Assembly (NCBI GenBank): GCA_945952245.1
Contig: CAMFHT010000004.1
Location: 1-40,485, forward strand
DNA: 40,485 nt
Origin: an uncultured Rhizobium sp.
GTDB taxonomy: Bacteria; Pseudomonadota; Alphaproteobacteria; Rhizobiales; Rhizobiaceae
Direction: 5' to 3'
Each line of letters begins with the position of its first letter. Position 1 is the first letter of the stretch. This document shows, piece after piece, positions 1-40,485 of the stretch. A model generated the notes under the pieces. That model ran no database searches, had not been told where the DNA came from, and saw only the letters and a program-made list of their open reading frames with translations. The translations under genes and the position numbers were made by a program.

Positions 1-1
1 G

Positions 2-1012
2 GTAATCATGGACGAGCCGACGGCGGCGCTCTCGCACAAGGAGATCGGTGAACTCTATGACCTTGTGTTCCGGCTGAAGGGAGAGGGGAAGGCAATCCTC
101 TTCATCAGCCACAAGTTCGACGAGATCTTCAAGATCGCCGACCGCTATACGGTCTTCCGCGACGGCGAAATGGTCGGTGCCGGCATCCTCGCCGACACCA
201 CGCAGGATGAGCTCGTGCGCATGATGGTCGGCCGCGATGTCGGGCAGGTCTTTCCGAAGGTCGAGGCCGAGATCGGCGAGCCGGTGCTGACGGTTGCCGG
301 CTATTGCCATCCGACGGAATTCGAGGACATCGGTTTTGAGCTTCGCCGCGGCGAGATTCTCGGTTTCTACGGTTTGATCGGTGCCGGCCGCTCGGAACTC
401 ATGCAGTCGCTCTTTGGCGTCACCCAGCCCTCCAAGGGGGCGGTGCGGATCGACGGCAAGATCGCCGTCATCCGGACGCCCGCCGAGGCGATCGAAAGGG
501 GCATCGTCTACGTGCCGGAAGAGCGCGGACGCCAGGGCGCAGTGACCGCCATGCCGATCTTTGCCAATGTGACGCTGCCTTCGCTGTCGCGTACCTCCCG
601 CAGCGGCTTCATCCGCATGGCGGAGGAGTTCAAGCTGGCGCGCGAATATACAGGGCGGCTCGATCTCCGCGCCGCCGCCCTCGATCAGGATGTCGGCACG
701 CTTTCCGGCGGCAACCAGCAGAAGGTGGTGATCGCCAAATGGCTGGCCACGAAGCCGAAGGTGATCATCCTGGACGAGCCGACGAAAGGCATCGACATCG
801 GATCCAAGGCCGCCGTTCACGCCTTCATGAGCGAGCTTGCGGGGCAGGGGCTCTCCGTCATCATGGTCTCCTCCGAAATCCCCGAGATCATGGGAATGGC
901 CGACCGTGTGATCGTGATGCGGGAGGGCCGCATGGTGGCGACCTATCCGCGCGATGGGCTGACGCCGGAAATGCTGGTCAGGGCTGCGGCCGGAATTGGA
1001 GGCGAGGCATGA
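2..1012 (+). CDS. rhaT: L-rhamnose ABC transporter ATP-binding protein, 5' truncated
   Basis: ATPase of a CUT2-type sugar importer that energises L-rhamnose uptake at the inner membrane. The reading frame is open to the window edge. The visible protein starts inside the first nucleotide-binding domain at its Walker B (VIMDEPTAAL) and then contains the complete second domain, with signature LSGGNQQKV and Walker B VIILDEPTKGID. The second domain has a degenerate Walker A region (GLIGAGRSELMQ), which is usual for the second half of RbsA/XylG-type tandem ATPases. The ATG at 8 is internal, not the start. The stop overlaps the rhaP start (ATGA). Rhamnose is assigned from context, because the operon ends in a clear rhamnose mutarotase and the permease-kinase set matches the rhizobial rha operon. 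The ATPase alone would only say sugar ABC importer. Confidence 0.87.
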   Translation, partial: VIMDEPTAALSHKEIGELYDLVFRLKGEGKAILFISHKFDEIFKIADRYTVFRDGEMVGAGILADTTQDELVRMMVGRDVGQVFPKVEAEIGEPVLTVAGYCHPTEFEDIGFELRRGEILGFYGLIGAGRSELMQSLFGVTQPSKGAVRIDGKIAVIRTPAEAIERGIVYVPEERGRQGAVTAMPIFANVTLPSLSRTSRSGFIRMAEEFKLAREYTGRLDLRAAALDQDVGTLSGGNQQKVVIAKWLATKPKVIILDEPTKGIDIGSKAAVHAFMSELAGQGLSVIMVSSEIPEIMGMADRVIVMREGRMVATYPRDGLTPEMLVRAAAGIGGEA

Positions 1013-1989
1013 CGTCCATCCTGAAGCAGCGCGAGGTGCAGCTCGTCCTGGTCATTCTCGTGATGATCGCGCTGATCGCTCTCCGCTTCCCGTCCTTCGT
1101 GACGGCCGACAGTCTCGGCAACGTCTTCAACGACACCTCGATCCTCATCATCCTGGCACTCGGCCAGATGACCGTCATTCTCACCAAATGCGTCGATCTC
1201 TCGACCGCGGCGACGTTGGCGCTTTCCGGCATGGTCGCAGCCATGCTGAACAGCCTCCATCCGGACCTTCCCGTCATCGTGCTCATCGCCGTCGCCCTGC
1301 TGACGGGCGCCATCGCCGGCGCAATCAACGGGCTGATGGTCTGGAAGCTCGACATGCCGCCGATCGTGGTGACGCTCGGGACCATGACCATCTACCGCGG
1401 CATCATCTTCCTGATCTCAGGCGGCAAGTGGATCAACGCGCATGAGATGACCGATGCCTTCAAGGCCGTCCCGCGCGACGATTTCCTGGGCTTCCCGGTC
1501 TTGAGCTGGCTGGCGCTCGTCGTCATCGCGATCATGGCGGTGGCGCTGAAGCGGCTCGCCACGGGCCGGGCCTTCTATGCCGTCGGCGGCAACCCGCATG
1601 CGGCGGTCTATACGGGCATCGACGTCGGCAAGACGCGCTTCATCGCCTTCGTGATCTCGGGCACGCTGTCCGGCCTTGCAGGCTATCTCTGGATCGCCCG
1701 TTATGCCGTCGCCTATGTCGATATCGCCCTTGGCTTCGAGCTCGACGTGGTCGCCGCCTGCGTCATCGGGGGCATCTCGATCGCCGGTGGCATCGGCTCG
1801 GTGTACGGCGCGGTCCTCGGCTCCCTCTTCCTCGGCACGATCAAGAATGCGCTGCCTGTCATCAACATCTCGCCCTTCTGGCAGCTCGCCATTTCCGGGA
1901 CGGTGATCATCCTCGCGGTCGCCTTCAATGCACGCGCCGAGCGCCGCAAGGGCCGCGTCATCCTCAAGAAGGCGGAGGTGGCCGCATGA
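1009..1989 (+). CDS. rhaP: L-rhamnose ABC transporter permease
   Basis: Inner-membrane permease of the CUT2 (RbsC/AraH-like) family, about 326 aa, with many hydrophobic segments from residue 8 onward. It carries the family signatures GQMTVILTKCVDLSTAATLALSG and GGISIAGGIGSVYGAVLG. The ORF track extends upstream to 739, but that part is a shadow of rhaT. The start at 1009 (MTSILKQREV) overlaps the rhaT stop by four bases, as expected for translational coupling. It is expected to form a heterodimeric channel with rhaQ, the next gene. Substrate assignment comes from the operon. Confidence 0.87.
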   Translation: MTSILKQREVQLVLVILVMIALIALRFPSFVTADSLGNVFNDTSILIILALGQMTVILTKCVDLSTAATLALSGMVAAMLNSLHPDLPVIVLIAVALLTGAIAGAINGLMVWKLDMPPIVVTLGTMTIYRGIIFLISGGKWINAHEMTDAFKAVPRDDFLGFPVLSWLALVVIAIMAVALKRLATGRAFYAVGGNPHAAVYTGIDVGKTRFIAFVISGTLSGLAGYLWIARYAVAYVDIALGFELDVVAACVIGGISIAGGIGSVYGAVLGSLFLGTIKNALPVINISPFWQLAISGTVIILAVAFNARAERRKGRVILKKAEVAA

Positions 1990-2984
1990 GCACGACCGAA
2001 ACCCGCTACGTCCGTGACCGGCTGCATGGCCGGGGAGAGCGTCTGCTGAAAAGCTGGGAGACCCTGCTCTTCGTCGTGGCCGTCCTGATCTTCCTGATCA
2101 ACGTCTGGGCCTCGCCCTATTTCCTCGATCCCTGGAATCTCTCGGATGCGAGCTTCAACTTCACCGAAAAGGGCCTGATCGCCTTTGCTCTGGCACTGGT
2201 GATCATATCAGGCGAGATCGATCTGTCCGTCGCCTCGATCCTTGCGCTCTCCTCGACACTGATGGGCTTTGCCATGACCCATGGTGCCGGCACATGGGAA
2301 CTCGTGCTGATCGGGCTCCTCACCGGCCTCGTCTGCGGCGCCGTCAACGGCTTCCTGGTCAGCGGCCTCGCATTGCCCTCGATCGTCGTCACGATCGGCA
2401 CCATGAGCCTCTTCCGCGGCATTGCCTTCATCATTCTCGGCGACAAGGCCTATACCGGCTATCCCGCCGAATTCGCCTGGTTCGGACAGGGCTATGTCTG
2501 GTGGGTCATCTCCTTCGAACTCGTTCTTTTCGTCGTTGCGGCCATCCTGTTCGCCGTCCTGCTGCATGCGACGAGCTTCGGCCGCACGGTCTATGCGATC
2601 GGCAACAATGCGGTCGCCGCGCGCTTCTCGGGTATCCGGGTCGAACGGGTGAAGTTCATCCTCTTCCTGCTGACGGGCCTGATGAGCGGGCTCGCCGCCG
2701 TCTGCCTCACCTCCCGCCTCGGCTCGACACGCCCGTCGATTGCGACCGGCTGGGAACTCGAAGCGGTCACCATGGCGGTGCTCGGCGGCATCAACATCCT
2801 CGGCGGCTCGGGCCGGATCGGCGGCGTCGTGCTTGCGGCGCTGATCATGGGGATGGTCACCTTCGGCTTCGGCCTTCTCAACGTGCCGGGCATCGTGATG
2901 TCGATCTTCGTCGGACTGCTGCTGATTCTCGTCATTGCGCTGCCGGTGCTGACGAAGCGTGTCCTGAACCGGAAGAAGGCCTGA
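1986..2984 (+). CDS. rhaQ: L-rhamnose ABC transporter permease, second subunit
   Basis: Second CUT2-family permease, 332 aa, starting with a four-base ATGA overlap on the rhaP stop. A short cytoplasmic N-terminus precedes the first membrane segment (ETLLFVVAVLIFLINVWA). The typical motifs VIISGEIDLSVASILALSS and LGGINILGGSGRIGGVVLA are present. Two different permeases in tandem with one double-domain ATPase is the arrangement known for rhizobial rhamnose importers. The solute-binding protein (rhaS) is expected upstream, outside the window. Confidence 0.87.
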   Translation: MSTTETRYVRDRLHGRGERLLKSWETLLFVVAVLIFLINVWASPYFLDPWNLSDASFNFTEKGLIAFALALVIISGEIDLSVASILALSSTLMGFAMTHGAGTWELVLIGLLTGLVCGAVNGFLVSGLALPSIVVTIGTMSLFRGIAFIILGDKAYTGYPAEFAWFGQGYVWWVISFELVLFVVAAILFAVLLHATSFGRTVYAIGNNAVAARFSGIRVERVKFILFLLTGLMSGLAAVCLTSRLGSTRPSIATGWELEAVTMAVLGGINILGGSGRIGGVVLAALIMGMVTFGFGLLNVPGIVMSIFVGLLLILVIALPVLTKRVLNRKKA

Positions 2985-2987
2985 TCC

Positions 2988-4361
2988 ATGGCGGAGCCCC
3001 GGCATATCGCGGTCATCGATGTCGGCAAGACCAATGCCAAGGTGGTCCTGTTCGACATGGAGGCGCAGGCGGAAATCGCCTCGCGCGCACGCCGCAACCA
3101 ACCGCTTCAGGGCCGCTACAGCCATTTCGACGTCGATGGTCTCTTTGATTTCATTACCCGATCGCTGGGGGAGATCCAGGCCGCCAACGGCATCGACGCC
3201 ATTTCCATCACGACCCACGGCGCCTGCTTCGCGCTGCTCGATGCCAATGGCGAGCTTGTACTGCCTGTGATGGATTACGAGGATGCCCAGCCGGACGCGC
3301 TCGATGCGGATTACCGGCAGCTCCGGCCTCTCTTTGCGGAAACCGGCTCGCCGCGCCTGCCGATGGGGCTGAATGCCGGCGCCATGCTGCACTGGCAGAT
3401 GCGCACTTTTCCCAAAGAATTCGCGCGTGCGGCCTCCATTGTCCCATGGCCGCAATACTGGGCCTATCGGTTGACGGGCGTACTTGCGACAGAGGCAACC
3501 TCGCTTGGCGTCCATACCGATCTCTGGAACCCGCATGAGGGTCGGTATTCGAGCCTTGTCACCGCGCTTGGCTGGGAACGGCTGATGCCGGACCTCAGGC
3601 CGGCGAGCGACGTGCTCGGCCCCGTGCTGCCGGAGCTGGCCGAGAAGCTCGGGCTTCCCCTGGGCATTCCGGTTCATTCGGGCCTTCATGACTCCAATGC
3701 CTCTCTGCTGCCCCATCTCCTGTCGCGGCAGGCGCCGTTTTCAGTGCTTTCGACCGGTACATGGGTCGTCACGCTCTCGGTCGGCGGCCGCGATATCGCT
3801 TATGACGAAGCGCGCGACGTGCTGATCAACGTCAATGCCCGCGGCATGAAAACCCCCTCCGCCCGCTTCATGGGCGGCCGCGCCTTCGAGCTGCTGGAGG
3901 CAGATGGAAAGGCTGCCATCACGGAGGAGGAGCGACGGCGCGTTCTTCGCGATCGCATCATGGTTCTCCCCTCCTGGCCTTGCGGTTCGGGACCCTTTCC
4001 GCATTCAGAAGGATACTGGGTTGGTGAGCCCGCGACCCCGGGTGAAAAGCTCTACGCGGTCTCGCTCTACCTGGCCATGATGGCGAAGGTGACGCTCGAT
4101 CTTGTAGGCGCTGAAGGCGACGTGGTGGTCGAAGGACCCTTTGCCGTCAACCGTGATTTTCTGGATATGCTCGCAAGCCTGACGGGCCACTACCCTGTCG
4201 TCGGTGAGGGCCGGCTGACGGGGACTTCGTTCGGAGCCGCCTGCCTTGCGTTGGGTGACAGGACGCTGCCGCTCGATGGCGCCCCTTCAGAAGTGGTGGA
4301 GCCCGATCCCGAGCATCTCGCCTACGCTGCCGCCTGGCTCGATCTCGCCGGGAAATCTTGA
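2988..4361 (+). CDS. rhaK: FGGY-family sugar kinase, RhaK type
   Basis: Cytoplasmic carbohydrate kinase of the FGGY/actin-like ATPase family, 457 aa. The N-terminal phosphate loop is IDVGKTNAKVVLFD, and a second conserved block, VLSTGTWVVTLSVGG, lies in the middle. It starts three bases after rhaQ. In Rhizobium leguminosarum the operon kinase RhaK phosphorylates the sugar and is also required for transport. This gene is in the equivalent operon, so the same role is inferred. The order here is permeases-kinase-mutarotase, whereas the R. leguminosarum operon is described as mutarotase before kinase. The exact phosphorylation product cannot be read from the sequence. Confidence 0.82.
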   Translation: MAEPRHIAVIDVGKTNAKVVLFDMEAQAEIASRARRNQPLQGRYSHFDVDGLFDFITRSLGEIQAANGIDAISITTHGACFALLDANGELVLPVMDYEDAQPDALDADYRQLRPLFAETGSPRLPMGLNAGAMLHWQMRTFPKEFARAASIVPWPQYWAYRLTGVLATEATSLGVHTDLWNPHEGRYSSLVTALGWERLMPDLRPASDVLGPVLPELAEKLGLPLGIPVHSGLHDSNASLLPHLLSRQAPFSVLSTGTWVVTLSVGGRDIAYDEARDVLINVNARGMKTPSARFMGGRAFELLEADGKAAITEEERRRVLRDRIMVLPSWPCGSGPFPHSEGYWVGEPATPGEKLYAVSLYLAMMAKVTLDLVGAEGDVVVEGPFAVNRDFLDMLASLTGHYPVVGEGRLTGTSFGAACLALGDRTLPLDGAPSEVVEPDPEHLAYAAAWLDLAGKS

Positions 4362-4373
4362 GGAGAAGACCGG

Positions 4374-4691
4374 ATGACGGAGACCATTGCCTTCAGGATG
4401 AACCTCCACCACGGCATGGCAGAGGAATACAAGCGCCGCCACGACGCCATCTGGCCCGAGCTTGCCGATCTCCTGCATCAGGCCGGCGTGTCGGACTATT
4501 CCATATGGCTGGACGAGGAGACGCATCATCTTTTCGCCGTGCTGAAGCGTCCGGAAACGCATGGCATGGATCGCCTCCCGACGGAGGCTGTCGTTCGCCG
4601 CTGGTGGGACTACATGGCCGACATCATGGAAACCGAAGCGGATCATACGCCGGTGCAGCTGCCGCTCCGGAAGATGTTTCACTTACCCTGA
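4374..4691 (+). CDS. rhaU: L-rhamnose mutarotase
   Basis: Small enzyme (105 aa) that interconverts alpha and beta anomers of L-rhamnose. The sequence aligns over its full length with the RhaM/RhaU family: [20 protein letters not shown] near the start (catalytic-histidine region and the conserved RRHxxIWPEL block), the central YSIWLD, the paired [11 protein letters not shown], and a C-terminus ending KMFHLP. A good ribosome-binding site (GAGGAG) precedes the ATG. It is the last gene of the rha operon and the strongest evidence that the transporter carries rhamnose. Confidence 0.93.
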
Positions 4692-4710
4692 ACGAAAAAA
4701 TTAGTTCAGG
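4687..4710 (+). terminator. Weak stem-loop overlapping the rhaU stop codon
   Basis: CCTGAAC and GTTCAGG form a perfect 7-bp stem around a 10-base A-rich loop. The stop codon lies in the left arm. No T-tract follows, so this may attenuate or protect the 3' end rather than act as a strong intrinsic terminator. It is the only hairpin seen between the rha and kai operons. Confidence 0.35.
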
Positions 4711-4732
4711 TGGAAAAACATCATGAATTGCA

Positions 4733-4761
4733 ATTGCCAAGCGGGCAATCGGCGCTAAATT
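4733..4761 (+). promoter_or_regulatory. Candidate kaiC promoter with embedded inverted repeat
   Basis: A perfect inverted repeat, ATTGCC-N5-GGCAAT (4733-4749), overlaps a possible sigma-70 -35 element TTGCCA (4734-4739). It is followed after 16 bp by TAAATT (4756-4761) as a candidate -10. This is the only promoter-like arrangement I found in the 199-bp gap between rhaU and kaiC. A repressor bound at the repeat would cover the -35. The reading is by eye only. Confidence 0.35.
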
Positions 4762-4890
4762 CAAGGTGAGTTGTCTCGCTTGGGGGAGCGAAGCGGCATC
4801 CGGTGCGCGCGAGTTGCCGGTATGGAATGAGGGCTTTCCACCTGTTCCGGCTTCGCTTCGTCTCCTGGCACGGAAGGTCAGGATACGAAC

Positions 4891-6579
4891 TTGCAGCCCA
4901 CGGAAAGAGAAAACGGTATCCGGAAATCACGGACCGGGATCGACGGATTTGACGAACTGACCCTCGGTGGTCTGCCCACGGGACGTCCTACGCTGGTCTG
5001 CGGAACCGCCGGTTGCGGCAAGACCCTCTTTGCCTCCACTTTTCTCCTGAACGGCGCTGCCCACTATGATGATCCCGGCGTGTTCGTTTCCTTCGAGGAG
5101 CGTCCGGTCGACATCATCAGCAACGTTGCCTCGCTCGGCTATGACCTGCAGGGCATGATCGACGAGGGGCGTCTGCTCATCGAGCATATCGCCATCGATC
5201 CCGCCGATCTCGCCGAAGTGGGTGATTACGATCTGGAAGGCCTGTTCCTTCGCCTCGAACTCGCAATCGACCAGGTCGGGGCGAAGCGTATCGTGCTCGA
5301 TACGATCGAGAGCCTGTTTTCAGCCTTCACCAATCCGGCGATCCTGCGCGCGGAAATCCGCCGCCTGTTCGACTGGCTGAAGGAGAAGGGCATCACCGCC
5401 GTCATCACCGGCGAACGCGGCGACGGCTCGCTCACCCGCCAGGGTCTCGAGGAATATGTCTCCGATTGCGTGATCCTGCTCGATCATCGGGTCAGCAACC
5501 AGATTTCCACCCGCCGCCTTCGGATCGTGAAGTATCGTGGCACGGCTCATGGCACAAACGAGATCCCCTTCCTGATCGACGAGGATGGCTTCAGCGTGTT
5601 GCCGGTCAGCGCGCTCGGCCTCAGCCATCAGGTTTCCGAGGAGCGGATTTCGAGCGGCGTCAACGACCTCGATTCCATGCTCGAAGGGCATGGCTTCTAT
5701 CGCGGCAGCAGCATCCTCGTGAGCGGCGTCGCCGGTTCGGGCAAGAGCACGCTTTCGGCCAGTTTCGCGGCGGCTGCCTGCAAGGCAGGCGAGAAGGCAC
5801 TCTACTTTTCCTTCGAGGAATCCGCAGACCAGACGGTACGCAACATGCGCTCCATCGGCATGGACCTGAAGCCCTGCATCGACAGCGGCATGTTCCGTCA
5901 TGTGGCGGCACGGCCGACCTTCTACAGCCTTGAAATGCACCTCGCGGTCATCCTGCGCGAGATCAGCCGGTTCAATCCGACGACCGTCGTGCTTGATCCG
6001 ATCTCGGCCTTCATCGGTACCGGCGATCCGCAGGAAGTGCACGCCATGCTGCTCCGCATCGTCGATTTCCTGAAGTCGCGCCAGATTACCGGGATCTTCA
6101 CCCATCTCGTTCATGTCCAGGGAAGCGATGTGGAAACCGAAATTGGTCTTTCCTCGTTGATGGACGTGTGGATTCTGCTGCTGAACCGCGAAGCTGGCGG
6201 CGAATTCAACCGTGAACTCTATCTGTTGAAGGCAAGGGGAACGTCCCATTCCAACCAGGTCCGCGAATTTCTCATGTCACATGACGGTATCAGGCTGCTG
6301 CCACCCTATGTCGGGGAGGGGGGAGCCTTGACGGGAACGGCACGGGTAGCGGAGGAAGCGCGCAGCCGCCGTCTGGAAAACCAGCGCCGCGCGGAAGTCG
6401 CAGCGTTGAGTGAGCGGCTGGAGCAGCGGCGGCGCAAGGCCATGGCTGAAATGGAAATGCTGCAGGCACAGCTTGCAGCCGATGAGGCCGAACTGAAGCG
6501 GGTTCTGGATGGTGAGAAGGCCTATCTGAACCAGCTGGAGACGGACCGGCAGAACATGCAATCGAGCCGGAAGATGTAA
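4891..6579 (+). CDS. kaiC: KaiC-like double-domain ATPase/autokinase
   Basis: RecA-type ATPase with two KaiC domains, 562 aa. CI has Walker A GTAGCGKT (residues 38-45) and the catalytic Glu pair at 69-70 (VSFEER). CII has GVAGSGKS (279-286) and the Glu pair at 309-310 (FSFEES). In cyanobacterial KaiC the CII phosphorylation sites are adjacent Ser and Thr; the matching positions here are S421-S422 (LSSLMD), so both could accept phosphate. The last 80 or so residues form a charged, probably coiled-coil tail rich in Glu/Arg/Leu, longer than the tail of 519-aa cyanobacterial KaiC. The start is TTG, preceded by AGGTCAGGA; an in-frame stop at 4828 and no other start codon make TTG almost unavoidable. 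It heads an operon with kaiB and an HWE kinase. No kaiA is seen. Confidence 0.93.
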
Positions 6580-6593
6580 GGGCAGGCAGGACG

Positions 6594-6896
6594 ATGACGG
6601 ATATGACTGACGAGCCCCAGCAGAACACCCCCACCAAACTGGTTCTCTATGTTGCAGGACAGACACCCAAGTCCATGGCGGCCATCCGCAATCTGGAGCG
6701 CATCTGCCGCGAGAAGCTGCCGGGCCGCTTCGCCGTCGAGGTGATCGATCTGAGACAGCAGCCGCATCTGGCGCGAGAGCACGGCATCGTTGCCATCCCG
6801 ACGCTGGTGCGGGAATTGCCGACACCGATTCGCAAGATCATCGGGGATCTTTCCGACAGCGAGAAAGTTCTGGTTCATCTGAGCGTCGGTGATTGA
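6594..6896 (+). CDS. kaiB: KaiB-like protein
   Basis: Thioredoxin-fold clock-type protein of about 100 aa. The strand-helix opening [20 protein letters not shown], the [11 protein letters not shown] block, [20 protein letters not shown] and the ending KVLVHL match KaiB along the whole length. In cyanobacteria KaiB binds the KaiC CI ring after a fold switch and hands the signal to output kinases. The residues around the fold-switch region are kept here in outline, but fold switching cannot be judged by eye. It lies 14 bases after kaiC, and its stop is two bases before the next ATG, so the three genes are surely co-transcribed. An alternative start is the second Met, three codons on. Confidence 0.93.
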
Positions 6897-6898
6897 GA

Positions 6899-8380
6899 AT
6901 GGCAATAGATGATCCGGATATGATGAAGCGCGAGATGAAGGAACTGCAGATCCGTCTCGCGGAAGCCGAGGATATCATTCGTGCGATCCGCGAAGGCGAG
7001 ATCGACGCGCTGGTGGTGCGCCATCCGAAACGGGAAGAGGAAGTTTTCACGATCGAGGGCGGTACGGAAAGCTACCGTACCTTCATGGAAGCGATGGACA
7101 TCGGTGCTGCCGCCTTGAGCCCGAGCGGCCAGGTGCTTTACGTGAACAGCGCGCTGAGCCGCCTGCTCGGCGTGGAGCGTGAGACGCTGCAGCGTGAAGG
7201 GCTGACGGCGGGGCTCGATGCGGCGGCCATGCAGGCGCTCGAAGCGCTTGTGAAGCGGGCCCATAACGGACGCAGCCATTGCGAGATCCGGTTCTCCCAG
7301 AACGGCGACGAGCGCCATGCGCTGATCCACGCCGCCCCCCTTGAACTCTGGCAGGACCGGGGCGTGGCACTCAGCTTTACCGACATCACGCACCGGATGG
7401 CGATGGAGCAGGCACAGCAGTCCGAGCAGATGGCGCTTGCCATTCTGGCTTCCGCCGCCGAAGCCGTGATCGTCTGCAATCCCTTGGGGATCATCACCCA
7501 TGCGAATGATGCGGTCAGCGCCATTACGGCGGAACCCGTGACCGGCAAGCCCTTCGCAGAGGTTCTGGATCTTGCCATCAAGGCAGGCGGAACGGAAATG
7601 CAAGGCGGTGAATTCATCCGCCATGTCATCCGGGGTCATGCCTATCAGGGCGTCGAGGCGACAGCACCTTCGGCGCCGAGCGCCCGGGATCTGTTGATCA
7701 GCGCCGCACCGCTCAAGGTCAGCGGCGAGAAGATTGCCGGCTGCGTGGTCACGCTCGTGGATCTGACCCGCCGCAAGATCGTCGAGAAGCAGCAATTGCT
7801 GCTGATGGGCGAGCTCGACCACCGTGTGAAGAACACGCTGGCGCTGGTGCTCTCGATCTCCAACCGGACCGCCTCGACGGAGGAGACGATCGAAGGCTTC
7901 CGCTCGGCCTTTTCCGGCCGCATGCGGGCGCTCGCCGCGACCCACAACACGCTCGCCGAACGTTCCTGGTCGTCCATTCCCATGCGAGATATCGTGCTGA
8001 CGGAGGTTCAGCCTTTCGAGCCCAACATCAAGGCAAAGCTGACGATCGGCGGCACCGACTTCCAGCTCCTGCCACGGGCGGCGATCGCCGTCGGCCTTAT
8101 CGTGCACGAGCTTGCCACCAACGCGGTGAAATATGGCGCGCTGTCTTCCGAGGCGGGTCATATCGAGGTGAGCCTCCGCCACGACTACGACAAGCCCTAT
8201 GCCGAACTGAGCTGGGTGGAAACGGGTGGCCCGCATGTCCTGCCGCCGACCCGCACGGGTTTCGGACGCACGGTCATCACCCGCAGCATGCAGTATTCGC
8301 CGCATGGCGGTGCGGATCTCGATTACCGCCCCGAGGGCGTGTCCTGCACGATCCGGATCCCCGCGGAAGACGTGGTCTGA
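6899..8380 (+). CDS. PAS-domain HWE-family sensor histidine kinase in the kai operon
   Basis: Soluble kinase of about 493 aa. An N-terminal helical segment with REGEIDALVVRHP, common in kinases found beside kaiBC, is followed by two PAS regions (about 60-160 and 175-290). The HWE/HisKA_2 phosphoacceptor box GELDHRVKNTLA (H308) comes next, then the N-box HELATNAVKYGALS and the WxE motif SWVETGG. No membrane segment is seen, so it senses an internal signal or a partner protein. I chose ATG 6899 rather than the overlapping TTG at 6893. HWE kinases in Alphaproteobacteria often signal to PhyR-type regulators. No response regulator is in this operon, so its partner may be PhyR about 25 kb away; that is inference. 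Confidence 0.9.
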   Translation: MAIDDPDMMKREMKELQIRLAEAEDIIRAIREGEIDALVVRHPKREEEVFTIEGGTESYRTFMEAMDIGAAALSPSGQVLYVNSALSRLLGVERETLQREGLTAGLDAAAMQALEALVKRAHNGRSHCEIRFSQNGDERHALIHAAPLELWQDRGVALSFTDITHRMAMEQAQQSEQMALAILASAAEAVIVCNPLGIITHANDAVSAITAEPVTGKPFAEVLDLAIKAGGTEMQGGEFIRHVIRGHAYQGVEATAPSAPSARDLLISAAPLKVSGEKIAGCVVTLVDLTRRKIVEKQQLLLMGELDHRVKNTLALVLSISNRTASTEETIEGFRSAFSGRMRALAATHNTLAERSWSSIPMRDIVLTEVQPFEPNIKAKLTIGGTDFQLLPRAAIAVGLIVHELATNAVKYGALSSEAGHIEVSLRHDYDKPYAELSWVETGGPHVLPPTRTGFGRTVITRSMQYSPHGGADLDYRPEGVSCTIRIPAEDVV

Positions 8381-8386
8381 GGCGGA

Positions 8387-8413
8387 TTTTCCGATGTGTG
8401 CGGCATCGGAAAA
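8387..8413. repeat. 10-bp perfect inverted repeat after the kai operon
   Basis: TTTTCCGATG and CATCGGAAAA flank a 7-base spacer, forming a perfect stem immediately downstream of the kinase stop. The Ts are on the 5' side and the As on the 3' side on either strand, opposite to an intrinsic terminator. It may be an RNA 3'-end stabiliser or a protein-binding palindrome. Confidence 0.5.
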
Positions 8414-8522
8414 ACTACGCAATAAAATTGCTTGAGACGGGAATATAAAAACACAATAGCGCATTCGGCCCGCTTGCAAATGCACCCGCCTGTGGCATGC
8501 TTCGGTCCTCGGTGTCTTCCGC

Positions 8523-8552
8523 TAAATGTTTGAAACAAAAGCATTGTTCAAT
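8523..8552. promoter_or_regulatory. Possible operator upstream of ivd
   Basis: TGTTTGAAACA (8527-8537) is an odd-length palindrome. TTGAAACAA and TTGTTCAA around it form a longer imperfect inverted repeat, 35 to 60 bp before the ivd start. This is where a dedicated regulator of the leucine operon would be expected to bind. I cannot name the regulator. Confidence 0.3.
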
Positions 8553-8587
8553 CGATTTAGGCGGGGACGGCTTTGGGAGGAGCCAGC

Positions 8588-9751
8588 ATGTTCCAGGCAA
8601 CTATGCGCTTTGGTTTGAGCGAAGAGGTGGAAGCGGTTCGCGAAATGGTGGAGCGCTTCGGACGGGAGCGTCTCGGACCTCGCGCCGACGAGATCGACCG
8701 CACCAACGAGTTTGCCCGCGATCTCTGGCCGGAACTCGGAGCACTTGGTCTCCTCGGCATCACCGCCGACCCGGATTTTGGCGGTTCCGGCATGAGTTAT
8801 CTGGCGCACGTCATCGCCGTCGAACAGCTGGCGCGGTTTTCTGCGTCCACTTCGCTTTCCTATGGCGCCCATTCCAATCTCTGCGTCAACCAGATCAACC
8901 GCAACGGGACAGCGGAGCAGAAGGCGAAGTACCTGCCGAAGCTCTGCTCGGGCGAACATGTCGGCGCGCTTGCCATGTCCGAGCCCGGCGCGGGGTCCGA
9001 TGTCGTCTCCATGAAGCTCCGCGCCGAGAAGCGCGGCGACCGCTATGTGCTGAACGGCAACAAGATGTGGATCACGAACGGCCCTGATGCGGACGTGCTG
9101 GTGGTTTATGCCAAGACCGACCCGGCCGCCGGGCCGAAGGGCATGACCGCCTTCCTGATCGAGAAGGGGTTCAGGGGTTTTTCGACGGCGCAGAAGCTCG
9201 ACAAGCTCGGCATGCGCGGCTCGAACACCTGCGAACTCGTCTTTGCCGATTGCGAGGTGCCTGAAGAGAACGTGATGGGCGGCATCGGCCGCGGCGTGAA
9301 CGTGCTCATGTCGGGTCTCGACTACGAGCGCGTGGTGCTCGCCGGCATCGGCATCGGGATCATGCATGCCTGCCTCGACGTCGCCATGCCCTATGTGCAC
9401 GAGCGCCGGCAGTTCGGTCAGGCGATCGGCGAGTTCCAGCTCATCCAGGCAAAGATTGCCGACATGTACACCGCCATGAATTCGGCCCGAGCCTATGTCT
9501 ATGCGGTGGCGCAAGCCTGTGATCGTGGCGAGGTGACCCGCCAGGATGCTGCGGCCTGCTGCCTCTACGCCTCCGAACAGGCGACCCAGCAGGCGCTGCA
9601 GGCGATCCAGATCCTGGGCGGCAACGGCTATATCAACGACAATCCGACCGGGCGGCTGCTGCGTGATGCCAAGCTGATGGAAATCGGCGCCGGCACATCG
9701 GAAATCCGCCGCATGCTGATTGGCCGCGAACTCTTCAAGGAAACCGCCTGA
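8588..9751 (+). CDS. ivd: Isovaleryl-CoA dehydrogenase
   Basis: FAD enzyme oxidising isovaleryl-CoA to 3-methylcrotonyl-CoA, the first committed step of leucine breakdown after the 2-oxoacid dehydrogenase. It is 387 aa, of the acyl-CoA dehydrogenase family ([35 protein letters not shown]). Isovaleryl-CoA dehydrogenases place the catalytic Glu in the SGLDxER helix rather than near the C-terminus. Here SGLDYER supplies it at E247, and the C-terminal position reads IGAGTSE with no Glu, which supports this substrate over short-chain acyl-CoAs. The ORF track begins at a TTG (8573) that lies inside the GGGAGGAG ribosome-binding site, so ATG 8588 is the start. First gene of a five-gene operon. Confidence 0.93.
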
Positions 9752-11358
9752 TGGCCGTTCTCAAGTCCCAGGCGAACCTGAAGTCGGAAGTAGCGCGGGC
9801 GAACCGCGCCGCCATGCAGGCAAAGCTTTTGGAGGTTCGCGACGCGGTAGCCCTTGCCGAAGCCGGCGGCGGAGAGGTTGCGCGGGAACGGCACGTGAAG
9901 CGCGGAAAGCTCCTGCCACGCGAGCGGGTGCAGCGGCTTCTCGATCCGGGCTCACCCTTCCTGGAGATCGGCGCGACCGCCGCCCATGGCCTCTATGACG
10001 GCGCAAGCCCCGGGGCCGGCATCGTCACCGGCATCGGTCGGGTCGAGGGGCAGGAGGTCATGATCGTCGCCAATGATGCGACGGTGAAGGGCGGCACCTA
10101 TTACCCGATGACAGTGAAGAAGCATCTGCGCGCGCAGGAGATCGCAGCGGAGAACCGGCTGCCCTGCCTTTACCTCGTCGATTCCGGCGGGGCCAACCTG
10201 CCGAACCAGGACGAGGTCTTTCCGGACCGCGATCATTTCGGCCGCATCTTCTACAACCAGGCGCGGATGTCCGCCGCCGGCATTCCGCAGATCGCGGCGG
10301 TCCTCGGCTCCTGCACGGCTGGCGGCGCCTATGTGCCGGCCATGTCGGACGAGGCGATCATCGTCAAGGAGCAGGGAACCATCTTCCTCGCCGGCCCGCC
10401 GCTGGTGAAGGCTGCGACGGGCGAGGAGGTGAGCGCCGAGGACCTCGGCGGCGGAGATGTCCATACACGCCTGTCGGGTGTGGCCGATCACCTGGCGAAC
10501 GACGACCAGCACGCCCTTGCCCTGATGCGCCGGGCGGTTGCCTCGCTCAATCGACAGAAGCGGGTCGATGTTGCGCTGCAGTCGCCGGAGGATCCGCTCT
10601 ATGATCCCGAAGAAATCTACGCGATCGTGCCCGGTACACTCACCCAGCCCTATGATATCCGCGAGGTCATCGCGCGGGTGGTGGATGGCTCCCGGTTCGA
10701 GGAGTTCAAGGCCCGATTCGGAACCACGCTCGTCTGTGGCTTCGCCCATGTGATGGGCATGCCTGTTGGCATTATCGCCAACAACGGCGTGCTCTTCTCC
10801 GAAAGTGCGGTCAAGGGCGCGCATTTCGTCGAGCTCTGCTCGCAACGCAAGGTTCCGCTGGTCTTCCTGCAGAACATCACCGGTTTCATGGTGGGCCGCA
10901 AATACGAGGCCGAGGGCATTGCCCGCCACGGCGCCAAGCTGGTGACGGCGGTGGCAACGACCTCCGTGCCGAAGATCACCATGCTGGTCGGCGGCTCCTT
11001 CGGCGCCGGCAATTACGGCATGGCGGGCCGCGCCTATTCGCCCCGCTTCCTCTGGACCTGGCCCAATTCCCGCATCTCGGTCATGGGCGGTCCGCAGGCG
11101 GCAGGCGTGCTCGCAACCGTCCGCCGCGAGGCGCTGGAGCGTTCCGGCAAAAGCTGGAGCGCGGAGGAGGAGGCAGCCTTCAAGCAGCCGGTCATCGACC
11201 AGTTCGAAGAGCAGGGCCATCCGCTCTATGCTTCCGCCCGGCTCTGGGACGACGGCGTGATCGATCCGGCGCGCACCCGGCAAGTGCTGGCTTTGAGCCT
11301 TTCCGCTGCGCTCAATGCGCCGATCGAGGATACGCGCTTCGGCGTGTTCCGGATGTGA
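9751..11358 (+). CDS. mccB: Methylcrotonyl-CoA carboxylase carboxyltransferase (beta) subunit
   Basis: Transfers carboxyl from biotin to 3-methylcrotonyl-CoA, giving 3-methylglutaconyl-CoA. It is 535 aa, the normal length for this subunit. Both crotonase-like halves are visible: acyl-CoA-binding [20 protein letters not shown] and [20 protein letters not shown] in the N-half, and [19 protein letters not shown] and [15 protein letters not shown] in the C-half. These sequence blocks are typical of MCC beta rather than propionyl-CoA carboxylase. The start ATG shares one base with the ivd stop (TGATG). It works with the biotin-carrying subunit encoded next. Confidence 0.94.
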
Positions 11359-11368
11359 GGAGGGGCTG

Positions 11369-13354
11369 ATGTTTTCAAAGATCCTCATCGCGAACCGCGG
11401 CGAAATTGCCGTCCGGATCATCCGGACCTGCCGCAGGCTTGGCGTGAAGACTGTTGCCGTCCATTCCGACGCCGACCGGAACGCCCTCTTCGTCGACATG
11501 GCGGACGAGGCGATTGCGCTTGGCGGACAGACGGCAGCGGAAAGCTATCTGAAGGGCGAAAGGATCATCGAGGCCGCGATCAGGACAGGCGCTGAGGCGA
11601 TCCACCCTGGATATGGCTTCCTCTCCGAAAATCCCGATTTTGCCGACGCCGTCACCAAAGCAGGCCTGCGCTTCATCGGCCCGCCGGCCTCCGCCATCCG
11701 CGCCATGGGGCTGAAGGATGCAGCCAAGGTCGCCATGGAAAAGGCGGGCGTGCCCGTCGTCCCCGGCTATCACGGAACAAGCCGTGATCCCGATCACCTG
11801 CTGAACGAGGCAAGGCGTATCGGCTTCCCGGTCCTGATCAAGGCCCGCGCCGGCGGCGGCGGAAAGGGCATGCGGCGGGTGGAAAGCGAAGCCGAATTCA
11901 AGTTGGCGCTGGAAAGCGCGGAGCGCGAAGCGCAGGCGAGTTTCGGCGATCCCGCCTGCCTCATCGAGAAATATGTCTCCCATCCCCGCCATATCGAGAT
12001 CCAGGTCTTTGCCGACGATCACGGAAACGTCGTTCACCTTTTCGAGCGCGACTGTTCCGCCCAGCGCCGGCACCAGAAGGTGATCGAGGAAGCACCCGCC
12101 CCCGGCATGCCGGAGGACATGCGCGCCGCCATGGGCGCAGCAGCAGTCAAGGCCGCGAAGGCCATCGGCTATTCCGGCGCCGGAACGGTGGAGTTCATTG
12201 CCGATGCCTCGGAAGGGCTCGGCATGGACCGCTTCTGGTTCATGGAAATGAACACCCGCCTTCAGGTCGAGCATCCGGTGACGGAAGCGATCACCGGTGA
12301 GGATCTGGTCGAATGGCAGTTGCGGGTCGCCTCCGGCGAGGTCCTGCCGAAGCGGCAGGACGAACTGGAGATGAAGGGATGGGCCGTCGAGGCCCGTCTA
12401 TACGCAGAGGATGTTCCGGCTGGCTTCCTGCCGTCGACCGGAACGATTTCCCATCTCGACCTGCCGGAGGATCTCGTCCGCATCGACAGCGGCATCCGGA
12501 CGGGCGATCGCGTCACGCCGTTTTACGACCCGATGATCGCCAAGCTCATCGCAGCAGGCACCACCCGCGCCGAGGCACTGTCGCGGCTGGAGCGGGCGCT
12601 GGCGGAGGTGCGGATCACCGGCCTCACCACCAATGCGGCCTTTCTCCGCCGTCTCATCCGCCAGCCGGATTTCGCGGCCGGCAATCCCGACACCGGCCTG
12701 ATCGGCCGGCACATCGAAGAGCTGGCGAAAGAGCAGGAGGCCGGGCCGGAGATAACGGCTCTTGCCGCTCTCGTGCTGACGGGACTGCTGGACCCACCTG
12801 CTTCCACCGATCCGTGGGCGAACCTGTCAGGTTTCCGCCTCTGGTCGAGACCGGAAGAGGTCGTGGTTCTGGATCGGGACGGCGATTGGCAGGAGGTCCG
12901 GCTGACGGCAAAGGTGGATGGCGGCTGGGTTGTGCGCCTCGGCGCGCAATCCGTGGAACTCGGCGTGCGTCGACCAGGGGCGGATCGCTACCGCCTTGCC
13001 GTCGATGGCCGTTCCGTCGAGGCCTTGCTGGTCCGGGCCGATGCCGGGATCACCGTGTTCTCGCAGGGAGCCTCCCATCGCTTTCGGCTTGCCGATCTTC
13101 TCGGCCAGAGCCATGCGGACACCCATGCCGGCGATCATGTGACCGCACCCATGCCGGGTCTCGTCAAGCAGGTGCGGGTGAGAGCGGGCGAGGGCGTCCA
13201 GGCCGGACAGGCTCTCGCCGTCATGGAGGCGATGAAGATGGAGCTGACCCTTTCCGCGCCGCGCGCAGGCAGGGTCGCTTCGGTCCGTGTCGCGGAAGGC
13301 GAGCAGGTGGAGGCAGGCGCGCTCCTCATCGACCTGGAGCCGGAAAATGGCTGA
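11369..13354 (+). CDS. mccA: Methylcrotonyl-CoA carboxylase biotin-containing (alpha) subunit
   Basis: ATP-dependent biotin carboxylase of 661 aa. The N-terminal biotin carboxylase begins KILIANRGEIAVRIIRTCR. The ATP-grasp glycine loop is KARAGGGGKGMRRV and the active-site block is FMEMNTRLQVEHPVTE. The C-terminal biotinyl domain carries the attachment lysine K623 in EAMKMELTL. The middle portion (about 460-570) is the variable BT-type linker. The ORF track start at 11315 lies inside mccB; ATG 11369 follows GAGGAGGGG at good spacing. The 3' end overlaps mvaB by eight bases. Confidence 0.94.
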   Translation: MFSKILIANRGEIAVRIIRTCRRLGVKTVAVHSDADRNALFVDMADEAIALGGQTAAESYLKGERIIEAAIRTGAEAIHPGYGFLSENPDFADAVTKAGLRFIGPPASAIRAMGLKDAAKVAMEKAGVPVVPGYHGTSRDPDHLLNEARRIGFPVLIKARAGGGGKGMRRVESEAEFKLALESAEREAQASFGDPACLIEKYVSHPRHIEIQVFADDHGNVVHLFERDCSAQRRHQKVIEEAPAPGMPEDMRAAMGAAAVKAAKAIGYSGAGTVEFIADASEGLGMDRFWFMEMNTRLQVEHPVTEAITGEDLVEWQLRVASGEVLPKRQDELEMKGWAVEARLYAEDVPAGFLPSTGTISHLDLPEDLVRIDSGIRTGDRVTPFYDPMIAKLIAAGTTRAEALSRLERALAEVRITGLTTNAAFLRRLIRQPDFAAGNPDTGLIGRHIEELAKEQEAGPEITALAALVLTGLLDPPASTDPWANLSGFRLWSRPEEVVVLDRDGDWQEVRLTAKVDGGWVVRLGAQSVELGVRRPGADRYRLAVDGRSVEALLVRADAGITVFSQGASHRFRLADLLGQSHADTHAGDHVTAPMPGLVKQVRVRAGEGVQAGQALAVMEAMKMELTLSAPRAGRVASVRVAEGEQVEAGALLIDLEPENG

Positions 13355-14204
13355 CTTCGTTCTCGTCCACGAAATGGCGCCGCGCGACGGGCTGCAGAAC
13401 GAGAAGCGCCCGATCCCGACGCCGGACAAGATCCGCCTTGTCGACATGCTGTCCGAATGCGGCTTCCGCCGCATCGAGGTCACGAGCTTCGTGCGGGCCG
13501 ATTGGGTTCCGCAGCTTGCCGATGGCGCGGAGGTCATGGCAGGCATAAACCGGCGGCATGGCACGGCGTACACGGCGCTCACGCCCAATCTCCGCGGCTA
13601 TGCGGCGGCGCGCGATGCGGCGGCCGATCACGTGGCGGTCTTTGCGGCGGCCTCCGAAAGCTTCAGCCGGAAGAACATCAATTGCTCGATCGCAGAAAGC
13701 CTCGACCGCTTCCTGCCGCTTCTCGATGCGGCCAGGGCGGACGGCGTGCCGGTGCGGGGCTATGTCTCCTGCGTCACCGATTGTCCCTATGAAGGTCGCA
13801 TAGAGCCTTCAGCGGTCGCGCGCGTCGCAAGGCAGCTCTACGACATGGGCTGTTTCGAAGTCTCGCTTGGCGATACGATCGGGCACGGTACCCCGGAGAC
13901 CGTCAGTGCCATGCTGGATGCCGTTCTTGCGGAGGTGCCTGCGGAACGGCTGTCCGGGCATTTCCACGCTACGAAAGGCAGGGCGCTCGATAATATCGCA
14001 GTCTCGCTCGGCAAGGGCCTTCGTATATTCGATTCCTCTGCCGGCGGTCTTGGCGGTTGCCCCTATGCGCCGGGCGCCTCCGGCAACGTCGCGACCGGTG
14101 CGGTGGTGGATCTTCTGGAACGCCTCGGTTTTGACACCGGGATCGACCGCGGCAAACTTGACGAAGCCGAAGCCTTTGCGAAAACGCTGAGGAGCGCCCA
14201 ATGA
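13347..14204 (+). CDS. mvaB: Hydroxymethylglutaryl-CoA lyase
   Basis: Cleaves HMG-CoA to acetyl-CoA and acetoacetate, the last step of leucine degradation. It is 285 aa, a TIM-barrel enzyme of the HMGL family. The metal and substrate residues begin at EMAPRDGLQNE. SLGDTIGHGTPE is the family signature, and the loop GGLGGCPYAPGASGN supplies the catalytic Cys (C238). The start MADFVLVHEM at 13347 lies inside the mccA 3' end; the longer ORF start is in another gene's coding region. It overlaps the next gene by four bases. Confidence 0.93.
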   Translation: MADFVLVHEMAPRDGLQNEKRPIPTPDKIRLVDMLSECGFRRIEVTSFVRADWVPQLADGAEVMAGINRRHGTAYTALTPNLRGYAAARDAAADHVAVFAAASESFSRKNINCSIAESLDRFLPLLDAARADGVPVRGYVSCVTDCPYEGRIEPSAVARVARQLYDMGCFEVSLGDTIGHGTPETVSAMLDAVLAEVPAERLSGHFHATKGRALDNIAVSLGKGLRIFDSSAGGLGGCPYAPGASGNVATGAVVDLLERLGFDTGIDRGKLDEAEAFAKTLRSAQ

Positions 14205-14983
14205 CCTTCGAGACCATTCGTCTGGAAATGGACCCGCGCGGCATTGCCCGCCTGACGCTGGCGCGGGCGGAAAAGCACAATGCGCTGAACGAGCAGATGA
14301 TGCGCGAAATCACCGCTGCCTGCGGCGACCTGGCATCCGATGCCAAGGTGCGCGCCGTGATCCTTGCCGCCGATGGCCCGACCTTCTGCGCCGGCGGCGA
14401 TCTTGGCTGGATGAAGGAACAGGCGGCAAAGGACCGTGCCGGCAAGATCGAGGGTGCGGGCGTGCTTGCCGCCATGCTGAAGACGCTGGACGAGCTGCCG
14501 AAGCCTGTCATTGCCCGCGTTCAGGGCAATGCCTTCGGCGGCGGCATCGGCATGATGGCGGTGGCCGACATCGTCGTGGCGGCCGAAGGTGTCGGATTGG
14601 CGCTCACTGAAACGCGGCTCGGCCTGATCGCCGCCACGATCGGGCCCTATGTCGTGGCCCGCATCGGCGAAGGCTGGGCGCGCCGCACGCTTCTGTCCGC
14701 CCGCCGCTTCTCTCCCGAGGAAGCGCTGACCATGGGTCTAGTTTCACGCATTGCAACGCCCGCCGATCTCGATGCGGCGGTCGAGGACGAGGCGGCGGCC
14801 TTTCTTGCCTGCGCGCCGGGTGCCGTGGCGCATGCGAAGGCCTATGTGCGGGCGCTCACGCGTGGCAATCTCGCCGATCCCGTCGCCTTCAGTGCGGAGG
14901 CGCTGGCCGATCGCTGGGAAAGCGAGGAAACACAGGCCGGCATCGCTGCCTTTCTGGCCCGCCGGCCCATGCCCTGGGCTTGA
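14201..14983 (+). CDS. liuC: Enoyl-CoA hydratase/isomerase family protein, probable methylglutaconyl-CoA hydratase
   Basis: Crotonase-fold enzyme, 260 aa. The oxyanion-hole segments are AEKHNALNEQMM and DGPTFCAGGDLGWMK, with GNAFGGGIGMMAVADIVVAAE at the second one, and TETRLGLIAATIGPYVV carries the acid-base Glu region. The operon already encodes every other step from isovaleryl-CoA to acetoacetate, so hydration of 3-methylglutaconyl-CoA to HMG-CoA is the missing step and the likely role. Specificity within crotonases is not reliable from motifs, so the symbol rests largely on context. ATGA overlap with mvaB. Confidence 0.85.
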   Translation: MTFETIRLEMDPRGIARLTLARAEKHNALNEQMMREITAACGDLASDAKVRAVILAADGPTFCAGGDLGWMKEQAAKDRAGKIEGAGVLAAMLKTLDELPKPVIARVQGNAFGGGIGMMAVADIVVAAEGVGLALTETRLGLIAATIGPYVVARIGEGWARRTLLSARRFSPEEALTMGLVSRIATPADLDAAVEDEAAAFLACAPGAVAHAKAYVRALTRGNLADPVAFSAEALADRWESEETQAGIAAFLARRPMPWA

Positions 14984-15065
14984 TGCTGTGGCCATGCAAT
15001 GCACAGTGTTGCCATATGCCTGCATCACCTGCAGGCCTCTGCCTGTTCTTGAGGATTTTGAACGC

Positions 15066-15518
15066 ATGGACGACAAGGATCTGGCGCTGCTTGCGGCCCT
15101 GCAGCGAAATGCGCGGCTCACCTCCATCGAGCTTGCCGAGAAGATCCATCTCTCGCCATCCCCTGTCCAGCGGCGGCAGAAGCAGCTGGAAAAGGACGGC
15201 GTCATCCAGTCATACGTCACGCTGCTCGACCAGGAAAAGCTCGGCCTCAAGGTCAGCGTCTTCGTCTCGGTGCAGCTCGTCAGCCAGGACGACGAGAACA
15301 TCTCCTCCTTCGAGCGGGACATCGCCACCGTCCCCCAGGTCATGGAATGCTACCTCATGACCGGGGACTACGATTACCTGCTCCGCGTCGTCACCCATGA
15401 TCTCCACGAGTTCGAGGAGCTCCTGCGTTCACGCCTCATCAAGATGAAGCAGGTGAAGTCCATCCGCTCCTCTTCCGCCCTGAGGCGCGTCGTCTACAAG
15501 ACGGCGCTGCCCATTTAG
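15066..15518 (+). CDS. bkdR: Lrp/AsnC-family regulator, probable BkdR
   Basis: Leucine-responsive-type regulator of 150 aa. The N-terminal winged HTH begins MDDKDLALLAALQRNARLTS, with recognition helix in HLSPSPVQRRQKQLEKDG. The C-terminal RAM effector domain contains the GDYDYLLRV signature. The ORF track starts inside the crotonase gene; ATG 15066 gives the canonical Lrp length and has GAGG upstream. It is convergent to, and 12 bases from, the end of the branched-chain 2-oxoacid dehydrogenase operon, the classic place for BkdR, which activates bkd genes in response to branched-chain amino acids. That control is inferred from position and family. Confidence 0.85.
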   Translation: MDDKDLALLAALQRNARLTSIELAEKIHLSPSPVQRRQKQLEKDGVIQSYVTLLDQEKLGLKVSVFVSVQLVSQDDENISSFERDIATVPQVMECYLMTGDYDYLLRVVTHDLHEFEELLRSRLIKMKQVKSIRSSSALRRVVYKTALPI

Positions 15519-15530
15519 GTTTGTCTGCAC

Positions 15531-16922
15531 TTACATATGCAGCCCATGCCCCAGTGCCGCCATGGCCGCTTCGGGGAAGGCTTCCGAAAGCGTCGGGTGC
15601 GCATGGACAGTGCCGGCCACGTCTTCGAGGCGCGCACCCATCTCGATGGCGAGCGCGAAGGCGGCGGAAACCTCGGACACATGCCCGCCCACGGCCTGGA
15701 TGCCGAGCACGAGGTGATTGTCCGCCCGCGCCACGATCCGCACGAAACCCTCTTCCGAGCCCAGCGTCATCGCCCGCCCGTTCGCCATGAAGGGGAATTG
15801 GCCGATGACGACGTCATGCCCTTGCGCCTTCGCCTCTTCGGGCGAAAGCCCGGCGCTGACGATTTCCGGCGAGGAGAAGCAGACGGCAGGAATGACGCGC
15901 TTGTCGAAACTGCGGCGCTTGCCGGCGATGATCTCCGCCACCATCTCGCCCTGCGCCATGGCCCGGTGCGCCAGCATGGGCTCGCCCGTCACGTCGCCAA
16001 TGGCATAGATGCCGCGCATGGAGGTGCGGCACTGATCATCGACGCGCAGGAAGGGACCGCTCATGTCGAGCTCCAGCTCCTCCCGGCCCCAGCCTTCCGT
16101 CAGCGGCCTACGGCCGACCGTCACCAGCACATGGCTGGCCGCCAGGGATCTTTCCGTGCCATCGGCGAGGGTCAGGGTCACGCCCTCCGGTGAAGGCCCC
16201 TTGAGGCGTGTTGCTGTCATCATGTCGATGCCGAGCGCGGCGAGCGTTGTCTCCACGGGCTTCACGAGGGCAGCATCGTAGAGCGGCAGGATCCGGTCCT
16301 GCGCTTCAATCAATGTCACCTTTGCGCCGAGCCTGGCGAAGGCCGTCCCAAGCTCCACCCCGATATAGCCGGCGCCGATCACGGCGAGTGTGTCCGGCAC
16401 CTCCTTCAGCGCCAGCGCCTCCGTCGAGGACAATACCTTGCCGCCGAAAGGCAGCATCGGCAGCTCCACCGGCACGGAGCCGGTGGCGATGACGACGTTC
16501 TCGGCCCGGATGAGCTGCATGCCGGTCTCGGTCTCGACCTCCACCGTCTTGCCGTCGCGGAACCGGGCATGGCCGATGACGGTCTTCACCCGCGCCTTCT
16601 TGAGGAGCCCGGCGACCCCGCCGGTCAGGCGCTGGACGATGCCGTTCTTCCAGTCCTGCGTCTTCGCGAAGTCCATCTCCGGCGCGGCGAGGCTCAACCC
16701 GTAAGGCGTGGCTTTCAGCGATGCCGCCTTGGCCGCGTGAAAATCCTCCGCCGCATGGATCAGCGCCTTGGAGGGGATGCAGCCGATGTTGAGGCAGGTG
16801 CCGCCGGGCCGGGCCTTCTCGACGATGACCGTGTCTACGCCGAGCTGGCCGGCACGGATGGCCGTGACGTAACCGCCGGGGCCGGCACCGATCACGAGGA
16901 GCTTGCAGGAAATCTCTTTCAT
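15531..16922 (-). CDS. lpdA: Dihydrolipoyl dehydrogenase (E3) of the branched-chain 2-oxoacid dehydrogenase complex
   Basis: Flavoprotein disulfide reductase reoxidising the lipoyl arm of E2 with NAD+. It is 463 aa. The FAD Rossmann motif VIGAGPGGYVTAIRAGQLG, the redox-active disulfide GGTCLNIGCIPSKAL, the second dinucleotide motif AVIGAGYIGVELG and the C-terminal His-Glu pair region HAHPTLSEAF are all present. It is the last gene of the operon, starting one base after the E2 stop. Its location ties it to the branched-chain complex, as in Pseudomonas lpdV, rather than to pyruvate dehydrogenase. Confidence 0.94.
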   Translation of the reverse strand: MKEISCKLLVIGAGPGGYVTAIRAGQLGVDTVIVEKARPGGTCLNIGCIPSKALIHAAEDFHAAKAASLKATPYGLSLAAPEMDFAKTQDWKNGIVQRLTGGVAGLLKKARVKTVIGHARFRDGKTVEVETETGMQLIRAENVVIATGSVPVELPMLPFGGKVLSSTEALALKEVPDTLAVIGAGYIGVELGTAFARLGAKVTLIEAQDRILPLYDAALVKPVETTLAALGIDMMTATRLKGPSPEGVTLTLADGTERSLAASHVLVTVGRRPLTEGWGREELELDMSGPFLRVDDQCRTSMRGIYAIGDVTGEPMLAHRAMAQGEMVAEIIAGKRRSFDKRVIPAVCFSSPEIVSAGLSPEEAKAQGHDVVIGQFPFMANGRAMTLGSEEGFVRIVARADNHLVLGIQAVGGHVSEVSAAFALAIEMGARLEDVAGTVHAHPTLSEAFPEAAMAALGHGLHM

Positions 16923-16923
16923 C

Positions 16924-18258
16924 TCAATCCTCCACGAAGATCATGGCCGGGGTTTCCAGCAACGTCTTGATGCGCTGGATGAAGGTTGCCGCATCATGGC
17001 CGTCGATGACGCGATGGTCGAAGCTGGAGGATAGGTTCATCATCCTGCGCGGCACGAATTGCGTGCCATCCCAATGGGGACGTACCATCATCTTGTTGAC
17101 CCCGATGATTGCGACCTCCGGATGATTGATGACGGGCGTCGAAACAATGCCGCCGAGGGCACCGAGGGAGGAGATGGTGATGGTCGATCCCTCCAGCTCC
17201 TCGCGGAGTGCGGTTCCGGCGCGTGCCGCCTCGCTCAAGCGGACCATCTCCTTCGCGCAGTCGTGAATGTCCCGCGCTTCCGCATGATGCACCACGGGTA
17301 CCATCAGGCCGGAAGGCGTCTGCGCCGCAATGCCGATGTGAACGCCGCCATACTGGCGGATCACGCCGGCCTCGTCGTCGAATCGGGAATTGAAGACGGG
17401 CTGGTGCGCGATCGCCTTCACCATGGCGCGCATGAGGAAAGGCAGGATGGTGAGCTTCACCCGCCCCGGCTTCAGCGTGCGGTTCAGGCTCGCCCGCAGT
17501 TCTTCCAGGGCCGTCAGATCCACCTCTTCCACATAGGTGATGTGGGGGATCTGGCGCTTGGCAAGGCTCATCTTCTCCGCGATGCGGCGGCGAAGGCCGA
17601 CCATCTTGATCTCCTTGACGGAGGTGTCGCGCTGCGGACCCTGGGCGGAAGCTACAGGAGCCACGGAGCCCTGGTCGAGGAACAGGTCGAGATCCTCGTG
17701 CGTGATGCGCCCAGCCGGACCGGAGCCGGGAACCTGGCGCAGATCGACGCCCGTTTCTCTGGCCCTGAGCCGCACTGCCGGCGAGGCAAGCGGCTTTTCG
17801 CCGGCGGGCCGCGGTGCGCCATGGCTCATGGCCGGGCGCGAATCGTCCGAAGCGGGCCTTGCCGCCGGCTCAGGCTTTCGCGTCACCATGCGTTCTGGCG
17901 CCGCCGCCGGGGTGCTAGCCGCCTCCGCCGCCTTCTCGGCATTGCCTTCGATGGCCGCCTCTTCCAGCGGCGTCGGGGTGACCTCCTCGATGGCGGGCTC
18001 TTCTGCGCCTGCCTCGCCCTCGAACGCGATCTTCAGGATCGGCGTGCCGACGGCGACGACCTCGCCCATGGCAGCACCCAGCCAGGTCACCTTGCCGTCG
18101 ACGGGGGAGGGGATCTCGACGGTCGCCTTGCCGGTCATCACGGCGGCGAGGATGTCGTCCTCGCGCACCGCGTCGCCTTCCTTAACATGCCATTCGACGA
18201 TCTCCGCCTCGGCCACGCCTTCACCGACGTCGGGCAGCTTTACTGTATGAACGGGCAT
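16924..18258 (-). CDS. bkdB: Dihydrolipoyl transacylase (E2) of the branched-chain 2-oxoacid dehydrogenase complex
   Basis: Core of the complex, 444 aa, carrying acyl groups on a swinging lipoyl arm. Residues 1-80 form one lipoyl domain with the modified lysine expected at K44. The motif here reads MTGKATVEIP, where the usual form is TDKA, so the conserved Asp is Gly43. An Ala/Pro/Glu linker follows, then a peripheral-subunit-binding domain (SPAVRLRARETGVDLRQVPG) and the catalytic acyltransferase domain ending with DHRVIDGHDAA, which holds the active-site His and Asp. It is separated by one base from the E1-beta stop. Confidence 0.94.
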   Translation of the reverse strand: MPVHTVKLPDVGEGVAEAEIVEWHVKEGDAVREDDILAAVMTGKATVEIPSPVDGKVTWLGAAMGEVVAVGTPILKIAFEGEAGAEEPAIEEVTPTPLEEAAIEGNAEKAAEAASTPAAAPERMVTRKPEPAARPASDDSRPAMSHGAPRPAGEKPLASPAVRLRARETGVDLRQVPGSGPAGRITHEDLDLFLDQGSVAPVASAQGPQRDTSVKEIKMVGLRRRIAEKMSLAKRQIPHITYVEEVDLTALEELRASLNRTLKPGRVKLTILPFLMRAMVKAIAHQPVFNSRFDDEAGVIRQYGGVHIGIAAQTPSGLMVPVVHHAEARDIHDCAKEMVRLSEAARAGTALREELEGSTITISSLGALGGIVSTPVINHPEVAIIGVNKMMVRPHWDGTQFVPRRMMNLSSSFDHRVIDGHDAATFIQRIKTLLETPAMIFVED

Positions 18259-18259
18259 G

Positions 18260-19273
18260 TCAGGCCTCCATCAGGTCGCGGATCGCCCGGCCGACGCGGG
18301 CCGGCCCGGGGAAATAGTCCCATTCCTGGGCATGCGGATAGGGCGTGTCCCAGCCGGCGACGCGGGCAACCGGTGCCTCGAGGTGGTAGAAGCAGTGCTC
18401 TTGCACCAGCGCCGTCAGCTCCGCACCGAAGCCGGAAGTCAGCGTTGCCTCGTGCAGTACCATGCAGCGACCGGTCTTCGAGACCGAGCGCACGATCGCA
18501 TCGAGATCGAGCGGCAGCAGGGTGCGAAGGTCGATCACCTCGCAATCGACGCCCGTTTCCTCCGCAGCGGCGATCGCCACATGCACCATGGTGCCATAGG
18601 CGAGAATGGTCATCGCCGTGCCCGGCCGGGCGGTTACGGCTTCGCCGAGCGGAACGCGGTAATGCTCCTCCGGCACGTCGGCCGCCGGATGTCCGGTCCA
18701 GGGCGTGACCGGCCGGTCGTGATGGCCGTCGAAGGGACCGTTATAGAGCCGCTTCGGCTCGAGGAAGATCACGGGGTCCGGGTCTTCGATCGAGGAGATC
18801 AGCAGCCCCTTCGCATCATAGGGATTGGAGGGAACCACGACCTTCAGCCCGCACACGTGGGTGAAGAGCGCTTCGGGGCTCTGGCTGTGGGTCTGGCCGC
18901 CAAAGATGCCGCCGCCGGTCGGCATGCGCACCACGAGCGGGCAGGTGAACTGGTTGTTGGACCGGTGGCGGATGCGCGCCGCCTCCTGCGTCAGCTGGTC
19001 ATAGGCCGGGTACATGTAGTCTGCGAACTGCACTTCGACACAGGGCTTCAGACCGAAGGCCGCCATGCCGATCGCTGCGCCGACAATGCCGGATTCGGAG
19101 ATCGGGGCATCGAAGCAGCGGGTCTTGCCGTATTTCTGCTGCAGGCCTTGCGTGCAACGGAAGACGCCGCCGAAATAGCCGACATCCTCGCCGAACACGA
19201 CGACATCCTCGTCGCGGCCCATGGAAACGTCGATGGCGCTGCGGATCGCCTCGATCATGGTCATGCGTGCCAT
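18260..19273 (-). CDS. bkdA2: Branched-chain 2-oxoacid dehydrogenase E1 beta subunit
   Basis: Forms the alpha2-beta2 thiamine-diphosphate decarboxylase with bkdA1. It is 337 aa, a transketolase-like pyrimidine-binding domain followed by the transketolase C-domain. It opens MTMIEAIRSAIDVSM and continues VFGEDVGYFGGVFRCTQGL, a segment characteristic of BCKDH beta; SESGIVGAAIGMA and GGGIFGGQTHSQSPE follow. The first ATG (MARMTM) gives the standard length; an alternative is three codons on. It sits four bases after the E1-alpha stop. Confidence 0.94.
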   Translation of the reverse strand: MARMTMIEAIRSAIDVSMGRDEDVVVFGEDVGYFGGVFRCTQGLQQKYGKTRCFDAPISESGIVGAAIGMAAFGLKPCVEVQFADYMYPAYDQLTQEAARIRHRSNNQFTCPLVVRMPTGGGIFGGQTHSQSPEALFTHVCGLKVVVPSNPYDAKGLLISSIEDPDPVIFLEPKRLYNGPFDGHHDRPVTPWTGHPAADVPEEHYRVPLGEAVTARPGTAMTILAYGTMVHVAIAAAEETGVDCEVIDLRTLLPLDLDAIVRSVSKTGRCMVLHEATLTSGFGAELTALVQEHCFYHLEAPVARVAGWDTPYPHAQEWDYFPGPARVGRAIRDLMEA

Positions 19274-19277
19274 GGCT

Positions 19278-21306
<2,029 letters not shown>

Positions 21307-21314
21307 GGCCTTCC

Positions 21315-22520
21315 TCACACGAGTTCGAGGGCAAGGGCGGTAGCCTCGCCGCCGCCGATGCAGAGCGAGGCGATGCCGCGGCGGGCGTTGCGGGCGCGCA
21401 TGGCGTGCAGCAGCGTCACCACGATGCGGGCGCCGGAAGCTCCGATCGGATGGCCGAGCGCGCAGGCCCCACCGTTGACGTTGACCTTTTCGGGATCGAG
21501 GCCCAAGTCGCGGATGGCGATCATGGCGACCACCGCAAAGGCTTCGTTGATCTCCCAGAGATCGACGTCCGAAGCCTGCCAGCCGATGCGCGAAAAAAGC
21601 GTCTTGATCGCACCGACCGGGGCGGTCGTGAAATAGGCGGGCTGGCGGGCATGGCCGGCATGGCCGACGACGCGGGCAAGCGGCGTGAGGCCTCGGGCTT
21701 CTGCCTCGCTCTCGCGCATCAGGAGAAGGGCGGCCGCGCCATCCGATATGGAGGAGGAATTCGCCGCCGTTACCGTGCCGCCTTCGCGGAAGGCCGGCCT
21801 GAGCCTGGCGATCTTGGCGGGATCGGCCTTGGCCGGCTGTTCGTCATGGTCGAGCCGTGCTGACGATCGGCCCTCGCCACGGTTCACGGAGGCGATCTCC
21901 GCGGTGAAAGCCCCGGTTGCCTCGGCCGTCAGCGCCCTCTCGAGCGACCGGCGGGCATAGTCGTCCTGCTCCTCGCGGGTAAACTGGTATTCGCCGGCGA
22001 TATCCTCGGCATAGGTGCCCATCAGGCGGCCTGAATAGGCGTCCTCCAGCCCGTCCAGAAACATGTGATCCTTGAGCTCCGCATGGCCGAGACGGGCGCC
22101 GGCGCGGGTCTTGAGCGAGAGGTAGGGTGCATTCGACATGGATTCCATGCCGCCCGCGAGCGTGATCCTGCTGCTGCCGGCAAGGAGGCCGTCATGGGCG
22201 AGCATGATCGCCTTCATGCCGGAGCCGCAGACCTTGGAGATGGTGGAGCAGGGCACGGCTTCCGGCAGCCCGCCCTTCAGTGCCGCCTGCCGTGCCGGGT
22301 TCTGGCCGAGTCCGGCGGAGAGCACATTGCCCATGAAGACCTCATCGACTGCCTGACCTTCGACCCCCGCCCGGGCAAGAGCGGCCTCCACGGCGATAGC
22401 ACCCAGCTCTGGCGCGGAAAGTGGCTGCAGGGCGCCCTGGAACGCGCCCATCGGCGTGCGGGCGGCAGAGACGATGACGACGGGATCGGTAATGCGAGCA
22501 GCGGGCAAGGCATCCTCCAT
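21315..22520 (-). CDS. Acetyl-CoA C-acyltransferase (thiolase)
   Basis: Biosynthetic/degradative thiolase of 401 aa. The nucleophilic Cys is C98 in SKVCGSGMKA. The C-terminal GGACALGHPIGASGAR and CIGGGEATALALE provide the His and second Cys. It opens the operon thiolase-SDR-bkdA1-bkdA2-bkdB-lpdA on the minus strand, so cleavage of 2-methylacetoacetyl-CoA (Ile breakdown) or of acetoacetyl-CoA derived from leucine is the likely use. Which one it prefers cannot be read here. Confidence 0.9.
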   Translation of the reverse strand: MEDALPAARITDPVVIVSAARTPMGAFQGALQPLSAPELGAIAVEAALARAGVEGQAVDEVFMGNVLSAGLGQNPARQAALKGGLPEAVPCSTISKVCGSGMKAIMLAHDGLLAGSSRITLAGGMESMSNAPYLSLKTRAGARLGHAELKDHMFLDGLEDAYSGRLMGTYAEDIAGEYQFTREEQDDYARRSLERALTAEATGAFTAEIASVNRGEGRSSARLDHDEQPAKADPAKIARLRPAFREGGTVTAANSSSISDGAAALLLMRESEAEARGLTPLARVVGHAGHARQPAYFTTAPVGAIKTLFSRIGWQASDVDLWEINEAFAVVAMIAIRDLGLDPEKVNVNGGACALGHPIGASGARIVVTLLHAMRARNARRGIASLCIGGGEATALALELV

Positions 22521-22565
22521 GGCGGTCCGGGAGGCGCAGTGACAATTGCGGGATCAGTTCGAACT

Positions 22566-22673
22566 GGCCTCAATGAGGTGAGGCCGCCGATCAGCGATCA
22601 ACCACATCGCTTCTCCTCCCAGAACCAAGCGATGCGGGCATGATAGTGCGAAGCCGTGAGACGAATCTCGTCT
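22566..22673 (-). promoter_or_regulatory. Upstream region of the bkd operon with two inverted repeats
   Basis: The 228-bp gap before the thiolase gene holds GGCCTCA-N6-TGAGGCC (22566-22585) and a perfect AGACGA-ATC-TCGTCT palindrome (22659-22673). The latter has the size and symmetry of a dimeric repressor or activator site and is about 140 bp upstream of the thiolase start. BkdR or a TetR-type regulator would be plausible binders. No further gene is seen in the gap. Confidence 0.35.
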
Positions 22674-22748
22674 AAGTCGGGGAGGAAGGAAAGCTGTTTC
22701 GCAGAGATCGCACCGCTGGTGGACGGTATTTGGTGAAATTCTGCGTTG

Positions 22749-23996
22749 TCAGCTGCGAGCCTGGTTTTTCTCTGCGGCGGCGAGCCATTGGAGGATGCCT
22801 TCCGCAGCGGCCTTGCCGGTCGCGAAACAGGCAGTCAGCAGATAGCCGCCGGTCGGCGCTTCCCAATCGATCATTTCGCCGGCGGCGAAGAGACCGGGAT
22901 GGCTCTTCAGCATGTAGCGCTCGTCGAGTTCCTCCCAGGCGATGCCGCCCGCAGACGAGATTGCCTCTTCGAGGGGCCGTGGGCGGATAACGCGCAGCGG
23001 CAGCTTCTTGATGGTGCGTGCGAGTTCTTCCGGCGGCATGGCCTGGCAGTCCGGCACGCATTCGCGCACCAGCGCGGTCTTGACGGCATCGAGCCCGGCA
23101 CCTTTCCGAAGCCGGTTCGAAAACGACATCTTGCCTGTTTGCCGTTGAAAGTCCGCTGCCATGCGGTTTGAGTCACGACCGGGGGCGAGGTCGAGCAGAA
23201 GCACTGCCGACCCGTCAGTTTCGATCCTGTCCCGCAGCGCTGCGGCATGGGCATAGATCAGGCTGCCTTCCACGCCGCTTCGACCGATCACGAATTCGCC
23301 CTGCACGGAGCCGGCATCGCTGGTCGCGACGACGGCCTTTACCGGTGCGCCGGAAAAACGTTCTGTGAAATGCGGCGACCAGGGCAGGTCGAAGCCGCAA
23401 TTGGCCGGGCGGAAAGGTTTTATCGCAATGCCCGCTCCGGCAAAGGGCGCCATCCAGCTGCCGTCCGAGCCGAGCTTCGGCCAGCTGCCGCCGCCGAAGG
23501 CGAAGAGCGCAGTCTGGGGCTCGACCCAGATCTCGCCGCCCGGCGTCAGAATGCGGTGCCCCTTGCCATCGAAGCCTATCCATCGGTGACGGGTCTGGAT
23601 GTCAACGCCCTGCGCGGAAAGGCGCCTCAGCCAGGCGCGCAGCAGCGGCGAGCCCTTCATCGCCTTCGGAAAGACACGTCCCGACGAGCCGGTGAAGGTA
23701 TCGGCACCCAGGGCATCTGCCCAGTCGCGCAAGGCTTCGGGCTTCAGGCCATCAAGTGCCGACGCAAGCCGCGCATTGGCGGCGCCATAGCGTTCCCGAA
23801 ACCGCGCATAGTCCTCGGAGTGAGTAAGGTTCAGCCCCGACTTGCCGGCCAGGAGAAACTTGCGCGCGACCGTCGGCATGGCCTCATAAACGGTCACGGC
23901 ATGGCCGGCAGCGGAGAGAATTTCGGCTGCCATCAGGCCTGCGGGTCCTCCGCCGAAAACAGCTATCGGTCGCCCTGCCCCGTCAGAGCCGGTCAT
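22749..23996 (-). CDS. HI0933/BaiN-like NAD(P)/FAD-dependent flavoprotein
   Basis: Putative oxidoreductase of 415 aa. The N-terminal FAD-binding motif is VFGGGPAGLMAAEILSAAGH. It continues with KFLLAGKSGLNLTHSE, a hallmark of HI0933-like flavoproteins, and GSSGRVFPKAMKGSPLL. C-terminal AGEMIDWEAPTGGYLLTACFATG closes the FAD site. The physiological substrate of this family is generally unknown; the ORF matches the shorter PP4765-type subgroup in pattern. The ORF track extends to 24188 inside the next gene; ATG 23996 shares one base with the stop of the phosphatase gene. Confidence 0.85.
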   Translation of the reverse strand: MTGSDGAGRPIAVFGGGPAGLMAAEILSAAGHAVTVYEAMPTVARKFLLAGKSGLNLTHSEDYARFRERYGAANARLASALDGLKPEALRDWADALGADTFTGSSGRVFPKAMKGSPLLRAWLRRLSAQGVDIQTRHRWIGFDGKGHRILTPGGEIWVEPQTALFAFGGGSWPKLGSDGSWMAPFAGAGIAIKPFRPANCGFDLPWSPHFTERFSGAPVKAVVATSDAGSVQGEFVIGRSGVEGSLIYAHAAALRDRIETDGSAVLLLDLAPGRDSNRMAADFQRQTGKMSFSNRLRKGAGLDAVKTALVRECVPDCQAMPPEELARTIKKLPLRVIRPRPLEEAISSAGGIAWEELDERYMLKSHPGLFAAGEMIDWEAPTGGYLLTACFATGKAAAEGILQWLAAAEKNQARS

Positions 23997-24781
23997 CACG
24001 ATGCGCCGCAGGAGACCACGTAGATCTCGCCGGTCTTCTTGATTTTCACCGCCGAGAGAACGCCGGTGGCATAGGCGCCGGTATCGACATTGATGCGACC
24101 TTCGCCGATGTCGACCTTGTCGACGGGCGTATGTCCATGCACCACGAGATAGGGTGCCGCCACGGGATTGGGCGAAGGGCGCTTCCACAGCAGCACCTCG
24201 TCCCGCTGGTCGTGAAGATCGATCCGGGTATCGACACCGCCATGCACGAAGCAGAGATCCGGGAAGCTTGCAAGCGAGGGAAGGTTCGCAAGGAACATCA
24301 GGTGGCTCGCCGGGATCGACCCGTGCAGGAGCGCCATCATTTCCGCGCGCGTATCCGGGAGCTGGCGAATGCCATAGGAAAGAAGCGCCTCGCGTCCGCC
24401 GAAGCGCAGCCAGTCGTGATCGTGGGACGGGCGTTCGAGGAAATCCAGCATGACCTCCTCATGGTTGCCCGCGAGATGGATCGTCTTCAGCCAGCCATTT
24501 TCGCCAAGCCCGATCAGATGCTCGATGACTTCTGAGGATTGCGGGCCGCGGTCGACATAGTCGCCCAGCGTGATCAGTACCTTTTCGCCGGGCTCGCCTG
24601 CTGCATCCTTGGCGATGATCGCTTCGAGCCGGAGAAGGAGATCCAGGCAACCATGCACGTCGCCGATGGCGTAAATCACGTCGGGCATGCCGTCGAAGAA
24701 GAGCTTGCGCCGGCCCCGTTTGCGTTCTTCGGTCCCGCCGCGCTTCGGCTGTCCGAACATGTCTCGCAAGCGCCCCAGCAT
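23996..24781 (-). CDS. PPP-family metallophosphoesterase (Ser/Thr phosphatase or Ap4A hydrolase-like)
   Basis: Calcineurin-like two-metal phosphatase of 261 aa. The metal ligands are in GDVHG (40-44), GDYVDRGP (73-80) and GNHEE (105-109), with a later VHGGVD and VVHGHTP supplying the C-terminal histidines. Bacterial members with this pattern act as protein phosphatases or diadenosine tetraphosphatases, and motifs do not decide between them. A basic N-terminal segment of about 30 residues precedes the domain. ATG 24781 is preferred over the TTG one codon earlier. It is coupled to the downstream flavoprotein gene by overlap. Confidence 0.87.
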   Translation of the reverse strand: MLGRLRDMFGQPKRGGTEERKRGRRKLFFDGMPDVIYAIGDVHGCLDLLLRLEAIIAKDAAGEPGEKVLITLGDYVDRGPQSSEVIEHLIGLGENGWLKTIHLAGNHEEVMLDFLERPSHDHDWLRFGGREALLSYGIRQLPDTRAEMMALLHGSIPASHLMFLANLPSLASFPDLCFVHGGVDTRIDLHDQRDEVLLWKRPSPNPVAAPYLVVHGHTPVDKVDIGEGRINVDTGAYATGVLSAVKIKKTGEIYVVSCGAS

Positions 24782-24810
24782 CAACTCAAAGTCCCGCTTT
24801 TCAGATCAAG

Positions 24811-24827
24811 AGATCCCGACAGGATCT
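24811..24827. repeat. Short inverted repeat upstream of the phosphatase gene
   Basis: AGATCC-CGACA-GGATCT is a 6-bp perfect inverted repeat, 30 bases before the phosphatase ATG on the minus strand. It could be an operator or part of the 5' leader. No other support. Confidence 0.3.
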
Positions 24828-24840
24828 TCTTAAAGAACAA

Positions 24841-24867
24841 AGCCAGGCCATTTTCAACGGCCCGGCT
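24841..24867 (-). terminator. Intrinsic terminator of the sugar transferase gene
   Basis: Read on the minus strand, AGCCGGGCC pairs with GGCCTGGCT (one G-U pair) around a 9-base loop, followed by TTGTTCTTT. It lies about 33 bases after the sugar transferase stop and before the phosphatase gene, so the two genes are probably separate transcription units. Confidence 0.6.
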
Positions 24868-24899
24868 CCCAGATTTTCAGTGTTTTATCAGATATCGAC

Positions 24900-25628
24900 T
24901 CAGAAGCCGTGGCCGCCACGCAATTCCGTCAGGATCGTCGCAAAGAAGATCTTCGCATCGAGCGCAAGCGAGTAATTGTCGATATAGTGCAGGTCTGCCG
25001 CGATACGGGCACGTGCCCAGTCCGCCTTGTCGGTCGGACCACGCCAGCCGCGCACCTGAGCGAGACCGGTAAGGCCCGGACGGACGCTGTGGCGGCGGTG
25101 ATACTGCGGCACCAGTTCTTCGTAGAGCATGCCAGCGGCACGCATGCCGATCGCATGGCAGCGCGGACCGATGAGCGACATGTCGCCCTTCAGCACGTTG
25201 AAGAACTGCGGCAGTTCATCGATGTTCGTCTTGCGAAGGAAGGCGCCGATGCGCGTGATGCGCGGATCGCCCTGCACGGTCTGGGCAACGCCCGTCGGAT
25301 CGCAGGCATCCGTGCGCATCGACCGGAACTTGTAGATACGGATCTTCTTTCCATCCTTGCCCCAGCGGACCTGGCTGAAGAAGGCCGGGCCCGGGCTGTC
25401 GAGCTTGACTGCAAGGATCAGCACCAGGAAAAGCGGCGCAAGCACCAGCAGCATGGTGGCCGCGAACGCAACGTCGAAGGCACGCTTTGCGGCCAGCTGT
25501 GCGGTGACGGCAGCATCCTGACTTTCCGCGGTTTGGAGCGGGTAGTAGAGGGTCATGTCCGATACTTTATGGTTGGCGTTTGCGGGATGGGGAGGCTCTT
25601 GTTCGCCCACGTTGAGAAAACTCGCCAT
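24900..25628 (-). CDS. ExoY-like sugar transferase (undecaprenyl-phosphate glycosyl-1-phosphate transferase)
   Basis: Membrane-anchored initiator of exopolysaccharide or O-antigen repeat-unit synthesis, about 242 aa (PF02397 type). After about 45 N-terminal residues comes KRAFDVAFAATMLLVLAPLFLVLILAVKL, the reentrant membrane helix. Then follow the catalytic blocks KIRIYKFRSM, LRKTNIDELPQFFNVLKGDMSLIGPR and RRHSVRPGLTGLAQVRG. ATG 25628 has GAGGAGAAGG at good distance and is chosen over the ORF track start at 25697. It stands alone, without other polysaccharide genes next to it. Resemblance to rhizobial ExoY/PssA is clear, but the sugar it transfers is unknown. Confidence 0.88.
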   Translation of the reverse strand: MASFLNVGEQEPPHPANANHKVSDMTLYYPLQTAESQDAAVTAQLAAKRAFDVAFAATMLLVLAPLFLVLILAVKLDSPGPAFFSQVRWGKDGKKIRIYKFRSMRTDACDPTGVAQTVQGDPRITRIGAFLRKTNIDELPQFFNVLKGDMSLIGPRCHAIGMRAAGMLYEELVPQYHRRHSVRPGLTGLAQVRGWRGPTDKADWARARIAADLHYIDNYSLALDAKIFFATILTELRGGHGF

Positions 25629-25649
25629 TCTGGGAACCCTTCTCCTCGA

Positions 25650-25689
25650 GTTAAACTTAACGCCCCGATTTTCATTTACCGACTGGTAA
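25650..25689 (-). promoter_or_regulatory. Two palindromes in the sugar transferase leader
   Basis: GTTAA-AC-TTAAC (25650-25661) and TTACC-GACT-GGTAA (25676-25689) lie 22 to 61 bases before the start codon, in an AT-rich stretch. They are possible operator sites controlling polysaccharide initiation. I cannot assign a regulator. Confidence 0.35.
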
Positions 25690-26255
25690 CTACACACGTA
25701 ACGCGGCTTTATGAAGACTGCAATTCACTCTCCGAAGCCCGGAGCTTGTCCAATATTGGAGCCATTTCTGTCGGTCTTCGCCGCAGGCACGGTTAAATGG
25801 CTGCAAATAATGACAAATTTACGTTCGTCAAAAACACTTCGGTAGTCCTGGCCTGCCGAGGTCACGATGTTGAAACGGGGAGCTGCGTCGAAATGTCGCA
25901 TGAGACTTATCATCCAGTGAAAGCTCCTGCCTTCGCTCCTGCCACTTATGGGCGACCAAGTACTTTTTTTGGGCCAACATATGCGTGTGGTTATTTCGCA
26001 CATGCACATAATCCATTGCGAATCGTTTTAGTCCGCTGCCGCCGAATTCTACTCGCGTGAGTTGGCTTGGCTGGGCGATTCCGCCTCGGATCAAATGACC
26101 TCCTGGTAAAAACTTGATTATATTGAGAAATGTCAGGGTCGTGTGATTTTGCTCAAAAAACGAGCAGCGCGCCGCTAGAATTTGTGCAGCGCAGCAAAAA
26201 ATTGCCCATTATTTCCTGTTGGCCTCTGCAGTCATTGGGCTTAACAAATACCCGC

Positions 26256-26278
26256 ACGCCGACCTGGGTCGGCGTTTT
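26256..26278 (+). terminator. Strong intrinsic terminator in the gene-free region
   Basis: ACGCCGAC and GTCGGCGT form a perfect 8-bp GC-rich stem with a CTGG tetraloop, followed by TTTC. No protein gene on the plus strand ends nearby, so it may end a small RNA transcribed from within the preceding 150 bases. Confidence 0.65.
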
Positions 26279-26348
26279 CATTCGATACCGCCTTGTATCA
26301 TTATGGCACATCGAGCCATGCGCTCCGTTTCTAGCAGCCCTGAAAAAA

Positions 26349-26366
26349 TTGGCACAAGAATTGCTT
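26349..26366 (+). promoter_or_regulatory. Sigma-54 (RpoN) promoter, -24/-12
   Basis: TTGGCACAAGAATTGCTT matches the RpoN consensus (TGGCAC-N5-TTGC), with exactly 10 bases between the GG and GC dinucleotides. Transcription would start near 26378 and run rightwards through a 27-codon ORF and then antisense into the 3' end of the LysR gene. No obvious sigma-54-type gene follows, so the target is unclear. Confidence 0.6.
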
Positions 26367-26503
26367 TAAAGAAAAAGCGCAAGCCGAAGCGAAGTTTATT
26401 CTGTCGGCAGTTCGATGGCCGAAAGAATTAACCATGCCTTTTAACCATGATGACAAAGAGTCGTGGAAACGGTCGTTCGCTGCTTGCCCTGTTGAAGCGA
26501 AAA

Positions 26504-27397
26504 TCAGGCGCCTTTAAGGCATTGCTCCGCCGTAGTCATGAAGGCGTGCGCCATTGCGGGGAGCTGTCTGTGTCGAGACCAGATGAGAGAAAGTTCCACG
26601 GTGGCCGATGGCTGGAAGGGACGAAGCAAGATGCGTCCCTGATCCTGAAACAATCCGAGATGGACGAGGCTGGCAAGCGAAACGCCGAGTCCGGAACCGA
26701 CCATGGAACAGATCATGTCCGGCGTTCGTGCCTCGTATCGAAGCACGCGCGCGACATTCCGCTTTTCGAACAGCGCATCGATTGCCGTGCGCAGGGCGTT
26801 GTCCGGACGCAGGGAGATAAAGACCTGCTGTGCCAGGTCCTCGGGGGTGATGACCTCCCTGTCCGCGAGAACGTGGCCATTCGGCAGAATGCAGTGGACA
26901 GGCGAATCGGCAAGTTTCTGGCTGAGGCAACCGCCGCTTTCAGGAAGGCCGGAGACAAGGGCGATATCGCATTGATGCGTCGTCAGGCACTCGACCACGA
27001 GTTCGGGCTGCTTCACCTCGATCGATACGAAGGCGTCCGGATACTGCCGGCTGAAGTCGCTGACGAGGCGGGTCACGAGCGAACTCGGTATGCCAGGTAT
27101 GGTCAATAGCCGAAGTCGCGAATAGCGGAAGCGGCCGATTTCCAGCGCTGCCTCTCGGATCTGCACCATTCCGATCAGCGCCCGCTTCACCTCGTCGATC
27201 AGGATTTCCGCTTCCGCCGTCGGCGAGATTCGGCGACCCACGCGTTCGAAGAGCTGGTAGCCGATATCGGCTTCCATGTCGGCGATGAGACGGCTGATGG
27301 CTGGCTGGGATATGCCGAGCTGATTTGCCGCCTCGGTCAGGGTCCCCGCGACCATGACGGCACGAAATGCGTCGATCTGCCTGAGTGTAAGACTCAT
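26504..27397 (-). CDS. LysR-family transcriptional regulator
   Basis: LTTR of 297 aa. The N-terminal winged HTH is MSLTLRQIDAFRAVMVAGTL, then TEAANQLGISQPAISRLIAD, followed by the linker helix and a periplasmic-binding-like effector domain to about residue 295. It lies downstream of the glycerol-kinase-like operon in the same direction, separated by a 139-bp gap that has its own palindrome, so it is probably transcribed separately. The effector and target genes are not evident. LTTRs often control a divergent neighbour, but there is none here. Confidence 0.88.
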   Translation of the reverse strand: MSLTLRQIDAFRAVMVAGTLTEAANQLGISQPAISRLIADMEADIGYQLFERVGRRISPTAEAEILIDEVKRALIGMVQIREAALEIGRFRYSRLRLLTIPGIPSSLVTRLVSDFSRQYPDAFVSIEVKQPELVVECLTTHQCDIALVSGLPESGGCLSQKLADSPVHCILPNGHVLADREVITPEDLAQQVFISLRPDNALRTAIDALFEKRNVARVLRYEARTPDMICSMVGSGLGVSLASLVHLGLFQDQGRILLRPFQPSATVELSLIWSRHRQLPAMAHAFMTTAEQCLKGA

Positions 27398-27422
27398 CGC
27401 AACGCCCTCAAATTTTCGAATA

Positions 27423-27439
27423 CTAATATATAATATTAG
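27423..27439 (-). promoter_or_regulatory. AT-rich palindrome at the LysR promoter
   Basis: CTAATAT-ATA-ATATTAG is a perfect 7-bp inverted repeat, 26 bases before the LysR start. Its symmetry and position suit an autoregulatory LysR-type site, but the sequence is so AT-rich that it could also be a -10 region. Confidence 0.4.
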
Positions 27440-27536
27440 GTTATGAGGGATGTCAAAGGCGATTTTGCCTATCTGAGGTTTCAGTGACGTCTTTTAGTCT
27501 TACGACTTTTCGAACGGAGATCGCATGTGCTGGCCA

Positions 27537-28955
27537 TCAGAAACTGCGCCAGCCCCTTGCTCGCTCTACCGCCAAAGAAAAGCGGTCGCGGTCGCGGAGA
27601 CGATCGATTGGCCTGGGTACGACCAGTCTTTGTTCTGCCGAAGTCGGCAACGGCAGGTCCGTGCCGCGTGCGCGGGCGGCGAAGGCTGCGGTTCCAAACG
27701 CGGTTCGCTCGTCGAAGGAGGATGTCGCGAGCTCCCGCTGAAGCTGGTCGGCAAGGAACTGCAGGAAATAGCTGCTTCGGGTCAGCCCCCCATCGACGGA
27801 AATGCGCCCGCCGATCGGTACGTCCGCATGCATGGCCTCGATCACCTCGGCGGTCCTCAGCGCAATACCCTCGAGCAGTGCCTGCTGCATGTCGGACCGC
27901 GTCGTTGCGCCGGACATGCCGAGGAAGAGGCCAGCCGCGCTGCGGTCCCAGTGCGGACAGGCGAGACCGGAAAGAGCCGGTACGAAGCAAAGGCCGCGGG
28001 AAAGCGCACTCTCGCCCTCGAACCGGTCGATCTCGGTGACATCGCCGACAAGGCCGATGCGTTGCGCCCATTCAATGGCCGAACCCGCATCGTAGACGCC
28101 TCCATCGAGCGCATAGGTGACAGAGCTGCCGTCGCCCCAGCCGATGGTAGGTAGAAGGCCGCGTTCAGGTGCCCGTATGATGCGGTCGCCCGTGACGGCA
28201 AGTGCGAAGGCCCCGGTACCGAAGGTGATCTTCGCATCACCGGGCTTCCGGCAGCCGTGTCCGTAAAGAGCTGCCTGCTGGTCCACGACACTCGCGGTCA
28301 CCGGAGTGCCGCCGATCTCGCCGAAGAATCCGATGGTCGGCCTGATCTCCGGCAGGCACTCGCGCGGCACGCGGAAGAGGGCGCAAAGGTCGTCGTCCCA
28401 CTCTCCGCTTGCGAGGTTGAGCAGCGAAGTCCGGGATGCGGTGGTGAGATCGGTCGCGAAATGTCCGGTCAGTCGGTCGAGGAAGAAGGCATCTGTGGTG
28501 CCGAGCCTGAGCCGCCCCTGCAGCCTCGCTTGCCGGGCCGCCGGAGTGTTTTCCAGGATCCACGCGAGCTTTGATGCGGAGAAGTAGGCATCGAGCGGCA
28601 GGCCGGCGCGGCCGAGAGTGAGTTCCGCGGCGCCCTCTGCCTCCAGCGCTGCTATGCGGTCGCTGGTCCGGTTGTCCTGCCAGACGATGACTGGCGAGAG
28701 CGGTCGTTTCGTCACGGCATCCCAGGCAAGGCAGCTTTCGCCCTGGTTGTCGATCCCGATTGCGTCCACGGTGCCTGCCGCATCAAGGCACACTCTAATG
28801 TTCTCGATAAGCGCTTCCGGGTCGTGCTCCACCCAGCCGCCCTGCGGCAGGATCTGCTCGTGCCGCAGGGAATGGCGGATTTCGGCATGGCCGTCCGTAT
28901 CCGCAACCAGAACCCGTGTCGACGTGGTGCCCTGGTCGATGGCCGCTATGCGCAT
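27537..28955 (-). CDS. FGGY-family kinase, glycerol-kinase-like
   Basis: Carbohydrate or polyol kinase of 472 aa. IDQGTTSTRVLVAD (phosphate 1), GGWVEHDPEALIENI, VIVWQDNRTSDRI, YFSASKLAWILEN and TFGTGAFALAV follow the GlpK pattern closely, and GGLTRSSYFLQFLADQL is the FGGY adenosine-type motif. The usual GlpK NQRET is IDNQGES here, so substrate specificity may differ from glycerol. It is the third gene of an operon of a BFD-containing dehydrogenase, an FAD oxidoreductase and this kinase. Start ATG 28955, 16 bases after the oxidoreductase stop; the longer ORF start runs into that gene. Confidence 0.85.
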   Translation of the reverse strand: MRIAAIDQGTTSTRVLVADTDGHAEIRHSLRHEQILPQGGWVEHDPEALIENIRVCLDAAGTVDAIGIDNQGESCLAWDAVTKRPLSPVIVWQDNRTSDRIAALEAEGAAELTLGRAGLPLDAYFSASKLAWILENTPAARQARLQGRLRLGTTDAFFLDRLTGHFATDLTTASRTSLLNLASGEWDDDLCALFRVPRECLPEIRPTIGFFGEIGGTPVTASVVDQQAALYGHGCRKPGDAKITFGTGAFALAVTGDRIIRAPERGLLPTIGWGDGSSVTYALDGGVYDAGSAIEWAQRIGLVGDVTEIDRFEGESALSRGLCFVPALSGLACPHWDRSAAGLFLGMSGATTRSDMQQALLEGIALRTAEVIEAMHADVPIGGRISVDGGLTRSSYFLQFLADQLQRELATSSFDERTAFGTAAFAARARGTDLPLPTSAEQRLVVPRPIDRLRDRDRFSLAVERARGWRSF

Positions 28956-28971
28956 GATGGTCTGTCCCCGT

Positions 28972-30207
28972 TCACTCGACGATCCTGAGCGTGATCCGTC
29001 CCGTTCCACCGGCAAGCGGCGGCTGCGGGACGAGGACGCGCCGCTCCGGCAGTGCCGAAAGTTTCTGCCTGTAGATTTCACGCCCGCCGGCATCCTCGGC
29101 GACCAGGTGTCCGCCCACCGGCCGCGAAACGCGCAACTGAATCTGCGACATGCCGCCGGCACCGCCCGCCAGCCATTGCGGCATCACGTAGCGGATCCCG
29201 TCTCCTGCAATGAGCCGTCTCTCCCGCCCCGTTTCGCCGAGCCGGCCGGCGAGGTCGTCGGCGATGAAGCCGCCGATCTTCCGGCCTTCGCGGAAGGACC
29301 AGCCGGCGGTTTCGACCGGGCGCAACAGATTGCCGGCGGCAAAGATCGCCCGGTGGCTGGTGCGGCCGAACTGGTCTACCTCCGGCCCGCCCGTGCCCGT
29401 GCCCGTGTCGAGATCGAGACCCGCCATGCGGGCAAGGTGTGCCTCGCCGACGAAGCGGCCCGAAAAGATGACGCCGTCGCATTCGATCTCTCGCCGATGG
29501 CCGTCGGGGTCTTCCACCACGACATGGTCCACCCGCGACGAACCCGCGATATCGACCAGTTTCGTTCCGGTCATCACGGGAATACCGAGCAGGCGCGGGT
29601 AGAGAAACAGGCCGGACGGCGCAACGGGCCGCGGACCTTCCTCGATCATCGCGACCGGCTGCGCGTCCAGCGAACGGCAGGTAAGGATGGCGGAAAGCGC
29701 CACGAGTTCCGTACCGACAATGACCGGACGCCTGAACGGAGCCAGATGTTCCAGGTAGGCATAAGCCTGCAGTGCGCCCGTATTGATGACGCCGAGCGGC
29801 CGCTCGCCTGCGGTGAACCGGACCGAGCGGGGGCTTTCGCGCGTGCCGGTGGCGAGCAGCACGCGTCCGGCAGTGAGGGTGATCACGCCCTCTGGCGCGG
29901 TGCAATGGAGGGTAACGTCCTCGGAACCTGGTTTGATGGCGGTTACGGCAGTGCGAGTTCTTATCTCGGCGCCGCTCCTCAATGCCATGGCTGACAGGCG
30001 GCGCGCATAGGCGGGTCCGGTGAGCAGCCGGCCGAATTCCCTGATGCCAAAGGGTGGGTGGCCGCAATGGCGCGGTACGCCGCCGGTCTCGGCTTCACGC
30101 TCGATCACCACGACACGGCTTATGCCGCGCGCCTTGAGTTCGGCTGCCGCGGCCAGTCCTGAAGGACCGCCGCCGATGATGGCGACGTCGTAGCGTGGGT
30201 CGATCAT
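28972..30207 (-). CDS. FAD/NAD(P)-binding oxidoreductase, partner of the GlpA-like dehydrogenase
   Basis: Pyridine nucleotide-disulfide-reductase-like flavoprotein of 411 aa. It opens with YDVAIIGGGPSGLAAAAELK. The segment PRHCGHPPFGIREFGRLLTG resembles oxidoreductases encoded beside BFD-type glycerol-3-phosphate dehydrogenases in Thermotoga and Firmicutes. RVLLATGTRESPRS and IFAAGNLLRPVETAGW follow. After about residue 330 a beta-rich C-terminal extension is present. It probably shuttles electrons from the dehydrogenase. The small CxxC protein often found with such pairs is not seen here. Start ATG 30207 overlaps the dehydrogenase stop by four bases. Confidence 0.8.
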   Translation of the reverse strand: MIDPRYDVAIIGGGPSGLAAAAELKARGISRVVVIEREAETGGVPRHCGHPPFGIREFGRLLTGPAYARRLSAMALRSGAEIRTRTAVTAIKPGSEDVTLHCTAPEGVITLTAGRVLLATGTRESPRSVRFTAGERPLGVINTGALQAYAYLEHLAPFRRPVIVGTELVALSAILTCRSLDAQPVAMIEEGPRPVAPSGLFLYPRLLGIPVMTGTKLVDIAGSSRVDHVVVEDPDGHRREIECDGVIFSGRFVGEAHLARMAGLDLDTGTGTGGPEVDQFGRTSHRAIFAAGNLLRPVETAGWSFREGRKIGGFIADDLAGRLGETGRERRLIAGDGIRYVMPQWLAGGAGGMSQIQLRVSRPVGGHLVAEDAGGREIYRQKLSALPERRVLVPQPPLAGGTGRITLRIVE

Positions 30208-31595
30208 GCCGGCACCTCGCTGACTGCCATCGGCAGCAGGAGCCTGTCCTTGCTCATGGCGGCGAGATGCGCCTGGCAATTGAAACCCTGGCAGCGGCCC
30301 ATGCCCGCACGTGTCCTCCGCCTCAAGCCTCCGTAATCACCAGCCGGCAGCGCGCCATTCAGCGCTTCCTCGATCTCGCGGGCCGTCACCAGCTCGCAAT
30401 GGCAGACGATGCCGCCATTTCCGGGCTGCGACCAGTCACGCGGCATCTCTTCCGAGATGTTGCGGACCGGATGCTCTGGTGGATCTGCAACCGGTTCGAT
30501 GCTGGAGCTCCTGCCTTCCTGCATGCCGCGATAGAGGTTGAGCGCATGGGCTGCGATCCCGAGAGAGGCTGTGAGCCCGGTCGAGCGGATGCCGCCGAGG
30601 GTGATCCAGTTCCGGTCCGGTTCCACACGGATGCGATAGTGCTTCTTGTCGCTTGCGGGCCGCAGACCGGCATAGATTGCCGTGACCGGCATGGAGCCGA
30701 GACCGGGCACCATCTCCTCCGCCTTTTCCACGAGCTGACGCAGTGTCGCTTCGTCGGTCGTGGCTCGGGTGCGGTCGTCCTGCTCCTCGGCTGTCGGGCC
30801 GACGAGCACGTTGCCAAAGGCGGTGCGGCAGAGCACGATGCCCTTGGTGCGCTCCGTCGGCACCGGCAGGATGATCGTGCGCAAGAGGCGGGCAGCCGCC
30901 TTGTCGAACACCACGAACTGGCCCTTGCGCGGGTGGATGGAGAAGTGCGCATGCCCGAGCAGCAGCTCTTCCATGCGGTCGCCGTAAAGTCCGGCGCAGT
31001 TGATGACGGTGCGGGCGCGGAAGCTGCCTCGGTTCGTTTCGATGGTCCAGGTTTCGCCGTCAAACGCGCCTCCCATCACCTCGGTGAGGAAGTGGAAGTC
31101 CGCACCGAGCGCTTTGGCCTGGATCATGTAGGCGAGAAAGGGCGACCAGGGGTCGATGACATGTTCGCGCGGCACCAGCACGGCTTCGAGCGCATTGCGG
31201 GAAAGATGCGGCTCGCGCGACAGCACCTCCGACGATGTAAGGCGGGATACGTCCGGTACGCCATTCTCATGTGCCTGCCGTTCGATCTCGGAGAGCTTTT
31301 CCCTCTGCTCTTCCGTCCATGCGACGACCATGGCGCCCGTTTCGAGCACCGGCAGGTTGAAGCGTTCGCGAATCTCGAGATATTCACGGTAGCCGGCCTG
31401 CATGCAGGAGAGTTCGAGACTGCCGGACGGAGCGTCGAAGCCGGTGTGCAGGATCGCACTGTTCGCCTTGCTGGCGCCAGAGAGGATGTCGGCACCCTTC
31501 TCCAGCATCACGACCTTGGCGCCGGCAAGTGCAAAGCGGCGCGTGACGGCACAGCCGACGACACCGGCACCAATCACCAACACATCCGCAACCAT
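30204..31595 (-). CDS. FAD-dependent DAO-type dehydrogenase with C-terminal BFD [2Fe-2S] domain (GlpA-like)
   Basis: 463 aa. The N-terminal DAO fold begins DVLVIGAGVVGCAVTRRFALAG and is followed by GASKANSAILHTGFDAPSGSL, as in anaerobic glycerol-3-phosphate dehydrogenases. The C-terminal domain carries the BFD-type cysteines C398 and C400 (VCHC), C435 and C440 (CQGFNC), ligating a [2Fe-2S] cluster. With a GlpK-like kinase and a GlpR-like repressor in the cluster, oxidation of glycerol 3-phosphate or a similar polyol phosphate is likely, but 2-hydroxyacid oxidases share the fold. It is the first gene of the operon, divergent from the DeoR gene. Confidence 0.83.
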   Translation of the reverse strand: MVADVLVIGAGVVGCAVTRRFALAGAKVVMLEKGADILSGASKANSAILHTGFDAPSGSLELSCMQAGYREYLEIRERFNLPVLETGAMVVAWTEEQREKLSEIERQAHENGVPDVSRLTSSEVLSREPHLSRNALEAVLVPREHVIDPWSPFLAYMIQAKALGADFHFLTEVMGGAFDGETWTIETNRGSFRARTVINCAGLYGDRMEELLLGHAHFSIHPRKGQFVVFDKAAARLLRTIILPVPTERTKGIVLCRTAFGNVLVGPTAEEQDDRTRATTDEATLRQLVEKAEEMVPGLGSMPVTAIYAGLRPASDKKHYRIRVEPDRNWITLGGIRSTGLTASLGIAAHALNLYRGMQEGRSSSIEPVADPPEHPVRNISEEMPRDWSQPGNGGIVCHCELVTAREIEEALNGALPAGDYGGLRRRTRAGMGRCQGFNCQAHLAAMSKDRLLLPMAVSEVPA

Positions 31596-31635
31596 GCCAA
31601 CCTCTTCCTGTGGATGCCGGTACTGTGATAGATTA

Positions 31636-31649
31636 TGACCGAATGGTCA
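31636..31649. promoter_or_regulatory. Candidate DeoR operator between divergent genes
   Basis: TGACC-GAAT-GGTCA, a 5-bp perfect inverted repeat in the 91-bp gap between the dehydrogenase and the DeoR regulator. It is the only clear palindrome there and could repress both directions. Confidence 0.4.
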
Positions 31650-31686
31650 AGGTGAAAGCCCGAGCGGGCAAATTGGGGATTTGAGC

Positions 31687-32457
31687 GTGGAGCCAGAACA
31701 TCGGCGTACAGGGATTCTGGCCGCACTTGCAGTGGCCGGACGGGTGACCGTCAACGAACTTGCCGATCTCCTCGAGGTGTCGCGCGAAACGATCCGGCGC
31801 GATCTTGCCGAACTGGAAGAGGCGGGGCGCCTCAGAAAGGTGCATGGAGGGGCGGTTTCAGCGCCTCCGATACAATACGAATTCGGTCCGGAAAGCTCGT
31901 TTCAGGTGCGCATGCAGGAACATGCCGAAGCCAAGCGTCATATTGCCCGCACGGCTGCCGCCCTCCTGAAACCCGGCGATACGGTCTTCATCGATACCGG
32001 CAGCACGACGGTCGTCTTTGCGGAAGAGATAGCGCACAAGGCCGGTCTTACCGTCATCACCAATTCCGGCATCATTGCAGGGCTGGCTTCACGCGGAGAA
32101 GGGGCGAGAGTCATCCATCTCGGTGGTGAATATAGGGCCGACGGGGCGGAAACGGTTGGGCCGGTTACCGTCGAACAGATCGAACGCTACCAGGCCACCC
32201 ATGCGGTGCTGACCATTGCCGGTCTCACCGAATTCGGCGGGCAGGATGCGGATCCGGCGGAAGCGGAGATCGCCCGTGCCATGGCACGACGCAGCGGCGA
32301 GGTCATCCTTCTCGCCGATTCCAGCAAGTTCTGCCGGGGGTTTCCCTATACGGCGGTTGATCTTTCCCGCGTCACGAGGCTCGTGGCAAATGAGAGGCCG
32401 GAGGCGCGCTTAGCTGATGCGCTCCATGCTGCTGGGGTCGATGTCATCACCGGCTGA
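31687..32457 (+). CDS. DeoR/GlpR-family transcriptional repressor
   Basis: 256 aa. The N-terminal DeoR HTH contains GRVTVNELADLLEVSRETIRRDLAELEEAG and KVHGGAV. The C-terminal sugar-phosphate sensor domain has DTVFIDTGSTTVVFAEEI, VITNSGIIAGLAS, and LADSSKFCRGF near its end. GlpR-type members respond to sugar or polyol phosphates. Divergence from the GlpA-like gene makes it the likely regulator of that operon. The start is the GTG at 31687, which has GGGGA seven bases upstream; the TTG at 31681 would be only one base from it. It ends five bases from the convergent kinase gene. Confidence 0.88.
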   Translation: MEPEHRRTGILAALAVAGRVTVNELADLLEVSRETIRRDLAELEEAGRLRKVHGGAVSAPPIQYEFGPESSFQVRMQEHAEAKRHIARTAAALLKPGDTVFIDTGSTTVVFAEEIAHKAGLTVITNSGIIAGLASRGEGARVIHLGGEYRADGAETVGPVTVEQIERYQATHAVLTIAGLTEFGGQDADPAEAEIARAMARRSGEVILLADSSKFCRGFPYTAVDLSRVTRLVANERPEARLADALHAAGVDVITG

Positions 32458-32462
32458 TGCTC

Positions 32463-33464
32463 TCAGGAATGCTGTTCGAGCGGGAAGGTGAGGCTGTAGG
32501 TGATCTCTTCCTCGGTCAACCTGTACTCCGCCTCGCCGCCCACCGAAGCCGGCACCACATGTTCGAGCACCGTGCTGCCGAAGTGCTTTCCATAGCCCTG
32601 GCCGCGTGTGGTGATGTCCTTCCACGTCGCGTTGAACGGCTCGCGCCATGTAAATCGCAGCAATTCACGCTCGCCCTCCTGAAGCCGCCTGCAGGTGATC
32701 GCGATCGGCGCTTCCCGGCTTTCGAAGATCGTGCCATGCGTGCTCGCATTGACGAAAAGCTCATGCAGGGCCAGACCAAGGTGCAGCGTCACGTTCGGCG
32801 ACAGCAGCACATTGTCGCCTGTGACCTCGAAGAGCGGGCGGTTGTCGGAGACCAGCCGGTCGATCTGCTGGTGAACGACGTCGAAGAAGTACGCGCCACG
32901 CCAGCGCGAGGCGGTGATGAGATCCTGCGACTTCGAGAGTGCGTGCACGCGGTCACGGAATTTCTTCAGGAACTCCTGAAGCGTCTGGGAGTGGCGTGCC
33001 GTCTGGGAAGCAATGCTCTGCACCACGGCCAGCATGTTCTTGGAGCGATGGCTGCCTTCCCGCTGCAGAGAGGTCAGCATCTGCTCCTGATTGCGCAGCC
33101 TGGTCACGTCCTCGATGCGGGTCTGGTAAAAATACTGGCCCGACGCATCGCCGACCCGGCTGATCGTAAACAGGAAGACTTGTTCGCTGACGGTCACCTC
33201 CAGCGTGCGTTCGACGCCCGTCGTTTCCAGATTGTGCTTGAGAGAAGAAAGCTTGGCCGCGAGTTCCGGCCCGAAGATGCCGGCATCCGTGACCGCGCCC
33301 GCGAGTGCCGACTGCCAGCAATCGGGCAGGTTGGCGATCAGCTGGTATTCCCAGGCTTTGTCCTGCAGGAGAATAGAACTTGCTGACCCCGAGAGAGCCA
33401 GGGTCAGCAAGTCGTTTCGGCCCGCTCCGCCAGGCGCGGGCTGAATCCAAAGAGCGCGGGTCAT
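32463..33464 (-). CDS. HWE/HisKA_2 sensor histidine kinase of the general stress response locus
   Basis: 333 aa. The N-terminal region (1-120) resembles a PAS-like sensor ending IEDVTRLRNQ. The phosphoacceptor helix REGSHRSKNMLAVVQSIASQ places H139. The ATPase part has LALHELFVNASTHGTIF (N-box) and FTWREPF. No membrane segments. It lies 47 bases downstream of phyR on the same strand, so it is probably co-transcribed and the cognate PhyK-type kinase or a negative-acting homologue. In S. meliloti a comparable kinase sits by rpoE2. Confidence 0.87.
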   Translation of the reverse strand: MTRALWIQPAPGGAGRNDLLTLALSGSASSILLQDKAWEYQLIANLPDCWQSALAGAVTDAGIFGPELAAKLSSLKHNLETTGVERTLEVTVSEQVFLFTISRVGDASGQYFYQTRIEDVTRLRNQEQMLTSLQREGSHRSKNMLAVVQSIASQTARHSQTLQEFLKKFRDRVHALSKSQDLITASRWRGAYFFDVVHQQIDRLVSDNRPLFEVTGDNVLLSPNVTLHLGLALHELFVNASTHGTIFESREAPIAITCRRLQEGERELLRFTWREPFNATWKDITTRGQGYGKHFGSTVLEHVVPASVGGEAEYRLTEEEITYSLTFPLEQHS

Positions 33465-33511
33465 GTCACACTTCGCTCCTCTACCGGAACACGGTTACGC
33501 GATACGGTCGG

Positions 33512-34306
33512 TCAGGCGGGATTGGAGACACTCGCATTGAAGAACAGGGCCTGGCTGATCATCGCCTTCACCACGTCGGGGTTGAAGGGCTTGGTGACCA
33601 GGAAGGTCGGTTCCGGACGCTCGCCGGTCAGCAGGCGTTCCGGGAAGGCGGTGATGAAGATCACCGGAATGCTGGCTTCCTTGAGAATGTCGGAGATGGC
33701 GTCGAGGCCCGAGCTGCCGTCTGCGAGCTGGATGTCTGCAAGCACCATCTTCGGCTTGGTCTTGTGGAAGAGCTCGACCGCCTCCCGATGCGTGCGGGCG
33801 ATGCCGGTGACGAAATGGCCGAGCTCGTGCAGCATCTGCTCGATGTCCATCGCGATCAGAGGTTCGTCCTCGATGATCATGATGTCGGTGGCGATCTGCT
33901 CGGAAATCTCGCGGGAGGCGGCATCGAGCAGCGGCTTGACGCCGTCTTCGGTCACCTTCAGAATTTCGGCGGTTTCGCCAACGGTGAAACCCTCGACGGT
34001 GGTGAGCAGGAAGGCCTGCTTCGCCTTCGTCGGCAGCGATGCCAGATTGGCGGCAGCCCGCTTTTCCCATGCAAACGGCGAATCCATCTGGGGAATTTCT
34101 ATTTCAGCGGAACCAAATATAGTCGCGAAGAGTTGGTACAGAGCAACGCGGTCGCTCGACGCCTTCGGGAAGATGGAAATGTCAGCGATCAAGGCTTCCA
34201 ACGTCGCAGCGACATAGGCGTCCCCTGATGTCTGGGAACCGGTCACGCTACGGGCATATCGACGAAGGAGAGGTAGATGGGCGGCTATTCGAACCGATAG
34301 AGACAT
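33512..34306 (-). CDS. phyR: General stress response anti-anti-sigma regulator PhyR
   Basis: 264 aa, the standard PhyR layout. An N-terminal sigma-like domain (about 1-135, including LPTKAKQAFLLTTVEGFTVGE) mimics EcfG. A C-terminal receiver domain (IMIIEDEPLIAMD) has the phosphorylation site D191 in VLADIQLADG and the switch-region PEPTFLVTKPF. When phosphorylated, PhyR family members sequester NepR and free the sigma factor. It is divergent from nepR-ecfG, with its own EcfG promoter, so it is in a positive loop. Confidence 0.95.
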   Translation of the reverse strand: MSLSVRIAAHLPLLRRYARSVTGSQTSGDAYVAATLEALIADISIFPKASSDRVALYQLFATIFGSAEIEIPQMDSPFAWEKRAAANLASLPTKAKQAFLLTTVEGFTVGETAEILKVTEDGVKPLLDAASREISEQIATDIMIIEDEPLIAMDIEQMLHELGHFVTGIARTHREAVELFHKTKPKMVLADIQLADGSSGLDAISDILKEASIPVIFITAFPERLLTGERPEPTFLVTKPFNPDVVKAMISQALFFNASVSNPA

Positions 34307-34353
34307 ATTGATGCTTTCCAGTTGCGTCGGTGTTAACCCCGACCGACATCCAA

Positions 34354-34378
34354 AACGCGCCGCGAAAAAATAAGTTCC
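34354..34378 (-). promoter_or_regulatory. EcfG-type promoter of phyR
   Basis: On the minus strand GGAAC (34378-34374) is followed after 16 bases by CGTT (34357-34354), an exact match to the rhizobial general-stress sigma consensus. The -10 lies 48 bases before the phyR ATG. Confidence 0.8.
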
Positions 34379-34386
34379 GTGGGTGT

Positions 34387-34411
34387 GGAACTTTTTCTTG
34401 TGCGCGGCATT
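34387..34411 (+). promoter_or_regulatory. EcfG-type promoter of nepR-ecfG
   Basis: GGAAC (34387-34391), 16 bases, then CATT (34408-34411), one mismatch to CGTT but keeping the invariant TT. Only 8 bases separate it from the phyR -35, so the two polymerase sites lie back to back. It is 36 bases from the nepR ATG. Confidence 0.75.
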
Positions 34412-34446
34412 TAACCCGCAACGAACAATACAGGTCGCACCACATC

Positions 34447-34650
34447 ATGCACGAAAATCCCAAAGAGGCTGATGAAAATGTTCCAGCGCATGCGGAATCT
34501 CACCTCATAGACCCCAACTCACTGGTGTCCCGGGTCCTCCGGGAACTTTACGACAGCGTCCAGAATGAGGCCATTCCGGACCGCTTTCTGGACCTTCTGG
34601 AAAAACTCGATATGGCGGAAAGCGCTGCCAAGACGGTCGATAGCCAATGA
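34447..34650 (+). CDS. nepR: Anti-sigma factor NepR
   Basis: 67-aa anti-sigma factor that holds EcfG inactive until phospho-PhyR binds it. The conserved NepR core is visible as SRVLRELYDSVQNEAIPDRFLDLLEKLD (residues about 28-55). The ORF track begins upstream at 34330, but the EcfG promoter lies within that extension, so ATG 34447 is the start. The stop overlaps the ecfG ATG by four bases, coupling the pair. Confidence 0.92.
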   Translation: MHENPKEADENVPAHAESHLIDPNSLVSRVLRELYDSVQNEAIPDRFLDLLEKLDMAESAAKTVDSQ

Positions 34651-35222
34651 ATGAAACCAGTGAATCCGACCAGCGCCGTTTCAAGCGGGAGCTGCTGGCA
34701 GCCTTGCCCAATCTCCGCGCCTTCGCCGTGTCGCTCGTCGGGCGCCATGACCGCGCGGACGATCTGGTCCAGGATACGATCATGAAGGCCTGGGCAAAGC
34801 AGGAGAGCTTCGAGATCGGCACGAACATCAAGGCCTGGCTGATCAAGATCCTCTTGAACAGCTTCTACAGCCAGATGCGCAAGAACGGCCGCGAGGTGCA
34901 GGACAGCGACGGCATCCTGACGGAGCGCCTCTCCGTGCATCCCGCCCAGCACGGCGCGCTCGATCTCCAGGACTTCCGCAATGCGCTGAACACGCTGCCG
35001 CCGGACCAGAGGGAAGCCATCATTCTCGTCGGGGCTTCCGGTTTTTCCTATGAAGAAGCGGCAGAAATCTGCAATTGCGCCGTCGGCACGATCAAGAGCC
35101 GCGTCAGCCGCGCCCGCCAGCGCCTCCAGGAAATTCTCGGCGTCACGGGCGAGGGCGATTTCGGCCCCGATGCTGCCTCCACCGCCGTGACATCCCGCCC
35201 CGTCACCAGCACCAGCTTCTGA
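34647..35222 (+). CDS. ecfG: ECF sigma factor EcfG (RpoE2-type) of the general stress response
   Basis: 191-aa sigma factor. Region 2 is LPNLRAFAVSLVGRHDRADD, then LVQDTIMKAWAKQESFEIGTN; region 4 is LNTLPPDQREAIILVGASGFSYEE, then AAEICNCAVGTIKSRVSRAR. These fit the EcfG/ECF15 family. It directs polymerase to GGAAC-N16/17-CGTT promoters, of which four good candidates are present in this window. The C-terminus is a Ser/Thr-rich tail of about 25 residues. ATGA overlap with nepR. Confidence 0.95.
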   Translation: MNETSESDQRRFKRELLAALPNLRAFAVSLVGRHDRADDLVQDTIMKAWAKQESFEIGTNIKAWLIKILLNSFYSQMRKNGREVQDSDGILTERLSVHPAQHGALDLQDFRNALNTLPPDQREAIILVGASGFSYEEAAEICNCAVGTIKSRVSRARQRLQEILGVTGEGDFGPDAASTAVTSRPVTSTSF

Positions 35223-35258
35223 CGGCCAGATATTCCGAAATAGCCATGAGAACTCATC

Positions 35259-35299
35259 CGCCCGGCGCGGACGCAGGATAACTGCGTCCGCGCCGGGCG
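35259..35299 (+). terminator. 18-bp GC-rich hairpin between convergent ecfG and hybrid kinase
   Basis: CGCCCGGCGCGGACGCAG pairs perfectly with CTGCGTCCGCGCCGGGCG around GATAA. TTAT follows on the plus strand. It is the strongest hairpin in the window and lies between two convergent genes, so it probably ends both transcripts. Confidence 0.75.
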
Positions 35300-35319
35300 T
35301 TATATCTGGTAAGGCCTAT

Positions 35320-38300
35320 TCACGCGACTGGCTGCAACAGGTCAGCGAGCGCGCCGAGTAGAACTGTGTCCGCAAACGGTTTCGTCACCTGTCGCGTCGG
35401 GCCGGCCGGCAGGTTCTCGACCTGCACGTGACCGGTAGCGAAAAGAAGCGGCAGGGCAGGGCGCATTTCGCGCGCCCGGTTGGCAAGCTCCACGCCCGTC
35501 ATGTCCGGCAGCCCGAAATCGGCCATCAGCACGTCGACCCGGTATTGCCGGAGTAGCGAAAGCGCCTCGGACCCGGACCCGGCTTCGAGCACCGTATAGC
35601 CCTCGTCCTCGAGGATTTCGGCAGTCGTCAGCCGGATCAGGTAATCGTCTTCGCAGAGAAGCACCACCGGCCCGCTTGCCGACACGCCGGCATTGGCGAT
35701 GTTGTCAGGCAGTGCCGCCGTGCTCGGCGCCAGCCCCTCAGGATTTGCCTCTTCGCTTCCTGCGCCGGTCTTTCCCGCGTTGTCGAGGGCGACCCTGATC
35801 TTCCGCGCCAGCGCCTCACGGGAATAGGGTTTGGCAAGGAGCTCGATGCCTTGTTCCTCCGGCATTTTAACGCCCGACCCATCCGCATAGCCCGAGGTAA
35901 AGAGCACGGCAATGTCAGGCTGATACTGCCGTGCGCGCCGAACCAGATCGTCGCTTTTCAAGGCGCCGGGCATGATCATGTCGCTGAACAGAAGATCGAT
36001 CCGCGCGCCGGATTCCAGCACCGTCAGTGCGCCTGGCCCGTCCTTCGCCCGCAGCACGCGGTAGCCGAGGTCCGAAAGCGTCGCCACGACCGTGTCCCTT
36101 ACAGCATCGTCGTCTTCGGCCACGAGAATGGTCTCGCTCCCGCCCCGGATCGGCGGCGGCGCGCTCTCGCTCGCCGTCTCGGCGTCTTCTCCGCCCGCAG
36201 CCCGCGGCAGATACATGCGGATCGTCGTTCCCTGTCCAGGCTGGCTTTCGATGATGACGTGACCGCCGGACTGCTTGACGAAGCCATAGACCATGGAAAG
36301 GCCGAGACCTGTGCCCTTGCCCTCCGGTTTCGTGGTGAAGAACGGCTCGAACACCTTTTCCATCACCTCCTGGCTCATGCCGCAGCCCGAATCTTTCACC
36401 GCAATCATCACGTACTGGCCCGCCGTAAGGTCTACGCGATGGTTGACGGAATAGGCGTCGATCAGCACGTTACGGACCTCGATCACCACATGGCCGCTAT
36501 CGTCCATGGCGTCGCGGGCGTTGATCGCGAGGTTCAGGATTGCGTTCTCGACATTGCCGGGATCGATCTCCGTGCTCCAAAGATTGTCCTCGATGACGGT
36601 TTCGACCGTCACCGCCTCGCCGAGCGCCCGGTGCAGGATGTCGTCCATATTGTTGATGAGCCGGCCAATGTTGATGACCTTCGGCGCGAGTGGCTGGCGT
36701 CGCCCGAAGGCGAGCAGCTGCGAAGCAAGCTTGGCACCGCGCGTTACCCCCTTGATGGCGTTCTGCAGGCGCTCCTCGAGTTTCGGGTGGCCGGCCATAT
36801 CCTTGGCGATCAGGTGCAGGTTACCGCTGATGACCTGCAGCAGATTGTTGAAATCATGGGCGATGCCGCCGGTGAGGTTGCCGATCGCCTCCATCTTCTG
36901 GCTCTGGCGCAGCGCATCCTGCGTCCGCAAGAGCTCGGCCGTCCTGGCTTCCACCCGCTGCTCCAGCGTCGCGGCGAGATCTGCAAGCGCGGCCTCGGCG
37001 CTCTTCTGGTCGTCGATGTCAGTGTTCGTGCCGATCCACCGCTTGATGTCCCCCATCCGGTTGCGGACCGGAACCGCACGCACGATGTGCCAGCGGTAGA
37101 CACCATCGCGCCGACGTAGGCGCAGCTCGCCCTTGTAGAGATGGCCATGCTCGACCGCGGCCTCCCAGGACTCGACGATCCGTGACAGGTCGTCCGGGTG
37201 CACCATGCGCGACCAGTTCTCGCCATCGAGCGAGCCCTTTGGAAGCCCGGCAAAGTCATAGGCCCGCTCGTTGAACCAGTCGATCTCGCCATTGCCGCGC
37301 GCGGTCCAGACGTGGTTCGGCATGGATTGTGCGAGAAGACGGAACTTTGCCTCGCTTTCGAGGATCGTCTGCTCTGCCTTCTTGCGGGCGGTAACGTCGA
37401 GCATCAGCACGGCGAACCGGTCGTTGTCGACCCGATGCACCCGCGCCTCGTACCAGCGGCCTTCCGGTGCCTTCATCTGCCATTCGAAGTCGGCGGCCTC
37501 GCCGGTCTGCAGCACCTGCGCGAAGGTGTCGATGACTGGGGGGCCGAGATCCGGCAAGGCCTCCGCCGCCGCAAGCGGTCTGCCATCGCCAGAAGGCATG
37601 ATACCTGCCTGCTGTGCAAAGGCCGGATTGTACTCCTCGATCCGGAAGTTGACGACACGACCAGTCCCGTCCCGGATGGCGTCGCCAATGAAGAAGCCTT
37701 CCTGCATCTGTTCGAACAGGTTCCGCCAGCGGCTTTCATGCTCGATCATCTGCCGCTCCGCATGCTTGCGGGCCGTAATGTCGTAGCACACGCCGACGAA
37801 GCGCCGGATGTCGCTGTCCGGCGCCGTCACTTCCTCGCCGCGCCGGGCGATCCAGTGGGTCTCTCCCGTGTGCGGATCGATGCGGCGGTATTCGATATAG
37901 TCGAGCGGATTGGTCTCGTTGTACTTCTGCAGCTTCTCGATCATCCGCATACGGTCGTCTGGATGGAGGAGCTGCAGGAGCTTCGTATCCGTGACGGGTT
38001 CGTCGGGACCAAGCCCCCAGATCTGGCGGAACTCCTCCGAAGCCAGCATGTGCCCGGTTTCCGGAAACCATTCGAACGTGCCGATGCCGCCGATCGCCTG
38101 CGCGATCCTCAGCCGCTGCTGAAGACGCGCGGACTCGGTGGTATCGCGGATAATGGCGAGTGCGCCATGGATCGTGCCGTTCTCGTCGAGCAGCGGGCTG
38201 AAGTCGAGCGAAAGAAAATAGTCCTGCCGCTTCCCGTCCCTTTCGACCCGGTGTGGCCTGTCCTGGTAGGACAGGCTCCGCCCCTCGAAGATGGACGTCA

Positions 38301-38610
38301 TGACTTTCTCGTAGAAGCCGGCCAGCTCCGGCCAGCTCGCCGAGATTGGTTCTCCCGCAACAGCGGGATGGCGGTCACCCGCGAGAGGGCGGAAGGCATC
38401 GTTGTAGATAACCTTGGCATTCCGTCCCCAGAGGATCATCATCGGAACCGACGTCCCCAGCAGCAGTGCCGAACTGGACTTTAGCAGCGGGTGCCAGCTG
38501 TCCCTCGGTCCTATTCCTGTCCTCGACCAGTCGAGGCGCGAAACGGGAGGCTCCACCGGCCCCTTCTCCCCCGTGTGATCCGGGTCGGGCGGTGTCATCT
38601 TGAAATTCAT
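35320..38610 (-). CDS. PAS-rich hybrid sensor histidine kinase with two receiver domains
   Basis: About 1096 aa, soluble. Four PAS regions (about 45-160, 170-285, 300-410, 415-540) are followed by the HisKA dimerisation helix with H585 (GGIAHDFNNLLQ), then HATPase (NLAINARDAM; GTGLGLSMVYGFVKQSGG). Two receiver domains follow, with D877 (LLFSDMIMPG) and D1031 (VLMADFGLPD). The first receiver is close to the FixL/BlrA hybrid-kinase type. The start is ATG 38610, preceded by GGGAAGG; the ORF track start at 38694 is upstream of the EcfG promoter. That promoter indicates induction by general stress. The output partner is unknown. Confidence 0.9.
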   Translation of the reverse strand: MNFKMTPPDPDHTGEKGPVEPPVSRLDWSRTGIGPRDSWHPLLKSSSALLLGTSVPMMILWGRNAKVIYNDAFRPLAGDRHPAVAGEPISASWPELAGFYEKVMTSIFEGRSLSYQDRPHRVERDGKRQDYFLSLDFSPLLDENGTIHGALAIIRDTTESARLQQRLRIAQAIGGIGTFEWFPETGHMLASEEFRQIWGLGPDEPVTDTKLLQLLHPDDRMRMIEKLQKYNETNPLDYIEYRRIDPHTGETHWIARRGEEVTAPDSDIRRFVGVCYDITARKHAERQMIEHESRWRNLFEQMQEGFFIGDAIRDGTGRVVNFRIEEYNPAFAQQAGIMPSGDGRPLAAAEALPDLGPPVIDTFAQVLQTGEAADFEWQMKAPEGRWYEARVHRVDNDRFAVLMLDVTARKKAEQTILESEAKFRLLAQSMPNHVWTARGNGEIDWFNERAYDFAGLPKGSLDGENWSRMVHPDDLSRIVESWEAAVEHGHLYKGELRLRRRDGVYRWHIVRAVPVRNRMGDIKRWIGTNTDIDDQKSAEAALADLAATLEQRVEARTAELLRTQDALRQSQKMEAIGNLTGGIAHDFNNLLQVISGNLHLIAKDMAGHPKLEERLQNAIKGVTRGAKLASQLLAFGRRQPLAPKVINIGRLINNMDDILHRALGEAVTVETVIEDNLWSTEIDPGNVENAILNLAINARDAMDDSGHVVIEVRNVLIDAYSVNHRVDLTAGQYVMIAVKDSGCGMSQEVMEKVFEPFFTTKPEGKGTGLGLSMVYGFVKQSGGHVIIESQPGQGTTIRMYLPRAAGGEDAETASESAPPPIRGGSETILVAEDDDAVRDTVVATLSDLGYRVLRAKDGPGALTVLESGARIDLLFSDMIMPGALKSDDLVRRARQYQPDIAVLFTSGYADGSGVKMPEEQGIELLAKPYSREALARKIRVALDNAGKTGAGSEEANPEGLAPSTAALPDNIANAGVSASGPVVLLCEDDYLIRLTTAEILEDEGYTVLEAGSGSEALSLLRQYRVDVLMADFGLPDMTGVELANRAREMRPALPLLFATGHVQVENLPAGPTRQVTKPFADTVLLGALADLLQPVA

Positions 38611-38653
38611 TGAGGCAAGCCTTCCCCCGGCTGAAGTCACAATTTTGGAAGTG

Positions 38654-38678
38654 AACGCACGAGGCGCGCTAAGGTTCC
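38654..38678 (-). promoter_or_regulatory. EcfG-type promoter of the hybrid kinase
   Basis: Minus-strand GGAAC (38678-38674), 16 bases, CGTT (38657-38654): exact consensus. The -10 is 44 bases before the kinase ATG. Confidence 0.78.
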
Positions 38679-38727
38679 CGACCGACCCCGACATTTTCGC
38701 TGCGTCGAATTGTGCCTCTCATCTCCC

Positions 38728-38753
38728 GGAACCGCAGCGACGCGCAGCGCGTT
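38728..38753 (+). promoter_or_regulatory. EcfG-type promoter of the BON-mpg-iron permease operon
   Basis: GGAAC (38728-38732), 17 bases, CGTT (38750-38753): exact consensus, 53 bases before the ATG of the BON-like gene. It lies back to back with the hybrid kinase promoter, 49 bases apart. Confidence 0.78.
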
Positions 38754-38805
38754 TTCGCCCGGGCCTCCTTTGTGGCCCTGTACCAGGGCGGAAGGGACGA
38801 AGACG

Positions 38806-39081
38806 ATGATTTTCAAGGAAAGAAGCTTTCGCGGTGAGATCCCTCTCGACGAAACCATGAAGACCACGCCCAGCGCAGAGGCCGATCTCGAGACGAGTGC
38901 GGCTGAATTCCTGGCCTCGCTTGGCGCGCTCGACGTGACGCAGGTCTCCGTCGTCGCGATCGATGGCGGTCTCGTCCTTTCCGGCTTCGTGCCGTCGGAG
39001 CACGAGGCTGTGGGTGTGGAGGCATCGCTCAAGGAGCACTTTCCGGAGGTTGCGGTCGAGAATCGGCTGCAGGTTGGCTAG
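38806..39081 (+). CDS. Small BON-like domain protein
   Basis: 91 aa, cytoplasmic, no signal peptide. Residues 30-90 (LASLGALDVTQVSVVAIDGG, then LVLSGFVPSEHEAV and VENRLQVG) have the alternating helix-strand pattern of BON domains, which bind membranes or phospholipids and occur in osmotically induced proteins. The match is by pattern, not by a strong motif. ATG 38806 has GAAGGGACG upstream; the longer ORF includes the promoter. First gene of an EcfG-controlled operon, one base before mpg. Confidence 0.65.
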   Translation: MIFKERSFRGEIPLDETMKTTPSAEADLETSAAEFLASLGALDVTQVSVVAIDGGLVLSGFVPSEHEAVGVEASLKEHFPEVAVENRLQVG

Positions 39082-39082
39082 C

Positions 39083-39697
39083 ATGTCTGCGACAGAAGCC
39101 CGCGATGTCAGGGCTTTCTGTAGCCGCGATGCCGTCAGCGTCGCCCGTGACCTCATCGGCTGCTCGCTCCTCTTTGCGGGTGCGGGTGGACGGATCGTGG
39201 AAACGGAAGCCTATACGGTGGATGATCCCGCTTCCCACAGCTTCCGCGGGATGACGTCCGCCAACGCCGCCATGTTCGGGCCGCCCGGCACCAGCTACGT
39301 CTACCGCATCTACGGCCTGCACCAATGTCTCAACGTGGTGTGTGCGGGGGCGAGCGCCGTCCTCATCCGGGCGCTCGAGCCGACCGAAGGCGTGGCTGAA
39401 ATGTCGGCGCGCCGCGGACCGGTGCCTGTGACAAGGCTCTGCCGCGGTCCCGGCAACCTCTGCGCGGCCCTTGGCGTCAACCTCGGTCACAACGGCCTGC
39501 CGCTCGATGCGTTTCCGTTTCATCTTGCTCCAGGCGAAGGACCTGACGTCGAACTGATCGAAGGGCCGCGAATCGGGATTTCCAGGAACACCGATATAGC
39601 CTGGCGCTTCGGCCTCGCCGGATCGGCGTGCCTAAGCCGCCCGTTTCCCCAAACACGCAGCAGATCCCTCAGAATTAGGGAAGGAACTCCATCATGA
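39083..39697 (+). CDS. mpg: DNA-3-methyladenine glycosylase (AAG/MPG type)
   Basis: Base-excision enzyme of 204 aa removing alkylated purines. The catalytic Glu is in GRIVETEAY, followed by HSFRGMTSANAAMFGPPGTS and the intercalating YVYRIYGLHQCLN. LCRGPGNLCAALGV is the family C-terminal block. ORF track start 38963 lies in the preceding gene; ATG 39083 is the natural start, one base after the BON-like stop. Placement in an EcfG-driven operon makes DNA repair part of the stress response here. ATGA overlap with the next gene. Confidence 0.93.
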   Translation: MSATEARDVRAFCSRDAVSVARDLIGCSLLFAGAGGRIVETEAYTVDDPASHSFRGMTSANAAMFGPPGTSYVYRIYGLHQCLNVVCAGASAVLIRALEPTEGVAEMSARRGPVPVTRLCRGPGNLCAALGVNLGHNGLPLDAFPFHLAPGEGPDVELIEGPRIGISRNTDIAWRFGLAGSACLSRPFPQTRSRSLRIREGTPS

Positions 39698-40155
39698 GTA
39701 CCCATCAGACCGCCACTGGCGACAGGAAATCAAGGGTCAACTACTTCGTCCTTTTCTCCACCGCCGTGTCCGATTGGGCCGGCAAACCGATCACCTTCGC
39801 GCTCGCAGTTGCGGGCATCCTGGTCTGGGCGATCCTCGGGCCCTTTCTCAACTACTCGGAAAGCTGGCAGCTGGTGGTCAACACTGCAACCACCATCATC
39901 ACATTCCTGATGATTTTCGTGCTGCAGAATTCTCAGAACCGCGACGCCAAGGCGCTTCAGGTGAAGCTCGACGAGCTGATCCTCACCAATGCGCGGGCGG
40001 AGAACTGCTACATCGGCGCCGAGGCGCTCGATGAACCGGAACTGCGCCGCCTGCGCGAAATGCTGGATGCCAAGCTGAAGGCGGTGGAGGACGCCGTGCG
40101 CAACGACGAGAACCCGCAGCCCGAGATCGACGAGATCAAGCAAATGGTCCGCTGA
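39694..40155 (+). CDS. Low-affinity iron permease family protein
   Basis: 153-aa inner-membrane protein of the PF04120 family. It has two hydrophobic segments: PITFALAVAGILVWAILGPF and, after SWQLVVNTATT, IITFLMIFVLQ, followed by the conserved NSQNRDAKALQVKLDELI. The soluble C-terminus is helical and acidic. The family is named from yeast Fet4, but bacterial members are not proven iron carriers, and many are general-stress regulon members. Coupled to mpg by a four-base overlap. Confidence 0.85.
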   Translation: MSTHQTATGDRKSRVNYFVLFSTAVSDWAGKPITFALAVAGILVWAILGPFLNYSESWQLVVNTATTIITFLMIFVLQNSQNRDAKALQVKLDELILTNARAENCYIGAEALDEPELRRLREMLDAKLKAVEDAVRNDENPQPEIDEIKQMVR

Positions 40156-40190
40156 GGTGTTTTCAGGCCGTTTTCGCGAGCAAAAACCGA

Positions 40191-40216
40191 GGAACCTTTC
40201 ATGGCGCCGATTGGTT
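40191..40216 (+). promoter_or_regulatory. Possible EcfG-type promoter of the terminal gene
   Basis: GGAAC (40191-40195), 17 bases, GGTT (40213-40216), keeping the TT but with one mismatch. 51 bases before the start of the truncated gene at 40268. Weaker than the four others. Confidence 0.5.
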
Positions 40217-40267
40217 TAGCTCCCGGAACGGCTCGCTGAAGGAGCCCTGACAAGAAGTGAGGACATC

Positions 40268-40485
40268 ATGAAGAAATTTGCGCTCATCGCCGCTCTGCTT
40301 GCCCTTTCTCCCACGCTCGCCGTGGCGCAGACCTCGGGTACGGACGCCGAAACCCCGGCCATCGCGACGCCTGACAGCAATAATCCCGATGCCCCCGTGC
40401 CCGGCAAGAACAGCTTCACCGAGAACCAGGCCCGCGAGCGCATCGCCGATGCCACGGATCTCGGACAGTTTGCCCGACGCCACCG
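40268..40485 (+). CDS. Putative secreted protein, 3' truncated
   Basis: Starts MKKFALIAALLALSPTLAVA, a clear Sec signal peptide with a cleavage site near residue 21. It continues Thr/Asp/Pro-rich, then SFTENQARERIADATDLGQF, and runs off the window, so it is missing from the ORF track. GTGAGGA precedes the ATG. No family is recognisable from 72 residues; a small periplasmic stress protein is plausible given the EcfG-like promoter. Confidence 0.75.
   Translation, partial: MKKFALIAALLALSPTLAVAQTSGTDAETPAIATPDSNNPDAPVPGKNSFTENQARERIADATDLGQFARRH

Follow-up and report, generated by a model that had tools for sequence, protein, structure and literature searches.

Putative back-to-back EcfG promoters between a hybrid histidine kinase and a BON-mpg-permease operon in an uncultured Rhizobium

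Introduction

In Rhizobium etli, EcfG1 promoters carry the motif GGAAC-N16-CGTT, and TcrY adjoins phyR (PMC3892343). In Sphingomonas melonis Fr1, EcfG targets include Ku along with numerous small stress proteins, and an orphan hybrid kinase dependent on EcfG has been reported (PMC6599016). The main activators of PhyR are HWE/HisKA2 kinases (PMC6599016). In Caulobacter crescentus, the kinase LovK and the receiver LovR are under the control of the stress sigma factor SigT and damp the response, for which a negative feedback loop has been proposed (PMC5964349).

Here, we analyzed a stretch of 40,485 nucleotides from an uncultured Rhizobium sp. (the window), which contains phyR, nepR and ecfG and, 4 kb from ecfG, a gap with two EcfG-type motifs (Table 1). 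The predicted promoters are of the same type as in the R. etli EcfG1 regulon, and, as in S. melonis, a Ku gene and a hybrid kinase are among the predicted targets. Unlike in these two regulons, a CckA-class hybrid kinase stands beside ecfG itself and back-to-back with a BON-mpg-permease operon. LovK is likewise a kinase under a stress sigma factor, but it is a HisKA2 kinase with a separate LovR, whereas the kinase described here is of the HisKA type with two fused receivers.

Materials and methods

The genome assembly is 77% complete. Exact motif matches were counted in the whole genome and compared with a reversed-pattern control. For the analysis of placement, stretches of about 1–3.5 kb around the motif matches and around part of the control matches (41 of 69 classified) were used. 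Coding and non-coding calls came from a simple gene finder based on codon usage, for which the window and three related loci served as training set. A match was assigned to a promoter position when it lay within 250 bp upstream of a gene on the same strand. Five genomes of the genus were compared at the locus: the window's own, G001 (L142), G003 (L143), G002 (L152), and G004 (L151). The matches obtained with L152 of G002 are the same as those of L019, a contig of an uncultured Rhizobium MAG.

Table 1 Features of the locus, with positions in the window
Feature	Position	Strand	Remarks
HWE-family histidine kinase	32463..33464	-	directly downstream of phyR; PF07536, E 2.7e-22
PhyR anti-anti-sigma response regulator	33512..34306	-	
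First back-to-back EcfG pair	34354..34411		phyR side GGAAC-N16-CGTT, 34354-34378 (-); nepR-ecfG side GGAAC-N16-CATT, 34387-34411 (+)
NepR anti-sigma factor	34447..34650	+	PF18557
EcfG sigma factor	34647..35222	+	4 kb from gap
18-bp hairpin between convergent ecfG and kinase	35255..35300	.	fold of 35236-35315, -50 kcal/mol
PAS-rich hybrid histidine kinase, 1096 aa	35320..38610	-	PAS domains, HisKA/HATPase_c, two receiver domains (Pfam); convergent with ecfG
Predicted kinase-side EcfG-type promoter, GGAAC-N16-CGTT	38654..38678	-	exact match; 43 bases from -10 to kinase ATG at 38610
Predicted BON-side EcfG-type promoter, GGAAC-N17-CGTT	38728..38753	+	exact match; 52 bases from -10 to BON ATG at 38806
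Small BON-domain protein, 91 aa	38806..39081	+	first gene of divergent operon; 24.6 bits, just below Pfam cut-off 27
Methylpurine-DNA glycosylase (Mpg)	39083..39697	+	PF02245, E 2.3e-57
Low-affinity iron permease family protein	39694..40155	+	PF04120, E 3.5e-43
Probable further EcfG promoter, GGAAC-N17-GGTT	40191..40216	+	ahead of gene at 40268

Results

Two outward motifs in one gap

The gap between the hybrid kinase and the BON-mpg-iron permease operon spans 195 bp (38611-38805), and both of its motifs point outward. A sequence-only reading of the window had described two exact motifs here, and both are present exactly as written. They consist of a GGAAC -35 box, a spacer of 16–17 bp and a CGTT-like -10 element. 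Each lies upstream of a gene in the right orientation with a plausible leader, and each is conserved at orthologous genes. With exact matches occurring genome-wide at 9.5e-6 per base per strand, a 195-bp stretch should hold 0.0018 outward matches on any one strand, and the joint chance of both outward matches in one such gap is ~3e-6. For the genome as a whole, 0.05 outward pairs spaced within 150 bp are expected. The gap holds one, and a second is found on contig 258 (L203:1812-1836 (-) and 1894-1918 (+)) with a Ku gene behind the rightward motif. A search of the gap for a sigma-70-like promoter found none.

The kinase frame is open up to an alternative ATG at 38694, which would place the kinase-side motif within the gene. 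We prefer the shorter start at 38610, without regarding it as proven, because homologues begin at a similar distance ahead of the first conserved segment. The BON start at 38806 is supported by its orthologues, which begin with MIFKER.

Genome-wide count and placement

The raw motif count proves little because 77 exact matches barely exceed the 69 of the reversed control. In contrast, 43 of the 77 motif matches are in a promoter position, compared with 5 of 41 control matches (p about 2e-6), and 52/77 are non-coding, compared with 12/41 (p 7e-5). At the control rate, about 9 of the 43 promoter-placed matches are expected by chance; therefore, some entries in this list are false. The sequence-only reading had proposed a genome-wide scan, for which placement turns out to be informative and the count is not. 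It had also argued that two pairs only 4 kb apart support the motif. Placement and conservation indicate that the motif is real, but with these counts, proximity is a weak argument by itself. The first pair had been given with CGTT on both sides, which does not hold as the nepR-ecfG arm ends in CATT.

The genes behind other promoter-placed motifs include those for Ku, uracil-DNA glycosylase (UDG), universal stress protein (Usp), a KGG repeat protein, DJ-1/PfpI, Hva1, an M48 peptidase, phospholipase D, and a nucleotidyl transferase. This gene company fits the character expected of a general stress (EcfG) regulon.

The phyR-nepR-ecfG locus

In the phyR-nepR gaps of 75 Rhizobiales loci, the nepR-ecfG arm ends in CATT in 70 of 78 matches, and the phyR arm ends in CGTT in 73 of 76. 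The two GGAAC boxes of this pair are 7–10 bp apart in 71 of the 75 loci; hence, two polymerases may not fit simultaneously. The HWE kinase occupies the same position beside phyR as TcrY in R. etli and is likely the canonical PhyR kinase. The hairpin at the other end of ecfG is probably a bidirectional terminator shared with the hybrid kinase gene.

Conservation in related genomes

In G001 and G003, ecfG faces the kinase, the divergent BON-mpg-permease-PepSY set is present, and both exact outward motifs are kept. The counterparts of the kinase-side motif are at L142 2793-2817 (+) and L143 9477-9501 (-). Those of the BON/permease-side motif are at L142 2730-2754, L143 9542-9566, L152 1811-1835, and L151 7502-7526. 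The gap of the window aligns with the gaps of G001 and G003 no better than shuffled sequence does. Thus, the motifs were retained while the surrounding DNA changed. A DNA similarity search with the gap across the genus gave nothing useful beyond the window itself. G002 and G004 are without the kinase and mpg at the locus, and an exact motif is still found ahead of their BON/permease genes, the BON match in G004 being weak. In total, the BON/permease-side motif is present in 5/5 genomes and the kinase-side motif in 3/5.

From motif identity, geometry, genome-wide promoter placement, conservation, and stress-gene company, both gap motifs are very probably EcfG promoters. On the same well-supported basis, we consider it highly likely that both transcripts belong to the stress regulon, as had been proposed from the window alone for the kinase and the repair operon. 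A second sigma factor recognizing the same motif may exist in this 77% complete genome.

The BON-mpg-permease operon

The BON orthologues in L142 and L143 score above the Pfam cut-off. BON was also considered as a family-wide marker and rejected as too weak. A literature search for mpg under EcfG found no report. The motif downstream of the permease gene precedes a gene whose orthologue in L143 matches PepSY_2. GGAAC-N16/17-GGTT is also found ahead of the orthologues of this gene (L142 1254-1278, L143 10987-11012, L151 6609-6633).

The hybrid kinase

The HisKA match of the kinase is slightly under the Pfam cut-off (25.5 vs 26.9). Among solved structures, its core is closest to CckA (5idj, E 1.4e-48; 5idm is named CckA), and this CckA-like HisKA-type core with a receiver places it in the CckA class. 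A Pfam search of the kinase for an HWE_HK or HisKA_2 domain gave no match, and it is not of the PhyK/Pak type. It differs from CckA in its several PAS domains, its two receivers, its predicted stress promoter, and its absence from the locus in some genomes of the genus. Hence, its core resembles CckA, but the protein is not the cell-cycle CckA itself.

The core is 79–84% identical to the G001 and G003 kinases, whereas the N-terminal 160 residues are only 30–34% identical, which indicates divergence in sensing but not in the kinase core. The window's kinase has an additional PAS segment (about residues 165–285) that is missing in G001 and G003 and present in two kinases from another genus (L255, L256). 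In the second receiver (REC2), the window has FATGHV, with a partial likeness to the FATGUY of phosphorelay receivers. The orthologues in G001 and G003 have LATGHV and IATGHV; thus, this resemblance is not kept.

The possibility that kinases of this family generally carry an upstream EcfG motif was considered and rejected because exact same-strand motifs close upstream occur in a few relatives only, e.g., L104/L148 and L265. A possible motif upstream of the L119 kinase may fall inside the frame.

An oxidoreductase gene at the kinase-side promoter

In G001 and G003, the kinase and the kinase-side promoter are separated by a gene for an FAD-dependent oxidoreductase (L142 2871-4145; L143 8156-9430, minus strand). 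Hence, the promoter there probably drives an oxidoreductase-kinase unit. The gene is absent from the locus in the window, where the kinase is directly behind the promoter. A search for a copy elsewhere in the 77% complete genome found no close one, only relatives with 26% identity. The gene may have been lost in the window's genome or gained in G001 and G003.

Discussion

The identity, placement, and conservation of the two gap promoters can be read directly from the DNA, and from these we infer EcfG-driven transcription on both sides. Under stress, PhyR would be activated and NepR drawn off EcfG. RNA polymerase with EcfG would then transcribe the hybrid kinase leftwards and the BON-mpg-iron permease operon rightwards from two independent promoters. 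EcfG would simultaneously serve roughly 30–40 other promoters, including those of Ku and uracil-DNA glycosylase. In the simplest view, the kinase would be one of the induced outputs, sensing some condition during stress and passing a signal via its two receivers to a partner.

If both motifs had arisen by chance in GC-rich DNA and neither site was a promoter, a genome total near that of the reversed control would be expected, as is the case. This explanation is contradicted by conservation, as two diverged genomes retain both motifs in the expected place and orientation. The joint probability of the pair in one gap and the strong enrichment in promoter position also argue against it, and we regard it as highly improbable. 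A somewhat less remote but still unlikely explanation is that only the BON-mpg side works as an EcfG promoter. The kinase-side motif would then be left over from the promoter of an FAD-oxidoreductase gene that has been lost, and the kinase would be driven otherwise. The position of this gene behind the promoter in G001 and G003, its absence in the window, and the wider retention of the BON/permease-side motif agree with such a relic. However, the kinase-side motif still matches the consensus exactly, its distance from the kinase start is normal, and the gap revealed no sigma-70-like promoter.

Compatible with an EcfG-induced kinase, but doubtful, is an additional role of this kinase as a feedback component, an idea raised in the sequence-only reading. 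The kinase would add phosphate to PhyR or remove it, either directly or with a single-domain receiver or the HWE kinase as intermediary. The kinase adjoins ecfG in 3/5 genomes of the genus, and its own REC2 has some likeness to phosphorelay receivers. There are also precedents: LovK/LovR in Caulobacter, the classical HisKA kinase CC2874, which phosphorylates the hub MrrA (PMC5964349), and the EcfG-dependent orphan hybrid kinase of S. melonis. On the other hand, the core of the kinase is of the HisKA/CckA-like and not the HWE/HisKA2 type, an HWE kinase is already present beside phyR, and the hybrid kinase is missing at the locus in 2/5 genomes. Furthermore, the REC2 motif differs in the G001 and G003 orthologues, and most of the related family kinases examined are without an exact EcfG motif just upstream. 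We therefore propose only tentatively that, in one rhizobial genus, a CckA-class hybrid kinase beside ecfG could be an EcfG-controlled node, outside the HWE/HisKA2 class, which feeds or drains phosphate of the PhyR pathway via its receivers. If this were true, a wider set of kinase classes would act on the pathway.

As an EcfG-dependent hybrid kinase is already known from S. melonis (PMC6599016), the present one would be a new case of a known type of regulation. The predicted regulon ties base-excision repair (Mpg, UDG) and end-joining (Ku) to one stress switch and names a putatively stress-induced hybrid kinase as a candidate actor on PhyR. The scan also provides a list, derived from sequence, of probable EcfG promoters in the genome of an uncultured rhizobium. 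At two sites (L155:955-980 (-) and L212:901-927), GGAACG...CGTTCC can be read as an exact EcfG motif on either strand, with a two-base offset between the two readings.
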